DNA of 64,000 bases, taken from Cyclobacteriaceae bacterium. Lineage in GTDB: Bacteria > Bacteroidota > Bacteroidia > Cytophagales > Cyclobacteriaceae. The translations under genes and the position numbers were made by a program. The stretch is from the NCBI GenBank assembly GCA_026003355.1, contig BPHC01000001.1, forward strand, positions 392,109 through 456,108, read 5' to 3'. The notes beneath the pieces were generated by a model. That model was not told the origin of the DNA, searched no databases, and saw only the letters and a program-made list of their open reading frames with translations. This document shows positions 1-64,000 of the stretch, in pieces (the stretch's first letter is position 1; the number at the start of each line of letters is the position of its first letter).

Positions 1-1
1 G

Positions 2-184
2 CAAATTTTCAGACTGCTGGAAATAAACGGACTGATGTATGAAGAGGGCAACCCCACCGGTGTAAAACAACTCTTGGCCGAAATGAACATATGCCGGCCT
101 TATGTACGCCTTCCCCTGGTTCCCGCCTCCGACGGGCTCAGGCAGCGCATCGCCACGGCTTATCAGGCCATAAAAAAAGGGTAG
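2..184 (+). CDS. dapA: 4-hydroxy-tetrahydrodipicolinate synthase, C-terminal end (partial)
   Basis: The window opens inside this gene; 60 residues and the stop remain. The visible end contains EEGNPTGVKQLL and RLPLVPASDGLR, which match the C-terminal helices of DapA, where NP.G.K and RLPL.P.S are characteristic. DapA condenses pyruvate with aspartate semialdehyde in lysine and diaminopimelate synthesis in the cytoplasm. The catalytic lysine and N-terminal barrel lie outside the window, so activity cannot be judged. The gene runs directly into a strong hairpin terminator that overlaps its stop codon. The assignment is firm for so short a piece. Confidence 0.88.
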   Translation, partial: QIFRLLEINGLMYEEGNPTGVKQLLAEMNICRPYVRLPLVPASDGLRQRIATAYQAIKKG

Positions 185-201
185 GAAGCCTACCCTTTTT
201 T
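172..201. terminator. Bidirectional intrinsic terminator between dapA and the Hc1 gene
   Basis: A perfect 7-bp stem, GGGTAGG/CCTACCC, with a 3-base loop is flanked by seven A on the left and six T on the right. It can therefore stop transcription in both directions. It overlaps the dapA stop codon and sits just beyond the 3' end of the convergent Hc1-like gene. Confidence 0.85.
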
Positions 202-219
202 ATGCATATCCGGCACAGA

Positions 220-396
220 TTAACCTTTGCTCTTCAGCTCCTGCACTTCAATGCGGATTTGCTGAGCCATGTTTTTAAGCTCCTGCATTCCTTTTCTGAG
301 GCGCGTTCCTGCTGCGCTATTGCCTTTGTTGTAAAACTTGTCAGCATCGGCTTCCAGCGAAGCAACAAGATTTTTCAGTTCTTGAAATTTTTGCAT
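220..396 (-). CDS. Histone H1-like protein, Hc1 family (58 aa)
   Basis: This small ORF encodes MQKFQELKNLVASLEADADK followed by FYNKGNSAAGTRLRKGMQEL and a helical basic tail. The pattern FY.KGN.AAGTR.RKGMQELK is what I recognise as the Bacteroidota Hc1/histone-H1-like family (PF07432 type), small DNA-binding proteins thought to compact the nucleoid. The whole protein is predicted helical, with a charge-rich Lys/Glu pattern. It lies convergent to dapA across a shared terminator. It is short but complete, with an ATG start and TAA stop. Other lysine-rich proteins occur at about 39.8 and 47.2 kb but are of a different type. Confidence 0.82.
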   Translation of the reverse strand: MQKFQELKNLVASLEADADKFYNKGNSAAGTRLRKGMQELKNMAQQIRIEVQELKSKG

Positions 397-481
397 TGTA
401 CTGATATTTAAGGGGTTAATAATGTTTCAATACGCCAATTTAGCTAAAAACGCATAAAACCAACGAAAAACCGCATTTTTT

Positions 482-1738
482 TTATCGGGGCCGGGTAACG
501 GCCACCAGTTCTTCGTTGCGGTAAAAGCCACTGTCCAGCTTGGATTTAAGGGCTGAAAAGGCATTCAGGGTGCGCTCTACATCTTCCAGCGAATGGGCGG
601 CCGTAGGGATAATCCTGAACATAATAACATCCTTAGGCACAACAGGATAGATTACCACCGAGCAGAAAATATTGAAGTTCTCCCGAAGGTCCATGGCCAT
701 GTTGGCCGCTTCGCCCACCCCGCCCTTAAAGAGCACGGGGGTAACTGGTGAACTGGTCTGACCAATATTAAAACCGCGCTCGCGCAAACCGTTCTGCATG
801 GCGTTAACAATTTGCCATAGCTTTTCTCTTAGCATGGGTTGCGTGCGCAGCAGTTCCAGTCGCTTTAAAGCACCAATAACCAGCGGCATCGGCAGGCTTT
901 TGGCATATATCTGAGACCGAACCGAGTACCGCAGATATTTAATAACCCGCGCGTCGCCTCCTATAAAAGCGCCAATGCTGGCCATTGATTTGGCAAACGT
1001 AGAGAAATACAGGTCAATGCCCTCCTGCACACCCTGCTCCTCTCCTGTACCAGCACCGGTTTTACCCATGGTACCAAATCCGTGGGCATCGTCCACAAAC
1101 AGGCGGAAGTTATATTTCTTTTTCAATTCTACCACGCCCTTCAGGTCGCCCTGCCGGCCGCTCATGCCAAACACGCCTTCGGTTATTACCAGTATTCCTC
1201 CCCCGGTTTCATTAGCCAGGCGGGTAGCCCGTTGCAGCTGTTTTTCCAGGCTGCCCATATCATTATGGGCGTAAACAAACCGCTTGCCCATATGCAAACG
1301 CACACCATCAATTATGCAGGCATGCGATTCGGCATCGTAAACAATCACATCTTTTCGGTCAACCAGCGCATCAATAACCGACACTACGCCCTGATAGCCG
1401 TAATTCAGCAGCATTACATCTTCTTTGCCTATAAATGCCGCAAGTTGTTTTTCCAGTTCGATATGATGTACCGAGTTGCCCGACATCATGCGCGCACCCA
1501 TGGGATGACCCAATCCGAAACGGGCAGCGGCCTCGGCATCGGCTTTGCGCACTTCCGGATGGTTGGCCAAACCCAGGTAATTATTCAGGCTCCAGTTTAA
1601 AACGGGCCGGCCGTTAAAGGTCATGTGCGGCCCGATTTCCCCCTCCAACTTGGGGAAAAAGAAATAGTCATCAGGAAGATGGGAATATTTGGCCAGGGGG
1701 CCGGCTTCCATCTTGAGCTTCTCAAATAAGTCGGTCAT
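482..1738 (-). CDS. PLP-dependent alpha-oxoamine synthase, likely serine palmitoyltransferase-type
   Basis: This 418-residue protein has the fold type I PLP layout of the KBL/BioF/SPT family. SLNNYLGLANHP lies near the N-terminus, followed by MGARMMSGNSVHHIELEK, the DAESHACIIDG segment, the cofactor-contacting VDDAHGFGTMG, and TFAKSMASIGAF with the Schiff-base lysine. Such enzymes condense an amino acid with an acyl-CoA. In Bacteroidota close relatives are annotated as serine palmitoyltransferase, the first step of sphingolipid synthesis, or as 2-amino-3-ketobutyrate CoA ligase. The sequence alone does not decide the acyl and amino substrates. It is transcribed away from the biotin carboxylase gene and stands alone. 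Confidence 0.8.
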   Translation of the reverse strand: MTDLFEKLKMEAGPLAKYSHLPDDYFFFPKLEGEIGPHMTFNGRPVLNWSLNNYLGLANHPEVRKADAEAAARFGLGHPMGARMMSGNSVHHIELEKQLAAFIGKEDVMLLNYGYQGVVSVIDALVDRKDVIVYDAESHACIIDGVRLHMGKRFVYAHNDMGSLEKQLQRATRLANETGGGILVITEGVFGMSGRQGDLKGVVELKKKYNFRLFVDDAHGFGTMGKTGAGTGEEQGVQEGIDLYFSTFAKSMASIGAFIGGDARVIKYLRYSVRSQIYAKSLPMPLVIGALKRLELLRTQPMLREKLWQIVNAMQNGLRERGFNIGQTSSPVTPVLFKGGVGEAANMAMDLRENFNIFCSVVIYPVVPKDVIMFRIIPTAAHSLEDVERTLNAFSALKSKLDSGFYRNEELVAVTRPR

Positions 1739-1857
1739 GTTCGGATTGGTGTTTTAAAATTGCGGCAAAAATAACGAAAAACACTCATAATCCCCTTCCG
1801 GCATTGCCTGTGCCATTGGCGCAACGGTTTTAATTCATTAGCATTGCAATTTTGTAT

Positions 1858-3351
1858 ATGAAGAAAATAACCAAAATACTGGTGGCCAACAGGGGTGAGA
1901 TAGCCCTTCGCATTATGCGAAGTGCCCGTGAGATGGGCATCCGCACGGTGGCGGTGTTCAGCGAGGCCGACCGCCAGGCACTGCACGTTCGCTTTGCCGA
2001 TGAAGCGGTTTGTATTGGTCCGCCTCCTTCTTCGGCTTCTTATCTCAACATACCGGCCATATTAAAGGCTGCCAGGCTTACCGGTGCCGATGCCATACAT
2101 CCCGGTTACGGCTTTTTATCTGAAAACGAAGCCTTCGCCCGGGCTGTCCTGGACGAAGGAATTGTATTTATAGGTCCATCGCCTTCTTCTATTTCCTTAA
2201 TGGGTAGCAAGCTGGCTGCAAAAAAAGCCGTTGAGGCATTTGGCGTGCCTCTGGTTCCGGGTACAAGCGAGCCCATAGCCGATCCCGTCGCTGCCAAAAA
2301 GCTTGCTGCCCGCATTGGCTATCCGGTTTTGATAAAAGCCAGTGCCGGAGGAGGGGGCAAGGGCATGCGCATAGTTAACCGCGAAGACGAGTTCGATGAA
2401 CAAATGGAACGTGCCGTTAGCGAGGCAACAGCCGCTTTCGGTGATGGATCGGTGTTTATCGAAAAATATGTGTCCAGCCCCAGGCATATTGAATTCCAGA
2501 TATTTGGCGATACGCACGGCAACATCGTTCATCTGTTCGAGCGGGAGTGCTCCATACAACGCCGGCACCAGAAAGTTATTGAAGAAGCGCCCTCATCGGT
2601 GCTCACACCCCGGCTCAGGCAGGCCATGGGCGAAGCCGCCATAAACGTAGCGCGGTCGGCACAATACTATGGCGCCGGCACGGTAGAATTTATCCTGGAC
2701 GAAAATCTTAACTTCTACTTTCTTGAAATGAACACCAGGTTACAGGTTGAACATCCGGTTACTGAAATGATTACCGGGCTGGACCTGGTGAAGCTGCAGA
2801 TACAGGTGGCGCAGGGCGAAAAACTGCCCTTTTCACAATCCGACATAACCATGCACGGGCATGCCATTGAGATACGCGTTTATGCCGAAGACCCCGCCAA
2901 CAACTTTCTTCCGGATGTGGGCCGTTTAACAACCTATCAGCGACCGCAGGGACACGGCATACGGGTCGATGACGGCTTTGAAGAAGGTATGGAAATACCG
3001 GTGCATTACGACCCCATGATTGCCAAGCTCATTGCCCATGCCGGCAGCCGCCCCGAAGCCATAGCCAAAATGCTGCGCGCCATAGACGAATACCGCATTA
3101 CCGGTGTGGCCACCACGCTTCCGTTCTGCCGGTTTGTGCTCAGGCATCCGGCCTTTTACAACGGAAAATTTGACACCCGTTTTGTTGAACAGCACTACCG
3201 ACCGGAAAAACTTGTTCATGAACCTGACGAAGAAACTGTGGAAGTGGCAGCAGCCCTGGCTGCTCTGGCTGCATCAGAAAGCGAACGTCAGGTAACAGCG
3301 CTGCCTGTGGCCAATCAGGTAAGCAAGTGGAAGTTAAACCGCCTGTACTAG
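1858..3351 (+). CDS. accC: Biotin carboxylase subunit of an acyl-CoA carboxylase
   Basis: The 497-residue protein carries the biotin carboxylase N-domain (KILVANRGEIALRIMRSARE), an ATP-grasp domain with the glycine loop KASAGGGGKGMRIV, the ECSIQRRHQKVIEE segment, EMNTRLQVEHPVTE and a C-terminal biotin carboxylase domain. It carboxylates biotin on a carrier protein using ATP and bicarbonate. Classical AccC is about 450 residues; this one has a 40-residue Ala/Glu-rich extension ending SKWKLNRLY, as seen in Bacteroidota propionyl/acyl-CoA carboxylases. An in-frame TTG two codons upstream is possible, but ATG at 1858 gives the usual start. No carrier or carboxyltransferase gene is adjacent. Confidence 0.88.
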   Translation: MKKITKILVANRGEIALRIMRSAREMGIRTVAVFSEADRQALHVRFADEAVCIGPPPSSASYLNIPAILKAARLTGADAIHPGYGFLSENEAFARAVLDEGIVFIGPSPSSISLMGSKLAAKKAVEAFGVPLVPGTSEPIADPVAAKKLAARIGYPVLIKASAGGGGKGMRIVNREDEFDEQMERAVSEATAAFGDGSVFIEKYVSSPRHIEFQIFGDTHGNIVHLFERECSIQRRHQKVIEEAPSSVLTPRLRQAMGEAAINVARSAQYYGAGTVEFILDENLNFYFLEMNTRLQVEHPVTEMITGLDLVKLQIQVAQGEKLPFSQSDITMHGHAIEIRVYAEDPANNFLPDVGRLTTYQRPQGHGIRVDDGFEEGMEIPVHYDPMIAKLIAHAGSRPEAIAKMLRAIDEYRITGVATTLPFCRFVLRHPAFYNGKFDTRFVEQHYRPEKLVHEPDEETVEVAAALAALAASESERQVTALPVANQVSKWKLNRLY

Positions 3352-3356
3352 CATTC

Positions 3357-4655
3357 ATGGCTGAAATATTACCTATCAGGGCCTGGCGTTACAACCCTCA
3401 GCTGGCCGCCGAAATAGAAGCGCTTACTGCTCCCCTGTTCGATGTGGTGTCAGAAAAGCAGCGACAGGCACTTTACCGTAATTCCTACAACAGCATTCAC
3501 CTAACCGTGCCGCAGGGCACACCTCAACAGGCTGCGCAACTGCTGCAAAGCTGGAAAGAAAATAATATTTTAATTCAGGATAAGTTGCCGGGCATTTATG
3601 TGTATTACCAGTACTTTACCCTGCCGGGCAATCCCAAACCCTTTTGCCGGAAGGGATTCATCTGCCATGTGCGCGTGTACGATTGGAACGAAGGCATAAT
3701 ACTGAGACACGAAAACACTATCCCTGGCGCTGTGAACGACCGCATTGCACTGCTGGAAAGCACCGCTTTTCACAGCAGTCCCACGCACGGACTGTATGAA
3801 GATCCGAACTTTACACTTGAACCGCTGATGGATGAAGCCATGACCCAGCCCCTGTACGAAACGGAGGACTATCAGGGTGTACGCGATGTATTGGCGGTTA
3901 TTCACGATGCCCGGGCCATAAAAATGTTTATGCAGGTGCTCCGCGATAAAACCCTGGTGCTGGCCGATGGACACCACCGCTACGAAGCTTCGATTGCGGT
4001 AAAACAAAAGTGCCGGGCTGCCAGCCCCCACCACACCGGCAAGGAAGGATACAATTATCACCTGATGTACTTAACCAATACAAAGGCCAACGACCTCTGC
4101 ATTTTGCCCACGCACCGGCTTATAAAAGATTTACCCGGCCTGAATGAACAAGCGGTAATGAAAAAACTTGAAGAATATTTTGCCATACGGCCGCTGGAAG
4201 AGCCCGATACCATACCCGAAATTATAGCCGGAAAACCCTGGGCGTTTGGTTTGATTTTTCCCGAAAACGCCTACAAAATCCGCCTCAAACCCGAGGCGCT
4301 TACCCGGATTACCTGGCCCTTTCCGAAAGAAATTCTGGAACTTGACCTCACCGTTTTGCACTATTTCATTCTTGAAAAGGCACTGGGCATACCCGGTAAA
4401 ACCCAGCGCTCATCACCATATGTGGCGTACGACCGCAATTTTTCCGATTGTCTGCTTAAAGTCATGCAGGGCAAAGCCCAGCTGGCCATCATTACCAATC
4501 AGATAACGATTGAACAGGTGATGCAGGTATGCCGAAGCGGCTATACCATGCCCCAAAAATCGACCTATTTTTATCCTAAGGTGATTAGCGGTTTTGTTTT
4601 CAGCTCCATACGGCAGTCTGAATTTGCCGTGCCACCCTACGCACCATTTCCCTGA
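3357..4655 (+). CDS. DUF1015 family protein
   Basis: The 432-residue protein begins MAEILPIRAWRYNP and contains the signature LADGHHRYEASIAV near the middle, both typical of DUF1015 (PF06245). The biochemical function of the family is not established; members are often found near serine or central metabolism genes. The ATG lies 5 bases after the biotin carboxylase stop, which indicates co-transcription, and maf follows after 8 bases. No signal peptide or membrane segment is seen, so it should be cytoplasmic. ATG at 3357 is chosen over upstream in-frame codons because it gives the conserved N-terminus. Confidence 0.85.
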   Translation: MAEILPIRAWRYNPQLAAEIEALTAPLFDVVSEKQRQALYRNSYNSIHLTVPQGTPQQAAQLLQSWKENNILIQDKLPGIYVYYQYFTLPGNPKPFCRKGFICHVRVYDWNEGIILRHENTIPGAVNDRIALLESTAFHSSPTHGLYEDPNFTLEPLMDEAMTQPLYETEDYQGVRDVLAVIHDARAIKMFMQVLRDKTLVLADGHHRYEASIAVKQKCRAASPHHTGKEGYNYHLMYLTNTKANDLCILPTHRLIKDLPGLNEQAVMKKLEEYFAIRPLEEPDTIPEIIAGKPWAFGLIFPENAYKIRLKPEALTRITWPFPKEILELDLTVLHYFILEKALGIPGKTQRSSPYVAYDRNFSDCLLKVMQGKAQLAIITNQITIEQVMQVCRSGYTMPQKSTYFYPKVISGFVFSSIRQSEFAVPPYAPFP

Positions 4656-4663
4656 ACACGGAT

Positions 4664-5233
4664 ATGATGCTGCAAAGGAAGCTCATTCTTGCCTCCACTT
4701 CGCCCCGCAGGCAATTTCTGCTGCGGGAAGCAGGTTTTGATTTTATAATAGAAAAACCTGATGCCGATGAATGCTTTCCACCGGAGCTGCCGGCAAGCCA
4801 GGTTGCGCGTTTTCTGGCCCTTAAAAAAGCTGAATCTTTTCGCGCCCGCATCGGCAATGAAATTGTGCTCACGGCCGATACGGTGGTTATATTAAACAAT
4901 GAAATTCTGAACAAACCCCAAAACCGATCGGAAGCCATATCGATGTTAAGCCGTTTAAGCGGCAAAACACATGTTGTAATAACCGGTGTATGCATACTTT
5001 CGGCCGAAAAGGAAATAACTTTTGACGACGCTACCGAAGTAACCTTCGCCTCATTAACCAGCCAGGAAATTGCCTTTTATGTGGATAAATACAAGCCGTA
5101 CGACAAAGCAGGTTCGTACGGTGCGCAGGATTTTATAGGAATGGTGGGCATTGAACGGATAAACGGCTCTTACTTTAATGTTATGGGTTTGCCCATGCAC
5201 AAAGTGTACCGCGCTTTAAAAGATTGGGCATGA
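4664..5233 (+). CDS. maf: Maf-like nucleotide pyrophosphatase
   Basis: The 189-residue protein has the Maf/Ham1-fold motifs in order: LASTSPRRQFLL with the phosphate-binding S-R-R, the DADE acidic motif, TADTVVILNN, KPQNRSEAISML and YDKAGSYGAQ. Maf proteins hydrolyse non-canonical or pyrimidine nucleoside triphosphates to monophosphates and are linked to septum inhibition. The layout fits the dTTP/UTP-type (YhdE) subgroup. A second ATG follows directly at 4667. The stop overlaps the start of the next gene as ATGA, suggesting translational coupling. Confidence 0.9.
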   Translation: MMLQRKLILASTSPRRQFLLREAGFDFIIEKPDADECFPPELPASQVARFLALKKAESFRARIGNEIVLTADTVVILNNEILNKPQNRSEAISMLSRLSGKTHVVITGVCILSAEKEITFDDATEVTFASLTSQEIAFYVDKYKPYDKAGSYGAQDFIGMVGIERINGSYFNVMGLPMHKVYRALKDWA

Positions 5234-6150
5234 ATAAAATTTGGCTGTTACTTGTTGACCACGTACGCCGGGATTTTCACGCCACCGCCTACGCCTGTAC
5301 AGGTGCATTTCTTATTGCCTCGCTGGCATTTAACTATGCCATAAACTTTGAAGATAACTATCTGGATACCCTCCCCGACCTGACGCGTTTTGCCGCCTAT
5401 CTGGTCTGGCATAGCCTGGCCTGGTTTGTACCTGTTATGTCAGTAGGCTATTTCAAAAAGCTTCAACCCCTGTTATGGAGTAAAACGTTTTTAGGTACTT
5501 CTGTTTTTGCGTTGGTGTTGCTTAGCCTTGACCGTGTCTTGCCTTTTGTTTCCCAAACAATTATCAGTTTTTTTCATCCGCTTACCCACTATTACTTAAT
5601 TAAACTGGCCAACAACCTTTCGGGTTTGGTGGTACTGGTTTTTCCTCTGTTGGCATATTACCTGCTGTACCACCGCAACCAGGGCCATTTTTACGGCCTT
5701 CGGCCCGGTGGCATAAGCCTGCGACCATACCTGGTGCTGCTTCTCCTTATGCTTCCAGTTCTGGTGGCAGCTGCTTTCCTGCCGGGTTTTCAGGCACAAT
5801 ACCCCATGTACCACAAAACCCCTGCCGATGTTTACTGGCAATGGCCGGCATGGGCAACTGCCACGGTGTACGAAATAAGCTATGCGCTGAATTTCGTGGC
5901 CGTGGAGTTTTTTTACCGCGGTTTTCTGGTGCTGGGCATGGCTGCCTGGCTGGGCAGATCCTCAGTGTTGTGCATGTCGGTGCTGTATTGTTTTCTGCAT
6001 TTCGGAAAACCCCTGCCCGAGGCCATCAGCTCAATTGCCGGAGGTTATATTTTAGGTGTAATTTCGTTTGAAACCCGCAGCATCTGGGGCGGTATTTTGG
6101 TACATATCGGCATTGCCTGGACAATGGAGTTTCTGGGTTTTATTATCTGA
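5230..6150 (+). CDS. CPBP-family intramembrane protein, motif 1 altered
   Basis: This 306-residue polytopic membrane protein has about seven to eight hydrophobic segments. The C-terminal part resembles the CPBP/CAAX-protease (Abi) domain: VEFFYRGF (residues 225-231) for motif 1, CFLHF with His257 for motif 2 and VHIGIAW with His292 for motif 3. Motif 1 is normally EExxxR; here the first Glu is Val225, while Glu226 and Arg230 remain. The first Glu is held to be catalytic in the family, so activity is uncertain. The start overlaps the maf stop (ATGA), choosing ATG 5230. The substrate is unknown. Confidence 0.72.
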   Translation: MNKIWLLLVDHVRRDFHATAYACTGAFLIASLAFNYAINFEDNYLDTLPDLTRFAAYLVWHSLAWFVPVMSVGYFKKLQPLLWSKTFLGTSVFALVLLSLDRVLPFVSQTIISFFHPLTHYYLIKLANNLSGLVVLVFPLLAYYLLYHRNQGHFYGLRPGGISLRPYLVLLLLMLPVLVAAAFLPGFQAQYPMYHKTPADVYWQWPAWATATVYEISYALNFVAVEFFYRGFLVLGMAAWLGRSSVLCMSVLYCFLHFGKPLPEAISSIAGGYILGVISFETRSIWGGILVHIGIAWTMEFLGFII

Positions 6151-6159
6151 CTGTAGCTT

Positions 6160-7197
6160 ATGGAAATTAACGTTCCGGAATTTAATGCGAACTACCGTCC
6201 AAATGGATTAAGTGTGGTTATACCCAATTACAATGGCGCAGACCTGCTGAAAAAAACGCTGCCGCCCCTTGAGGTGGCACTGCAAAAACTTGAGATACCC
6301 TGGGAAGTAATTGTTGCAGACGACTGCTCAACCGACCAATCAACGCACTTTATCAGGCAAAATTTTCCATGGATTACCCTTCTGGAAAAGCCAGAAAACG
6401 AAGGGTTTTCAAAAACCATAAATACGGGCATCGGGCAGGCACGGTTTGAGCTGGTGTTCCTGATGAACAGCGACATCATCCTTACCCCCGATTACTTTGG
6501 TAAACAGTTTAAATACTTTAGCCTGCCCGACACGTTTGGTGTGTGCGGCCGCATTGCAGGCTGGGACGACAATTTTATTCAGGATGGCGCTCGCCTACCG
6601 GCATTTGAGCTGTTTAAACTGAAAATTTCCCGCCATTACATACCCACAGACCTCAACACCAATCCCTGCTTCACCTTATACCTTTCGGGAGCAAATGCAC
6701 TGTTGAACCGCGAAAAACTTTTGCAGCTAAAAGGGTTTAACGAGATTTTCTCCCCGTTTTATGCCGAGGACCTCGAGTTGTCGGTCCGGGCCTGGCGCCG
6801 GGGCTGGAAATGCTATTACGAACACCAGGTGCTGTGCCGGCACCGGTTGTCGGCCACCATCCGTACAAAAGCCCGAAAGGATTACATAAAAAAAATTTAC
6901 TATCGCAATAAACTTTTCTTTCACGGCATACACCTGCCGGCACTTTATCTGGCCGGCTTTATTATACAAACCGCTTGCGAGGCGCTGCTAAGGTTAATGC
7001 TTTTTAACCCCATCCTTTTACAGTCGTTGCTGATGTTTGCAAAGCAGCGGAGGCAATGGATGAAGGCAAGAAATGAATTTGCCAAAACCCCCGGCAGTGT
7101 ATCTTTGCCCCAGGTGGTAAAAAATCTTAAAAGATCGGTTAAAAAGAGCAAGGTGGTCTTCTTCCGATCGGGCCAAATTTCAGCACCCGAACCATGA
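6160..7197 (+). CDS. Glycosyltransferase family 2 protein
   Basis: The 345-residue protein opens with a GT-A nucleotide-sugar domain: LSVVIPNYNGADLL, IVADDCSTDQS (the first acidic motif), ENEGFSKTINTG, and FLMNSDIILTPD carrying the D-x-D-like metal site (NSD). SGANALLNREKL and FYAEDLELSVRAWRRGW form the acceptor-side ED motif region. A hydrophobic stretch near residues 255-290 may anchor it to the inner face of the membrane. It starts the surface-glycan cluster; its stop overlaps the next gene as ATGA. The sugar and acceptor cannot be told from sequence. Confidence 0.85.
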   Translation: MEINVPEFNANYRPNGLSVVIPNYNGADLLKKTLPPLEVALQKLEIPWEVIVADDCSTDQSTHFIRQNFPWITLLEKPENEGFSKTINTGIGQARFELVFLMNSDIILTPDYFGKQFKYFSLPDTFGVCGRIAGWDDNFIQDGARLPAFELFKLKISRHYIPTDLNTNPCFTLYLSGANALLNREKLLQLKGFNEIFSPFYAEDLELSVRAWRRGWKCYYEHQVLCRHRLSATIRTKARKDYIKKIYYRNKLFFHGIHLPALYLAGFIIQTACEALLRLMLFNPILLQSLLMFAKQRRQWMKARNEFAKTPGSVSLPQVVKNLKRSVKKSKVVFFRSGQISAPEP

Positions 7198-8000
7198 ATG
7201 AACCTGTTGAATTTACTGTAATCTTCCGGGCGTGCGATAAGGTTACAGCTGTAAATAGAAATCCGCGGCCTTTCGGACTGGAAAAAACCGAGCTGGTTAA
7301 GCTTTGTTTCCTGAGCCTGGAAAAAGCACTCGAAAATTTACCGCACAAAATAATTGTTCTGGGCGATGACCTGTCGGATAATCTTTGTAATTTTTTCACA
7401 AATAAAAATATTAAGCTGATTACCGGGGTGTTTGGAAACGACAATTCTATACGAAAAACGCTGGAAATTGCAGCACAAGTGCCCGATAACCAATGGATAT
7501 ATTTTTGTGAAGATGACTACCTTCATGCACCCGACGCCCTGAACAAAGCCGCTGATTTTATACGCGAACAACCTTCCGTTTTACAGCAATCTTTTAAAAT
7601 TTACAATCCTTCATCGTGGATTAATCTCCAAAACAAGCCTTTGTTTCTTTTTCTTCCCGATTATCCTGACCGGTATATACCCAAGTACAGGAAACACGCT
7701 CTTATCGTAACAACGTCATCGTTGCATTGGCGCCAGGTTAGCCATATTACTTTCAGCTTTATTGCAAAATCAGCCACCATAAAGCGATTTCATGCAATAC
7801 TTTACAAGGCTGCGCACCGGGCAAACGACCGCATGCTGAGCCGCAAACTGTTTGGACGGCTGGGCTATGGACCAGGTAGCCGGGCTGTATGCTTCTCGCC
7901 GGTTCCGGGCCTGTCAACCCATATGCACCGTGACACCATGACCCCGCTGGTGGACTGGAAGGCCATATTAGACCATACTAAAGCAGCGCTCAACAACTGA
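7194..8000 (+). CDS. Putative glycosyltransferase, GT-A-like
   Basis: This 268-residue protein begins VEFTVIFRACDKVTAVNRNP and contains IIVLGDDLSD and IYFCEDDYLH, the latter resembling the acidic metal-binding motif of GT-A glycosyltransferases. The region after it (YNPSSWINLQ, RYRKHALIVTTSSLHWRQV in spirit of acceptor loops) is not one I recognise firmly. It starts within the stop of the upstream GT2 gene (ATGA) and is followed after 6 bases by an FkbM methyltransferase. The context supports a role in glycan assembly. It could belong to an undescribed glycosyltransferase family, so the specific call is tentative. Confidence 0.5.
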   Translation: MNEPVEFTVIFRACDKVTAVNRNPRPFGLEKTELVKLCFLSLEKALENLPHKIIVLGDDLSDNLCNFFTNKNIKLITGVFGNDNSIRKTLEIAAQVPDNQWIYFCEDDYLHAPDALNKAADFIREQPSVLQQSFKIYNPSSWINLQNKPLFLFLPDYPDRYIPKYRKHALIVTTSSLHWRQVSHITFSFIAKSATIKRFHAILYKAAHRANDRMLSRKLFGRLGYGPGSRAVCFSPVPGLSTHMHRDTMTPLVDWKAILDHTKAALNN

Positions 8001-8006
8001 AAAGAC

Positions 8007-8861
8007 ATGGCATTTAAACAAATTTTTCACCTCAGCAGACTTCCACGCGAAGTCCGAAAACAGGTAATCGGTCATTATGTAAATAAAATTTTGGGGAAGC
8101 CCGGAAGCACACTGCAGAAAACTTCCAAAAATATCCTTAAACTGGCGGGTGGCCTTCCGGAATTTGAAATTGAAGAATTCTCCGAACAGCATGTGGTTAT
8201 CAAACTTTTAACCAAACAACCTGTACATATCCATGCCCGCCCCTATCCCAGCAGCGACCTTTTTACACTCAAAGAAGTTTGGGCAAACCATGAGTATGAG
8301 CCCGCTGTTCAACTGCTATGCAGGCAAAACACAACCGATCCTTTAATTGTCGATGCAGGCAGCAATGCTGGTTATTCGGCATTGTATTTTGCTACCTATG
8401 TGCCCAATGCCCGGATAATTTGCATAGAGCCCGATGCCGAGAATTTCAACATCCTTAAAACAAACCTGTCGGCTAACCACATTATGCCTGCAAAGCTCAT
8501 TCAGGGCGCGTTGTATCCCCGTTCGAGCCGGCTGGAAATTAAATCAGATTACAGGGGCGGAACCCATGCTTCCTATTATGTGGCAGAACAACCCGAAGGC
8601 TCCATACAGGGATATACCTTTCAGGATATCGTAAAAGAATTTGCAAATCCGGTTGATCTGCTGAAGGTAGATATTGAAGGGGCCGAAAGTTTGTTGTTTG
8701 AAGACCCTGCGATAGCCTTTCCTATACTTGAACGCCTCCAAGCCATAGCCATTGAAATTCACGATGAAAAAGCCAATCGAACCAGGATACTGGAAAACCT
8801 GAAGAAGAGCGGCTTTTTAGTTTTTACGCGTGGCGAAACCACCTTTGGCCACAGGCGCTAA
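8007..8861 (+). CDS. FkbM-family methyltransferase
   Basis: The 284-residue protein has a Rossmann SAM-binding motif, LIVDAGSNAGYSALYFATY (about residues 112-130), the acidic ribose contact IICIEPDAENF, and the family-typical DLLKVDIEGAESLLFED. FkbM enzymes O-methylate hydroxyl groups on polyketides or glycans; in this cluster a sugar acceptor is the likely target. It sits third in the plus-strand glycan operon. Its stop codon overlaps the stop of the convergent GT2 gene in the tetranucleotide CTAA at 8858-8861. Confidence 0.85.
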   Translation: MAFKQIFHLSRLPREVRKQVIGHYVNKILGKPGSTLQKTSKNILKLAGGLPEFEIEEFSEQHVVIKLLTKQPVHIHARPYPSSDLFTLKEVWANHEYEPAVQLLCRQNTTDPLIVDAGSNAGYSALYFATYVPNARIICIEPDAENFNILKTNLSANHIMPAKLIQGALYPRSSRLEIKSDYRGGTHASYYVAEQPEGSIQGYTFQDIVKEFANPVDLLKVDIEGAESLLFEDPAIAFPILERLQAIAIEIHDEKANRTRILENLKKSGFLVFTRGETTFGHRR

Positions 8862-9727
8862 CGCAGCAGTTTATAATTTCTGTATTCAAAGGGATGCCAT
8901 CCTGTATATCGGGCTACCGTGCGTTTAAAACGATCTTTGAGAGAGGCGTACTGCAGGGAAAGGTTGGGTTTAAAGTCCCAGTTTTTGCGGGCAATCCGAT
9001 CCAGCATAACCGCCGGATGGGTACCTTCAAAAGGCTTTACCGGTTCACGCAGCAGTTCATAACTAAAGTTTTCAGGAACACTGCTGCCGTCATCAGTCGC
9101 GTTGTACAGCCGCGCGCTGGAGCGCTGCTTGGCTTTCATGGCCTCGGGATCTCTTACGTGGCCATAGTGGTATATCCAGGCATTAATAAGCTTTACTGCC
9201 AGTTTTCGGTTGGGCATCTTCCTAAATCCCTGTGCATCGCGGTAGCTAAAAATATCTTTCCGGTTCCGTATAATGCGGATCTCCCTCCGGTACCAGGAGT
9301 GTTTAACACCCACATAGTCGTATGAGCCAAAAAAATGCAGATAGTTGAACAACAAGCCTTCAACCTCAGGCTTATAAAGCCATTGCTCCATACCCTGTTT
9401 TACTACGGGCAAATATTTTTCGTGCAAAACCTCATCACCCTGAATATAAAAAGCCCAGTCGTATTCCGGCGGAATGGCCCTGAAAGCTTTATTGGTTTCA
9501 TCGGCAAAAACGCGACCACCTGTACGCAGCGATTCATCCCAAACGGTTTCAATTACTTCAATTTTGGCGGGGTCGATGGTTCGTGCAACTTCAGTCGTTT
9601 CATCATCCGATTTTCCCACGGCCAGAATAAACTTATCGCATACCGGCAACACCGACCGGATGGCTTCTGCGAAAGGGTAATCAAACTTTACCCCGTTTCG
9701 AACAAATGAAAAACCGCAGACCTTCAT
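8858..9727 (-). CDS. Glycosyltransferase family 2 protein (SunS-like layout)
   Basis: The 289-residue protein starts MKVCGFSFVRNGVKFDYPF, has CDKFILAVGKSDDETTEVAR and an acidic metal motif in FYIQGDEVLHEKYL. This is the layout of GT2-type enzymes with a Q-G-D-E site in place of D-x-D. RIIRNRKDIFSYRDAQGF and WIYHYGHVRDP follow; both recur in this subgroup. It lies opposite to the first three glycan genes, with overlapping stop codons, and downstream of the GT4 gene on the same strand with a 10-base gap. The donor sugar is unknown. Confidence 0.78.
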   Translation of the reverse strand: MKVCGFSFVRNGVKFDYPFAEAIRSVLPVCDKFILAVGKSDDETTEVARTIDPAKIEVIETVWDESLRTGGRVFADETNKAFRAIPPEYDWAFYIQGDEVLHEKYLPVVKQGMEQWLYKPEVEGLLFNYLHFFGSYDYVGVKHSWYRREIRIIRNRKDIFSYRDAQGFRKMPNRKLAVKLINAWIYHYGHVRDPEAMKAKQRSSARLYNATDDGSSVPENFSYELLREPVKPFEGTHPAVMLDRIARKNWDFKPNLSLQYASLKDRFKRTVARYTGWHPFEYRNYKLLR

Positions 9728-9737
9728 ACTGTAATCT

Positions 9738-10868
9738 TTACTGGTTAAGTAACTCAGAATAAATGTTCATAAGTTCACGGGCAATGTTTTCCGGTTTGAA
9801 CCGGTTAATATACTGCTGCGAGTTGCGAACCATCTGCTGCCTTAAATTTTCATTATTCAGCACAGTAGAAATGGCCTCGGCCCAGGCCACTGCATCGGCT
9901 GGCGAAACATACATGGTGTCTGGTCCACCGGCCTCGGCAAAGCACGACCCGGTTGAGCTTATAACCGGCACACCCGAACCAATACCCTCAATTACAGGTA
10001 TGCCAAACCCTTCGAATACCGATGGATAAAGAAACACTGCCGCACCCTGGTAAATGGCCGGAAGGTGTGCAAAAGCCACCTTGTCGCGAATAAGCACCAG
10101 ATGTCTAACGTTCAATTCTTCTGCTCTTTTCAAAACTTGACCGGCATAGGCAGTTTGCCTGCCCACCAGCACCAGGGGCATCCGCACGGGAGGCGAAAGC
10201 CTTGACAGGGCTTCGACCAGAATGCCGGCATTTTTGCGGGGTTCGATGGTACCCACACATAATAGGTAGTTTGCCGGAAGGTTGTACAACTGGCGTACCT
10301 CCTCCAGTCGGGAAGGACTTTGCTTTGCCGAAAACTGCGGATGGAAGCCCTGGTAAACCACCGATATCTTATCGGGATCGATATGGAGAAAGGCCTGCAG
10401 ATCCTGTGCTGTTTGCCGGCTTATGGCAACGATGCGATGGGCCCGGGCACAGGCGCTTTTGAGTTTCTTTTTGTAGATCAGTACATCCAGCGGGTTGTAG
10501 TACTGCGGGTAGCGGTAAAAAATCAGGTCGTGAACGGTAACTATTTTCTTTACCTTTTCCGGAAGAAAATATGGCAACTCCTGGCTCAGGCCGTGGTATA
10601 TATCCAGACCGGAAGCGCCTTTACTGAATGACATACCCACCGACCGCCACAGCGGATGAAGTTTTTTCATAATACCCCCGGGGGCCACTACATGGTAAGG
10701 TGCCGAAAGAAAAGGTTGTGTATCGGGGTTTAATTTTATGGATGGTGTAAAAAGATAATATTGGTTTTGAGGAAAATGTTCTTTCAATGCCTGTACCACA
10801 AACCGGCTGTAGTTACCCAGTCCGGTAAAATTTCTGAACAGGCGCTTGGCATCGAACCCTATTGTCAT
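9738..10868 (-). CDS. Glycosyltransferase family 4 (GT-B) protein
   Basis: The 376-residue protein has the GT-B two-domain form. The N-domain has [20 protein letters not shown] and [16 protein letters not shown]. The C-domain has [19 protein letters not shown] and the nucleotide-sugar EX7E region [20 protein letters not shown]. This pattern fits mannosyltransferase-like GT4 enzymes. Its ATG overlaps the ppa stop (ATGA at 10865-10868), so the two genes are translationally coupled, and a GT2 gene follows. It probably acts in the cytoplasm on a lipid-linked acceptor. Confidence 0.87.
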
Positions 10869-11413
10869 GAATGAACGGCAGAACCAAAAGTCTGGCGGTA
10901 GTACAAAAGACTTTGCTCAACAACCTGATGTGCCTCAGCCCGGGGTAAAAAGTCGTTAACAATCACTTTCCGGTTCTCCAGTGTTTTATAATTTTCAAAA
11001 AAATGCTTTAACTCGGTATTGAAGTAAGGCGGCAGTTGGGTAATATCGGTAATGTGGTTTACGCTGGCGTCATCTTCGGCAACGGCAATGATTTTGTCAT
11101 CATTTTCACCGCGGTCAATCATGCGCATCAACCCGATAACCCTGCACGGTATAATGCACAACGGAACAACCGAAACCTGGGTAAGCACAACGATATCGAG
11201 CGGATCGTTGTCTGCTCCCAGCGTACGCGGAATGAATCCATAGTTAAGGGGATAGTACATGGAGGCATAAATTACGCGGTCGAGTTTAATCAAACCACTC
11301 TCTTTGTCTACCTCGTATTTGGCCCGTGAACCCCGCGGTATTTCAATTACCGCGTTGAGTTGCCCGGGTGGATTTTTTCCGGTGCTAAGTTCATGCCAGG
11401 GATGGGATACCAT
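10865..11413 (-). CDS. ppa: Inorganic pyrophosphatase
   Basis: The 182-residue soluble family I pyrophosphatase contains [18 protein letters not shown] near the N-terminus, [12 protein letters not shown], and the metal-binding signature [12 protein letters not shown] (Asp68, Asp70, Asp73), then DGENDDK-like [11 protein letters not shown]. It hydrolyses pyrophosphate and pulls biosynthetic reactions forward. ATG at 11413 is preferred over an in-frame TTG 30 bases upstream. A TACTTTTG element lies 28 bases before that ATG. Overlap with the GT4 gene links pyrophosphate removal to glycan synthesis, where nucleotide-sugar formation releases pyrophosphate. Confidence 0.93.
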
Positions 11414-11440
11414 TGCGCTAAGTTTGAGACTTTGTACCCT

Positions 11441-11448
11441 CAAAAGTA
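11441..11448 (-). promoter_or_regulatory. -7 promoter element (TACTTTTG) for ppa
   Basis: Read on the minus strand this is TACTTTTG, a full match to the Bacteroidota -7 consensus TAnnTTTG. It sits 28 bases before the ppa ATG. No well-spaced -33 TTG is clear: the nearest candidates give spacings of 11 and 22. Confidence 0.5.
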
Positions 11449-11497
11449 CAGGTAATTTTCAACATGGGGGCAATAGCCAAAGGTATGCGGCCCTGTT

Positions 11498-12865
11498 TTA
11501 CGATCCGGCGGTCTTTTTTTCTTCTTTGGGTTCTGCCTTCCTTATTTTGTCACCGTCTTTAAGCCTTTTCGAAACCACCAGAAAAGGACCGGTAACTACT
11601 TCAGTGCTGTCGGTTATGCCTTCGGTAATTTCAATGAAGTCGTAATCGCTAATTCCGGTTTTTACTTCCTTCATTTTGGCTACACCGTTTTCGTTAACAA
11701 ACACCACCACCTTGCTCTCTTCTTTGCGCGGCTGGGCAGCCGGGGTATTGGAGGCAGGGTTTGCCGGGGTACCCTGCGGTTTATTTTTTTCTTCTGCGCG
11801 GGTGGTTACGGCTGCCAGGGGTACGGCAAGCACATTTTCCTTGCGGGTGGTTATGATTTCAACGCTGGCGGTCATGCCCGGCCTGAAAGGAAATTTTCTG
11901 CCCTCAGCAATAAGGTCCTGGTATGATTGGCTTAGCAATAAAATGCGCACTTCAAATTCGGTTATGGCATCGGCTGACACTTTATCTTTGGCGGTGTTGG
12001 CAATGTGGGTTACAATTCCTCTGAATTTCCTGCCGGTGTTTGCGTAGGCATCCACGTCCACGATGGCCGAGTCGCCAATGTGTACGCGCACAATATCGTT
12101 TTCATTTACATTAACGCGAACTTCCATTTTGCTCAGGTCGGCAATGCGCATCATTTCCGTGCCCTGCATTTGTGCGGTACCTACAACTCGTTCGCCCTTC
12201 TTCACATTCAATTTTGAAATTACCCCATCCATTGGTGCCGCCACACTGGTAAGACGCACATTTTCGCGGGCTTCGTTTACCGTGGCTTCGCTGCTGCGCA
12301 CGGTGTATTTGGCTGCTTCAACCTGCTGGCGGGCCGATTTAAGATCGTTCTCGGCTACTTTAAAGTTTTGCTCGGCCAGTTGCCATTCGGCTTCAGAAAT
12401 CACTTTTTCATTCCATAGTTTTTTCTGGCGTTCATATTCCTGCCTGGCTCTTTCAAAGGTAGCCTGCGAGCGGGCAAGGGCTGCTTCGGCGGCCACCAGA
12501 TTGGCGCGTTGCTGGTTTAGCGAGGCCTCTGCCCGTTCCAGTTGCGATAACCAGGTGTCGGGCCGGATTTTAACCAACAGCTGCCCGCGTTTTACCGAAT
12601 CGCCATCTTCTACCAGCAATTCGCGTATTTCGCCCGAAACTTCAGGAGCAAGTTTAACTTCGGTTACAGGTTGCACCGTGCCCGAAGCACTTACTTTTTC
12701 AACAATTGTTACGCGCGAGGCCCGGGCCAGTTCCACTTCCAGATCGCGCGGTTTACCGATCCATCCTGCCGATTTTCCAATGATCAGGAATAGCAGCAGT
12801 GCCACCACTGCTCCTATTAAATAATACAATAGCTTGTTATTGGATTTTTTCCGTGTCTTTGTCAT
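11498..12865 (-). CDS. Efflux periplasmic adaptor (HlyD/MacA-type membrane fusion protein)
   Basis: The 455-residue protein has a single N-terminal membrane segment (LLYYLIGAVVALLLFLIIGK), a lipoyl-like half (VSASGTVQPVTEVKLAPEVS, LLVEDGDSVKRGQLLVKI), a long coiled-coil hairpin rich in Ala/Glu/Gln (about residues 110-205), the second lipoyl half (VAAPMDGVISKLNVKKGERV) and beta-barrel domains. A Pro/Ala/Asn/Lys linker near residue 375 is an insertion. It should bridge an inner-membrane pump to the TolC gene upstream, 28 bases away. No pump gene follows. ATG at 12865 avoids overlap with tolC. Confidence 0.87.
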   Translation of the reverse strand: MTKTRKKSNNKLLYYLIGAVVALLLFLIIGKSAGWIGKPRDLEVELARASRVTIVEKVSASGTVQPVTEVKLAPEVSGEIRELLVEDGDSVKRGQLLVKIRPDTWLSQLERAEASLNQQRANLVAAEAALARSQATFERARQEYERQKKLWNEKVISEAEWQLAEQNFKVAENDLKSARQQVEAAKYTVRSSEATVNEARENVRLTSVAAPMDGVISKLNVKKGERVVGTAQMQGTEMMRIADLSKMEVRVNVNENDIVRVHIGDSAIVDVDAYANTGRKFRGIVTHIANTAKDKVSADAITEFEVRILLLSQSYQDLIAEGRKFPFRPGMTASVEIITTRKENVLAVPLAAVTTRAEEKNKPQGTPANPASNTPAAQPRKEESKVVVFVNENGVAKMKEVKTGISDYDFIEITEGITDSTEVVTGPFLVVSKRLKDGDKIRKAEPKEEKKTAGS

Positions 12866-12893
12866 ACTGTTTACAAAAATTAAAATGAGTGAA

Positions 12894-14330
12894 TTAAAAC
12901 TCCAGCGGAAGTCCCTGATAAAAGTCGAGAACTTTTTTTCTGAAGATAAAGTCGTAGCGGGCGCGCAGCATATCCGATTGCGCCTGGTACAGGTCATTTT
13001 CAGCTACCTGGTATTCCACATAATTGGCTGCGCCCAGCTCAAAGCGTTGTTTGGTCATACGGTATGCTTCTTCGCGTGCCTTAACCTGTTTGCGGGCCGA
13101 CTCATAGGTTTTAGCTGCAGCCACAGCATCGTTATAAGCAGTTTCTACCGACTGCCGCAGCTGGTTTTCTCTTTCCAGAAAAGTTATGTCGGCCAGCTCG
13201 CGGTTTATGGCTGCACGTTGCACTGCCGAACGTGCCGAAAAGCCATTGAACAACGGGATGGTAAGGTTAAAGCCTAACCCCTTACCGAGGTTGTTTTTAA
13301 ACTGATCGCTGTAATCCATGGTACGAAAAGTGTATTGCGGCACTACCTGATCGGTGTATACCCTTTCGGAAGGGTTGCTCTGAAGGTATCCTATTTCTAC
13401 CGGTACGATATTAGTGCCCTCCAGAAAAGCTTCTTTGCGTGCTGTTGAATAAAGCGTAGTGATATTGCCGTTTAAACTTAGCCTGGGATAATAATTTCCT
13501 CTGGCCGAGCGCAGGGCATACATGGCGCTGCGTTGCCGAAGGCGTGCAGCCTGTATTTCGGGCATTAGCGCCATGGCCGATTCGAATATCTCTTCTGACG
13601 TGCGGGTAATTACCGGTTCGGCATCAATGTCTGGGGGCACATTGGCCACTTCGAGCGGCTGTGAGGCCGGAAATTGCAGGGCCTGCTTGAGCTGAAGCAG
13701 CGACAGGTTGTAGGCATTCTCGCGCTGCACCACCGTAAGCTCGTTGGTTGCCAGCTGGGCTTCCAGGTTCAGCACATCGGCCTGCGGCACCGAGCCTGCC
13801 AGGGCCATTTTGCGTGTGCGTTCAAGCTGCTCGCGCGTAGAGGCTACCTGCAGTTGCGCCACGTGCATAAGCTCTTTGTTGAAAACCACGTTCAGGTATA
13901 GTGTAATCACATTCAGTATGACATCGTTGCGGGCTTTTATCAGATCCTGGTTCAGGGCTTCCAGCTCCGTTTCGTTTTGCTTCATGGCGTAAAACAGCCT
14001 GAAGCCATTCCACAACAACCACGAGCTGCTTGCAGAGGCGTTGGTAGAGTTAATGCGCTCTTCCACGAACTGGTTACTTACGGGGTCAATATTGCGGCCC
14101 CAGCTAAAGCCATAGTTAACCGAGGCGTTGGCGGTGGGCAGCATGCTCATTTTGGATTGCAGATAGTTTACCTCACCGGTGCGTACACCGTAAACACTTC
14201 GCTTTATGGTGAGGTTGCTGCTTACCGCATGGTCAATAAGCTCGCGCAGGGTCCATACCTTCTTCGCGTCCTGCGCCAGAACAGACGCACAAAGCAAAAG
14301 CATCAGGGCAAAAAATCCGTTCTTTATCAT
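12894..14330 (-). CDS. TolC-family outer-membrane efflux protein
   Basis: The 478-residue protein starts with a signal peptide (MIKNGFFALMLLLCASVLAQ) and is built of two repeated outer-membrane efflux halves with long amphipathic helices, for example residues 125-180 and 380-460. It should form the trimeric outer-membrane channel. It lies between sdaAB (10 bases upstream) and the adaptor gene (28 bases downstream) on the same strand. Length agrees with the family. Confidence 0.87.
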   Translation of the reverse strand: MIKNGFFALMLLLCASVLAQDAKKVWTLRELIDHAVSSNLTIKRSVYGVRTGEVNYLQSKMSMLPTANASVNYGFSWGRNIDPVSNQFVEERINSTNASASSSWLLWNGFRLFYAMKQNETELEALNQDLIKARNDVILNVITLYLNVVFNKELMHVAQLQVASTREQLERTRKMALAGSVPQADVLNLEAQLATNELTVVQRENAYNLSLLQLKQALQFPASQPLEVANVPPDIDAEPVITRTSEEIFESAMALMPEIQAARLRQRSAMYALRSARGNYYPRLSLNGNITTLYSTARKEAFLEGTNIVPVEIGYLQSNPSERVYTDQVVPQYTFRTMDYSDQFKNNLGKGLGFNLTIPLFNGFSARSAVQRAAINRELADITFLERENQLRQSVETAYNDAVAAAKTYESARKQVKAREEAYRMTKQRFELGAANYVEYQVAENDLYQAQSDMLRARYDFIFRKKVLDFYQGLPLEF

Positions 14331-14340
14331 ATTGGTTTAC

Positions 14341-15015
14341 TTATTCTATGGTTGGCAAATAAATCACTTCACGAACCCACGATAAACTTTGCAAATAACT
14401 TTGGGTAAGAGGCTTTATACCCGAATCCATTTCAAAAACCAGACATGCCAGGTCGTTTTTACCTTTACGGCTAACCGACATGGTGGCTATGTTGCAGTCA
14501 TCGTGGGCAATTACATCGGCAATAAATGCTACGCTTCCCTTTACATCATCGGCATAAATAATTAAAGTGTGAAGGCTGGTGCTGAAATCGGCTTTAAAGC
14601 CATTTACTTCTGCAATGTTTATAAGCCCTCCGCCACGGCTTTCAGCCAGCACTTCTAGTTCGCGGCTGTCTTTTTTCAGTTTCAGCCTTATGGTGTTGGG
14701 ATGAAAGGTTGAGGCATTGGCTACCGATTTAAACGTATACACCAAACCCGCATCCTTTGCCAGCGCAAGGGCATCTTTAATGCGGGTATCATCAGTTGCA
14801 AATCCCAGCAAACCACCAATCACAGCTCTGTCGCTGCCATGTCCTTCGTAGGTGCGGGCAAAGGAGTTGTAAAAGGTAATTTCGGCCCGCTCAGGTATGC
14901 TGCCCAGCAATTTCATGGCGGTGCGCCCGATGCGGGCTACCCCGGCCGTATGCGAACTGGAGGGACCAATCATTACCGGGCCAATCATATCGAACACACT
15001 GCTCTTTTCGTGCAT
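14341..15015 (-). CDS. sdaAB: L-serine dehydratase, iron-sulfur type, beta chain
   Basis: The 224-residue protein has the beta-chain domain with SSVFDMIGPVMIGPSSSHTA and ARTYEGHGSDRAVIGGLLG, followed by a C-terminal ACT domain (LIIYADDVKGSVAFIADV, NIATMSVSRKGKNDLACLVF). With an alpha chain it deaminates serine to pyruvate using a 4Fe-4S cluster. No alpha-chain gene is seen in the window, so the subunits are unlinked or the alpha gene is elsewhere. ATG at 15015 gives the standard MHEKSSVFDMIGP start. It lies 10 bases before tolC and may be co-transcribed with it. Confidence 0.9.
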   Translation of the reverse strand: MHEKSSVFDMIGPVMIGPSSSHTAGVARIGRTAMKLLGSIPERAEITFYNSFARTYEGHGSDRAVIGGLLGFATDDTRIKDALALAKDAGLVYTFKSVANASTFHPNTIRLKLKKDSRELEVLAESRGGGLINIAEVNGFKADFSTSLHTLIIYADDVKGSVAFIADVIAHDDCNIATMSVSRKGKNDLACLVFEMDSGIKPLTQSYLQSLSWVREVIYLPTIE

Positions 15016-15077
15016 ATTGCAAACGCCTCCATCAGTCGCAGTCCTGCCCAATTCGTTACAGTTGCCCGAATGATTAT

Positions 15078-15872
15078 TTAAACGGCAATGGGAGCTTTTA
15101 TGGCAGGATGCGCCTGGTAATTCAGTATTTCAAAGTCTTCAAGACGATAATCAAAGATAGTGTCCGGTTTCCGTACAATTTGCAACCGGGGCAATGGATA
15201 TGGCTTGCGGCTTAGCTGCAGGCGTGCTTGTTCAATGTGGTTGGTGTACAGATGTACATCACCGCCGGTCCATATAAATTCACCTGCTTCGTAACCGGTT
15301 TGTTGCGCCACCATGTGGGTAAGCAGGGCATAACTGGCGATGTTAAAAGGCACACCCAGGAAAAAATCAGCCGATCGCTGATAGAGCTGGCACGACAGCT
15401 TTCCGTTGGCCACATAAAACTGAAAGAGGGCATGGCAGGGCGGCAGGGCCATTTTGTCCACATCGGCCGGGTTCCAGGCCGTAACAATGTGTCTGCGCGA
15501 ATCGGGATGGGTGCGAATTTGTTCAATTACCTGACTGATCTGGTCAATCGACCGGCCATCTGGCGCGGGCCAGGATCGCCATTGGTATCCGTACACCGGC
15601 CCCAGATTGCCGTTGGCATCGGCCCATTCGTCCCAGATGGTCACGTTGTGATCGTGCAAAAATTTAATATTGGTGTCGCCCCGTAAAAACCAAAGCAGTT
15701 CTACAATAATAGACCGAATGTGCAGTTTTTTGGTGGTTACCAGCGGAAAGCCTTCCCGGAGGTTAAAGCGCATTTGCCGGCCAAATACCGAAAGTGTGCC
15801 GGTACCGGTACGGTCGGTTTTAGGTGTTCCGTTATCCAGAATGTCGCGCATCAGCTCCAGGTAGGGTTGCAT
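15078..15872 (-). CDS. thyA: Thymidylate synthase
   Basis: The 264-residue enzyme has exactly the length of E. coli ThyA. Motifs include [18 protein letters not shown], the phosphate/folate region, the catalytic cysteine in [32 protein letters not shown] and [14 protein letters not shown]. It methylates dUMP to dTMP with methylene-tetrahydrofolate. ATG at 15872 matches the usual MQPYLELM start; an in-frame ATG 20 codons upstream would add a tail without similarity. No dihydrofolate reductase gene follows, although thyA-folA pairs are common. Confidence 0.97.
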
Positions 15873-15930
15873 GGCGGATGTTTTTATGCAAAGTAACGGA
15901 TTTGGGCCCGGCCCCTGAACATTCTGATAC

Positions 15931-15966
15931 AAAAAAAAATCGCCCGGCCTGAGACCGGGCGATTTT
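15931..15966 (-). terminator. Intrinsic terminator after the lipoprotein gene
   Basis: A perfect 9-bp stem, ATCGCCCGG/CCGGGCGAT, with a 7-base loop is preceded by a run of nine A on the plus strand. Read on the minus strand it is a hairpin followed by a long T run, placed 25 bases after the stop of the lipoprotein gene and before thyA. It separates the two transcripts. Confidence 0.88.
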
Positions 15967-15990
15967 CAACCAAACCCTAAACCTGATATG

Positions 15991-16893
15991 TTAGCCTCTG
16001 CGATCTACTTCAAAGGTGCGCGACTGGCCGTTAAAAGTTATGGTTACCGTGCGATCGCAGTCTCCGTCACCGTAATCTACCGTTATCACTTTTCCACTGG
16101 TTACATCGGTAAACTCCTTGATACCCGAAACTGCAATAGGGCAACCGCGCTTGTACACAAGGGGTTCAACAATTACCATGGTATAAGCTCTGCCCCTGCG
16201 GTTGGTGCCGGAAGCAGCCACTTCGCGGTCGGCACACTGGCTTACAACCAGCTGGTCATTAATGGGGTTGGAAGCCCTTTGCCATTCGCGAACAAAACAA
16301 TGTTCGCGGGTAGCTATAGTGCCATCAGGCCAGGTGGCTTTGCCACCCTCCAGTTGTATTTCGAATGCCGGAAAATTCTCAGTGCTTTCGCTGATATTCG
16401 TAAGCGTACGGATACCTTCCAATGCAATGTCGTTTATAGAGTATCCATCAAAAGTGGTTGTGATATACGATCCGGGAAGGAACCGCCTGCCGTTAAAGTT
16501 TACTATAATTTTTCCTTTCCTTACGTTGCCTAACGGACCGGTACAGCCATCGCCAAAGTCTATAACAATGGTACCGATGGGATGCTCGGGCGTAGACTCA
16601 GGGTCCATGGTTATGGTAACCACAAGGTTATCGCAGTTGCACCGCGGATCGTTGATGGTAATAACCCGTGGCTCACCGGAAACCCGGCCCCCGGCCGTGG
16701 CTGCATCCGACAGCATGGCCAGCCCGGCCAGGTCATCGGCATCTTCAAACGCATAATCAGAAATTACATCTTCGGCCACGTAGGCGGCCTCTTCCTGAAG
16801 GGGCTTCTCCTGCAGGTCGCAGGAACTGAAGGTTACAAGAAAAGCAGCTGCCACTATGGCAACAAGGCTTTTAGTCAAATAATGTGAACGCAT
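15991..16893 (-). CDS. Conserved hypothetical lipoprotein with repeated FGDG-type segments
   Basis: The 300-residue protein has a lipoprotein signal ending TFSSC, so the mature protein should be anchored to the envelope. Two similar segments occur: VIDFGDGCTGPLGNVRKGKI in the middle and ITVDYGDGDCDRTVTITFNG at the C-terminus, both with D-x-G-D-G-x-C followed by a beta strand. Several cysteines pair with these loops (RCNCD, GCTG, CFVR, QCAD, GCPI, GDCD). I recognise the general type from Bacteroidota but no function is known. ATG 16893 is chosen over a TTG two codons upstream. Confidence 0.7.
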   Translation of the reverse strand: MRSHYLTKSLVAIVAAAFLVTFSSCDLQEKPLQEEAAYVAEDVISDYAFEDADDLAGLAMLSDAATAGGRVSGEPRVITINDPRCNCDNLVVTITMDPESTPEHPIGTIVIDFGDGCTGPLGNVRKGKIIVNFNGRRFLPGSYITTTFDGYSINDIALEGIRTLTNISESTENFPAFEIQLEGGKATWPDGTIATREHCFVREWQRASNPINDQLVVSQCADREVAASGTNRRGRAYTMVIVEPLVYKRGCPIAVSGIKEFTDVTSGKVITVDYGDGDCDRTVTITFNGQSRTFEVDRRG

Positions 16894-17015
16894 AATCAAT
16901 TTTATGTTTTAAAATACGGCCATTTGACTGATTGTAACCCCCAGGGTTTAATGTAAGCGTATAATTTTTGGCAAAAATTTGTAGGTTGCTAAGATTAATT
17001 CAAACCCTTAAAACA

Positions 17016-17537
17016 ATGAAAAAACTATTCATTCTTTTCTGCAGCCTGGCAGTGGCTACCGTTTTGCATGCTCAGGTAATAAAAATCAACATCCTGAGCC
17101 CTATAGTTCGTACGCTAAATGTGCAGTATGAACAGGCCCTTTCGGGCACCTCAAGTTTTCAGTTAGGGTTTTTCTATACCGGATATGAGGAAGATGGCGA
17201 CCGCTTCAGCGGGTTTGGCATTACACCCGAATACCGGTTTTATCTTTCAGAAACCGAAGCACCCGAAGGGGTGTACATAGCGCCTTTTTTGCGTTATCAA
17301 TCGCTGAAGCTGGAAGATGATTTTGGTAGTAAGGGCACCTATTCCGGCTTCGGAGGAGGTTTGATACTGGGAAAACAATGGATTTTCAAGGAAAAAGTGG
17401 TTTTGGATGTTTTTATAGGACCTTCGTACTCATCCGGCACCGTTAAAATTGAAAGCGGTTCGGGCGATAACCTGGGAGCCGATGTCTTCGATGGCTTCGG
17501 CCTGCGAACCGGTTTATGTTTTGGATTAAGGTTATAA
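17016..17537 (+). CDS. DUF3575-like outer-membrane beta-barrel protein
   Basis: The 173-residue protein has a signal peptide (MKKLFILFCSLAVATVLHAQ) followed by an eight-strand barrel pattern: KINILSPIVRTLNVQYEQAL, FGITPEYRFYLSETEAPEGV and a C-terminal aromatic strand ending LCFGLRL. The ITPEYRFYLSE...APEG.Y.AP segment is the mark of the DUF3575 family. The ligand and role are unknown. A hairpin terminator follows, so it is transcribed apart from its paralog at 17.6 kb. ATG 17016 begins the signal peptide. Confidence 0.78.
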   Translation: MKKLFILFCSLAVATVLHAQVIKINILSPIVRTLNVQYEQALSGTSSFQLGFFYTGYEEDGDRFSGFGITPEYRFYLSETEAPEGVYIAPFLRYQSLKLEDDFGSKGTYSGFGGGLILGKQWIFKEKVVLDVFIGPSYSSGTVKIESGSGDNLGADVFDGFGLRTGLCFGLRL

Positions 17538-17553
17538 TTTTTCCGCAAATTTC

Positions 17554-17577
17554 AAGCCCCTGTAAAGGGGCTTTTTT
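17554..17577 (+). terminator. Intrinsic terminator between the two DUF3575 genes
   Basis: AAGCCCC pairs with GGGGCTT across a 6-base loop and is followed by six T. It lies 17 bases after the stop of the first barrel gene and 21 bases before the start of the next, so the second gene would need read-through or its own promoter. Confidence 0.85.
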
Positions 17578-17597
17578 ATATTTTTTCAGTGAAAACA

Positions 17598-18104
17598 ATG
17601 AGAGCAGCAGTTATTCCGGCCTTGATATTGGGCGTAAGTGCCTACGCAGCCTTTGCCCAGCAGCAAGAGCAAATACCTGACTCTGCTTTTGGCGACTTTT
17701 CGCGGGCAAGGATTCTAAAAATAAACCTGCTGAGTCCAGTGGCTGAAGCCATTACACTGGCATACGAAAACGTGCTTACCCCCGAAAAAAGCATTCAGCT
17801 AACCATAAGCGTATTCAGCGAAGGGCTGGTGGTTACACCGGAATACCGGTATTACCTCTCCGAAACCTATGCGCCTGAGGGTGTATATGTGGCACCGTAT
17901 CTTCGTTATTATCAGTTTGAAAATGAAGGAATACTGGGTGGTGGCCTTGTGATTGGCCGGCAGGGATTCTATAAGAAGAAAATTACAATTGATGGTTTTA
18001 TAGGGCCATCCATAAACAGTGTTAACCCTTTTGAAGAATCCGGTGTTTTCTTTGGGGTGAGGGCGGGTATAACGATTGGAATTAATTTTAAACGCAAAAA
18101 ATGA
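17598..18104 (+). CDS. DUF3575-like outer-membrane beta-barrel protein, paralog
   Basis: The 168-residue protein has a signal peptide (MRAAVIPALILGVSAYAAFA) and shares VTPEYRYYLSETYAPEGVYV and KKITIDGFIGPSINS with the preceding gene, so the two arose by tandem duplication. It lacks the insertion found in the middle of the first paralog. The stop overlaps the start of the DUF4159 gene (ATGA). ATG 17598 is chosen because the preceding aaaca mirrors the first paralog; a GTG nine bases upstream is also possible. Confidence 0.76.
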   Translation: MRAAVIPALILGVSAYAAFAQQQEQIPDSAFGDFSRARILKINLLSPVAEAITLAYENVLTPEKSIQLTISVFSEGLVVTPEYRYYLSETYAPEGVYVAPYLRYYQFENEGILGGGLVIGRQGFYKKKITIDGFIGPSINSVNPFEESGVFFGVRAGITIGINFKRKK

Positions 18105-18760
18105 AAGCAACTTTCCTTTTTATAGCCCTGGTCGTAACCGGCCTTGTGCTCGTGGCCCAGCCGCAGGTTAAAATTGCCCGCCTGAAATACGGGGGTGGTG
18201 GCGATTGGTACGCAGGTAAAACGGCCCTGCCCAACCTCATAGCGTTTTGCAACCGGGAGTTGGGCACCCGGCTTGCACCTGAGGAAGATGTGGTGGAAGC
18301 CGGAAGCCGCGAGCTGTTTTTGTATCCGTATGTATTCATGACCGGACACGGTAACGTGGTGTTTACCCCATCAGAAGCGCAAAACCTTCGTAATTATCTC
18401 CTCGCAGGAGGATTTTTGCACATAGATGATAACTATGGCATGGATAAATACCTCCGGCCCGAACTCAAAAAAATTTTCCCGGAACTGGAACTGGTGGAGC
18501 TACCCTTCGACCACCCCATTTATCATCAGAAATTCAAATTTCCCAACGGCCTTCCCAAAATTCACGAACACGATGGCAAACCTCCGCAGGGATTCGGATT
18601 AATTTATCAGGGTCGTTTAATGGTATTCTATTCGTATGAAACCGACCTGGGCAACGGCTGGGAAGACCAAAAGGTTCACAACGACCCCGAAGCCAAACGC
18701 CAGGAAGCCCTGCGCATGGGGGCCAACATTATCAGCTATTGCTTTACCCGCGCTTTATAG
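18101..18760 (+). CDS. DUF4159 domain protein
   Basis: The 219-residue protein has an N-terminal signal or anchor (FLFIALVVTGLVLVAQ) and the DUF4159 pattern: KIARLKYGGGGDWYAGKTAL, FLYPYVFMTGHGNVVFT, LLAGGFLHIDDNYGMDKY and LPFDHPIYHQKFKFPNGLPK. In Bacteroidota this domain occurs next to MoxR/DUF58 or N-terminal transmembrane proteins, and the fold is thought to be glutamine-amidotransferase-like. The function is not known. It is translationally coupled to the upstream barrel gene. Confidence 0.82.
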   Translation: MKATFLFIALVVTGLVLVAQPQVKIARLKYGGGGDWYAGKTALPNLIAFCNRELGTRLAPEEDVVEAGSRELFLYPYVFMTGHGNVVFTPSEAQNLRNYLLAGGFLHIDDNYGMDKYLRPELKKIFPELELVELPFDHPIYHQKFKFPNGLPKIHEHDGKPPQGFGLIYQGRLMVFYSYETDLGNGWEDQKVHNDPEAKRQEALRMGANIISYCFTRAL

Positions 18761-18796
18761 CACCGCTAAGGCGTTCAAAAAAAATTGTAAAAAAAT

Positions 18797-18826
18797 TTGC
18801 AAACTTCAACTAAATATTTAGTTTTA
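18797..18826 (+). promoter_or_regulatory. Promoter of the BlaI-M56 operon (-33 TTG, -7 TAGTTTTA)
   Basis: TTG at 18797-18799 and TAGTTTTA at 18819-18826 are spaced by 19 bases, as expected for a Bacteroidota sigma-ABfr promoter (TTG, about 19, TAnnTTTG). The last base of the -7 box deviates. The predicted start lies near 18833, about 20 bases before the blaI-like ATG. The operator palindrome occupies the spacer and the front of the -7 box. Confidence 0.6.
18808..18823. promoter_or_regulatory. BlaI-type operator palindrome
   Basis: AACTAAATATTTAGTT is a perfect 16-bp inverted repeat, 30 bases before the BlaI/MecI-family gene and overlapping its promoter. It resembles the BlaI/MecI operator core TAcAnnTGTA in having outward TA-rich arms. 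A second, imperfect CTAAATTTATAG lies at 18830-18841, suggesting a double site. Repressor binding here would block its own operon. Confidence 0.68.
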
Positions 18827-18852
18827 CATCTAAATTTATAGTAACAAATACC

Positions 18853-19212
18853 ATGAGGGAACTGACCAAAGCCGAAGATCAGGTGATGCAGGTATTGTGG
18901 AAATTGAAGCGGGCGTTTGTCAAAGACATTATCGCCCATCTTCCTCCACCCAGGCCGGCCTACACCACCGTGAGCACCATTATCCGCATTCTGGAACAGA
19001 AGGGCTTTGTTGGACACAAAGCTTACGGAAAAACCCATGAATATTTTCCGCTCGTTTCCCGGGAAAGTTATACGCGATTTTACCTTAATGAAGTAATAAA
19101 CGGGTATTTTGAGGGTTCCATCCAAAACCTGGTTTCTTTTTTCGTGAAAGAGAAGAAACTGTCGGAAAAACACCTGAATGAGTTACTAAAAGAACTTCAA
19201 AAGCGGAAATAG
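18853..19212 (+). CDS. BlaI/MecI/CopY-family transcriptional repressor
   Basis: The 119-residue protein has the winged-helix of the family: LTKAEDQVMQVLWKLKRAFV, DIIAHLPPPRPAYTTVSTII, RILEQKGFVGHKAYGKTHEY, then a C-terminal dimerisation helix (SFFVKEKKLSEKHLNELLKEL). Such repressors are inactivated by a BlaR1-like M56 peptidase, and here the M56 gene starts 2 bases downstream. The operator palindrome lies over the promoter, so autoregulation is expected. The target outside this operon is unknown; there is no beta-lactamase gene nearby. Confidence 0.92.
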   Translation: MRELTKAEDQVMQVLWKLKRAFVKDIIAHLPPPRPAYTTVSTIIRILEQKGFVGHKAYGKTHEYFPLVSRESYTRFYLNEVINGYFEGSIQNLVSFFVKEKKLSEKHLNELLKELQKRK

Positions 19213-19214
19213 CC

Positions 19215-21329
19215 ATGAACATCAGCATACTGAACTACCTGCTGGAGGCGAATCTGGGGCTTCTATTCTTCTATGTCTTTTACTATCTGATGTTAAGAAA
19301 GGAGACCCAGTTCAGTTACAGGCGGTATTACCTGCTGGCGGGCATCCTCCTTTCGCTTGTATTTCCCCTCTTTCAACTGGCCGAGGTGAAGCCCGTTCCC
19401 AGTTTGGGCGAAAACCTGCCCGTTCACTGGCTGGCAGAAGCCCCTGCCGCAACCGTAGCGGCCACGCAACCAGCCGGCTGGTACGCTTCCCGGATTATTA
19501 CCGCAGTCTATCTGGGTGTTACCGCTATCCTGGCGCTTCGATTGCTTTTTCAATTTATTCTGTTAATTCGCCTTATCCGGCATTATCCTGAAAAGCAGAT
19601 CATCGAACTCCCGTCATCCGCTTTTCTGGCTTTTTCGTTTTTCAACCGCATATTCATCAGCACTTCCTTTCAGCTTTCCGATAAGGACAAGGAAAGAATT
19701 TTAAAGCATGAGGAAGTTCACCGTAAAAGGCTGCACTCTTTGGACATCCTGCTGATAGAAGTTATCCGGATCTTTTTTTGGTTCAACCCGGTGTTGCCGG
19801 TTTATAAAAAAGAAATTGTACAAGTACATGAGTTTGAAGCCGATGAAGCGGCTGCTATACTCTCCGACCCGGAACCTTACTGCTCATTGCTGGCCCGCGC
19901 TGCACTGCAGTCGGCCCGTTACGATCTGGGCAATCACTTTAACAATTCACTCACCTTAAAACGCATAGCCATGATACGAACTGTTAAGCAAAGCATCAGC
20001 AAATGGAAAGTGCTCAGCACCTTTCTATTTGCCAGCGCCCTGTTTGTTGCTCTCTCCTGTCGCGACCAGCTGATGGATGAAATTCAGCAGGCTGCACAAA
20101 CCACCACCATAGCAGGTGACTTTCCGGACCATTTAAAACCCCATGTGGAGCGCATACTAGCTGAACATCCGGGCATAAAAGTAATCTACATTCAGGCAGA
20201 GTCTATGCAAGCAGAAAAAATAAAGGAAATCAACCCTGATGATATTCTGTTCATGAATGTAGTAAAAGAGGGCAACCCGGCCGAAGTGCAACAGGTGGAG
20301 ATGATTGTCCGTGCCGATGGGGCGCTGTCTAAAATTGCCGGTACAACCGTAGCAGAAGGCGACATTTACCTGGTAGCCGAGGAAGCAGCCTCACCTCAGG
20401 GGGGCATAACCGCCTATTACAAAGCGATACAAAATGAACTAAACTATCCGGAAGAGGCCATGCGCAACGGCGTGCAGGGCAAGGTGTTTGTGGAGTTTGT
20501 TGTTGAAAAAAACGGCACGTTAAGCCATGAGCGCGTGGTAAAAGGTATCGGTTCGGGTTGCGATGAAGAAGCCTTGCGCGTACTACAATCAGTCAACATA
20601 CCGTGGAACCCCGGCCGTAACAAAGGCGAGCCGGTTCGCAGTAAGTTTGTTATACCCATTGTCTTTAAGCTGGATAATGCCCCCGACGGGGTTGTGCGGC
20701 AGCCCGATAAGCCGGAACCGGCTGCACCGAAAGAAGAAACCCTTTCGGTTGTGGAACAGCCCGCCTCGCCTGTGGGGGGTATGGTAGCCTTTTATCAAAG
20801 CGTGACCCGCCGGATTGAGCTGCCGGCTGAGGTAAGGAACAGAGGCGTGGAAGGTAAAATCTTTGTTGAGTTTACCGTTGAGCCCGATGGTACTACTTCC
20901 GACCACCGCATTTTAAAAGGTATTGATCCGCAAGCCGACCAGGCGGCTGTGCAGGCATTGCAGTTGGCCGATGTGCGGTGGAACCCCGGTACGCAGCGCG
21001 GCATACCCGTTCGGTCAAAGCTGGTTATACCCATTACAATTATGAACAGAAACTCTTCGGCCACCGGACTAGAACCACCTAAAACAGAAGGTTACAACAT
21101 GAAAGTTGACTTCAAAACTGCAAAATCTGGCAGCAAATTTATTGTAGAAGGTTTTGTATATGATCGTAACGGTGCACCCCTGGCCAATGTAAATGTTGTG
21201 GTAAGTGGAACCACACAGGGTACCATAACCCGACCGGACGGCAGTTTCAGAATTGAAGTAGACGAAAGCCACCCGGTACTTCACCTCTCGCATACCGGTT
21301 ACAAATCGCAGCAGATTATTTTACACTAA
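19215..21329 (+). CDS. M56 (BlaR1-like) metallopeptidase fused to two TonB-C domains and a CarboxypepD_reg domain
   Basis: The 704-residue protein starts with a four-segment membrane domain and an M56 zinc-peptidase motif HEEVH (165-169), with a later acidic ligand in VHEFEADEAA. A membrane segment follows at about 268-281. The outside part holds two repeated TonB C-terminal domains (about 393-487 and 518-611), each with YP.E..RNGV-like start, GKVFVEF.VE, and W.PG...G.PVRSK.VIPI. A CarboxypepD_reg-like fold closes it (641-704: EGFVYDRNGAPLANVNVVVS). M56-TonB fusions are usual in Bacteroidota; the double TonB plus terminal beta-sandwich is more elaborate. It should sense an envelope signal and relieve the upstream repressor. 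Confidence 0.87.
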   Translation: MNISILNYLLEANLGLLFFYVFYYLMLRKETQFSYRRYYLLAGILLSLVFPLFQLAEVKPVPSLGENLPVHWLAEAPAATVAATQPAGWYASRIITAVYLGVTAILALRLLFQFILLIRLIRHYPEKQIIELPSSAFLAFSFFNRIFISTSFQLSDKDKERILKHEEVHRKRLHSLDILLIEVIRIFFWFNPVLPVYKKEIVQVHEFEADEAAAILSDPEPYCSLLARAALQSARYDLGNHFNNSLTLKRIAMIRTVKQSISKWKVLSTFLFASALFVALSCRDQLMDEIQQAAQTTTIAGDFPDHLKPHVERILAEHPGIKVIYIQAESMQAEKIKEINPDDILFMNVVKEGNPAEVQQVEMIVRADGALSKIAGTTVAEGDIYLVAEEAASPQGGITAYYKAIQNELNYPEEAMRNGVQGKVFVEFVVEKNGTLSHERVVKGIGSGCDEEALRVLQSVNIPWNPGRNKGEPVRSKFVIPIVFKLDNAPDGVVRQPDKPEPAAPKEETLSVVEQPASPVGGMVAFYQSVTRRIELPAEVRNRGVEGKIFVEFTVEPDGTTSDHRILKGIDPQADQAAVQALQLADVRWNPGTQRGIPVRSKLVIPITIMNRNSSATGLEPPKTEGYNMKVDFKTAKSGSKFIVEGFVYDRNGAPLANVNVVVSGTTQGTITRPDGSFRIEVDESHPVLHLSHTGYKSQQIILH

Positions 21330-21362
21330 CAAGGATTTTACAGTAAATAGGTTAGATAGGTT

Positions 21363-21409
21363 ACAGGCCGACAGCCTGCCGGTTGGTGCAGGTGTCGGCC
21401 CTGTTTTTA
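21363..21409 (+). terminator. Intrinsic terminator after the M56 operon
   Basis: A long hairpin pairs ACAGGCCGACAGCCTGC with GCAGGTGTCGGCCCTGT (two mismatches) around a 6-7 base loop and is followed by five T. It lies 33 bases after the M56 stop codon. Confidence 0.85.
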
Positions 21410-21488
21410 TACTGCCAGGCAATGGGTAAATGGGTTACTTACCCGGCCTGCCGATTACCGTATGATTGGATGAGTACCACAGCGGCTC

Positions 21489-22625
21489 TTATTTACCCTT
21501 GAATATTTCACTCAGCTTTTTATCCAGCGCCTGACCCCGGAGATTTTTGGCAATAATAACCCCATTGGGGTCCAGCAAAAGCGAAAAAGGTATGGCCGTA
21601 ACGTTATATGTGCGGGCGGCCTCGGACTGCCAGAACTTTAAATCGGAAACATGTGTCCAGGTAAGGCCGTCTTCGCGAATGCCCTGCAGCCAGTCTTCGC
21701 GGGTGCGGTCGAGCGAAACACCATACACGGTAAAGCCTTTGTCCTTGTACTTATTGTAGACCTTAACAATGTTGGGATTTTCTTTCCGGCAGGGTCCGCA
21801 CCACTTGGCCCAGAAATCTACCAGCACATATTTGCCGCGCAATGACGAGAGGGGTATTATCTTGCCCTCCGGGTTGGGCAGTGATATTTCGGGAGCGGGC
21901 GAGCCCACGGCCAGCTTCTTCATTCTGTCCACCATGTCAATAAATGCGCGGGCATGCGAATAATCGGGCCATTCTTTTTTGAGTTTTTCGGCAACATGAA
22001 CATACAGGTCGAAGTGTTGGTCTTTATCGAAAATTTGCCCCTCCAGCACATTTAACAGACCAAGCGAAAGAGGTTCGGCCTTTAATTCCGCGGCCAGTTT
22101 ATCTTTTTCCTGCTTCAGCATATCAAAGAATTTATCCTGTTGGGCAAGCATAGCCTGTTCATTGCCCTCCTTTTGGGCCTTGTCAAAGTCGCTTATAATT
22201 TGCTGTGCCTGAGGCGTGTTTTCGAAAGCCAGGGTTCGGTTTTGCACTTTTCTTATAAGCTCAATATCGGGTGAACCTTTTATTTCAAAATATCCTGAAG
22301 GACTGTTGCCATCAGCGTAAATCTCCAGGTTTGATTTGTCCAGTATCACATCTATTACCTGGCGGTTGTAAAAGTTTATCTTGTAATAACCGGGTTCTTT
22401 TATTTTGATTTTTTTGCTGAAGGTGTAATTGGACCTGAGTTGGATGGTATCCTGCCAGCCGGAACCGGAGCGGGTTATTTCCATGATGCTTATGGTGCCG
22501 GGTTGCGGGTAGCCCACTTTTCCGCTGATGGTTACCTCCCACCCTTTTTGATGTTGACTTTGCTGCCCGTTGGTGTTACAGCCCGAAAGTGCCAGCAGGG
22601 CAAGCAGTAAGGTGTGCAGTTTCAT
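21489..22625 (-). CDS. TlpA-family lipoprotein thioredoxin with DUF4369-like N-domain
   Basis: The 378-residue protein has a lipoprotein signal ending LALSGC, an N-terminal beta-rich part (GKVGYPQPGTISIMEIT, YYKINFYNRQVIDVILD) of the DUF4369 type, a helical linker, and a C-terminal redoxin domain. That domain holds VGSPAPEISLPNPEGKIIPL and VDFWAKWCGPCRKENPNIVK with the C-x-x-C active site, and a cis-Pro in TAIPFSLLLDPNG. It probably reduces or transfers disulfides on the periplasmic side. The gene stands alone; a terminator of the M56 operon lies beyond its 3' end. Confidence 0.86.
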   Translation of the reverse strand: MKLHTLLLALLALSGCNTNGQQSQHQKGWEVTISGKVGYPQPGTISIMEITRSGSGWQDTIQLRSNYTFSKKIKIKEPGYYKINFYNRQVIDVILDKSNLEIYADGNSPSGYFEIKGSPDIELIRKVQNRTLAFENTPQAQQIISDFDKAQKEGNEQAMLAQQDKFFDMLKQEKDKLAAELKAEPLSLGLLNVLEGQIFDKDQHFDLYVHVAEKLKKEWPDYSHARAFIDMVDRMKKLAVGSPAPEISLPNPEGKIIPLSSLRGKYVLVDFWAKWCGPCRKENPNIVKVYNKYKDKGFTVYGVSLDRTREDWLQGIREDGLTWTHVSDLKFWQSEAARTYNVTAIPFSLLLDPNGVIIAKNLRGQALDKKLSEIFKGK

Positions 22626-22657
22626 GTGTGATATTGTGTGTTGTAAACCTATGTATT

Positions 22658-24098
22658 TTAATCTTCTTTTTTCAACAAACGTTCCAGAATTGCGCGGGTT
22701 TGTACCGGATTAAACTGGCTGCCGCTTCGCTTTTGTATTTCGCCCATAAAAAACCCAATCAAACCTTTTTTCCCCCTTCCGGTAGGCGTTTACCTTGTCA
22801 GGAAAGCTGCTGAGCAACTCATGAACGTGGGGTAAAATTACTTCTTCCTGTGCGGTTTGAATAATGCCCAGTTCAGAGGCAGCCTCTTCAGCCCCGTAGC
22901 CGGGCCGGGCGGTTAGGTGGGGCAACAGTTGCTGGGCAGCCACCGAAAAGCTTACTTTTCCGCTTTCCACCAAGGTTATTATTCCGGCAAGCTGATGCGG
23001 TGCGGGCAGGTTTCCGGTAGCTGTCCAGGTATTCCTTACAGGCCCTGCTACCCAGTTGGCTACCTTGCGCGTGTTGCCGTTTAGGGTTACTGTTAGGTCG
23101 AACAGATTGGCCAGGCGTAATTCTTCCGTAATCAGCGCAGCCTCTGCCTCAGGCACGTCAAGCCTGCTTATGTAACGTTCATACCGCAAAGCGGGCATTT
23201 CGGGAACGGATTGGCTGATTTGTGCAATCCACTCCGGGTCGAGCGCTACCGGTGGCAGATCGGGTTCGGGAAAGTAGCGGTAATCGTTCAGGTCTTCCTT
23301 GGTTCGCATGGCAAAAGTTTCGCCACTGTCCGGATCGAATAACCGCGTTTCCTGAACAACCGGAAGGCTGCGGTTCAGCAAACCCTCCTGTCGCTGAATT
23401 TCAAATGCAAGTGCCTGCTGCAGAAAACGTATAGAATTAAGGTTTTTTATCTCTACGCGGGTACCGAGCTTATCGGTGCCGGCCTGCCGCAGCGAAATGT
23501 TGGCGTCGCACCGAAGCGATGCTTCTTCCATGTTGCCATCGCTTATATCCAGGTAGCGCACCATTCTGCGCAATTCGGCCACTACGGCTCCGGCTTCTTC
23601 GGGAGTATGGATAGCCGGGGCGGTAACCACTTCAAGCAGGGGGGTTCCGGCCCGGTTAAAATCCAAAGCTGTAAACTCCTGGTAGACATCGTGCAACGAC
23701 TTGCCCGCATCTTCTTCAAGCTGAATACGGACAAGCGGTACCTGGCGGGCGTAGCGTCCATTTAGGCGTACAGGTATGCTCCCGCCCTGGCACACGGGCA
23801 TACGGCTCTGCGTAAGCTGGTAGCCCTTGGGCAGGTCGGGATAGGTATAGTTTTTACGCTCAAAATAAAAGCGGGTATTAATATTGCTGCCGCAGGCCAG
23901 GCTTAACAATAGGGCTTTACGCACGGCTTCTTTATTAAGCCGGGGGAGTGTTCCCGGATAGCCCAGCGATATTTCACTTATACGTGTATTGGGCTCGCCT
24001 CCAAAGGCAACCTCATCGCTGCAGAACAACTTGCTGCGGGTGTTAAGTTGCACGTGCAGTTCCAGGCCGATAACCGGTTGCCAAACAGTATGCGCCAT
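22658..24098 (-). CDS. gatB: Asp/Glu-tRNA amidotransferase subunit B, 3' end frameshifted
   Basis: GatB converts Glu-tRNA(Gln) and Asp-tRNA(Asn) with GatA and GatC. The protein begins WQPVIGLELHVQLNTRSKLF and has the family core (GYPGTLPRLNKEAV, RPDLPKGYQ-like YPDLPKGYQLTQ, DFNRAGTPLLEVVT, NLNSIRFLQQAL). The unbroken frame ends at 22710 with a tail that does not fit the family. In the +1 frame after GGGGGAAAAAA (plus-strand T6 C5 at 22766-22776) the expected tail resumes as GLIGFFMGEIQKRSGSQFNP and stops at 22658. One extra base thus breaks the last 35 or so residues. It follows alaS by 4 bases. Confidence 0.88.
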
Positions 24099-24102
24099 GG
24101 TT

Positions 24103-26739
24103 TTACCGGTTATCCAAAAGCTGGCGTGCCCGCACCAACACCCTGTCGAGTCCGCGAATATCTTTTCCGCCTGCGGTAGCAAAAAAAGGTTGCCCACCGC
24201 CACCACCGTTAATTTCTTTAGCCAGTTCTTTTACCATATTTCCGGCATGGTACCTGTTGGATTGGGCCAGTTTTTCGCCCAGCATTACAGCCACCATAGG
24301 CTTATTGTCTATTTCTGCCGCAAGCACCAGCAGCAGGTCGTCATAGGTATTCCGGAGGGCGTAAGCAATATTTTTAAGTGCATCGGCATGGGGCAGTGTG
24401 ACCCTGCGCATAATAACGCGTGCTCCGTTTATTGGCTCGGCCGATCCCGCCAGTTCTTCTTTGAGCCGGTTGGTTTGCTCCTGGTATAGCTGCTCTATTT
24501 TCTTTTCCAGCAGCAATTTTTCTTCGGCCAGCTGTTTGGCCGCAGTTACTACATCTTTCGGGTTTTTTAACAGCGATTTTACTTCGCGTACAATTTCGGC
24601 CTGTTGCCGCAGAAAGTTAAGTGCCTCTTCACCGGTTACCGCTTCAATTCTTCGTACACCGGCAGCCACCGATCCTTCGGAAATGATTTTAAACAGCCCG
24701 ATATGACCCGTGGCCGGAACGTGGGTACCTCCGCAAAGCTCTACCGAAAAGTTTTTATCGAAAGCAATTACCCGCACCTCCTCTCCATATTTTTCACCGA
24801 ACAGCGCCATTGCGCCCATGGCCCTGGCCTGTTCAAGTTTCATATTCCGGTTTTCCTCGCGCTGAATGTTCTGGCGGATTTTTTCATTTACCAGGTCTTC
24901 AACGGTCCTTATCTCATCGGCCGTGAGGGCAGAAAAATGGCTAAAATCAAACCGCAGCAGGTTTTCGTTTACCAGCGAACCGCGTTGTTCCACGTGCCTG
25001 CCCAACACCTGTCTGAGCGCTGCATGCAACAGGTGAGTGGCCGTGTGGTTGTTCATGATTTTCTCCCGCCGCCGGGCATTTACAACAGCCCTGAACGTGG
25101 TTTGATTTGCCGGCGGAAGGATACGGGTTACGTGCACAATCAGCTCGTTTTCCTTTTTGGTGTCGGTTATTTCAATGCGCTGTCCTTCGCTCTCAATAAA
25201 ACCTGTGTCGCCTACCTGCCCTCCGCTTTCGGCATAAAAAGGGGTTTTATCGAACACCAGGTGGTATTCTTCCCTGCCCTTTGTTTTAAGTACCCTGTAT
25301 TTGATAATCTTAACATAGGCCTCCAGTTGATCGTAGCCTACAAAGCGGGTGGTGGCCGTTTCGTCAAGGTTTACCCAGTCGCCTGTTTCGCGGTGGGCAT
25401 CGGCACGCGAACGCTCTTTTTGTTTTTCCATTTCGGCTTCAAAGCCTTTCATATCTGTGGAAAGTCCTTTTTCGCGTGCAATCAGTGCGGTGAGGTCGAA
25501 CGGGAAGCCGTAGGTATCGTAAAGTTCGAAGGCCACGGTACCGGGTACTACTTTATTCGGGAAAGATGATTCGAGCGCTTCAAACCGCTTTAGTCCTTTT
25601 TCCAATGTGCGCAGAAACGATTGCTCTTCTTCCAAAATAACCCGTACCACGTAGTCGCGCTGTTGTTCCAGTTCGGGAAACACTTCACTGAACTGAGATG
25701 CAAGCAGGGGAACCAGCCGGTGTAAAAAGGGTTCTTTGAAATGGAGGAAGGTATACCCGTACCGCACGGCTCTTCGTAATATTCTTCTGATAACATACCC
25801 GGCCCCGGTATTTGATGGAAGCTGGCCATCGGCAATGGCGAAAGCTACGGCCCGGATGTGATCGGCCAGCACCCGGATGGCAATGTCGGTTTTTGCCGCA
25901 TCGTGCCCGGATGTTCCCTGGTAGGTTACCCCGGCCGATTGCGCGATGAAATCCATAAGTGGCCGGAAAACGGAGGTATCGTAGGTTGACGTTTTGCCCT
26001 GAATGGCCATACAAAGGCGTTCAAAGCCCATCCCGGTATCGACATGGCGCGCCGGAAGTTTTTCAAGTGTGCCATCGGCCTTACGGTTAAACTCCATGAA
26101 CACCAGATTCCATATTTCAATAACCCGCGGGTGGTCGGCATTGACCAGCTCACGACCGGGCTTTCGGGCTATCTCTTCTTCGCTTCTCAGGTCAATATGA
26201 ATCTCCGAGCAAGGACCACATGGGCCGGCATCGCCCATCTCCCAGAAGTTATCCTTTTTGCCTCCATATAAAATCCTGTCGGGCGGAAGGATTTCCTTCC
26301 AGTAGCCCATGGCCTCCTCATCGGGAGGAAGGTTTTCGCCTTCATCTCCGCCAAAAACAGTGGCATACATGCGGTTGGAAGGCAACCCATACACAGCGGT
26401 CAGAAGTTCCCATGCCCACGCGATGGCTTCTTTTTTAAAGTAATCGCCAAACGACCAGTTGCCCAGCATTTCGAACATGGTGTGGTGATAGGTGTCTATG
26501 CCCACTTCTTCCAGATCGTTATGCTTGCCGCTTACCCGCAAACACTTTTGGGTATCGGCAATGCGAACGGCAGGTGGCCTTTGGTGCCCCAGGAAATAGT
26601 CCTTAAACTGAACCATGCCCGAGTTGGTAAAAAGCAACGTGGGGTCATTGCGCAGCACCAGGGGTGCCGAAGGAACGATGAGATGATTCTTCGACTTAAA
26701 AAAATCCAAAAACTTTTGCCGGATAACACCTGCTTCCAT
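24103..26739 (-). CDS. alaS: Alanyl-tRNA synthetase
   Basis: The 878-residue enzyme has the class II catalytic core (VIRQKFLDFFKSKNHLIVPS, LLFTNSGMVQFKDYFLG, HHTMFEMLGNWSFGDYFKKE), the tRNA-recognition domain with RVLADHIRAVAFAIADGQLP and GYVIRRILRRAVRYG, the editing domain with the zinc site HTATHLLHAALRQVLG (HxxxH) and CGGTH, and the C-Ala/DHHA1 tail with GGGGGQPFFATAGG. It charges tRNA-Ala and edits mischarged Ser and Gly. Length agrees with the family. It is followed by gatB after 4 bases and preceded by an unusual leader with a terminator hairpin. Confidence 0.97.
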   Translation of the reverse strand: MEAGVIRQKFLDFFKSKNHLIVPSAPLVLRNDPTLLFTNSGMVQFKDYFLGHQRPPAVRIADTQKCLRVSGKHNDLEEVGIDTYHHTMFEMLGNWSFGDYFKKEAIAWAWELLTAVYGLPSNRMYATVFGGDEGENLPPDEEAMGYWKEILPPDRILYGGKKDNFWEMGDAGPCGPCSEIHIDLRSEEEIARKPGRELVNADHPRVIEIWNLVFMEFNRKADGTLEKLPARHVDTGMGFERLCMAIQGKTSTYDTSVFRPLMDFIAQSAGVTYQGTSGHDAAKTDIAIRVLADHIRAVAFAIADGQLPSNTGAGYVIRRILRRAVRYGYTFLHFKEPFLHRLVPLLASQFSEVFPELEQQRDYVVRVILEEEQSFLRTLEKGLKRFEALESSFPNKVVPGTVAFELYDTYGFPFDLTALIAREKGLSTDMKGFEAEMEKQKERSRADAHRETGDWVNLDETATTRFVGYDQLEAYVKIIKYRVLKTKGREEYHLVFDKTPFYAESGGQVGDTGFIESEGQRIEITDTKKENELIVHVTRILPPANQTTFRAVVNARRREKIMNNHTATHLLHAALRQVLGRHVEQRGSLVNENLLRFDFSHFSALTADEIRTVEDLVNEKIRQNIQREENRNMKLEQARAMGAMALFGEKYGEEVRVIAFDKNFSVELCGGTHVPATGHIGLFKIISEGSVAAGVRRIEAVTGEEALNFLRQQAEIVREVKSLLKNPKDVVTAAKQLAEEKLLLEKKIEQLYQEQTNRLKEELAGSAEPINGARVIMRRVTLPHADALKNIAYALRNTYDDLLLVLAAEIDNKPMVAVMLGEKLAQSNRYHAGNMVKELAKEINGGGGGQPFFATAGGKDIRGLDRVLVRARQLLDNR

Positions 26740-26752
26740 TGAATAAAAGCGT

Positions 26753-26794
26753 TTAAAAAAACCCCGATTTCTTGGTTTCTTTACCGGGGTTCAT
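26753..26794 (-). CDS. Possible 13-residue leader peptide upstream of alaS
   Basis: Read on the minus strand, an ATG at 26794 opens a 14-codon frame, MNPGKETKKSGFF and a TAA stop, that spans the whole terminator-like hairpin in the alaS leader. It ends 13 bases before the alaS ATG. It contains no alanine codon, so classical starvation attenuation through Ala codons is not supported. Whether it is translated is unknown; the case rests on its exact fit over the hairpin. Low confidence as a gene. Confidence 0.3.
   Translation of the reverse strand: MNPGKETKKSGFF
26754..26791 (-). terminator. Terminator-like hairpin in the alaS 5' leader
   Basis: On the minus strand AACCCCG pairs with CGGGGTT across an 18-base loop and is followed directly by seven T, then AAACGC, 15 bases before the alaS ATG. 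There is no minus-strand gene upstream whose transcript it could end: the neighbour at 26871 is on the plus strand. It could be an attenuator of alaS or a stop for antisense transcription. Confidence 0.6.
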
Positions 26795-26815
26795 TTACTT
26801 TACAACCGTAAGCGA

Positions 26816-26823
26816 CAAAGTTA
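26816..26823 (-). promoter_or_regulatory. -7 promoter element (TAACTTTG) for alaS
   Basis: The minus strand reads TAACTTTG, a full match to the Bacteroidota -7 consensus TAnnTTTG, 77 bases before the alaS ATG. A transcript starting about 7 bases later would carry a leader of roughly 70 bases that includes the terminator-like hairpin. No TTG is found at the proper -33 spacing. Confidence 0.5.
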
Positions 26824-26870
26824 AGCAGAATGAAGGGATAAGCAGGGTTTCGCTTTTTTAAATTTCTCCC

Positions 26871-27800
26871 ATGCGCCGGAGACTTTTCAGATATAACCCG
26901 AAAACCTGCCAGTACGAACCTGCCCCTTTTCCATGGGCCGGGTTTCTTGTTTATGTTCTTTTGTTTTTGGTTTGTACCTGTGGCTTCTTTGCGGTTATTT
27001 CCCGGCTTCAGCCCGTACTATTCCCCACTCAAAATATGGCCATGCTGGCCAGGCAAAACCTGGCCTATGCGCAAAGTATCCGGTTAATGAAGGCCGACCT
27101 GGCCGAAATGGCACACCTGCTGAATGAGTTTCAGCATAAAGAAAAAGCGCTATCAGAAAAAATCTTCGGGTTACCCCGTAAGCCTTCCAACGTACAGGTC
27201 CAAGCCCGGAATGTACCTGAGGAAAATAAGAAAATATTAGCCGACCTGCACCGCAAGGTTAACACGATTCTGGACGATGTGCAAAGAGGCGAATGGATTG
27301 CCATGCCGGCTGTGGCCGCCCGGCCTGAATGGCCCGTGTGGTGGCCACTGGAAACCAGCAACCCCACCATAGCTTCAGGGTTTGGAAAAAGAATACATCC
27401 TTACCATAAAGGAAAATATTTCCATTACGGTATTGATATTCCTGCCGCCAAAGGGCATGGCGTACGTTCAGCGGGTGGCGGTAAGGTTATACGGGTAGTG
27501 AGGAGCAGGGTGGAAAGCGGTTATGGCAATTATGTGGAAATAGATCATGGAACGGGTGTGATAAGCCGGTACGCCTGCCTGGATGAGATTGTGGTACGCA
27601 CCGGGCAGCAGGTGGAGGGCGGAAGGTTAATAGGATACGCCGGAATAAGCGGAAGTGCGGTAGCTCCACACCTGCACTTTGAAATATTGATTAACAGCAG
27701 GCCTGTTAACCCCATGTTGTTCATGGTGCGAAATTTTACAGCCGAAACATACGCCAGGTTGCAGGCTGAGGGAAGCCGGATAAACCAATCACTTGATTAA
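26871..27800 (+). CDS. M23-family (LytM) protein, first of a pair, second-motif His replaced
   Basis: The 309-residue protein has a short basic tail with RYNPKTCQYEP, one membrane segment (about 22-45), a coiled-coil stretch (65-140) and a C-terminal M23 domain. Zinc ligands His185 and Asp189 (HYGID) and the HLHFE pair His267/His269 are present. The usual RYAHL motif is RYACL, with Cys236 in place of the histidine that in LytM enzymes helps catalysis. The protein may be inactive or regulatory, like NlpD/EnvC factors. Its stop overlaps the start of its paralog (TAATG). Confidence 0.86.
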   Translation: MRRRLFRYNPKTCQYEPAPFPWAGFLVYVLLFLVCTCGFFAVISRLQPVLFPTQNMAMLARQNLAYAQSIRLMKADLAEMAHLLNEFQHKEKALSEKIFGLPRKPSNVQVQARNVPEENKKILADLHRKVNTILDDVQRGEWIAMPAVAARPEWPVWWPLETSNPTIASGFGKRIHPYHKGKYFHYGIDIPAAKGHGVRSAGGGKVIRVVRSRVESGYGNYVEIDHGTGVISRYACLDEIVVRTGQQVEGGRLIGYAGISGSAVAPHLHFEILINSRPVNPMLFMVRNFTAETYARLQAEGSRINQSLD

Positions 27801-28762
27801 TGGCCGCGCGATTTCGATATAACCCCCACACCTGCCGTTACGAACCCGTTTTTCAAACCCCGAAAACAGTAGGTAAGCAGGTTGTATGGGTTATGCTTCT
27901 GGCCTTTGTTACTTCAACGGGGGCATTTTATTATTACGTCAGCCAATTCGGGTTTCCGGCCGAACAACAACTCGCGGCGGGGTATGAGCAGCACCGTAAA
28001 GCATGGCACGAACAACTGCAGCAACTTAAAAGTCTGGAGCAAACACTTTGGGGTGTTCTGGAGCGCGACAACCAGCAATACCGGCTCATGCTGGACCTTT
28101 CGCCCCTTTCGGAAGACCAACTGCTGGCAGGCACCGGGGGCACACCGGAACCCATCCCGGATTTCGCTTTCCCCTATGCCGAACTTGCCAACGGCTACCA
28201 CCGGCTGTTCCGCCTTCGCCATCGCGCCCAAATTGCAAAACAATCGCTCGAGGTTCTGCACCGCGAAGCCGATCGCAAAAACAAAATGAAGGAATCCCGG
28301 CCTGCCATTCAGCCGGTTGACAGCCGCCAGCTCTCCCACCTGTACACCACTTTTGGCTTGCGCATGCATCCCATTTTCGGGGTATTGAAAGAGCATAAAG
28401 GGCTGGACTTCAGCCTCCCAAAGGGCGCCCCCGTTTATGCCACCGGTAACGGGCGGGTTTCGCTGGCCCACTACTCCCCCTCTTACGGCAACGTGGTGTA
28501 CATCGATCACGGCTTTGGCTATGAAACCCGATATGCGCACCTGAACCGATTTATTGTTCAGCCTGGTCAATACGTAAAACGCGGACAAACTATTGGTTAT
28601 GTGGGCAACACCGGCATATCTGTTTCTCCCCATCTGCATTATGAGGTACATTATAATGGAGAACCCGTTAATCCGCTTTACTTTTTCCAGCGCGACTTAC
28701 CTGCTGAGGAATATGAAAAGTTAATCCGCAAAGCAGAAAAAACTGCCGGTTCGCTTGACTAA
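27800..28762 (+). CDS. M23-family (LytM) peptidoglycan endopeptidase, second of a pair
   Basis: The 320-residue protein repeats the layout of its neighbour: RYNPHTCRYEP tail, membrane segment (27-46), coiled coil and M23 domain. All active-site residues are present: His199 and Asp203 (HKGLD), RYAHL with His247, and HLHYE with His278 and His280. It probably cuts peptide cross-links in peptidoglycan from the periplasmic side. The RYN/YNP.T..YE tail is common to Bacteroidota M23 membrane proteins. It overlaps the previous gene by one base, so the two proteins are made together. Confidence 0.9.
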   Translation: MAARFRYNPHTCRYEPVFQTPKTVGKQVVWVMLLAFVTSTGAFYYYVSQFGFPAEQQLAAGYEQHRKAWHEQLQQLKSLEQTLWGVLERDNQQYRLMLDLSPLSEDQLLAGTGGTPEPIPDFAFPYAELANGYHRLFRLRHRAQIAKQSLEVLHREADRKNKMKESRPAIQPVDSRQLSHLYTTFGLRMHPIFGVLKEHKGLDFSLPKGAPVYATGNGRVSLAHYSPSYGNVVYIDHGFGYETRYAHLNRFIVQPGQYVKRGQTIGYVGNTGISVSPHLHYEVHYNGEPVNPLYFFQRDLPAEEYEKLIRKAEKTAGSLD

Positions 28763-28817
28763 AGCGGCTTATACTTAACCCCTGGTTTATATTTTTGCGG
28801 TTTTGAATTGAATTAGT

Positions 28818-29864
28818 ATGCGGTACGCATTGGCGGTTATGCTGTTCTTTTTTGTGGCTGCAATGGCTTTAGGCCAGCCTAACGACACCACCGGAATAAC
28901 GATTATTGGTGTGGGCGATATTATGATGGGTACAACCTATCCCAAAGCTGTGCTGCCACCCGAAGACGGCCGGTGGCTCATGTACGAGGTAGCTGAAATA
29001 CTACGCAGTGCCGATGCCACCATTGGAAACCTGGAAGGCGTTTTGATGGACGAAGAAGGAACACCCAAAACCTGCCGCGACCCCAGTGTTTGCTATGTGT
29101 TCAAATCACCTGTCCGGTATGTTAAAAACCTTGCCGATGCCGGCTTTGACGCCATGAGCCTGGCCAACAACCACGCAGGCGATTTTGGGGCAGATGGCCG
29201 CAAAAGCTCCATGCTTGCGCTACAGTCGGCAGGCATTGCGCATGCAGGACAACTGGAACAAAAAACGACCGTGTTTACGCGCAATGGCATACGCTTTGGC
29301 TTCGTAGCCTTTGCCCCCAACAGCAATTGTTTACCATTGAACGAACTGGAAGGCGCCAAAAAGCTGGTAGCCGCACTTGATTCAGTTACCGATATCGTAA
29401 TCGTTTCATTTCATGGCGGGGCCGAAGGGCCACAACATGAGCATGTGCCCCGGGCAACCGAGTACTTTCATGGCGAAAACCGGGGCGATGTATATGCCTT
29501 TGCCCACGCCGTTATTGACGCCGGGGCTGATGTGGTTTTCGGACACGGTCCGCATGTAGTACGTGCCGTAGAAGTTTACCGCAACCGGTTTATTGCCTAC
29601 AGCCTGGGAAATTTCTGCACCTACGGGGGCATTAATGTAAGCGGAATAAACGGCCTGGCACCTATAATAAAAGTTGTTACTGACCGCCGGGGTAAATTTC
29701 TAAGAGGACAAATTATTTCGGCTTATCAGGTGCCCCGCGACCGCGTAAAAGCCGATCCCGAACATCGTGCCGCCAGGCGAATTGCAGAACTAACCAAAAA
29801 AGATTTTCCCGATTTACCCCTTCACATTGACGAGTACGGAAATATTACTTACCTTGCCCGTTAA
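28818..29864 (+). CDS. CapA-family poly-gamma-glutamate synthesis-type phosphoesterase
   Basis: The 348-residue protein has a signal peptide (MRYALAVMLFFFVAAMALGQ) and the CapA metallophosphatase-like core: IIGVGDIMMGTTYP, DATIGNLEGVLMDE, LANNHAGDFGADG, VIVSFHGGAEGPQHEH and DVVFGHGPHVVRAVEVY, ending FIAYSLGNFCTYGG. CapA proteins occur in capsule and poly-glutamate loci, but many stand alone, as here. The acidic and histidine residues could bind metal. A TATTTTTG box at 28790-28797 may be its promoter. The substrate is unknown. Confidence 0.87.
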   Translation: MRYALAVMLFFFVAAMALGQPNDTTGITIIGVGDIMMGTTYPKAVLPPEDGRWLMYEVAEILRSADATIGNLEGVLMDEEGTPKTCRDPSVCYVFKSPVRYVKNLADAGFDAMSLANNHAGDFGADGRKSSMLALQSAGIAHAGQLEQKTTVFTRNGIRFGFVAFAPNSNCLPLNELEGAKKLVAALDSVTDIVIVSFHGGAEGPQHEHVPRATEYFHGENRGDVYAFAHAVIDAGADVVFGHGPHVVRAVEVYRNRFIAYSLGNFCTYGGINVSGINGLAPIIKVVTDRRGKFLRGQIISAYQVPRDRVKADPEHRAARRIAELTKKDFPDLPLHIDEYGNITYLAR

Positions 29865-29865
29865 C

Positions 29866-30201
29866 ATGGCGTACAAAGAAAAAGAAATCGAAAAGCTATA
29901 CTACTCCATAGGAGAAGTAGCTGAAATCTTTAATGTGGCTCCATCGTTAATTCGTTTCTGGGAATCTGAATTCGACATTATCAAGCCCAAAAAAAACCGG
30001 AAAGGAAACCGGCAGTTTACACGCGAAGACATCGAAAACGTGCGCATTATTTACCACCTGGTAAAAGAAAAGGGCTTTACCCTGCAGGGCGCCAAGGAAA
30101 TGCTTAAAAATGATGCCCTGGCTGTAAAAAATCAGGTAGAACTTATTGATTCTCTGAAATCGGTAAGAAAATTTCTGGTTGAACTGCGCGACCGCCTGTA
30201 A
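29866..30201 (+). CDS. MerR-family transcriptional regulator
   Basis: The 111-residue protein has a MerR-type winged helix: YYSIGEVAEIFNVAPSLIRF, WESEFDIIKPKKNRKGNRQF and TREDIENVRIIYHLVKEKGF, followed by a short helix. It lacks a long effector domain, so it may act without a known ligand. ATG 29866 follows the capA stop after 1 base. dprA begins 15 bases downstream. MerR-like genes beside dprA and M23 genes are a common arrangement in Bacteroidota. Confidence 0.87.
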   Translation: MAYKEKEIEKLYYSIGEVAEIFNVAPSLIRFWESEFDIIKPKKNRKGNRQFTREDIENVRIIYHLVKEKGFTLQGAKEMLKNDALAVKNQVELIDSLKSVRKFLVELRDRL

Positions 30202-30216
30202 AAACCTGTTCCAGCC

Positions 30217-31338
30217 GTGCATGCCCCCCTGCCGGAAGAAGAACGACTGGCGCTCCTGGCCCTGCATTTCGTGCCCGGGCTCGGCAACTTCACCATCCGC
30301 CAGCTGGTGAGTTACTGTGGCTCGGCCGCAAGGGCGTTCAAAACCCCCAAAGGAAAGTTGCTTAAAATTCCCGGCATTGGCACCAAAACAGCCGAAGCCG
30401 TTGTAAACGGAAAACCCTTTGCCAAAGCCGAACAGGAATGGAAGAAAGCCGCACAGAAAAACGTAAGGCTGGTTTTTTATACAGATAAAGATTACCCTTC
30501 ACGGCTTAAGGAAATCCCCGATGCGCCTTCGCTTTTATATATTAAAGGAAATGTTGACTTCGAAAACCCGAAAACAGTAGGCATTGTGGGTACACGCAAA
30601 GCCACTGCCTATGGTAAAGACCGTGTGGATGAACTGGTAGAAGGCCTCGTGCCCCATGGTGCTTTGATTGTTAGCGGGCTGGCCTATGGAATTGACGTGC
30701 ACGCGCACAAGGCAGCTTTACGCAACGGGCTTGCCACCATTGCCGTACTGGGAAGCGGAGTGGATGTAATTTACCCGTCAGCTCACCGTGATACAGCCGG
30801 TAAAATGGAAGAACGAGGCGGCCTGGTTAGCGAAAACCCGTTAGGCACCCCACCCGATGCCCACCATTTTCCGGAACGCAATCGCATTATTGCCGGATTG
30901 TGCGATGCCCTGGTGGTGGTTGAGGCGGCAGCCACCGGCGGTGCTTTGATTACAGCCGAGCTGGCAAACGGCTATGGCCGCGATGTTTTTGCCTTTCCGG
31001 GAAGTATCGGAATACCCACCTCAGAAGGCTGCAACAACCTGATAAAAACCAATCGGGCCCATTTGATAACTTCGGTGAAGGATATTGAATACATAATGAG
31101 TTGGACGGCCGAGACGGGGAGGAAGAAGAGTAAGGCCGCAGTGCGCGACACTTCTGCCCTGGGCGATGAGGAACGCAGCATCATTAACGTATTGCGCAGT
31201 AAAAGTCCGATAGCGCTGGACGAACTGAGCTGGCGCACCAGCATACCGGTAAGCCGGCTGGCGGGGCTGTTGCTTTCGCTGGAGTTTGCATCGTGGGTAA
31301 AAGCCTTGCCGGGCAAACAATATGCCCTGATGGAATGA
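30217..31338 (+). CDS. dprA: DNA-processing protein DprA
   Basis: The 373-residue protein has an N-terminal HhH/SAM-like part (LALHFVPGLGNFTIRQLVS, LLKIPGIGTKTAEAVV), the Rossmann fold with VGIVGTRKATAYGKD, ALIVSGLAYGIDVHAHKAAL, GSGVDVIYPSAH, PERNRIIAGLCDALVVVEAA and GGALITAELANGYGRDVFAF, and a C-terminal winged helix. DprA protects incoming single strands and loads RecA in natural transformation. It starts with GTG at 30217; the ATG one base later is out of frame. Confidence 0.94.
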   Translation: MHAPLPEEERLALLALHFVPGLGNFTIRQLVSYCGSAARAFKTPKGKLLKIPGIGTKTAEAVVNGKPFAKAEQEWKKAAQKNVRLVFYTDKDYPSRLKEIPDAPSLLYIKGNVDFENPKTVGIVGTRKATAYGKDRVDELVEGLVPHGALIVSGLAYGIDVHAHKAALRNGLATIAVLGSGVDVIYPSAHRDTAGKMEERGGLVSENPLGTPPDAHHFPERNRIIAGLCDALVVVEAAATGGALITAELANGYGRDVFAFPGSIGIPTSEGCNNLIKTNRAHLITSVKDIEYIMSWTAETGRKKSKAAVRDTSALGDEERSIINVLRSKSPIALDELSWRTSIPVSRLAGLLLSLEFASWVKALPGKQYALME

Positions 31339-31378
31339 GTAAAGGATTTTTCTGATTATCGCATCATCAGCACGGTAA

Positions 31379-31993
31379 TTAATCGTTCTTCTGGTTGCAT
31401 TTCTCCTTAATGGTGTCGTAGGCGCGCAAATCGCCCAACTCTCCTGCCTTGCTCAGGTCAAGGCAACCGTTTTTAATATCACCAAACTCAATGCGCAAAA
31501 TGCCGCGCATGTACCAGGCGTCATAATTTTTGGGGTTAATCTGAATAATCTTCGAACAATCGTTTATGGCATCTTCGTAAGCCTGCAGGTATTGTTTGGC
31601 TTTTCCGCGGTTAAAGTAGGCTTCTATGTAATTTTCGTTTATGCTAATCGCCTTCGAAAAGTCTTCAATCGCACCATAAAAATCCTGCAGCTTCATCTTT
31701 ACATTGCCACGTGCAAAGTAGGCTTCGGCAAACCGCGGATTTTTTTCAATAGCCAGGTTATAATCCTTCATCGCCCCGTGCCGGTCATCAAACCGGTCTT
31801 TAATATTGCCGCGTAAAAAGTAGGCGGCCGAATTCCCGGCATCGGCTTCAATGGCTTTATTCAAATGCAACAATGCCTCCACGTACTCGCCTTTTTCAAT
31901 AAGTTCACGGCCGCGCTGTGTAAGGTCTTTTGACGATTGCGCCTGTGCCAGCAAGGGCAACAGTAAAGCAAGGCCAACTACAATTTTTTTCAT
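31379..31993 (-). CDS. Tetratricopeptide-repeat periplasmic protein
   Basis: The 204-residue protein has a signal peptide (MKKIVVGLALLLPLLAQAQS) and at least four TPR units, each near 34 residues: ALLHLNKAIEADAGNSAAYF, AMKDYNLAIEKNPRFAEAYF, AIEDFSKAISINENYIEAYF and AINDCSKIIQINPKNYDAWY, with a degenerate fifth. It is probably a periplasmic or envelope protein that binds partner peptides. It converges on dprA and has no operon partner. Confidence 0.82.
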   Translation of the reverse strand: MKKIVVGLALLLPLLAQAQSSKDLTQRGRELIEKGEYVEALLHLNKAIEADAGNSAAYFLRGNIKDRFDDRHGAMKDYNLAIEKNPRFAEAYFARGNVKMKLQDFYGAIEDFSKAISINENYIEAYFNRGKAKQYLQAYEDAINDCSKIIQINPKNYDAWYMRGILRIEFGDIKNGCLDLSKAGELGDLRAYDTIKEKCNQKND

Positions 31994-32060
31994 AACTACA
32001 TTTTAAATACCTCACAAACTTAACCTTATGCAACATTCGGCTAAGGCCCGTGTAATATTT

Positions 32061-32915
32061 TTAGTGTTTTGGAAAGATTTCGGCAGCCAGACGAACGGCT
32101 TCAACCAGTTCAGCAGCATTTACACCGGTTTCCATGCCCTGTTCTTCCAGCCACCCGATAATTTTTTCGGTTGGGATGTTGCCCACCAGTTCATCCTGGG
32201 CCATCGGACATCCTCCGAAACCCTTTATTGCACCGTCTATCCGTCTGCACCCCGATTCCACCGCTGCCTTTACTTTTGCCACGACCTGTTCAGGGCGGCT
32301 GTGCAAATGAACTCCCAGCTCAATATCCGGAAAAGCCGCAGAAAGCGCACCAAAGAGGCGGGTTACCTGCTGCGGTGTAGCCAAACCAACCGTATCGGCA
32401 AGCGATACAATTTGAATGCCCTCTTCTTTAAGCCGACCTGTAAACTCAACTACAAGATCTTCACTGTACGGGTCTCCGTACGGATTGCCAAAGCCCATGC
32501 TGATGTACACTACCTGTAACTTGCCGTGCCTGGTGCACAGTTCCTGGATGTCTTTTACCGTATCCATTGCCCGGACTACCGACTTGTTGGTATTTCGCTG
32601 CTGAAAGGTATCGGATATGGAAAGCGGAAAGCCGATATACGTTACACCTTCATGCCGCATGGCCTCTTCGGCTCCGCGAAGATTGGCCACTATAGCCAGC
32701 AGGCGGGTTTTGCTTTTTTGCCAGTCCAGTTGCTCCAATACCTCCACGGTGTCACTCATCTGGGGTACAGCTTTTGGCGAAACAAAACTCCCGAAATCAA
32801 GCGTATGAAAGCCTACCCTGAGCAGTTGGTTGAGGTACCGCACTTTTTGCGCCGTGGGTATGAAGGTTTGCAACCCCTGCATGGCATCGCGCGGACATTC
32901 AACAAGCTTAATCAT
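32061..32915 (-). CDS. Hydroxymethylglutaryl-CoA lyase
   Basis: The 284-residue TIM-barrel enzyme begins KLVECPRDAMQGLQTFIPTA, with the R-D pair that binds metal and substrate, and ends with the family signature GAIKGFGGCPMAQDELVGNI, which holds the catalytic loop cysteine. GVHLHSRPE provides the metal-binding histidines. It splits HMG-CoA into acetoacetate and acetyl-CoA in leucine breakdown. No other leucine-degradation genes are adjacent. Length agrees with the family. Confidence 0.9.
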   Translation of the reverse strand: MIKLVECPRDAMQGLQTFIPTAQKVRYLNQLLRVGFHTLDFGSFVSPKAVPQMSDTVEVLEQLDWQKSKTRLLAIVANLRGAEEAMRHEGVTYIGFPLSISDTFQQRNTNKSVVRAMDTVKDIQELCTRHGKLQVVYISMGFGNPYGDPYSEDLVVEFTGRLKEEGIQIVSLADTVGLATPQQVTRLFGALSAAFPDIELGVHLHSRPEQVVAKVKAAVESGCRRIDGAIKGFGGCPMAQDELVGNIPTEKIIGWLEEQGMETGVNAAELVEAVRLAAEIFPKH

Positions 32916-33062
32916 GGTACAAAAAAATCGTGCTTACCTGCTTACTTTGGTAACTTAAAGATAAAGTAAATTTCAAGGCAATTACCGGAAAAATCTGCAA
33001 CTTACCTGTTAATACTGCTTGCAACAAAAACCTGTTGTATAAACTTCAGGACCGAGTAACCT

Positions 33063-34838
33063 ATGCCATTACCAGAATTTACCGGCACACTGGGTGTTAA
33101 AAGGGCAGCACACCTGTTGCGAAGAGCCACCTTTGGAGCTACCAAAGCACAAATTGACAATTTCTCCACCCTTAATCCATTGCAGGCTATCCAGCAATTA
33201 TACCGGCAGGCATTGCCTGCCACCCCGCCACCCATCGATCCCGATACGCTCGAACCATGGGTAATAAGTGGCATTACCGACCCCGAAAAAATGGAGCCGG
33301 CATACATAGATTTTTTCAAACAGTGGTTTCTGGGGCAGATGATGAGTGCCGGTGTATCAACTGCTCTAACATTGGCCTATTCGGCCCGCGAAAAGCTTGT
33401 TTTTTTTCTGCATACCCACTTTACCGCTCTTGCTGAAAAAATAAACTCCAGCCGGGCCCTTTATTTTCAAAACCAGCTGTTCAGGTTGTATGCGCTCGAC
33501 CAGCTTCTGTCGCCTGTTGTTCCCTACGAAAAGCTCAATTTCAAGGAGTTAACCATAAAAATCAGCGTAGATAATGCCATGCTGCGCCTCTTGGACGGCT
33601 ACCTGAATGTAAATGGCAGTCCCAACGAAAATTATGCCCGCGAACTGCTGGAGCTTTATTCCATAGGGCGCGGACTGGAAAATACCCTGCCTCCGCCTAC
33701 CGGCGCGGGCGATTATATTTTGTTTACTGAACACGATGTGCAACAGGCTGCGCGGGTATTGTCGGGGTGGAATTTCGATGACTCTTTTGCCAATTTCGAT
33801 CCGGACACCCAGCTTCCACGGGGTATAGTTCGCGGAACCGCTGCAAATGCATCGGCCCACGACAATGGTATTAAAACCTTCAGCAATCGCTTTATCAATC
33901 CAGGCACCGGTCAGCCCTGGGTAATTCAACCCGATGTTGCCCTGCTCAATAACGGCCAGCCCACCGAAGCCAGCGCCCTGGATGAAATACGCCAGCTTAT
34001 AGACATGATATATGCCCAGGAAGAAACAGCCCGGCATATTTGCCGCAAAGTGTACCGGTTTTTTGTTTACCACCAGATTACTTCTGAGATTGAAAACAAC
34101 ATCATAGCCGTAATGGCCGATACTTTTCGCGCCAATAATTTCAAACTTCAGCCGGTTATTGAAAACCTGCTGCGCAGCCAGCATTTTTATGACGCTGCTT
34201 CCGGAAACGAAGACGACAAATTCGGAGGCATCATTAAATCGCCACTGGATTTGGTTACCGGTACGTTGCGTTTCTTCGACATTCGCGTACCCGATATGAA
34301 CACCCAGCCACAGGAGTTTTATGCCTTTACAGGAGCTATGAACGCTGCACTTGAAACTCAGGGCATGTTTTTTTACCAGCCTTTCGATGTAGCCGGCTAC
34401 GATGCCTATCATCAATATCCGGTGTACAACCGAAGCTGGATTACCGTAAACTACCTCACCAACCGCTATGCCTTTATCAGAAACCTGATTAATGTTGACG
34501 GCACCGGACCATTTACGTTAAACGTGTACAATTATGTGCGCAATAACATAAACAATACCTTAGCTGCCAATTCACGTGATCTGGTCACAGAGCTGGTGCG
34601 TTATCTGTTTCCCTGGGCAGATAACCTGACTTTTGATCCTGGCAATGACGACACCGCCACCATAACCGCCGAAAGGTTAAACTACTTTCTGGTAAGCTTC
34701 CTGTCGGACATAGACCCCAACCCCGAAGCTGCCTGGACTACACGATGGACTACAGAAACAGGCATAGGTACCATGACCAGCCAGCTGCAAAACCTGTTCA
34801 ATGCCCTTATGCAATCGCCAGAATATCAACTGCACTAA
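33063..34838 (+). CDS. DUF1800 family protein
   Basis: The 591-residue protein has the DUF1800 pattern: VKRAAHLLRRATFGATKAQI at the N-terminus, REKLVFFLHTHFTALAEKIN, ENYARELLELYSIGRGL, DVQQAARVLSGWNFDD and RFFVYHQITSEIENN. The family function is unknown. It is nearly always next to a DUF1501 gene, as here, where the next start follows without a gap. No clear signal peptide is present, unlike in its partner. It heads a four-gene envelope operon. Confidence 0.87.
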   Translation: MPLPEFTGTLGVKRAAHLLRRATFGATKAQIDNFSTLNPLQAIQQLYRQALPATPPPIDPDTLEPWVISGITDPEKMEPAYIDFFKQWFLGQMMSAGVSTALTLAYSAREKLVFFLHTHFTALAEKINSSRALYFQNQLFRLYALDQLLSPVVPYEKLNFKELTIKISVDNAMLRLLDGYLNVNGSPNENYARELLELYSIGRGLENTLPPPTGAGDYILFTEHDVQQAARVLSGWNFDDSFANFDPDTQLPRGIVRGTAANASAHDNGIKTFSNRFINPGTGQPWVIQPDVALLNNGQPTEASALDEIRQLIDMIYAQEETARHICRKVYRFFVYHQITSEIENNIIAVMADTFRANNFKLQPVIENLLRSQHFYDAASGNEDDKFGGIIKSPLDLVTGTLRFFDIRVPDMNTQPQEFYAFTGAMNAALETQGMFFYQPFDVAGYDAYHQYPVYNRSWITVNYLTNRYAFIRNLINVDGTGPFTLNVYNYVRNNINNTLAANSRDLVTELVRYLFPWADNLTFDPGNDDTATITAERLNYFLVSFLSDIDPNPEAAWTTRWTTETGIGTMTSQLQNLFNALMQSPEYQLH

Positions 34839-34847
34839 ATGGTAATC

Positions 34848-36557
34848 ATGAAAAGAAGATCCTTTTTAAAACACCTGCCTGCTGCTGCAGCACTGCCTGT
34901 TACGCTGGGCGGTATTCCCCTCAGGGCCATGGCGTGGAACCCGCTGACCATGATGGCCAGTCAAAGCAGCAGCGACCGCGTTTTGGTTATCCTTCAGCTT
35001 CATGGCGGTAACGATGGGCTGAATACCCTTATACCGGTTGAGCAATACGACTTGTATTACAGCCGGCGAGCCAACATCGCCATTCCCAAAAACAACAGCC
35101 TGCGAAAGCTGATCCCGCTGGACAGCACGCTGCCCTCTGCCAAACAGGTGGGCCTGCATCCTGATATGGCTGCCATTAAAGCCCTGTACGATAATGGCCG
35201 TGCAGCCTTTGTACAGGGCGTATCGTACAAAAACAACAACGGAAGCCACTTTCGCGGGCGCGATATATGGTTTATGGGAGGAGGCGCTGACGATTACTAT
35301 CCTTCCGGCTGGGTGGGCCGATACCTGGCCCATGAATATGCTGCGCTGGGGCAATATCCGCAAGACTTCCCAAACGCCTCCATGCCCGATCCATTGGGTA
35401 TTGAAATGGGAAATGACATCTCCCTTATTTTTCACCAACAGGGTAATATCCCCACTTCTGTTTCGCTAAACGACCCCGAAGGATTTGCACAACTTGTAGA
35501 AGAACTGGAGGGATTTCAGGACACGGAAATTGACCCGCGCGGGCGTCCGCCCCTGAGCGTGCAAAACTCACCCTACTGGAATGAATTAAACTGGATACTG
35601 GGCCTGGAAAAGAAAACCGATGATTATGCGCAACGCCTGTACCAGGTTTACCTGGCCGGAGGCAGCACCACCGTAACCTATCCGGAGATCTATCCATTTA
35701 ACGCACCCCGCAGCAGCAAGCGTAACCCATTAACACCACAACTAAAACTGGTGGCCCGGCTGCTGGCCGGAGGATGCAAAACACGCGTATTTCTGGTGCG
35801 CATAGGTGGGTTCGACACACACGCAGAACAGGTGGAAAGCTACGATCCCACCATGGGAGCACATGCCGCACTGCTGTACCATGTTTCTGCAGCCATGAAA
35901 GCCTTTCAGGACGACCTGCGCAGCCGCGCACTGGAAGACCGGGTGCTTACCGTTACCACATCCGAATTCGGCAGGCGCATTCACAGCAACGGAAGCTACG
36001 GAACCGACCACGGAACAGGTGGCCCCATTCTTATTTTCGGAAAGCATGTAAACCCGGGAGTATTTGGCAACAACCCTGATATGACCAAAGACAATGTTGA
36101 AATGCAGTTCGATTACCGGCAGGTGTATGCCAACCTGCTAAAAGACTGGATGCTGGTGGATAAGAATACCATTATCAACGACATCTTTTTCGGTAACTTT
36201 ATTGACGGAGAAAACCCCGATGAACCCGCGATGTTTTTCGAACCCCTGCCGCTGGCCAGAGATACCATTACAGGCAATGATATGTTCCTGAATGTGCGAT
36301 TTGATCTTTCAGACCCCTACCCTAACCCGGCCAGCGATTCAGTTACGATTGCCTACCGCGTTAACGCAACAGTACATGTATTGATCGACCTTATAGACCC
36401 GCACGGCAAGGTGGCTGCTATTGTTGCCAGCAGCCTGCACGAACCTGGCGAATACAGAAAGCAAACGGCATTGCACAAACTAAGCCCGGGTGTTTATGTG
36501 TGCCGCATGAAGGCCGGCAGTTTTGAAAAAAAGAAAAAATTGGTAATAGCACACTGA
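34848..36557 (+). CDS. DUF1501 family protein with Tat signal and type IX sorting tail
   Basis: The 569-residue protein starts MKRRSFLKHLPAAAALPVTL, a twin-arginine signal. The body has VLVILQLHGGNDGLNTLIPV, HPDMAAIKALYDNGRAAFVQ and TTSEFGRRIHSNGSYGTDHG with TGGPILIFG, the sulfatase-like DUF1501 core. The last 80 residues (DPYPNPASDSVTIAYRVN to SFEKKKKLVIAH) form a type IX secretion sorting domain. Thus a folded, perhaps metal-bearing protein is exported by Tat and then passed to the surface. A second in-frame ATG at 34839 exists. It follows the DUF1800 gene directly. Confidence 0.88.
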   Translation: MKRRSFLKHLPAAAALPVTLGGIPLRAMAWNPLTMMASQSSSDRVLVILQLHGGNDGLNTLIPVEQYDLYYSRRANIAIPKNNSLRKLIPLDSTLPSAKQVGLHPDMAAIKALYDNGRAAFVQGVSYKNNNGSHFRGRDIWFMGGGADDYYPSGWVGRYLAHEYAALGQYPQDFPNASMPDPLGIEMGNDISLIFHQQGNIPTSVSLNDPEGFAQLVEELEGFQDTEIDPRGRPPLSVQNSPYWNELNWILGLEKKTDDYAQRLYQVYLAGGSTTVTYPEIYPFNAPRSSKRNPLTPQLKLVARLLAGGCKTRVFLVRIGGFDTHAEQVESYDPTMGAHAALLYHVSAAMKAFQDDLRSRALEDRVLTVTTSEFGRRIHSNGSYGTDHGTGGPILIFGKHVNPGVFGNNPDMTKDNVEMQFDYRQVYANLLKDWMLVDKNTIINDIFFGNFIDGENPDEPAMFFEPLPLARDTITGNDMFLNVRFDLSDPYPNPASDSVTIAYRVNATVHVLIDLIDPHGKVAAIVASSLHEPGEYRKQTALHKLSPGVYVCRMKAGSFEKKKKLVIAH

Positions 36558-36563
36558 TTCAAC

Positions 36564-37436
36564 ATGAGATCCATAAGCCTGTTCCTGCTGCTTGCCTCCG
36601 TTACCATGGTTGCCGCACAAAAACGCAAACCCCCTTCATCTTTTAACCGGATCAATGCAGCCAACACCCAGTTTCTTGAAAAGCAGTGGTGGCTTGGCCT
36701 GAAGGCGGGTGTAAGCTTTTCGGGAACCGTGGTACAGCAACCCTATTCAGGCCTGTCGCCCGTTAACTATACGGCACCGCAGAAAAATTACGACAACTTT
36801 GCCCAACCGGGTTTCGTTGTCCTGATGGAAGCCGCTTTCTCCTACCGCAGGTTTACTGTTGCCTTTCAACCGGGCTACCGCAATGCACGCTTTGATTACC
36901 AAACCTTTTATCTCTGGACCGATTATCAAAACCCGGATAACCGGCTTGAACTGCAATACGGGCAACAGCAACGCGTTGAATATGCCGACTTTCCCCTGCT
37001 GGTGCGGTTTGACGCAACCACAACCCGGCTGCGGCCCTACATTCAGGCTGGAGTGTACTATGCGCATCTGATACAGGCGGCCAAAACCATTCAGGTTACA
37101 GGAACAGACTATGCCTCAGGCGGAATAAATGTTTTTGCACAGCCGCCGGTTAAGGTGGGCGCCACCGAGCTGTTTGCCACCACCCATTACGGACTTATTG
37201 CCGGGGCAGGCGCCAGCCTTCATTCGGGTAACGTAAGGTTTTCGTTCGATATCCAATATCGAAAAGGTATGAGCCTGGCCAACTCCACATCGAACCGCTA
37301 TGCCAATACGCGCCTGAACAGCTTTGGAGATGTTATGGACGACATCCACATCAACTCCGTGCTCTTCTCCCTGGGAACCATTTTCCCGCTTAAATTCCTG
37401 TCTAAAAGCTTTCAATCCGTAACCCAAAGGCCATGA
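36564..37436 (+). CDS. Outer-membrane beta-barrel protein, PorT-like
   Basis: The 290-residue protein has a signal peptide (MRSISLFLLLASVTMVAAQ) and an alternating-strand pattern: WWLGLKAGVSFSG, FTVAFQPGYRNARFDY, FPLLVRFDATTTRLRPYIQA, ATTHYGLIAGAGASLHSGNV and INSVLFSLGTIFPLKF. It should form a small outer-membrane barrel. I recognise no specific family beyond porin/PorT-like barrels. It follows the DUF1501 gene after 6 bases and its stop overlaps the next start (ATGA), so it is part of the same export or surface system. Confidence 0.7.
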   Translation: MRSISLFLLLASVTMVAAQKRKPPSSFNRINAANTQFLEKQWWLGLKAGVSFSGTVVQQPYSGLSPVNYTAPQKNYDNFAQPGFVVLMEAAFSYRRFTVAFQPGYRNARFDYQTFYLWTDYQNPDNRLELQYGQQQRVEYADFPLLVRFDATTTRLRPYIQAGVYYAHLIQAAKTIQVTGTDYASGGINVFAQPPVKVGATELFATTHYGLIAGAGASLHSGNVRFSFDIQYRKGMSLANSTSNRYANTRLNSFGDVMDDIHINSVLFSLGTIFPLKFLSKSFQSVTQRP

Positions 37437-38611
37437 TCAGGTATTTTGCACTGCTTACGGTAACCCTTTTTCTCAATAGCTGTTTTGAAGAAGCAAGCCC
37501 TGAAAAAGATAAGCGGGCCTTTACCCGTATTTTCGACCACAACGACTTTGGCAAACGCTTTAAGCCGGTTGATTTTCTGGAAACTTCGGATGGTGGCTAT
37601 CTGATTCTGGCCGAATATAACCTGAATGCCAGCCAGTTCTCGGGCATTTACCTGTTGCGCAGCGACCAGAACGGCCAATACCTTAATGGAATAATGATGG
37701 ACGAAACCCTGGTTAATCCGGCAGGCAACCTGATGAAACTGGGCTCCGGTTATTGCTTCTTTGCCATGGACCCCCTGACCGTGCAGGCCTACTTAATACA
37801 AACCAATGAAGACCTTACCAGCATAAGTTCTTTACCCATAAACGGAATAACTTACCCCGCTGCCGCTTCGGCAGACAACAACTACATTATTCTGTTAAGC
37901 TACGACCCGGTAAACCTGCAAACCGTTTTATCAACATTAAATTCATCCGGTACAGTTACCGCCTCAAAAGCTTTCAGCATCGGAGCCGGTGAAGGCGTGG
38001 AAGAGCCCGTTATCAATCATTACCTCCGCACCGGCAAGCAATTTCCGTTTTTTACCGGAAAAGCCGGAAACCTGTACTACTTCAATGGCTTCTATAACTA
38101 CACCTTTTCGCTGGTGTTCACCGACCTTGTTCAGGATAATCCACAGGGTATTGTTCAGGGCAATCAGGATGATGGCGGCTTTCAGGCCCTGCTTCCCTTG
38201 CAGGGAAATGCGTTTGCTGCTGCCCGTTTTAATTTTGGCGACAATTACCTCCTGCCCCGGATTAATCTTTCTGCCTCGGGCATCACTTCGGCTACCGACC
38301 TGGGCGGATTAACCTTTCCGGAAATTGCCGCTGATGCAACCGTGCGGATATTGCGCGCTTCGATAAACAACACAAACGTGCTGGTCTTTGGAAGCGATAC
38401 CCGCAGCGGGCAAATTGGATTATACCTGTACGATGAAGCCACCGGTGAGCTGTTAACAACCCGCTATGAAGGATTTGCCAACCCTTTTAAGCTTTCGGCC
38501 ATCCGGTTGTCGGGTTCAGGCGACCTGCTGCTTTGCGGCACTACTTATCTGGCCGGAAGGTTTCCGAGAATCTTCCTCACCAAAATTCCGCAGCAGGAAC
38601 TGCAGTGGTAA
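37433..38611 (+). CDS. Hypothetical lipoprotein, beta-propeller-like
   Basis: The 392-residue protein has a lipoprotein signal ending FLNSC. The body repeats short strand-turn units around DGGYLILAEYN, LLRSDQNGQYLNGI, NNYIILLSYDP and GDLLLCGTTYLAG, as in a beta-propeller that tracks logged values. I do not recognise a named family. It is last in the operon with DUF1800, DUF1501 and the barrel, overlapping the barrel gene (ATGA). A surface role with those proteins is an inference from position. Confidence 0.62.
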   Translation: MIRYFALLTVTLFLNSCFEEASPEKDKRAFTRIFDHNDFGKRFKPVDFLETSDGGYLILAEYNLNASQFSGIYLLRSDQNGQYLNGIMMDETLVNPAGNLMKLGSGYCFFAMDPLTVQAYLIQTNEDLTSISSLPINGITYPAAASADNNYIILLSYDPVNLQTVLSTLNSSGTVTASKAFSIGAGEGVEEPVINHYLRTGKQFPFFTGKAGNLYYFNGFYNYTFSLVFTDLVQDNPQGIVQGNQDDGGFQALLPLQGNAFAAARFNFGDNYLLPRINLSASGITSATDLGGLTFPEIAADATVRILRASINNTNVLVFGSDTRSGQIGLYLYDEATGELLTTRYEGFANPFKLSAIRLSGSGDLLLCGTTYLAGRFPRIFLTKIPQQELQW

Positions 38612-38632
38612 AAATAATTGCCATTTTTGGGC

Positions 38633-39655
38633 ATGCTTAACGTAACACAGAACGTTAACCTGGCCCCATACAACACTTTTGGCGTTTCCGAATATGCACA
38701 TTGGTTTACCCGCATTAACAACCCGCAGCAAATAAAAGAACTTGTTAACCATCCGGTTTTTGCCGCAAAGCCACATTTAATACTTGGCGGCGGCAGCAAC
38801 ATACTCTTTACCCGCTCTTTCGAAGGACTGGTGATAAAAGTTGATATAAAGGGCATAGAAAAAATACGCGAAGATGCCAACCATGTTTGGCTAAAGGTGG
38901 GTGCAGGCGAAAACTGGCATAGCCTGGTTATGCACTGCGTAACAGCCAGCTATGGCGGTATTGAAAACCTGGCGCTGATACCCGGAACTGCCGGCGCAGC
39001 ACCCGTTCAAAACATTGGCGCCTATGGCGTTGAACTTGCCGAAGTGCTCGAAGAAGTACAAGGGTTTAACCTGGCCGACGGCACCCAACTCAACCTGTCG
39101 AATAATGAATGCCGCTTCGGTTACCGCGACAGTATATTTAAACAGGAACTAAAGGGAAAGTTTTTTATTTCAAGTATAACTTTAAGACTAACCGTTGGCA
39201 GGCACCAGCTTCGCACCTCATACGGAACGCTGGCCGATACCTTAATCGCCATGGGCGTTAACCAGCCCACCCTTTACCACGTTAGCCAGGCAGTTATCCG
39301 CATTCGCACTTCCAAACTTCCTGACCCCGCCAGAACAGGCAATGCCGGCAGCTTTTTCAAAAACCCTGTTATAAGCGGAAAGCAGTATCGCGAATTAAAA
39401 GAAATACATCCGAAGATACCTGGTTTTATTGTTGATAATCAGGGAGTTAAAATTCCTGCAGCCTGGCTCATTGAACAGTGCGGATGGAAAGGAAAAAGAA
39501 TAGGCAATGCAGGCGTGCATGAACATCAGCCACTGGTTCTGGTGAACTTAGGAGGTGCAAGCGGACAGGAAATTCTTAAGCTGGCTGAGGAAGTTCGCCA
39601 CTCGGTTGCCGAAAAGTTTAACATCGATTTGACGCCTGAGGTTAACATTATTTAA
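38633..39655 (+). CDS. murB: UDP-N-acetylenolpyruvoylglucosamine reductase
   Basis: The 340-residue protein is a type I MurB. FAD-binding motifs include LAPYNTFGV, HLILGGGSNILFT and NLALIPGTAGAAPVQNIGAY, with RFGYRDSIFK and GNAGSFFKNPVIS, where Ser in GSFFKNP is the proton donor, and GVHEHQPLVLVN at the C-terminus. It reduces the enolpyruvyl group in peptidoglycan precursor synthesis. ATG 38633 is chosen; an in-frame TTG lies five codons upstream. It follows the lipoprotein gene by 21 bases. Confidence 0.95.
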   Translation: MLNVTQNVNLAPYNTFGVSEYAHWFTRINNPQQIKELVNHPVFAAKPHLILGGGSNILFTRSFEGLVIKVDIKGIEKIREDANHVWLKVGAGENWHSLVMHCVTASYGGIENLALIPGTAGAAPVQNIGAYGVELAEVLEEVQGFNLADGTQLNLSNNECRFGYRDSIFKQELKGKFFISSITLRLTVGRHQLRTSYGTLADTLIAMGVNQPTLYHVSQAVIRIRTSKLPDPARTGNAGSFFKNPVISGKQYRELKEIHPKIPGFIVDNQGVKIPAAWLIEQCGWKGKRIGNAGVHEHQPLVLVNLGGASGQEILKLAEEVRHSVAEKFNIDLTPEVNII

Positions 39656-39732
39656 TGCAAGTCATCAGCCGGCAACTTTTTGACAAGACCACCTGAAGTT
39701 TTCAGAATTTTAAAATTTTTTTAAAAAAATTT

Positions 39733-39761
39733 TTGGAGATTATTTTTTTGTTATATCTTTT
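39733..39761 (+). promoter_or_regulatory. Promoter for the lysine-rich microprotein
   Basis: TTG at 39733-39735 and TATCTTTT at 39754-39761 are spaced by 18 bases, close to the Bacteroidota -33/-7 layout (TTG, about 19, TAnnTTTG). The last base of the -7 box deviates. The region is very AT-rich. A start near 39768 would give a leader of about 26 bases before the ATG. Confidence 0.6.
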
Positions 39762-39793
39762 CCATGTTTTTCAACCACTAAACAACCAACGCT

Positions 39794-39844
39794 ATGGCAA
39801 AGAAAGCGAAGAAGGCTAAGAAAGCCGCCAAGAAGAAGAAGTAA
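39794..39844 (+). CDS. 16-residue lysine/alanine microprotein
   Basis: The ORF encodes MAKKAKKAKKAAKKKK and a TAA stop. It is 11 Lys and 4 Ala after Met, with a charge near +11, and could bind nucleic acid or ribosomal RNA. Support for a real gene: a promoter-like sequence upstream, a small hairpin right after the stop (39845-39863), and a strong terminator 27 bases later, with no other ORF in the transcript. The start context GCTATGGCAAAGAAA is shared with the histone-like gene at 47214. I know no named family of this size. Translation has not been shown. Confidence 0.6.
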   Translation: MAKKAKKAKKAAKKKK

Positions 39845-39863
39845 TTTAGGTAGTTTACCTAAA
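39845..39863 (+). other. Hairpin directly after the microprotein stop
   Basis: TTTAGGTA and TACCTAAA pair over a 3-base loop as an 8-bp perfect stem that starts on the base after the TAA stop. It has no T-run, so it is not a terminator itself. It may stabilise or regulate the short transcript. Confidence 0.6.
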
Positions 39864-39870
39864 GGTCTTT

Positions 39871-39902
39871 AAGGGAAGCGCTGAAAAGTTGCTTCCCTTT
39901 TT
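39871..39902 (+). terminator. Intrinsic terminator after the microprotein
   Basis: AAGGGAAGC pairs with GCTTCCCTT as a perfect 9-bp stem with an 11-base loop, followed by a run of T ending at 39902. With the promoter near 39.74 kb this defines a short RNA of about 130 bases holding one ORF. Confidence 0.87.
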
Positions 39903-40062
39903 GTTTTCATGCCGGCATAAATATTTGCAGGGTAAATTCTTAACCAACATCAGGGCATTTCACCCTTTTTCATTCGTTTTCGTAAATAAATCGTGTGGCA
40001 TACCTGCTTTAAATGTTTGTGCATGCTAACTTTACACTGGCGCAACCAAAACAAGTTCGGCT

Positions 40063-40377
40063 ATGGCTAAGGAAAAACCAACCTCTTCGCAAACCAAATC
40101 CACGAGTAAGGCAACACCTAAAAGCACAGCAGTGAACATTGATCAGCTGAGTGAACAGGTGCTTAAAAAACTTCAGGCTTTGAAAATAGAACAAGGTCTT
40201 CAGGCCGATATCCAGTGGTGCATTGGCAGCTACCGGTTCGATAAGAATCCGGTTGGTTTGTACCAGATGCTGGAGCGCGCCCACCCGGTGCTCCGGGCTG
40301 TGCGCGAAAAAAATCCGCGCTCGGTGGCAGCCAAACTGCTTGCCGACATCGAAAAAGCGCTGAAACAAAGAAGCTGA
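40063..40377 (+). CDS. Hypothetical protein with Lys/Ser/Thr-rich N-terminus
   Basis: The 104-residue protein has an N-terminal tail rich in Lys, Ser, Thr and Pro (about residues 2-24: EKPTSSQTKSTSKATPKSTA), then a helical domain with LQADIQWCIGSYRFDKNPVG and LYQMLERAHPVLRAVREKNP. The DIQWC.GSYR.DKNPVGL part looks conserved among Cytophagales hypothetical proteins as I recall, without a function. The start context GGCTATGGCTAAGG resembles that of the microprotein 270 bases upstream. It is cytoplasmic by lack of a signal. Confidence 0.65.
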   Translation: MAKEKPTSSQTKSTSKATPKSTAVNIDQLSEQVLKKLQALKIEQGLQADIQWCIGSYRFDKNPVGLYQMLERAHPVLRAVREKNPRSVAAKLLADIEKALKQRS

Positions 40378-40389
40378 CGGAGTTTTAAA

Positions 40390-40872
40390 TCAGATCAGGG
40401 GATTAACTACGGCCAGCCGGCCAGTGTATTTTTCGGTTTGTACCCCGAAGCGCTTCAAAAACTCCACCCCCTCATCTTCGGCAAGGCCTTTGTGCTCGGC
40501 ATACGACCGCAAATACACCACCCGCCTGATACCCATGGTAAATATCATACGGGCACAGGCCAGGCATGGCGAAAGGGTAACATACAGGGTTGATCCTTCT
40601 ACCGAAGTGTGGTTTTTAACGGCATAGAGAATGGCATTCTGTTCGGCATGAATGGCCAGCGAACAGCCACCTTTTGAATCGCGCGGGCAGCCCTGCTCAG
40701 GCCATTCTTCATCGCAGTTATGGGTGCCGGCCGGAGGGCCGTTATAGCCAATGGAAATAATGCGGGTATCCTTGGTAAGTACAGCCCCCACGTGTCTTTT
40801 GATGCAATGCGAACGCCTGGCCAGATTAACCGCCAACTCCATAAAAATATCGTCAAATGCCGGTCGGCTCAT
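40390..40872 (-). CDS. dCMP deaminase family protein (ComEB-like)
   Basis: The 160-residue protein has the cytidine/dCMP deaminase zinc site: LAIHAEQNAIL (His-Ala-Glu) and LSPCLACARMI (Pro-Cys-x-x-Cys). GYNGPPAGTHNCDEEWPEQG is the family loop that binds a second zinc in dCMP deaminases. It deaminates dCMP to dUMP, feeding thymidylate synthesis, for which thyA is present at 15 kb. It converges on the upstream hypothetical gene and lies back to back with the DUF2911 gene. Confidence 0.92.
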   Translation of the reverse strand: MSRPAFDDIFMELAVNLARRSHCIKRHVGAVLTKDTRIISIGYNGPPAGTHNCDEEWPEQGCPRDSKGGCSLAIHAEQNAILYAVKNHTSVEGSTLYVTLSPCLACARMIFTMGIRRVVYLRSYAEHKGLAEDEGVEFLKRFGVQTEKYTGRLAVVNPLI

Positions 40873-40919
40873 GTCTAGGTAAAGGTAACCTGCTATCTTC
40901 GCCCAAGATATAGCACGAT

Positions 40920-41462
40920 ATGCGACCCGCCAAAGCCAGAGCCATTTTTACCTGCATGTTGTGGTTTGTCTTTTCGGCAGCCGTGGCACAGGACTGGGTG
41001 CGCCCAAGCCCCCTGGCGATTGCTTCTGTGCGCTATAAAGACACCTATGTTAAAATTACCTACTCGCGGCCGCAAAAGCGGGGTCGTGAAATTTTCGGAA
41101 AGCTGGTGCCTTATGGTGAAGTGTGGCGTACGGGCGCCAACGAGGCAACTGAGTTAACCACCACACGCGACCTCTTTATAAATGGGCAGCTTCTGCCGGC
41201 AGGAACCTATTCGCTGTTCACCATACCCCGGCCCGATTTCTGGACCGTAATAATTAATCGCGATCTGGGACTGTGGGGCGCTTACAATTATAACCCGCGA
41301 ATGGATGTGCTTCGCTTTGATGTGCCCGTACAATCTCCTGAAACATTCGTTGAGGCTTTTACCATAACATTCGATCAGAAAAACAATACGGCAGAACTTC
41401 TCATCATGTGGGACCGGATAAAGATTGCCCTGCCCATTCAGTTTATAGAACCGAAATCATGA
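40920..41462 (+). CDS. DUF2911 domain protein
   Basis: The 180-residue protein has a signal peptide (AIFTCMLWFVFSAAVAQ) and the family pattern: KITYSRPQKRGREIFGKLVP, YGEVWRTGANEATELTTTRD, LPAGTYSLFTIP and FWTVIINRDLGLWGAYNY. DUF2911 proteins are secreted, mostly in Bacteroidota, and form a beta-sandwich of unknown function. The stop overlaps the start of the next gene (ATGA), so the two products are linked. Confidence 0.88.
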   Translation: MRPAKARAIFTCMLWFVFSAAVAQDWVRPSPLAIASVRYKDTYVKITYSRPQKRGREIFGKLVPYGEVWRTGANEATELTTTRDLFINGQLLPAGTYSLFTIPRPDFWTVIINRDLGLWGAYNYNPRMDVLRFDVPVQSPETFVEAFTITFDQKNNTAELLIMWDRIKIALPIQFIEPKS

Positions 41463-41980
41463 TCATGAGAATCCAATCTCTTACGGCTGCTCTTTTTTTG
41501 CTTTCATATTTTACCTGCGCACAGGATGGTTTAACCGAGCTGGACAAACGGAATGGCTTTAAGCAGATTAAAATGGGTATGCCCGTTGATTCCGTTCCGG
41601 GAGCCAGACTAAAGAAAGCGTTTACCGAAAAGGGAAACCACCCGGCAGAACTGTATGATGTGGTGCACCCCGACTACCAGTTAATTGGCGAAGTTAAAAT
41701 CCTGAAGCTGGAACTTAAAACTTACCGGGGCCGGGTATACGAAATACGGGTGCTGACCGAAAAAGATCCACGGCTTATGAAAGCGCTCGAAAACAATTTG
41801 GGCCCGCCTGCCTACGATGTGCGCAACAAACGGTACACCTGGAACGGCAAAAACCTCTCCCTCTCGTTTCGGCCGGCAGGCAAAAATGATCTGGAGCTTC
41901 TGTACGTTTCGTATGTTATCCACAACCTTATGAAGGAGGATAAGAAACAGAAGGTACAGGATATAGCAGATGACTTTTAG
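41459..41980 (+). CDS. Hypothetical secreted protein
   Basis: The 173-residue protein has a signal peptide (MRIQSLTAALFLLSYFTCAQ) and a beta-rich body with GFKQIKMGMPVDSVPGARLK, VKILKLELKTYRGRVYEIRV and YTWNGKNLSLSFRPAGKNDL. The shape suggests a small alpha/beta domain as in lipoproteins that compare or bind partners, but I recognise no family. The start codon overlaps the DUF2911 stop. A second ATG follows two codons later. Confidence 0.6.
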   Translation: MIMRIQSLTAALFLLSYFTCAQDGLTELDKRNGFKQIKMGMPVDSVPGARLKKAFTEKGNHPAELYDVVHPDYQLIGEVKILKLELKTYRGRVYEIRVLTEKDPRLMKALENNLGPPAYDVRNKRYTWNGKNLSLSFRPAGKNDLELLYVSYVIHNLMKEDKKQKVQDIADDF

Positions 41981-42042
41981 CACACTGCCCTCCTGTTAAT
42001 TGATTTTCTTCGGACTAATTAAACCGGTGCCTTTTTAAGTTT

Positions 42043-42075
42043 AAAAAAAGAGGCTGCCTCAGTTAAGGCAGCCTC
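42043..42075 (-). terminator. Intrinsic terminator after katG
   Basis: GAGGCTGCCT and AGGCAGCCTC form a perfect 10-bp stem with a 6-base loop. On the minus strand it is followed by seven T. It lies 27 bases beyond the katG stop and ends the katG transcript. Confidence 0.9.
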
Positions 42076-42101
42076 GTGTGTTGCTCGTTCCCTACTCCGG
42101 G

Positions 42102-44372
<2,271 letters not shown>

Positions 44373-44432
44373 TTACACTTTTAACAGCACGAAATTAGCA
44401 TAAATAAAAGTATAATGAAAATTGATTTTTCT

Positions 44433-44440
44433 TATCTTTG
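44433..44440 (+). promoter_or_regulatory. -7 promoter element (TATCTTTG) for oxyR
   Basis: TATCTTTG matches TAnnTTTG fully and lies 15 bases before the oxyR ATG, so the transcript would begin about 8 bases before the start codon. No -33 TTG is found at normal spacing, which fits a factor-dependent or weak promoter. Confidence 0.5.
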
Positions 44441-44441
44441 C

Positions 44442-44456
44442 ATAGACAAAATCTAT
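44442..44456. promoter_or_regulatory. OxyR-type box ATAG-N7-CTAT over the oxyR start
   Basis: ATAGACAAAATCTAT is an inverted repeat of ATAGA and TCTAT with a central CAAAA. It fits the half-site ATAG-N7-CTAT known for E. coli OxyR. It covers the predicted transcription start and the first two bases of the oxyR ATG. A weaker ATTG-N7-TTAT (44421-44435) lies 6 bases away. This suggests negative autoregulation; a link to katG is inferred. Confidence 0.55.
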
Positions 44457-45390
44457 GACTTTAACACAACTTGAATATATTGTTGCAGTTGATACCCACC
44501 GGAATTTTGGCGTGGCGGCTGAAAAGTGCTTTGTAACCCAGCCCACGCTAAGCATGCAGATTCAAAAGCTGGAAGAAGAGCTGGGAGTAAAAATTTTCGA
44601 CCGCTCGGTAAAGCCCGTAAGGCCTACCGAAATTGGTGAAGAGGTAATTGCACGCGCACGCCTGGTTTTGCGCGATGCCGGAAGTATTAAGCAAGTTATA
44701 AACGATCGGCAGAATACCCTTTCGGGGGAGTTAAGAATAGGCATTATTCCCACACTGGCGCCTTACCTGTTGCCTCCCTTGTTTAGCCGGCTTCGCAAGG
44801 CTTACCCGCAACTGGAGCTGAACATCCGCGAAATCATGACTACTGAAATAATCAGGGAATTGAAAAGCAACAAGCTGGACTGCGGACTGGCCGCCACCCC
44901 GCTCAACGATCCACTTATACGGGAAGACGTTTTGTTTTACGAAGAGATGTACGTGTATGTATCGAAAAAAAATGCCCTGTATAACAAAAAGTACATACTG
45001 CCCAATGAAATTAACCCCGACAAGCTGTGGTTGCTGGAAGAAGGGCATTGCTTCCGCACCCAGATTTTAAACCTGTGCGAGCTTCAAAAAAGCACGGCCT
45101 TCCATTGCCGGTACGAAACAGGCAACATAGAGTCGCTTAAAAGAATGGTCGACCAGAGCGATGGCATTACCGTTCTGCCCGAACTGGCCGTGCACGAACT
45201 GGGTAATGCCGAACTCCGGCAGGTAAAAAGGCTTAAGCAACCCCCGCCGGTGCGCGAGGTAAGCCTCATAACCCACCGCGACCAGATTAAAACACGGCTC
45301 ATTCATGCTATACGAAGCACCATTATGGGAATTGTTCCCTCCCACATGCACAAGCTGCAAAAGCGCAAAATTGTAGAATTGAGCCTGTAA
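44455..45390 (+). CDS. oxyR: Hydrogen peroxide-inducible LysR regulator OxyR
   Basis: The 311-residue LysR-type protein has a helix-turn-helix (LEYIVAVDTHRNFGVAAEKC, TQPTLSMQIQKLEEELGVKI) and a two-lobed sensor domain. The redox pair is in EEGHCFRTQILNLC: Cys199 and Cys208, the same positions as in E. coli OxyR, where they form the peroxide-sensing disulfide. It probably activates katG, which is divergent, and others. The ATAG box on the start codon suggests it represses itself. Confidence is high because both cysteines and the gene order agree. Confidence 0.93.
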   Translation: MTLTQLEYIVAVDTHRNFGVAAEKCFVTQPTLSMQIQKLEEELGVKIFDRSVKPVRPTEIGEEVIARARLVLRDAGSIKQVINDRQNTLSGELRIGIIPTLAPYLLPPLFSRLRKAYPQLELNIREIMTTEIIRELKSNKLDCGLAATPLNDPLIREDVLFYEEMYVYVSKKNALYNKKYILPNEINPDKLWLLEEGHCFRTQILNLCELQKSTAFHCRYETGNIESLKRMVDQSDGITVLPELAVHELGNAELRQVKRLKQPPPVREVSLITHRDQIKTRLIHAIRSTIMGIVPSHMHKLQKRKIVELSL

Positions 45391-45427
45391 TCTGCTGGCC
45401 CGTCCGGCCCGAAAATGGCAACATGAG

Positions 45428-45444
45428 TATCCCCTTAGGGGATA
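45428..45444. terminator. Possible short hairpin terminator between oxyR and the IF2-N-like gene
   Basis: TATCCCC and GGGGATA form a perfect 7-bp stem with a 3-base loop between two convergent genes, with only AATTT after it on the plus strand. The T-run is poor, so its use as a terminator is uncertain. Confidence 0.35.
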
Positions 45445-45447
45445 ATT

Positions 45448-46200
45448 TCACTCGCGGAATAACCACTTTTTAAAACGTTGCCACCACGATGATTTTGTGT
45501 AAACCGGTAACGATGTGCTAACTTCAGTTGGTTTGCCGCCTTCTTTTGTTTTGGTGCGCATTCGCTGTACCTGCAGGGCTTTCTGTTCGGCAATTTTTCT
45601 TAAATACCGTTCAGTTTTTTTCTTCTTCTCCTGTTCTGCCCGTTGTTTGCGCAGGCGGTCGGCCTCGCGCAGGGCGCGTTCACGCTCCAGTGCAACAGGG
45701 TTTTTTGCCTGCCGGTGTTTCTGAGACCTGCCCTGCTGCCCCTTGCGCGGGGTTGGCCCCGGCTTTTGCTCGGGTATATTCTGCCGGGGCTTTTTTTCGG
45801 GCAACGGGATTTTTCCCACAATGCGCAATCCAGGAAGTTCTACTTTTGGAGCCCGTATTACCTCGGTTTCCGGAAGCGGGCTAAATTCCTGTACCGGAGC
45901 AGCCCCGGATATAGCCGGGCCCGCTAAAGGGTTGGTTTGCCCATCAGCGGCAACCGGCCCGGACTTTGCCGGTTCACCGGCATGGCTGGCTTCGGCAGGT
46001 TCCTCTGCCGGTGTTTCTTTCATCTCGTTTAACAATTCCTGCCAATTGTCCGGGCGGAAGAAACGCACCACTTCTTCTACCTGGGTATCACTAAGCCTTG
46101 CATTGTGGGTACCCGCAGCCTCTACCGAACCTTCGGGCAGGGCTGCCAGTACATCGGCAGGGAGAATATTGAGCCTGCGTGCCAGCTGACTTACGCGCAT
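45448..46200 (-). CDS. IF2 N-terminal-like basic protein without a GTPase domain
   Basis: The 250-residue protein starts MRVSQLARRLNILPADVLAA, close to the IF2_N helical motif of translation initiation factor 2, with a following ARLSDTQVEEVVRFF. The middle is Ala/Pro/Glu-rich and disordered, with VELPGLRIVGKIPLPEKKPR resembling the Bacteroidota IF2 linker (V.GKI.L). The C-terminal third is a basic coiled coil (KKKKTERYLRKIAEQK). There is no GTP-binding domain. It could bind ribosome or RNA. The link to IF2 is by motif and needs a search; no function is known. Confidence 0.55.
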   Translation of the reverse strand: MRVSQLARRLNILPADVLAALPEGSVEAAGTHNARLSDTQVEEVVRFFRPDNWQELLNEMKETPAEEPAEASHAGEPAKSGPVAADGQTNPLAGPAISGAAPVQEFSPLPETEVIRAPKVELPGLRIVGKIPLPEKKPRQNIPEQKPGPTPRKGQQGRSQKHRQAKNPVALERERALREADRLRKQRAEQEKKKKTERYLRKIAEQKALQVQRMRTKTKEGGKPTEVSTSLPVYTKSSWWQRFKKWLFRE

Positions 46201-46244
46201 AGAAACAAGGTGGGTTTTGGTGCAAATATACGCACCCGGGGCGG

Positions 46245-46592
46245 TCAGGTACCAAAATACAGGTGATGGTGGCGGGAACAGTTGGGATTAAAGGCCGCGC
46301 CACAGGCCGGGCATTTATTCCCGCAGGCCAGGTATTGGGCAATAGTAAGCTGATTTTTGCAAACACCGCACAGAACCGCCAGCTGCCGGTACTCGGCTTT
46401 TTCCCACAACCTGGCTTCGTGACCGGCCAGCTCGGCATGGCATTGGTAACATGGGTAGTAGGTATTGCAACATTTAAACCGTATGGCGATAACGTCAGGC
46501 CCGGAGTGGTAATGAACACAACGCGTTTGCCCGTCGGTTAAGCGTCCATCCAGATAAACTACTCCCTGCGGGGTTATAATTTTTTGCGCCAT
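46245..46592 (-). CDS. CHY-type zinc finger protein
   Basis: The 115-residue protein has the CHY zinc finger layout: TRCVHYHSGPDVIAIRFKCC, YYPCYQCHAEL, LCGVCKNQLT, CGNKCPACGAAFNPNCSRHH, with paired C-x-x-C and C-x-H sites for about three zinc ions. CHY proteins in bacteria are small and of unknown role. The start overlaps the 3' end of the frameshifted arfB gene by 19 bases if the restored arfB stop at 46574 is right. The two share an operon. Confidence 0.87.
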   Translation of the reverse strand: MAQKIITPQGVVYLDGRLTDGQTRCVHYHSGPDVIAIRFKCCNTYYPCYQCHAELAGHEARLWEKAEYRQLAVLCGVCKNQLTIAQYLACGNKCPACGAAFNPNCSRHHHLYFGT

Positions 46593-46977
46593 TGCTTTTT
46601 TTCTGATTGTTTCTTTTTGCTGTGAAGTCTTTTTTACGTGCTGCGGCAGTAGGCCTTGTTGCCCTGCGGGTTGCCGTCGGGGTAAAGGCTTTGCTAAGCA
46701 ACCCTTTTAGTTTGGCAAGGGCATCCTGCCTGTTGGCTGCCTGCGATCGGGTTAAGGCACAGTCAATCTGTAAGTCGCCATTTGCGGTAAGCATGCCAGC
46801 AAGTTTGTTCAAAAGATGCAGCCGCTGTTCTTCCGAAAGAAGCCGCGATCGCAGGATATTCCGGCACAACCTAACGCGTTTGCTGGTCTTATTAACATGC
46901 TGCCCGCCCGTACCCGGGCTCCGCAAATAAGACCGCCTGAGTTCGCGGATAATATGGGATGGATTAACTCTTTGCAT
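46574..46977 (-). CDS. arfB: Peptidyl-tRNA hydrolase ArfB, C-terminal tail frameshifted
   Basis: ArfB rescues stalled ribosomes. The N-terminal half holds RSPGTGGQHVNKTSKRVRL with the catalytic GGQ (24-26) and TRSQAANRQDALAKLKGLL. The open frame breaks after AAARKK at the A6 run (T6 at 46630-46635 on the plus strand) and runs on as an unrelated tail to 46495. Adding one A restores LHSKKKQSEKKQWRKKL and a stop at 46574, giving a 134-residue protein of normal length. The basic tail enters the mRNA channel, so a real mutation would inactivate the factor. It may be a sequencing error. Confidence 0.82.
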
Positions 46978-47164
46978 GGCGGCAAATCAACTTACCTGCT
47001 TTTATTTCGCGGGGTGCGGGTTACCGATAATGTCCGGTTCTGTAGCCGCACTTTTCTGCCGGCTGTGGTGGTTAAGTTCAGAATACCGGCTTAGCCACAC
47101 AAACTTAAGGCCGGCAAACACTATGTCTTAGGGTTGGTTGTAACTTTTTTTTCTGCCTGCCTTA

Positions 47165-47192
47165 TTGTGTGCATAAATATTTTTTACTTTTA
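47165..47192 (+). promoter_or_regulatory. Promoter of the histone-like gene
   Basis: TTG at 47165-47167 and TACTTTTA at 47185-47192 are 17 bases apart, close to the Bacteroidota -33/-7 layout. The last base of the -7 box deviates from TAnnTTTG. The predicted start lies near 47199, about 15 bases before the ATG. Confidence 0.5.
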
Positions 47193-47213
47193 GAACATAA
47201 AACCATTGTTGCT

Positions 47214-47477
47214 ATGGCAAAGAAAAAAGCTACCAAAAAAGCAAAAGCCAAACCCAAAAAAGCCGCCAAAGGCAAGAAGGCCGGTAAAGCTGTAAAAAAG
47301 GCCACGAAAAAGGCCGCGAAAAAGAAAGCTGTTGCCAAAAAGGCCGCTGCCAGGAAAACAGCCCGCAAGGCTGCACCCAAGAAAGCAGCACCGGCACCTG
47401 CGCCTTCACCCGTTCCTCCTCCACCCGCTCCCGGACCACTTTTTGGTGGCGGAGAAGGAAGCGGAACCTCTATGTAA
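47214..47477 (+). CDS. Lysine/alanine-rich histone H1-like protein
   Basis: The 87-residue protein is built of AKK/KKA repeats (MAKKKATKKAKAKPKKAAKG and similar through residue 58), then a Pro/Ala linker and a short acidic-glycine end (LFGGGEGSGTSM). This resembles the C-terminal tails of eukaryotic histone H1 and bacterial HU-type or AlgP-like tails, which bind DNA. It lacks any folded domain. The start context matches the 16-residue microprotein at 39794, MAKK...AKK. A terminator follows after 23 bases. The role is probably nucleoid binding. Confidence 0.76.
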   Translation: MAKKKATKKAKAKPKKAAKGKKAGKAVKKATKKAAKKKAVAKKAAARKTARKAAPKKAAPAPAPSPVPPPPAPGPLFGGGEGSGTSM

Positions 47478-47500
47478 GTATTTGGTTTAGAGGTATTTAC

Positions 47501-47529
47501 AAGCGACCCGATCGGGGTCGCTTTTTTTT
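47501..47529 (+). terminator. Intrinsic terminator after the histone-like gene
   Basis: AAGCGACCC pairs with GGGTCGCTT as a perfect 9-bp stem with a 5-base loop, followed by eight T. It lies 23 bases after the stop of the histone-like gene and abuts the end of the convergent acyltransferase gene. Confidence 0.9.
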
Positions 47530-48085
47530 ACAGATGCATTAAACCCTGCTCAGGGTATTTGCCCTTTATAGGACGAAAGAAGGAAAGAATATGGGCAAAG
47601 TCCTTTTGCATATTGCCGGTGGGCATAAATGGTTCGGCAAAAATTACCTGCCGGTTTTCAAAATCCAGCGCAACCATAACTATAGGCACCCGGGCCTGAT
47701 AGGCTATCTGATAGAAGCCTGTTCGCAGGCGGTCAACCTTTTTGCGGGTACCTTCGGGAGAGAGGGCGAGGATATATTCGTTATGCCGGTTAAATAACTG
47801 TACCACCTGCTCCACCATGTTCTGGCTGGCGTGCCGGTCGACCGGGGTACCTCCCAGCCACCTGAAAAACCACCCAAGCCAGGGATTAAACAGCTCCTTC
47901 TTACCCAGGTAGTGTGCCTTTTGCAAACCCAAAGCGCTCCGGTACAGAACGCCAATTACAAAGTCCCAGTTGCTGGTATGCGGGGCCACAATTACAACAC
48001 AGCGGGCAGATTTTAACGGATAGGCGCCTTTTGGGTCGGGGTCCCATCTCATACATCGCAGCATAAGGCGTGCCACGAGGCGCAT
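47528..48085 (-). CDS. Lysophospholipid acyltransferase (PlsC-like)
   Basis: The 185-residue protein has the acyltransferase motifs APHTSNWDFVIG (H-x4-D, catalytic), GKKELFNPWLGWFFRWLGGTPV (glycerol-phosphate binding region) and LSPEGTRKKVDRLRTGFYQI (the EGTR block). It probably acylates a lipid acceptor at the inner membrane; the exact acceptor is uncertain since short proteins of this type include lipid-A and ornithine-lipid enzymes. Its ATG shares one base with the stop of the histidine kinase gene (TAATG). Confidence 0.86.
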   Translation of the reverse strand: MRLVARLMLRCMRWDPDPKGAYPLKSARCVVIVAPHTSNWDFVIGVLYRSALGLQKAHYLGKKELFNPWLGWFFRWLGGTPVDRHASQNMVEQVVQLFNRHNEYILALSPEGTRKKVDRLRTGFYQIAYQARVPIVMVALDFENRQVIFAEPFMPTGNMQKDFAHILSFFRPIKGKYPEQGLMHL

Positions 48086-50772
48086 TACACAACGGAAGTT
48101 ATGTGCGCGTTACGTGAAATCCGCACACTAAAAGTGGTGCCTTTATCCACTTCGCTGGAAAACATGATTTCGCCCCCCAGCTTTTCAACGGCTTTTTTCA
48201 CAATGTACAGCCCCAGGCCGTTTCCTTTGGAATAATGGCTTCCGCGAAAGTACATATCGAAAACTTTATCATGCAGCTCGGCAGGAATGCCGTGCCCATT
48301 GTCTGCAAGTTCCAGCAGCACAAAGTCACCTGCTTCGTGCACACTGAAATGAATGCGGGGATTAACCGGCGCAGAAAAATGAATGGCGTTTTCGAGCAGG
48401 TTCTCAAGGATAATCTTAATCAGGGCCGGGTAGGATATAAACGGACGCGTAAGGTGCGATTCACTGGTTATTAAAATACTTTTCCTGTTTATTTCTTCGC
48501 GCCAGTTATCGCATAGTGAATCAAACAGTTCTTTTATCCGCACTTCACGGTAGTCATATTCCTGTACGCCCACATCGCTTATAGATTGCAGCTTAACCAG
48601 CATTTTATCCAGATTCAAAGCTGTTTCGCGTACGCGTGCAAAAAGTTCAAGCGCGTTAGGGTCTTTAACGGTTATTTTGGCCACCTCGGCAAGGCCCAGG
48701 AAAGTAGTGAGCGGCCTGCGGAAATCGTGCGATGAGCGGTAGAAAAATGTATCGAGTTCGTGGTAGGCCTGTTTTAACTCCCGTGTACGTTTTTCTACTT
48801 CCGACTCCAGACCCCGGTTAATTTCGTTTATGGTTAGGTTAGCCTCCATCAGTTCTTCGGCCTGGGCCTGTATTTCTTCCTTCTTCTCGGCCAGCTCGCG
48901 GTTAAGCCGGTTAAGGATGCGGTTGGCTTCGGTAAGTTCTTCGGCCTGCGCCTGTATTTCCTCATGTTGCTCTTTGATTTCCCGGTGGGCCTTGCGCAGG
49001 TCTTTGTTGGCCTTATAAATGCTCCAGGTTAAGGCCGAAACCAGTACCAGCACCAGCAGGCCCGCTGCCAGCACAATGCGCAGGTTGTTTAGTTGCAATT
49101 GCTGGAGCGCCATCCGCCGGTCGCGCAACTGCCTTTCCTGCTCCAGCAGCTTTACCTGCTGTTCTTTTTGTTCCAGCTGGTATAGGGTCTGCAGCTCGGC
49201 TAACCGGGCCCGGGAAGAAGTGGTGTAGATGCTGTCGGACAGTTGCTGATGCCTGCGCAGGTATTCTGTTGCCCTTCGAAAATCGCCAGTCCCCTCATAA
49301 TAATCGGCCAGGGTGGCATAGGTGTTCTTAAGCAGTAACTTGGCCTGCAAAGAGTCGGCCAACTGGTTAGCCCGGATGGCGTAGGGCCAGGCTTCTTTGT
49401 ACCGTTTAAGGCGAATGAGCGATTGGGCTATCCCGTTAAGGGATATCGCCAGATTGTACCGGTTGGGCAGGTTCTCCTCTAATGCAATTACCTGCTGTTG
49501 CAGTTCAAGGGCTTTTTGGTACTGGCCTGTTTCGGCATAAACCAAAGCCAGGTTAAATACAGTAGCCGCTATGCCTTCCAGATATCCGATCTGTTCGCGC
49601 ATGGCCCTTGCCTTTTCGAGCTCCGACAGGGCATCGTTAAACTTTTTCTGCAACAAAAAGATGAGCCCGCGTACATTGTGGCAGGCTGAGATACCCCGGT
49701 TATCGCCTATTGCCTCGTATATCTGTTGCGACCGGTTTATGTATTCCTGGGCCTGGGGCAGGTTTCCCATTTCCTTAAACACCCATGCCAGTTCGGCCAG
49801 CACGGCCCCGGTTCGTTGCTGCAGGCTGCTGCGATCGGCAATCTTCAGGGCTTCATACAGATAACGGGCTGCCAGTTCAAACTGGCTCATCTGGCTGTAG
49901 ATTTCACCGATATGCTGATAGACCTCAGCCTGCTGTGGCGGGTAGGCGTACCGCTGAATCAGATCAAAAGCCGTAAAGGCCTCTTCGAGCGCAGCAGAAA
50001 AGTCACTTTGCATGAGGGCCAACTCCGTAAGGTTAAGGTGGCATTTTACCTTTTGAAACATGTCGGGCAGCGCATTTACCAGACTGCACATTTTAATGAA
50101 ATACGAATGCGCCTGTTCATATTCCAGGAGGCCCATATAAGCTTTACCGATGCCGGACCATATTTCGGCCTGGAGATAGGTATTGTAGTCTTTATCCAGA
50201 TTTTCCTGTGCCATGCGCAGCATGTCAAGCGCTTCGGTGGGCTTATATTGATGGATGAGCAGCATGCCCATATTTTTACCAACCATGGCAAGCTCACGGG
50301 GTTTTCCATAGTTTCTGGCCCCGTCAAGCGCCAATTGCTGATAATACATAGCCGAATCGAACCGCGACAGATCGCGAAAGGCATTACCCAGCATGGTGTG
50401 GATATAGATGGTAAGTTCCTGATTCTGAGTCTTTATGGTATCTGCGTAGTGATAATATTGTATAGCCTTTTGCAGGTTGCCCCTGCTTACTTGTCCAACC
50501 CCCGTATAAGTCAGAGCCCGTTTAAGCCCTTCTTTATAACCGGCATTTAATGCCGTTTTTACCGCCCTTTGGGCAAAAACCATAGCTGTGCTGTCGTCCA
50601 CATCAAAAAGCGCAAAGGCAATGTCATTCATCAGGTCTACCTGCCGCATGGGGTCGCGCTCCAGGGTAAGCATCGTCCTGAGGCTGTCGGCCTTTGGTGT
50701 TTGTGCCTGTGCGTACGGGTATTGCGCCAGCAATAACAAAGCAATTAATGAAAAAAAACCAAAGTCTCTCAA
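48085..50772 (-). CDS. TPR sensor histidine kinase
   Basis: The 895-residue protein has a signal peptide, a long periplasmic TPR array (about 30-520), a membrane segment (564-585), a signalling coiled coil (590-670) and a kinase core. The H-box is SSHDFRRPLTTFLGL with His682. ATPase motifs follow as ENLLENAIHFS (N), ELADNGHGIPAEL (G1) and GNGLGLYIVKKAV (G2). The coiled coil has two repeats of EEIQAQAEELxEAN at residues 604-617 and 632-645. No receiver domain or regulator gene is adjacent, so it is an orphan here. It lies just before the acyltransferase gene. Confidence 0.9.
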   Translation of the reverse strand: MRDFGFFSLIALLLLAQYPYAQAQTPKADSLRTMLTLERDPMRQVDLMNDIAFALFDVDDSTAMVFAQRAVKTALNAGYKEGLKRALTYTGVGQVSRGNLQKAIQYYHYADTIKTQNQELTIYIHTMLGNAFRDLSRFDSAMYYQQLALDGARNYGKPRELAMVGKNMGMLLIHQYKPTEALDMLRMAQENLDKDYNTYLQAEIWSGIGKAYMGLLEYEQAHSYFIKMCSLVNALPDMFQKVKCHLNLTELALMQSDFSAALEEAFTAFDLIQRYAYPPQQAEVYQHIGEIYSQMSQFELAARYLYEALKIADRSSLQQRTGAVLAELAWVFKEMGNLPQAQEYINRSQQIYEAIGDNRGISACHNVRGLIFLLQKKFNDALSELEKARAMREQIGYLEGIAATVFNLALVYAETGQYQKALELQQQVIALEENLPNRYNLAISLNGIAQSLIRLKRYKEAWPYAIRANQLADSLQAKLLLKNTYATLADYYEGTGDFRRATEYLRRHQQLSDSIYTTSSRARLAELQTLYQLEQKEQQVKLLEQERQLRDRRMALQQLQLNNLRIVLAAGLLVLVLVSALTWSIYKANKDLRKAHREIKEQHEEIQAQAEELTEANRILNRLNRELAEKKEEIQAQAEELMEANLTINEINRGLESEVEKRTRELKQAYHELDTFFYRSSHDFRRPLTTFLGLAEVAKITVKDPNALELFARVRETALNLDKMLVKLQSISDVGVQEYDYREVRIKELFDSLCDNWREEINRKSILITSESHLTRPFISYPALIKIILENLLENAIHFSAPVNPRIHFSVHEAGDFVLLELADNGHGIPAELHDKVFDMYFRGSHYSKGNGLGLYIVKKAVEKLGGEIMFSSEVDKGTTFSVRISRNAHITSVV

Positions 50773-50863
50773 AGTGAATAACTTATTGGTGTTAAGCTAA
50801 AGTTTTTAGGCGTATTTACAAACATTTGTTTTAAGGTGGAATTTAATTTTATCTTTCGGAGAT

Positions 50864-51610
50864 ATGTTGAGGCGTCTCACCTTTGTGGGCAGCTCACGGC
50901 TGCAGCAGGAAAAGCAGAAAGACTACCGCAATGTGGTGCTTGTTCAGGTGGTGATTATTGTTATGGGCATGATGCTCTCCGGGCCCTTACTGGAAAATCC
51001 GCGCAGCGAAGTTTCCAAGCTTATTATATCGGTATTTTCCTTTTTCGGTGGCTTATATGCTTTTCTGCTGTGGGATTTGCTCCGCAACTTTACCCGAAAC
51101 ACCCGCTTAATTGCCGTAGTATTCCTGGCGTTGGTAGGCATAGTGGTGTTTGGTATAATGATTGAATTTCCTTATTATAAACTCATAAATATTGAGAACC
51201 GAAGGGCTGCCTTACTGGTTATTCACGGCATTCTTTTTCCCATTGAAGTGCTGGTTATTGTATACACCATACGCGATATTTTTTTTTCGGAATTTCTTAC
51301 TCCCGACAAGCTCTGGGGTTCGGCCTGTGTGTATTTAATGACGGGCATCTCATTCGGAAGCCTGTACGACCTGATTTGCATAAGTGGTTTGGGTAACCTG
51401 GGTGTTGAGCTGGAACTGGGCATTCCGAACTATGCCGAATGTGTGGGCCATAGCCTGAGCCTGCTGGGGGGTATTGACTCGCGGTACCCCGATGCCACCC
51501 ACCTTATCAAAAACCTGGGGGTTATTGAGGGCCTGTGGGGAAGCCTGTTTACGGTTTTAATTATCGGTAAACTGCTGGGCCTGCCCCGCCCCGACCATGG
51601 AAATCGTTAA
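50864..51610 (+). CDS. Membrane protein resembling a potassium channel, filter degenerate
   Basis: The 248-residue protein has about five membrane segments. Its last third looks like a pore-loop pair: a re-entrant stretch AECVGHSLSLLGGIDSRYPD followed by a helix (LIKNLGVIEGLWGSLFTVLIIGKLLGL). In ion-channel family proteins the loop carries T-V/L-G-Y-G-D; here that position reads LLGGIDSRYP (198-208), so the selectivity filter is missing. I know no name for it. It lies just before the prohibitin gene, 17 bases apart. It could be a channel of unknown selectivity or a former channel. Confidence 0.5.
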   Translation: MLRRLTFVGSSRLQQEKQKDYRNVVLVQVVIIVMGMMLSGPLLENPRSEVSKLIISVFSFFGGLYAFLLWDLLRNFTRNTRLIAVVFLALVGIVVFGIMIEFPYYKLINIENRRAALLVIHGILFPIEVLVIVYTIRDIFFSEFLTPDKLWGSACVYLMTGISFGSLYDLICISGLGNLGVELELGIPNYAECVGHSLSLLGGIDSRYPDATHLIKNLGVIEGLWGSLFTVLIIGKLLGLPRPDHGNR

Positions 51611-51627
51611 ACCAAAAACCAATTTAT

Positions 51628-52446
51628 ATGAACAACCGCAGAATTGTGCCTCTTATCATCTTAGGCGTAATTGTTTTTTTTGTAATCATCAGCATCTCTT
51701 CAAGCCTGTTTTACACCGTGCAGGCTGATGAAAGGGCCGTTATATTTTACAAATTCGGAGGCGGCCTGGACAAGGAACATGTTATCCAGCCCGGCTTTCA
51801 CACCAAGGCCCCCTGGAACGATGTGTTTATCTATGCCGTGCGCGAAACAGCGACTGACGAAACCATGGACGTGCTGGACAAGAACGGCCTGCCCATACAT
51901 GTAGACGTAACAGTGCGTTTTTACCCGGTGCCGGAACGGATTGGGTACATCCATGAAAAATTCAACCGCAATTACGTATCCACGCTCATCATACCCGAAG
52001 CCCGCTCGGCTGTAAGGCAGGTTATGGGTAGGTATACGGCCGAAGAAATCTATTCTACCAAACGTGCCGAAGTCGAGGCCACCATTAAAAATGAGTGCGA
52101 AAAAGTACTGAGCGAAAACAATGTGCACATGGCCGCCCTGCTTATACGCTCCATACAACTGCCCGACCAGATACGCATAGCCATTCAAAACAAACTGCAA
52201 CAGGAACAGGAGGCCCTTGCCTATCAGTTCAGGCTTGAAAAAGAAAAAAGCGAAGCCGAACGCAAGCGCATACAGGCCGAGGGCGAAGCCCGTGCCAATA
52301 ACATCATCAACAACAGCCTTACCGACAAGCTGCTTAAAATGCGGGGCATAGAAGCCACACTGGAGCTGGCCAAATCGCCAAATACCAAGGTAATAGTTGT
52401 AGGTGCCGGAAAAGACGGCATGCCCCTTATTTTAGGAAATAATTAA
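51628..52446 (+). CDS. SPFH/prohibitin-family membrane protein
   Basis: The 272-residue protein has one N-terminal membrane segment (VPLIILGVIVFFVIISISSS) and an SPFH domain: VQADERAVIFYKFGGGLDKE, HTKAPWNDVFIYAVRETATD, GLPIHVDVTVRFYPVPERIG and RSAVRQVMGRYTAEEIYSTK. A C-terminal coiled coil (EEALAYQFRLEKEKSEAERK) and a GKDGMPLILGNN end complete it. Prohibitins form large membrane rings that may scaffold proteases or other proteins. It follows the channel-like gene by 17 bases, likely in one transcript. Confidence 0.9.
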   Translation: MNNRRIVPLIILGVIVFFVIISISSSLFYTVQADERAVIFYKFGGGLDKEHVIQPGFHTKAPWNDVFIYAVRETATDETMDVLDKNGLPIHVDVTVRFYPVPERIGYIHEKFNRNYVSTLIIPEARSAVRQVMGRYTAEEIYSTKRAEVEATIKNECEKVLSENNVHMAALLIRSIQLPDQIRIAIQNKLQQEQEALAYQFRLEKEKSEAERKRIQAEGEARANNIINNSLTDKLLKMRGIEATLELAKSPNTKVIVVGAGKDGMPLILGNN

Positions 52447-52518
52447 AGTGGTGCTTCATAAAAACTTTATTGTACCCCACAAACCTGTTATCTTTAGGCG
52501 CAAAGAGCAAAAGCAATT

Positions 52519-53808
52519 ATGAGCAAAACAGTTGAGTTGATTATTGACGGCAAGCACTACACCTTTCCGGTAGTTGAAGGCACCGAAAACGAACTGGCCA
52601 TAGACATAAGCACCCTTCGCGACACGACCGGCTACATTACCCTGGACTTAGGCTATAAAAATACCGGCGCTACCAAAAGTGCCATTACCTTTCTGGATGG
52701 AGAAAAGGGAATTCTGCACTACCGGGGCTACCCTATAGAAGAGCTGGCCGAAAAGTCAACTTTCCTGGAAGTGGCCTACCTGCTCATCTTCGGTGAGTTG
52801 CCCACCAAAAGCCAGTACGAAAAGTTTACCGATGACATTACCAAAAGAACACTGGTACATGAAGATATTAAGAAAATTCTGGACGGCTTTCCCTCCAATT
52901 CCCACCCTATGGGTGTACTCTCCTCGCTCTTTTGTGCACAAACCGCCTTTTATCCCGAATCATTAAATCCCAACCGCCCCCCCGATGGCGTGTATCTGAG
53001 CATCATCCGTTCGCTTGGAAAGATGCCCACCTTTGCAGCGTGGTCATATAAAAATGCCATGGGCCACCCGGTAAACTATCCAGACAACAAACTGGATTAC
53101 TGCTCCCGCTTTCTGAAGATGATGTTTGCCCTCCCCGGACAGGATTATGAAGTTGACCCGGTGGTGGCACGTGCACTCGACCAACTGCTGATTCTCCATG
53201 CCGACCACGAACAAAACTGTTCCACTTCTACTGTTCGTATTGTGGGGTCTTCCAAAGCCAGCATCTACTCCGCCATATCTGCAGGCATAAATGCCCTGTG
53301 GGGCCCCTTGCACGGTGGCGCTAACCAGGAGGTAATTATCATGCTGGAAAACATCCGGAAAGACGGGGGCAATATTACCAAGTGGATTGACAAGGCAAAA
53401 GACAAAAACGACCCCTTCCGGTTAATGGGCTTCGGGCACCGCGTTTATAAAAATTTCGACCCCCGCGCCAAAATCATCAAAAAAGCAGCCGATGATGTGC
53501 TCAACAAGCTGGGCATTAACGATCCCGTTCTGGAAATTGCTATGAAATTGGAGGAAGTAGCGTTGAAAGATTCCTATTTTGTTGAACGAAAGCTGTATCC
53601 TAATGTTGACTTCTATTCGGGGATTATCTATCGCGCCCTGGGCATACCGGTTGACATGTTTACCGTAATGTTTGCCATGGGCCGTTTGCCGGGCTGGATT
53701 GCCCAGTGGAAAGAAATGCGCGACCAGAACGAACCGATTGGAAGGCCCCGGCAAATTTACATCGGCCATAAAAAGCGCGCTTACGTACCAATTGAACAGC
53801 GCCAGTAA
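52519..53808 (+). CDS. gltA: Citrate synthase
   Basis: The 429-residue protein is a type II citrate synthase. Motifs include GILHYRGYPIEELAEKSTFL, HADHEQNCSTSTVRIVGSS, NALWGPLHGGANQEV with the catalytic His, and GFGHRVYKNFDPRAKII with the second His and catalytic Asp region. The N-terminal beta domain is typical of Gram-negative enzymes that form hexamers and are NADH-sensitive. It forms citrate from oxaloacetate and acetyl-CoA. A TATCTTTA box lies about 25 bases upstream of the ATG. Acyl-CoA-binding protein follows after 17 bases. Confidence 0.97.
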   Translation: MSKTVELIIDGKHYTFPVVEGTENELAIDISTLRDTTGYITLDLGYKNTGATKSAITFLDGEKGILHYRGYPIEELAEKSTFLEVAYLLIFGELPTKSQYEKFTDDITKRTLVHEDIKKILDGFPSNSHPMGVLSSLFCAQTAFYPESLNPNRPPDGVYLSIIRSLGKMPTFAAWSYKNAMGHPVNYPDNKLDYCSRFLKMMFALPGQDYEVDPVVARALDQLLILHADHEQNCSTSTVRIVGSSKASIYSAISAGINALWGPLHGGANQEVIIMLENIRKDGGNITKWIDKAKDKNDPFRLMGFGHRVYKNFDPRAKIIKKAADDVLNKLGINDPVLEIAMKLEEVALKDSYFVERKLYPNVDFYSGIIYRALGIPVDMFTVMFAMGRLPGWIAQWKEMRDQNEPIGRPRQIYIGHKKRAYVPIEQRQ

Positions 53809-53825
53809 AAAGCCCCGCTTCATGC

Positions 53826-54089
53826 ATGAACCTGATCGACCGGTTTAATGCTTCGGTAAAAGAAGCTGAACAGCTAACACGCAGGCCTTCAAACGAAGAG
53901 CTTCTTAGCCTGTATGCCCTCTATAAGCAGGCAACCCTGGGTGATGTGCAGGGCGAAGCACCCGGCGGGTTTGACTTTAAAGGCATTGCCAAATACAATG
54001 CCTGGTCGGCTTTAAAGGGTACTTCAAAAGAACAGGCCATGCAGCAATATATTGAACTGGTAAAAAGCCTTTCGGAAAAATACCGCTAA
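53826..54089 (+). CDS. Acyl-CoA-binding protein
   Basis: The 87-residue protein has the four-helix ACBP pattern: FNASVKEAEQLTRRPSNEEL, LLSLYALYKQATLGDVQGEA with the YALYKQAT.GD signature, FDFKGIAKYNAWSALKGTSK and YIELVKSLSEKYR. The lysine and tyrosine of YKQAT and K in AKYNAW bind the CoA end in characterised proteins. It holds long-chain acyl-CoA in the cytoplasm. Bacterial ACBPs are found mainly in some groups including Bacteroidota. It lies between gltA and rsmE in one run. Confidence 0.92.
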   Translation: MNLIDRFNASVKEAEQLTRRPSNEELLSLYALYKQATLGDVQGEAPGGFDFKGIAKYNAWSALKGTSKEQAMQQYIELVKSLSEKYR

Positions 54090-54095
54090 CAACGG

Positions 54096-54815
54096 GTGGA
54101 CTATCTTTTTTATCAGCCCGATACAGCCACCGGAGATCACGCCCTTAACGAGGACGAGGCTGCGCATTGCGCCAGGGTGTTAAGAAAAAAACCGGGCGAC
54201 CTGATTTATATTACCGACGGAAAGGGAAACCTGTTCACCGCGCGCCTTACGCAGGTATCGTTATCTGCCTGCCGGTTTGAAGTTATTGCCCGAAACACCG
54301 CACCGCAGGCATGCCCGTTTATTACAGTTGCCGTTTCGCCTGTAAAACACCCTGATCGCTTTGAGTGGCTGATTGAAAAATGTACCGAAGCCGGGGCACA
54401 CCGCATTGTTCCGATTTTGTGCCAACGCACACAAAAATCACAGCTGCGCACCGCACGTTTACAGCGGGTGGCCATTAGCGCCATGAAACAATCGCTCCGC
54501 CCCTGCCTGCCTGAAATTGCCGAACCCATTCATTTTAACGACTGGATAAACAGTGCCGAAGAAGGAAGGCGATACATCTGTACGGCAACAGGACAGGAAC
54601 CCCCGGAATGGATTGGTAAAATAGCGAAGGCAACGAAAATTACATTGGTTATCGGACCTGAAGGCGACTTCAGCGAAGAAGAACTGGAATTTGCTGCCTC
54701 CAGGGGGTTTGAGCCCATAAGCCTGGGACCACACCGGCTGCGCACCGAAACGGCTGCCGTTGCTGCCACCCTTTTCGTATCTGCCTTAGGTGCCCTTAAC
54801 AAACCAAAGGGGTGA
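54096..54815 (+). CDS. rsmE: 16S rRNA m3U1498 methyltransferase
   Basis: The 239-residue SPOUT protein has an N-terminal PUA-like domain (LNEDEAAHCARVLRKKPGD, YITDGKGNLFTARL) and a knotted domain with AVSPVKHPDRFEWLIEKCTE, ITLVIGPEGDFSEEELEFAA and SLGPHRLRTETAAVAATLFV, the SAM-binding trefoil. It methylates U1498 of 16S rRNA. GTG at 54096, six bases after the ACBP stop, gives the usual start; no ATG lies in frame nearby. Confidence 0.92.
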   Translation: MDYLFYQPDTATGDHALNEDEAAHCARVLRKKPGDLIYITDGKGNLFTARLTQVSLSACRFEVIARNTAPQACPFITVAVSPVKHPDRFEWLIEKCTEAGAHRIVPILCQRTQKSQLRTARLQRVAISAMKQSLRPCLPEIAEPIHFNDWINSAEEGRRYICTATGQEPPEWIGKIAKATKITLVIGPEGDFSEEELEFAASRGFEPISLGPHRLRTETAAVAATLFVSALGALNKPKG

Positions 54816-54851
54816 TGCAGAAAGGTAAGTGAAAATGACTATCATTGTGCT

Positions 54852-55304
54852 ATGGAACGCAAGGCTGACATTCAAAAGACCATCTACGATAACGCCAAAA
54901 CCCACTTTCTTGGCAACTTTCCCGATAACCTGCCTATCGAACAGGCCTATGTGCACATAGGTATGTACCTGGGCTGGATTATCGACAACGATCTGTATTC
55001 GGAATATTTTGAAGAGGAGGCTTCGGCACAGATATTCCGGTTTAAACGAAGGGAAATATCGTGCACCATCCTAAGCGAAATATGGGACGGCTACCTGGGC
55101 TACGAACTTTTTAACCGCCAGGGTAACATGTTTACCTACTACTATTACGGAGGCGGCCTCTACCGAAACGATTATGACGAAGTGCTGGTAAAATCGTTGC
55201 CCTCCATATATCATGTAACCGACAGCTGGGATAATTTTACCAAAATCAGCAACCGCATTGATATGCGGTTTCAGGACTGGAAAAAGCTGGTGGGGGCCGC
55301 TTAG
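54852..55304 (+). CDS. Hypothetical protein, DUF7832-like
   Basis: The 150-residue protein has DNAKTHFLGNFPDNLPIEQA and AYVHIGMYLGWIIDNDLYSE, then IWDGYLGYELFNRQGNMFTY. The NFP.DLP...A..HIG..L.W motif matches my recollection of a small conserved family (DUF7832-like) of unknown function found next to unrelated genes. There is no signal peptide or membrane segment. Its stop overlaps the stop of the convergent TPR gene (TTAG at 55301-55304). Confidence 0.55.
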   Translation: MERKADIQKTIYDNAKTHFLGNFPDNLPIEQAYVHIGMYLGWIIDNDLYSEYFEEEASAQIFRFKRREISCTILSEIWDGYLGYELFNRQGNMFTYYYYGGGLYRNDYDEVLVKSLPSIYHVTDSWDNFTKISNRIDMRFQDWKKLVGAA

Positions 55305-57073
55305 TTGGCTTTTCGTTTCCCGCTTTTATCTATTGTTACCGACAATTCACCGCCCGATCTGATGATCACCTCATTGGTTTCGGCCTGGTAGACAATGGAC
55401 TGGGGTACGAAATCCAGATTGTGGCTAACCTGCCAGGCCAAGCCGTCAAGGCGGTAGATTTTGGCCAGAACAACAGCATATTTGTCTTTAACCGGCTTGG
55501 TGCTATACGCCAGCACGAAGAATATCTGGGAAGAGTTATCGGAGGTTACCAGCATATTCAACGCCTGCAACTCGGTTGATGCGAACACCGACCCATCAAC
55601 AGCAAAACGGGCACGAATGCCGGGCCGGTGCGAAGGCGGGATATCATAAAAGTAAACATGGGGCTTGCCCTGTGCATCATACCACAAACCAGCTGTAAAG
55701 GCAGGATCCAGAACAAGTGGTTTGAATGGCGATGAGGGGTTATCAAAAAGAGGTATGGAGTCGTTTCCGTTGATAAGCCATGTAAGGGCGGCCGTTCGCC
55801 TGAGCATTTCGCGCTCAACGCGTTCGCGTTCCTTTTTCACGTATTCCTGCTGGGTGCGCACATAGCTCTTCAGCAGGGTAATGCTGTTGTACGTCTGGCT
55901 AACGAAATCCTGGTAGTTAAGCCCTTCCTCATCAAGGTTGCGCGAGGCGGCAATTTTAAGCAAACTGTCCAGGCGGTTAAGCGCCTGCAACTCGCGCTTG
56001 ATCAGTTCAACCTGAAAGTACACATGGGCCGAGTCGCGGTGTTTACGGGTTTCTATCCGGGCCGAGCGGTAATCCAGGTCGGCTGCCTTGGCCGCCAGAA
56101 TATCCAGAGGCATGGGGCGCTCATCAAACTGGCGCAGTTTTTCGCTCAACAGGCTTTGTACAAGCCGCGTTAATTCACTTTTTACCGATACGGAATCGCG
56201 TTGCAGTTTTTCAGCCAGCTTGTTTATTTCAATATCATAAGTCACCAGTTCCTGCCGAACGGGCATAACCTGCTCCTGGATGCTTTTTTGGGCTTCACGG
56301 GCAAACCTGCCGTAATCCCAAACAGCGGGTTCGTTGGTATAAAAGTCGGCCGGCTCAGCGCCATCGGTTTTAAAATTCTTAATAACTCGCGGGTTCCATA
56401 CCGGCTTATATCCGGGTTTGTCCAGATTTTGAATACTTAGCCGATAATTGTCAAAGTCTTTTGCAGCCGAATCATAGCTCAGGGCCAGATGGGTAAGCTT
56501 TTCCAGCAGTTGATTGTCGGCACGCAGGTACAGTTCGCGCAGCCCCGGATAAGATTGCTGCAGGCTGCGGTATAACTGGTAACTGCGCGTGTAAGCGGCC
56601 TCCGACCGTAAAAAGAAGTGTTTTACCATCTTAGTCTTATCCATCCGCTCGCGAAGGGCTTCGATGCGCTTGCGTAAATCGAACTGAACATCGGACAATT
56701 TTACGCCATAATCACCGGTTCGCAGATCGGTGCGGCTGTACATGGCATAATACTCAGCGTTTCGTTTTATTTCTTTTTCAGTTAACAGCGATGCCGCCCT
56801 GGTAAAAGTAAGAATAGCTGAATCCATAAACACAAGGGCTTCTTCGGTGCTTTTCAGAATGTCAGTTTTGCCGGCTTTGTTTTCATATACAATGCCCATA
56901 AAAAGCCAGGCATTCGGGTTGTCGGTGGTTTCGCTGAGGTATTTTTTCAAAAAGGGCTCGGCAGCCTCATATTGTTTGGTGCTAAGCAGGCTGTAGATAT
57001 CTTTATATTTTATTTTCTGGCCCGCTGCAGGGAACAGAACAAGGATACAGAAAACGCTTATAAGGTTACGCAT
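55301..57073 (-). CDS. TPR-containing secreted protein of unknown function
   Basis: The 590-residue protein has a signal peptide (MRNLISVFCILVLFPAAGQ), TPR-like helical pairs in the first 200 residues (IYSLLSTKQYEAAEPFLKKY, NAWLFMGIVYENKAGKT), a long coiled-coil middle (about 250-430) and a beta-rich C-terminal end (VLAKIYRLDGLAWQVSHNLD). I recognise no family. It converges with the DUF7832-like gene on overlapping stop codons. ATG 57073 starts the signal peptide; a TTG seven codons upstream is less likely. Confidence 0.65.
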   Translation of the reverse strand: MRNLISVFCILVLFPAAGQKIKYKDIYSLLSTKQYEAAEPFLKKYLSETTDNPNAWLFMGIVYENKAGKTDILKSTEEALVFMDSAILTFTRAASLLTEKEIKRNAEYYAMYSRTDLRTGDYGVKLSDVQFDLRKRIEALRERMDKTKMVKHFFLRSEAAYTRSYQLYRSLQQSYPGLRELYLRADNQLLEKLTHLALSYDSAAKDFDNYRLSIQNLDKPGYKPVWNPRVIKNFKTDGAEPADFYTNEPAVWDYGRFAREAQKSIQEQVMPVRQELVTYDIEINKLAEKLQRDSVSVKSELTRLVQSLLSEKLRQFDERPMPLDILAAKAADLDYRSARIETRKHRDSAHVYFQVELIKRELQALNRLDSLLKIAASRNLDEEGLNYQDFVSQTYNSITLLKSYVRTQQEYVKKERERVEREMLRRTAALTWLINGNDSIPLFDNPSSPFKPLVLDPAFTAGLWYDAQGKPHVYFYDIPPSHRPGIRARFAVDGSVFASTELQALNMLVTSDNSSQIFFVLAYSTKPVKDKYAVVLAKIYRLDGLAWQVSHNLDFVPQSIVYQAETNEVIIRSGGELSVTIDKSGKRKAN

Positions 57074-57109
57074 TGCAACTTTATTTAAAGACAACGGGTT
57101 CTAAATTAA

Positions 57110-57117
57110 TAAATTTG
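57110..57117 (+). promoter_or_regulatory. -7 promoter element (TAAATTTG) for the redoxin gene
   Basis: TAAATTTG matches TAnnTTTG and lies 19 bases before the ATG of the TlpA-like gene. There is no TTG at -33 spacing. Confidence 0.45.
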
Positions 57118-57136
57118 AACAAAATTCGGTCCAATT

Positions 57137-57757
57137 ATGGCCTCAGTAAACAATTCAGGTTTTGAGCGGATATGGCAGGTGTTAAAACCCTGGCTATTTC
57201 CCTTGTTTATCGGGAGTATTTTTTTTGCTTTTGCCACCCCCATACGCGCAACGCTTTATAAAATTATACTTTATGCCCGGCCCGGTGACGATACTTACGC
57301 TGCACCGGTTAAAGAAGAGGCCTTCGACTTTTCGTTTTCCATAAAAGATTTGCAGGGCAACAAAATACCGTTTGAGGCTTTCAGGGGCAAAGTGCTGTTT
57401 GTTAACCTTTGGGCCACCTGGTGCCCTCCCTGCCGGGCCGAAATGCCGGGCATTGAAGCCCTCTACAATCGCGTTAAAGACTCAAACATTCAGTTTGTTT
57501 TGCTTTCTGTTGATGATGACAGCGATCGCGGTAAGGTACGCAGGTATATAGAGAAGAACCAGTTTACCTTTCCGGTTTATATGTCTTACGGAAACCTGCC
57601 CCAACAACTCCGTGTGCCTTCCATACCTACCACCTTTATAGTTGATAAACAAGGAAATGTGGTGAGGAAGAAAGAGGGGATGACCAATTTCAATACCGGT
57701 GCCTATGTTAAACTTCTGGAAGACCTGGCCCGGCAGGAAGAGAACACAATACGCTGA
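57137..57757 (+). CDS. TlpA-like membrane-anchored thiol-disulfide protein
   Basis: The 206-residue protein has one N-terminal membrane anchor (about 19-42) and a redoxin domain: DFSFSIKDLQGNKIPFEAFR, VNLWATWCPPCRAEMPGIEA with Cys96 and Cys99, and RVPSIPTTFIVDKQGNVVRK with the cis-Pro. It should act in the periplasm as a disulfide reductase. It stands alone on the plus strand between two minus-strand genes and has its own -7 element. Confidence 0.87.
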   Translation: MASVNNSGFERIWQVLKPWLFPLFIGSIFFAFATPIRATLYKIILYARPGDDTYAAPVKEEAFDFSFSIKDLQGNKIPFEAFRGKVLFVNLWATWCPPCRAEMPGIEALYNRVKDSNIQFVLLSVDDDSDRGKVRRYIEKNQFTFPVYMSYGNLPQQLRVPSIPTTFIVDKQGNVVRKKEGMTNFNTGAYVKLLEDLARQEENTIR

Positions 57758-57762
57758 TTGGT

Positions 57763-58527
57763 TTAAACGGTTAGTGCCGTAATGCGCAACCCTTCCAGGG
57801 TAAGGTGCTGATCAACTGCAGTAAAGTTTTCAGCCAGCGAAGGAATAGCGGTTACCAAACCGCCTGTGGCCACCGTTTGCAGATTATTGTCTTTCAGTTC
57901 CTGGCGTATCCGCTGCAACATAGCTTTTACCAGTCCCTCATAGCCCATAAGCACGCCGGCCTGAATGGCATGTACGGTGTTTTTGCCCATGGCGCTCGAT
58001 GGCCATTGAAGCGGCACATCGAACAATTTGGCGGTATTCTGGGCAAGCGCCCGAACGGCTGTTTTAAGGCCCGGGGCAATGGCCACGCCCAGAATTTCGC
58101 CCTGTGCCGATACGGTGGTAAATGTTAAAGCGGTGCCGAAATCAACCACTGCGCAGTTGGCTTTAAAGCGCGTGTAGGCCGCCAGGGCGTTGGCCACCAG
58201 GTCGCTGCCAATTTCATAGGGATTAAGCACTTTTATAGGTAACCGTGCATAGGTTTCCGGCCCGAGCACAAGCGGTTTTTTGTCAATCAGGGTTACGGTT
58301 ACGTTTATAATTTTACCGGTGAGTTCGGGCACCACACTGCTTAAAACAATGCGTTCTACCAGGCGGTGATCAAGCCCTGCCCCGGCAAAGAGATCTCTTA
58401 TTTTTATGCCATAGAAAAGCTCGGGGCGTTCGGCCACAGCGGGTATTCGCCACACGTGTTCCCATGAAGCATTACGCCAAAGACCCAGGGTGATGTCAGA
58501 GTTTCCAATATCAATAACCAGTATCAT
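57763..58527 (-). CDS. coaX: Type III pantothenate kinase
   Basis: The 254-residue CoaX protein starts MILVIDIGNSDITLGLWRN (phosphate loop of the actin-like fold), has VVDFGTALTFTTVSAQGEIL and GVAIAPGLKTAVRALAQNTA, and ends with TGGLVTAIPSLAENF, which are the PHOSPHATE 1/2 and adenosine blocks. It phosphorylates pantothenate in coenzyme A synthesis. Its ATG overlaps the sirtuin stop (ATGA), so the two are translated together. Confidence 0.94.
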   Translation of the reverse strand: MILVIDIGNSDITLGLWRNASWEHVWRIPAVAERPELFYGIKIRDLFAGAGLDHRLVERIVLSSVVPELTGKIINVTVTLIDKKPLVLGPETYARLPIKVLNPYEIGSDLVANALAAYTRFKANCAVVDFGTALTFTTVSAQGEILGVAIAPGLKTAVRALAQNTAKLFDVPLQWPSSAMGKNTVHAIQAGVLMGYEGLVKAMLQRIRQELKDNNLQTVATGGLVTAIPSLAENFTAVDQHLTLEGLRITALTV

Positions 58528-59213
58528 GCTATTTCTATTAGCCGGGGTTTTATACGTGCCAGGCCGCTGCTGGCTTTATCGGCAATGCAGGTAAAATGTG
58601 GCATAGCCGGAGTATCGGGTATATTCGGGTCTATAAGAAATCTGGGGATGTTATGCCGGGTATAATATAACAGGCTTGCTGCGGGGTACACCACAAGCGA
58701 AGTACCCACTACCAGAAACACATCGGCTTTTGCGGCATAGGCAATGGCTTCTTCCATACGCGGCACGGGCTCGCCAAACCACACGATGTTGGGCCTGAGT
58801 TGTGATCCTTTGGCGCAGGTTTCGCCTAATTTCATTTCCCATCCGTTAACCGGATAAATGAGGGATTCATCAACCGAGCTCCGGGCTTCGAACAGGCTGC
58901 CGTGCAGGTGAATAACGTGCGAAGAGCCTGCGCGTTCATGCAGGTTATCAACGTTTTGGGTAACCACCGTAACATCGTAATACGCTTCCAGTTCGGCCAG
59001 AATACGGTGTCCCTGGTTGGGCTCGGCCTGCAGGGCGCGTTTTCTGCGCTGGTTGTAGAAGTCGAGTACCAGAGCCGGATTGCGCTGCCAGGCTTCGGGA
59101 GTGGCCACATCTTCAACGCGGTATCCCTCCCAAAGCCCGCCGGCATCGCGGAATGTCGGTATTCCGCTTTCTGCGCTAATACCGGCACCGGTAAGTACCA
59201 CCAGCTTTTTCAT
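58524..59213 (-). CDS. Sirtuin deacylase, class III type, without zinc cysteines
   Basis: The 229-residue protein has the sirtuin core: LTGAGISAESGIPTFRDAGG, TQNVDNLHERAG (NAD site), catalytic His104 in IHLHGSLFEARS, and VVGTSLVVYPAAS. The acyl-lysine pocket has Tyr53 and Arg56 (FYNQRR), the Y-x-x-R of class III (SIRT5/CobB) that favours succinyl and malonyl lysine. The zinc loop lacks the four cysteines; only Cys133 remains in the stretch RSSVDESLIY to WFGEPV. Similar forms exist in Bacteroidota as I recall. It sits between topA and coaX. ATG 59213. Confidence 0.88.
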   Translation of the reverse strand: MKKLVVLTGAGISAESGIPTFRDAGGLWEGYRVEDVATPEAWQRNPALVLDFYNQRRKRALQAEPNQGHRILAELEAYYDVTVVTQNVDNLHERAGSSHVIHLHGSLFEARSSVDESLIYPVNGWEMKLGETCAKGSQLRPNIVWFGEPVPRMEEAIAYAAKADVFLVVGTSLVVYPAASLLYYTRHNIPRFLIDPNIPDTPAMPHFTCIADKASSGLARIKPRLIEIA

Positions 59214-59220
59214 TGAGGTA

Positions 59221-61551
59221 TCAGGTCTTTTTTCTTCGCACAAAGCCACGGCCCCTTCTTTCGGGGGCTGCCTCGGCCAGCGTCAGACATTCTTCCAGGG
59301 TCAGTTCAGCGGGGTTTTTGTCTTTCGGAATTTTTACATTCTTATTTCCTGCCCTGATATACGGCCCGAAACGTCCGTTTAGAATCTGTACATCAGGATT
59401 TTCTTCGAATACCTTTATTATCCGGTTGGCTTCTGCTTCGCGTTTTTGTTTAATGAGCTCGATGCAGCGTTCCAGTGTAATGGCATAGGGGTCTTCTTCC
59501 CGGGGTATGGAAACATATTTTTTATCGTGCTGCACATAAGGTCCGAACCGGCCTATTCCTACCACTACGGGTTTGCCTTCAAACTCGCCCATTTGCCTGG
59601 GCATTTTCAAAAGCTCCAGCGCTTCTTCGAGGGTAATGTTTTCAATGAACTGCCCAGGCCGGAGGCTGGCAAACTTAGGCTTATCGCCCCCGTTGTCATC
59701 GGGGTTTTCGCCTACCTGAATATAGGCCCCGTAACGGCCCAGCTTGGCATACACTTTCTTTCCGGTTTTAGGGTCAACACCCAGTTCGCGGGTTTTGCCC
59801 ACCTGCGAGCGTTCGACCTGTTCGGTTTGCAGTACTTTTTTGTGGAATGGCCTGTAGAAGTTATCAATCATTTTGCGCCACTCCAGTTTTCCGGCTGCAA
59901 TTTCATCGAATTCCAGTTCAATTTCCGAAGTAAACGAGTAGTCGGTAATATCCGGAAAGTGGGCTACCAGAAAGTCGTTTACCACCATAGCGGTGTTGGT
60001 GGGAAAGAGCTTGTTCTTTTCGGTGCCAACCAGTTCTTCTTCGGTATGATTTTCAATTTTATTGTTTATGAGTTTAAGCAGCCGGTACTGCCGCAGCGTG
60101 CCTTCGCGGCTTTCTTTCACCACATATCCGCGCTTTTGAATGGTTGAAATGGTAGGCGCATAGGTAGAGGGCCGGCCTATACCCAGTTCTTCGAGCTTTT
60201 TTACGAGGCTGGCTTCGGTATAGCGCGGCGGGTAGCGTGAAAAAATCTGGCGTGCGGTAATTTCCTCTGGAAACAGCTGCTGGCCCGGGGTAAGCGGGGG
60301 CAGCATTTTACCGTTTTCTTCTTCGTCTTCCTCATCTGCCGACTCCATATATACTTTCAGAAAGCCATCGAATTTTACCACTTCGCCTGTGGCCACAAAT
60401 GCGCGCGGATTGGAGGATATGGAAATGGTAGCCGTGGTCTTTTCCAGTTCGGCATCGGCCATCTGCGAAGCAATGGCCCGTTTCCAGATAAGTTCATACA
60501 GTCGTTTGGCATTGCGGTCCATGCCCGGGTCCAGCACCGTAAAATCGGTAGGGCGTATGGCTTCATGGGCCTCCTGTGCCGAAGTGGATTTGTTTTTATA
60601 TTCCCTGAGCTGAATATACCGGCTGCCGTAAGCTGATTCGATTTGCTGTTTTGCTCCCAGCCGGGCTTCATCAGAGAGGTTTACCGAGTCGGTACGCATG
60701 TAGCTTATTTTTCCGGCCTCGTACAGCTTTTGCGCCACAACCATGGTTTGCGAAACCGAGAAACCAAGTTTGCGGGCTGCCTCCTGCTGCAAAGTAGATG
60801 TGGTAAAAGGCGGCGCAGGACTTCTTCTGGCCGGCCTGGTCTGCAGGTCGGAAATGGTAAATGTGGCCCCCTTGCAGGACTCAAGAAATTCATAAGCCTG
60901 TTGTTCGGTATCGAACCTGTCGGAAAGTTCGGCTAACAGGGTTTTACCGTTATCTAACCGGAAGATGGCCGTAACCCGAAATGAAGCTGTGGGTTTAAAT
61001 TCTGCTATTTCGCGTTCGCGTTCCACCACCAGCCGCACGGCCACCGACTGCACGCGCCCGGCAGAAAGACCGGTTTTTATTTTTTTCCAGAGTATGGGCG
61101 AAAGTTCGTAGCCCACCAGGCGGTCCAGAACCCGGCGTGCCTGCTGGGCATTAACCAAATCGAGGTCAATACCGCGCGGATTTTGCAGGGCGTTTAAAAT
61201 GGCGCGTTTGGTAATTTCAGTAAATACTATTCTTCGGGTTTTTGCATCGTTCAGGTCGAGCACCTCTTTTAAATGCCATGAAATAGCTTCTCCCTCCCGG
61301 TCTTCATCGCTTGCCAGATATACCGTTTCAGCTTCTTCGGCAAGTTTTTTCAGTTTGGAGATAACTTCCTTTTTATCCGGACTGATTTCGTAGGTTGGCT
61401 CATATCCGTTTTCAATATCAATGGCATTATCGCCTTTCGGAAGATCGCGCACATGCCCCATGCTGGAAGCCACTTTAAAATCTTTGCCCAAATACCCTTC
61501 AATGGTTTTGGCTTTCGCTGGAGACTCCACAATTACCAGATTCTTTGCCAT
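59221..61551 (-). CDS. topA: DNA topoisomerase I
   Basis: The 776-residue type IA enzyme begins MAKNLVIVESPAKAKTIEGY (Toprim) with DEDREGEAISWHL for metal, and the active-site Tyr in ISYMRTDSVNLS, the usual motif. C-terminal zinc fingers are replaced by repeated basic domains (GRYGAYIQVGENPDDNGGDK, GRFGPYVQHDKKYVSIPREE, GRFGPYIRAGNKNVKIPKDK), the TOPRIM C-repeat type common in Bacteroidota. It relaxes negative supercoils. ATG 61551 starts the Toprim domain. It leads the topA-sirtuin-coaX run with a 7-base gap. Confidence 0.95.
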   Translation of the reverse strand: MAKNLVIVESPAKAKTIEGYLGKDFKVASSMGHVRDLPKGDNAIDIENGYEPTYEISPDKKEVISKLKKLAEEAETVYLASDEDREGEAISWHLKEVLDLNDAKTRRIVFTEITKRAILNALQNPRGIDLDLVNAQQARRVLDRLVGYELSPILWKKIKTGLSAGRVQSVAVRLVVEREREIAEFKPTASFRVTAIFRLDNGKTLLAELSDRFDTEQQAYEFLESCKGATFTISDLQTRPARRSPAPPFTTSTLQQEAARKLGFSVSQTMVVAQKLYEAGKISYMRTDSVNLSDEARLGAKQQIESAYGSRYIQLREYKNKSTSAQEAHEAIRPTDFTVLDPGMDRNAKRLYELIWKRAIASQMADAELEKTTATISISSNPRAFVATGEVVKFDGFLKVYMESADEEDEEENGKMLPPLTPGQQLFPEEITARQIFSRYPPRYTEASLVKKLEELGIGRPSTYAPTISTIQKRGYVVKESREGTLRQYRLLKLINNKIENHTEEELVGTEKNKLFPTNTAMVVNDFLVAHFPDITDYSFTSEIELEFDEIAAGKLEWRKMIDNFYRPFHKKVLQTEQVERSQVGKTRELGVDPKTGKKVYAKLGRYGAYIQVGENPDDNGGDKPKFASLRPGQFIENITLEEALELLKMPRQMGEFEGKPVVVGIGRFGPYVQHDKKYVSIPREEDPYAITLERCIELIKQKREAEANRIIKVFEENPDVQILNGRFGPYIRAGNKNVKIPKDKNPAELTLEECLTLAEAAPERRGRGFVRRKKT

Positions 61552-61671
61552 GCTTTTTTTGCTAGGTGAAAGGGCCAAATATCTGCAAAATTTCAAAAAA
61601 ACAAATTTCAGCACAGATAAAGCACGCCTGCACATGGCGTGTTATGGCATGGAATCAATTTCGTACAATTG

Positions 61672-61679
61672 TATTTTTG
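61672..61679 (+). promoter_or_regulatory. -7 promoter element (TATTTTTG) for the agmatinase-family gene
   Basis: TATTTTTG matches TAnnTTTG exactly and is 17 bases before the ATG at 61697. No clear -33 TTG at normal spacing was found. Confidence 0.5.
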
Positions 61680-61696
61680 TTTCTGTTCAACCTTTT

Positions 61697-62743
61697 ATGA
61701 CACGCGAAGAACTAATCAGAAATTTCAATCCCAATGCCCCTGGTGCATTGCGTTCCTTATTCGGATTGCCGTTCGATGAAGCCAACGCCCGGGTAGTAGT
61801 TGTGCCTGTGCCGTGGGAAGTAACCGTTTCGTACCACAGCGGAACCGCGCTTGCCCCCGAGGCCATACTCGAAGCATCAGCTCAGGTTGACCTGTACGAC
61901 CGCCACATACCCGATGCATGGAAGATTGGCATACACATGCTGCCGGTTCCGGAACAATGGAAAAAAAGAAGCGATGAACTAAGAAAATTAGCCGCACAAC
62001 ATATTAACAATGTGGCTTCAGGTAACGAAGTAAACAAAGCTGCCCTGGATGAAATTAACCAGGCTTGTGGTGAAATGGTACAATACGTAGGCAAAACAAC
62101 CGCTGGCTTCTTAAAACAAGGAAAAGCAGTGGCGCTGCTGGGAGGTGACCACAGCACGCCTCTGGGATTTATACAGGCGCTCACCGAACAGTACACACGT
62201 TTTGGCATATTGCAGATAGATGCCCATGCCGATCTGCGAAAAGCCTATGAAGACTTTACTTATTCGCATGCCTCAATAATGTATAACGCGCTTAAACTTC
62301 CGGCTGTAAGCCGGTTGGTACAGGTGGGCATCCGCGATATATGCGAGGAAGAAATGCAGGTAATAGACCGATCGATGGGACGTATCAAAACTTTTTTTGA
62401 TGAAGACCTGAAGGAACAGCTATACACAGGAAAAACCTGGCAGAGCATCTGCCAGGCAATTGTAAAGGAACTACCCGAACTGGTTTATCTTAGTTTTGAT
62501 ATTGACGGACTGGACCCGCGGTTATGCCCCAACACCGGCACCCCCGTTGCAGGAGGACTGGAATATCACCAGGCTGTTTTTCTTATACGAGAAGTGGTGA
62601 AATCGGGACGGAAGATAATAGGGCTGGACCTGAATGAAGTAGCACCCGGAACCACCGACTGGGACGCCAACGTGGGCGCCAGGCTGCTATACCAGTTGTG
62701 TAACTGGATGGCCGTGTCGCAGAACCTTCATCAGAAAATATAA
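61697..62743 (+). CDS. Agmatinase/arginase (ureohydrolase) family enzyme
   Basis: The 348-residue protein has the ureohydrolase manganese motifs: ALLGGDHSTPLGFIQAL, LQIDAHADLRKAYEDFTYSH and VYLSFDIDGLDPRLCPNTGT, ending GLEYHQAVFLIREVV and VGARLLYQLCNW. It hydrolyses a guanidino group to urea with two manganese ions. The substrate, agmatine or arginine or formiminoglutamate, is not told by the sequence. ATG 61697 is preferred over longer upstream frames, which overlap topA. It stands divergent to topA. Confidence 0.88.
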   Translation: MTREELIRNFNPNAPGALRSLFGLPFDEANARVVVVPVPWEVTVSYHSGTALAPEAILEASAQVDLYDRHIPDAWKIGIHMLPVPEQWKKRSDELRKLAAQHINNVASGNEVNKAALDEINQACGEMVQYVGKTTAGFLKQGKAVALLGGDHSTPLGFIQALTEQYTRFGILQIDAHADLRKAYEDFTYSHASIMYNALKLPAVSRLVQVGIRDICEEEMQVIDRSMGRIKTFFDEDLKEQLYTGKTWQSICQAIVKELPELVYLSFDIDGLDPRLCPNTGTPVAGGLEYHQAVFLIREVVKSGRKIIGLDLNEVAPGTTDWDANVGARLLYQLCNWMAVSQNLHQKI

Positions 62744-62791
62744 ATACGCTTAGACATAATTGGCTATTTTGCGACCACCCAACTGCAGCTC

Positions 62792-64000
62792 ATGACCGAA
62801 TTGATCCGTACCCTGGCCAATGGCATCTGGACCCCTGTTTTGTTCCTGCTGATTTTTGGCGGACTGTTTTTCTTTTTTTACAGCCGGTTTATTCCCTACA
62901 AATACTTCCGGCACGCCATCAACATTCTGCGCGGCAAGTACGATAACCCCAATGACCCCGGATACATTAATGCCTATCAGGCGCTGTCAACCGCGCTGGC
63001 TTCAACAGTAGGTATGGGAAACATTGCCGGTGTAGCCTACGCCATTTCCATTGGTGGCCCTGGAGCACTGTTCTGGATGTGGGTTACGGCCTTTGTGGGC
63101 ATGTCTTCGAACTTTTTTACCAGCTCGCTGGCCGTTATGTACCGGGGCAAAGACTCCGAGGGCAACCTGCAGGGCGGCCCCATGTATGTGATTCGTGAGG
63201 CACTGGGCCGGAAGTGGTATTGGATGGCCGTGGTGTTTAGTGTGTGCTGCCTTATCGGCTGCCTGCCCATTTTCCAAGCCAATCAACTTACCCAGGCTAT
63301 ACGGGACATTGGTTTTCCCGGGGTTGACTGGGGTACCCTTAACCTGGCCGGCACCGTATTTCAGTATTTAATTTGGTGGTGGGCGTAATCCTTACCATTA
63401 CGGCAGGTATTGTTATCATTGGTGGCATACAGCGCATCGGTAACTGGGCCGGTAGAATGGTACCGTTAATGATCGTGTTGTACTTCCTAACTGTGGCCCT
63501 TATCCTGGTACTTAATATTCACACAGTTCCGCGGTACCTCATGCTTATAGTTACGGATGCCTTTAAGGCAGAATTTTACAAGGGCCCTTTGTTTGGCGGT
63601 GTGCTGGGCGGACTTATTCTAACAGGGGTTCGGCGGGCTTCGTTTTCCAGTGAGGCAGGTATTGGCACAGCTCCATTGGCGCTGGGTGCTTCCAAAAGCC
63701 GTGAGCCCATACGCGAAGGGCTGGTCTCGATGCTCAGCCCGGCCATCGATACCATGGTGGTGTGTACCCTTACCGCATTGGCCATTTTGGTAACCGGTGT
63801 ATGGCAAACCAGCGACTCCAACGGGGTAACGCTTACCTCAACCGCTTTTCAAAGTGCCCTGCCTGGCATAGGCAAGTACCTGTTGCTGCTGTGCGCCTTC
63901 TTCTTTGCCCTCACATCGCTCTTCTCGTACAGCTACTACGGCAGCAAATCCATGGCTTTTCTGGTTGGGGTAAAGTATAGCAAATATTACAATTACTTCT
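62792..64000 (+). CDS. Alanine/glycine:cation symporter (AGCS), frameshifted and cut by window end
   Basis: The gene has the sodium:alanine symporter pattern: NAYQALSTALASTVGMGNIA, GGPGALFWMWVTAFVGMSSN and EGNLQGGPMYVIREALGRKW. The first frame stops at 63388. Adding one base to the T3 at 63372-63374 restores LVVGVILTITAGIVIIGG and then FSSEAGIGTAPLALGASK and LSPAIDTMVVCTLTALAILV up to position 64000 with no stop. It moves alanine or glycine with Na+ or H+. Whether the shift is real or an error is open. The 3' end lies beyond the window. Confidence 0.84.

Follow-up and report, generated by a model that had tools for sequence, protein, structure and literature searches.

Can a reading frame of only 16 codons be a gene in its own right? 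The frame in question, which encodes MAKKAKKAKKAAKKKK (10 Lys and 5 Ala), lies in a 64,000-nucleotide stretch of the contig BPHC01000001.1 from a Cyclobacteriaceae bacterium (assembly GCA_026003355.1, positions 392,109 to 456,108 of the forward strand), hereafter the window. A 16-residue gene is under the usual annotation limits. The original prediction, made from the letters of the window, held that the frame is a stand-alone microprotein gene with a promoter, a terminator and an extra hairpin directly after the stop codon, and comparison across genomes provides strong support for this arrangement (Table 1).

Table 1. Features of the microprotein locus and neighbouring genes (window coordinates)
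Feature	Position	Strand	Basis or remark
murB (UDP-N-acetylenolpyruvoylglucosamine reductase; putative ATG start)	38633..39655	+	Pfam MurB_C 109.1 bits; synteny
Predicted promoter: TTTG (-33) 39732-39735, 18-nt spacer, TATCTTTT (-7) 39754-39761	39732..39761	+	Sequence and comparison
Predicted 5' untranslated region, putative start point, ends AACGCT	39766..39793	+	75% mean identity
Microprotein ORF MAKKAKKAKKAAKKKK	39794..39844	+	ATG 39794, stop TAA 39842-39844; conserved, differences mostly synonymous
Post-stop hairpin TTTAGGTA-GTT-TACCTAAA	39845..39863	+	Perfect 8-bp; stem of at least 5 bp there in 34/44 members
Predicted intrinsic terminator GGGAAGC...GCTTCCC with T-rich tail	39871..39908	+	Sequence and comparison
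104-residue protein, Lys-rich start, no Pfam family	40063..40377	+	Usual downstream neighbour of copy A
87-residue Lys/Ala/Pro-rich histone-like protein, same start context, outside the unit	47214..47477	+	

The constant upstream neighbour of the ORF at this site, which we call copy A, is murB. In the genus, most loci that are readable downstream of copy A carry a frame related to the 104-residue gene there; no relative of this gene turned up at the 29 other murB-type loci surveyed. The start context GCTATGGCAAAGAAA had been noted to recur at the 87-residue gene, and an exact recurrence is found at 47211-47225; this gene is accompanied by a terminator-like stem, and its product has no Pfam match at E ≤0.01. 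Between the two loci lies a divergent pair (42102-44345 on the minus strand and 44455-45390 on the plus strand) that we take, judging from the translations, to resemble a catalase-peroxidase and a LysR/OxyR-type regulator.

For comparison, we collected 46 non-redundant short members of the ORF family, after leaving out a broken long gene of 27 residues (L160); one member with a different leader, in which the terminator was not seen (L157), was later dropped, leaving 45. The predicted promoter, TTTG-N18-TATCTTTT, is close to the Bacteroidota primary consensus of TTTG at about -33 and TAnnTTTG at -7, as given in PMC7366714. Among the 44 of the 45 members that have at least 80 nt of upstream sequence, 40 carry a promoter-like pair of this type, compared to 6.2% of mononucleotide shuffles, which is more than chance would give. 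The proposed strong terminator corresponds to a GGGAAGC/GCTTCCC stem with a T-rich tail. An alignment of 23 murB-locus copies shows pairing in 97.2% of the cells of this stem, alterations on both sides in 22 cells and a covariation score of 0.298; 0 of 500 shuffles came as high on each of these measures. The number of double-change pairs (4, reached by 33 of 500 shuffles) and of further pair types (10, reached by 118 of 500) is not exceptional. A sigma-70 scan of the window returned another plus-strand site instead (39680-39708), and the plus-strand terminator at 39871-39908 was not listed by the generic window scan. Because these generic scans left out both signals, the support for the plus-strand promoter and terminator is comparative.

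Conservation along the unit was measured in 14 of the 16 murB-locus copies of the genus (those of G002 and G009 extend over more than one contig and were omitted). Mean pairwise identity is highest at the two ends of the ORF (94% in the first seven codons, and 95% in the last codons and the stop), followed by the promoter segment (85%), the terminator (84%), the leader (75%) and the 22 bases past the stop (71%), and is lowest at the end of murB (64%), in the intergenic DNA before the promoter (45%) and beyond the terminator (45-46%). Loss of the ORF in relatives with persistence of the hairpins would have pointed to a non-coding RNA; the opposite was observed, the ends of the ORF being the best conserved parts and the sequence of the post-stop hairpin changing. 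The 45 members comprise 36 distinct ORFs, in which codons 1-7 encode MAKKAKK and the last seven encode KAAKKKK with few exceptions, third positions vary, and the variation within these first and last seven codons is mostly silent. The peptide MAKKAKKAKKAAKKKK itself is encoded by 4 different DNA sequences. In 42 pairs of equal length, 197 codon differences are synonymous and 84 nonsynonymous, compared to an expected synonymous share of 19.6% for random single-base changes, with the caveat that neither pairs nor members are phylogenetically independent. Conservation of the unit, the mostly synonymous codon changes and the frequency of the promoter-like pair (40 of 44) and of the post-stop stem (34 of 44) together make translation of the ORF very probable. 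We consider that the ORF is likely a real, conserved gene that has been overlooked.

Several features of the unit as RNA bear on the same question. The hexamer AACGCT stands directly before the ATG in 41 of the 46 short members. In 31 of 45 members the four bases 5' of the ATG are complementary to the end of codons 4-5 (CGCT/AGCG, TGCT/AGCA or AGCT/AGCT; within 39790-39808 in the window), the other 14 being short of one pair or more, and codon 5 is GCG unusually often (22 of the 36 distinct ORFs). The 137-nt stretch folds better than most shuffles, with a z-score of -2.88 (2 of 200 shuffles were as stable), but its minimum-energy structure has some bases of the ORF paired to the terminator tail. 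The window has 0 Rfam matches at gathering scores. A small non-coding RNA in which the ORF is incidental would fit the size of the unit (about 140 nt), its promoter- and terminator-like ends and its conserved stems, and would accommodate the pairing of the pre-ATG bases and the common GCG at codon 5. It would not account for differences that are mostly synonymous with amino-acid ends conserved, for stop codons that are TAA in 44 and TAG in 2 of 46 members, or for a hairpin whose sequence is free to change between copies. Given the silent variation, we rejected a non-coding RNA with a chance ORF, a reading that we regard as very improbable.

The extra hairpin placed directly after the stop by the original prediction is also present. 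A stem of at least 5 bp starting no more than 3 nt past the stop was detected in 34 of 44 members (this count also excludes L072, which is cut at the contig end), above the chance level of 8.7% obtained with mononucleotide shuffles, and the same criterion selects 26 of 293 long frames from the same loci. By this rule the stem is absent in 10 of 44 members, among them four (L009, L024, L028 and L030) with the hairpin GTTGATG-GAAA-CATCAAC 5 nt past the stop; the Chryseotalea-type copies L022 and L093 are without a post-stop stem. The stems of copies A are of the TTAGG/CCTAA type, and those of the second copies of the genus (copies B) are of the GATC or GTTGATG type. Because the stem types differ between copies A and B, it is the place of the hairpin that is kept and not its sequence. 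Such a hairpin may protect the 3' end of a short mRNA, or may prevent base pairing between the purine-rich ORF and the pyrimidine-rich terminator.

Copy A was found downstream of murB in 16 of the 17 genomes of the genus, the window's own included; in the 17th (G006), murB is a fragment at a contig end and the locus is unreadable. This position is kept despite MurB proteins that are only 53-59% identical to the window's in 5 full-length cases. The start pattern matched in 18 of 99 genomes, own included, and in 14 of 17 of the genus; G011 and G013, missed by the exact pattern, carry MAKKAAKKAAKKTAKKAAKKKK and MAKKTAKKAAKKAVKKTAKKAAKKKK at the same murB site. A second copy lies at another place in at least 12 of the 17 genomes, a lower bound because the exact pattern was used, and the single-contig genome G014 has copy A only. 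In the window's genome the second gene encodes MAKKAKKAKKAAKKAKKAKKAAKKKK on another contig, where it too is accompanied by a promoter-like pair, a post-stop hairpin and a terminator-like stem of different sequence; an HNH-endonuclease-like gene (L033 4912-5475) lies upstream of it. The segment AARAARAARAARTAA occurs at 8 sites of the same genome, none of which, besides the two copies, ends a comparable Lys/Ala ORF. At one second-copy locus with equal neighbours, the protein has 16 residues in G005 vs. 26 in the window's genome, owing to a 30-base in-frame difference.

The surroundings of the two copies also bear on whether the ORF could be the lysine-codon leader peptide of a transcription attenuator. 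Leaders of the hisL type consist of a peptide, a hairpin, a terminator and a regulated gene downstream, and superficially this is the anatomy of the unit. A co-directional frame, moreover, follows copy A in nearly every locus readable downstream (an opposite-strand frame was assigned automatically in the window and in L081, although the 104-residue gene of the window is co-directional). However, the next frame is on the opposite strand in 6 of 12 second copies of the genus (L033, L035, L050, L051, L057 and L059). The next frame was assigned mechanically here, as one of at least 90 residues, and L048, whose opposite frame overlaps the ORF, is not among the six. The genes downstream also differ from copy to copy, and Ala is conserved as well as Lys. 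Such leaders are defined by a regulated same-strand gene directly downstream, in place of which these six second copies have an opposite-strand frame; copy A itself precedes a co-directional gene. On the evidence of the convergent frames after 6 of the 12 second copies, an attenuator leader was rejected as a working explanation and seems to us extremely improbable.

The family as a whole comprises Lys/Ala microproteins of 16-57 residues, with members of 17-57 residues in two further genera of the bacterial family. A scan with CGCTATGGCAAARAARGCNAARAARGC of 84,980 genomes, each representing a different species and searched in its contigs of at least 3 kb, yielded 49 stretches, of which 35 are short ORFs (16-42 residues) and 14 are longer proteins with the same N-terminus and the CGCTATGGCAAA start; the labels of the matches are mainly Cyclobacteriaceae or Flammeovirgaceae MAGs. 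Chryseotalea sanaruensis has a 42-residue form. A synteny check of 14 further loci placed 10 downstream of murB, with products of 17, 18 or 25 residues. Within the bacterial family, the start pattern was found in 80 of 390 genomes and in 7 of 84 sampled genera; loci from six of these seven genera were inspected, and short forms occur in three (the window's own genus g1, g18 and g34). The 28 newly fetched loci, a subset of a longer list of start-pattern places in the family, comprise 9 short forms, 18 long ones and 1 broken long gene; this last (L160) is a KA-rich gene in which the frame ends after 27 residues and codons of the Lys/Ala type go on downstream. The murB-type loci surveyed number 30, cover 24 genera and stem from a set of 114 genomes with a match. 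Such an ORF is present only at the window's own, the other 29 being outside g1, g18 and g34; in 6 of the 30, the genome has two MurB_C matches and the locus may be that of a MurB-like paralogue. Other Lys-rich short frames at 4 of the 30 loci appear by eye to be unrelated. The suggestion that such genes could be widespread stands for part of one family only, with short forms seen in three genera. We found no microprotein of this kind in Bacteroidota in the open-licence literature that was searched.

As to function, the reading that we favour, with moderate confidence and on the strength of sequence comparison, is that of a translated microprotein gene with a product that would act as a free-standing histone H1-type tail on DNA or RNA. 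Expressed from a short transcript of about 140 nt, the peptide would be disordered and, with ten Lys on sixteen residues, would bind the backbones of DNA or RNA by charge; once bound, it could help to compact or shield them. Charge-driven binding to nucleic acid is the most likely mode of action, and we infer that the microprotein is a tail-only analogue of histone H1-like proteins such as Hc2 and AlgP. DNA, RNA and polyphosphate were all considered as targets of such a polycation, and composition alone cannot separate DNA, RNA, the ribosome and polyphosphate. The very small basic ribosomal proteins bTHX and eL41, for example, have a fixed length and sequence, and a ribosome- or RNA-binding micro-protein of their kind, in place of a nucleoid protein, would fit the size and charge of the product as well as the conserved promoter-like unit and its constant place. 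The microprotein, in contrast, consists of low-complexity repeats of variable number, and a length that varies from 16 to 57, with two unequal copies in one genome, is not what would be expected of a component shaped for a single rRNA pocket, which makes this alternative unlikely in our view. Less likely still is a role as counter-ion for polyphosphate or some other polyanion, or as its scaffold, of the sort put forward for the H1-like tail of AlgP. The KPAA tail of that protein, alike in kind in its composition, is needed for the spacing of polyphosphate granules, and its peptides bind DNA (PMC9239181). A weak argument against the polyphosphate reading is that none of the six Pfam-identified neighbours in the window's genome is a polyphosphate gene.

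If translated, the H1-type tail proposed here would be among the smallest conserved free-standing bacterial genes for a histone-tail-like protein, and would indicate that a tail needs no attached domain to be inherited, duplicated and kept by selection; what repeat number does in H1-like tails could then be tested directly with short synthetic peptides. Trypsin should cut a 16-residue peptide with ten Lys into fragments too small to see and, because such genes also fall under annotation limits, they could be overlooked elsewhere. A more general and distinctly tentative proposal is that there is a tail-only class of histones, made up of autonomous Lys/Ala genes of 16-40 residues, often two per genome, in which repeat number would tune nucleoid compaction, with a post-stop hairpin as part of the expression unit, and which would be invisible to gene callers and trypsin-based proteomics.

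Comparison to known systems delimits the microprotein further. Searches with three longer members of the short form (22, 26 and 42 residues, the 16-mer being too short a query) yielded no Pfam or NCBIfam family at E ≤1, the Hc2 profile (PF07382) included, and a protein search with the 42-residue member gave no match at E ≤1 among 7981 candidates scored, for which low complexity may be the cause. Hc2 (HctB) of Chlamydia, with Hc2-like proteins in Bordetella, Burkholderia and others, is likewise built of short Lys/Ala-rich repeats; it is described as a protein of 165-237 residues that varies in size by the number of Lys-rich repeats and binds DNA and RNA (PMC2848022). The in-frame change in repeat number is seen here too (16-57 residues overall, and 16 vs. 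26 at one syntenic second locus), whereas the microprotein is far shorter than the Hc2 range given there and has no further domain. The KPAA tails of AlgP and PhaF of Pseudomonas are Lys/Ala-rich and H1-tail-like, as is the microprotein, but they are Pro-rich and fused to a structured domain, whereas the ORF encodes the tail alone, with no Pro and no such combination of domain and KPAA tail. SWIB-domain proteins of the same bacterial family (for example in Ohtaekwangia and Chryseolinea) share the start MAKKAKKAAKK and the CGCTATGGCAAA context; one longer protein with this start scores 100 bits for SWIB and, weakly, 19.5 bits for HC2 (cut-off 40). These proteins carry a SWIB domain of about 74 positions, whereas the microprotein stops after the tail and is shorter than the domain. 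A SWIB protein is listed among the DNA-associated proteins of Waddlia (PMC6426960). SWIB (PF02201) was detected in 9 of 61 genomes and was not found in the window's genome. In 7 of the 17 genomes of the genus, SWIB proteins with a KA-rich N-terminal tail (L185-L189, L191 and L192) occur alongside the microprotein, and therefore the microprotein does not simply replace them, an idea that we considered and set aside. By its predicted anatomy, the microgene is a variant of the H1-like tail proteins that stands outside Hc2, AlgP and SWIB by the tests that define each of them.
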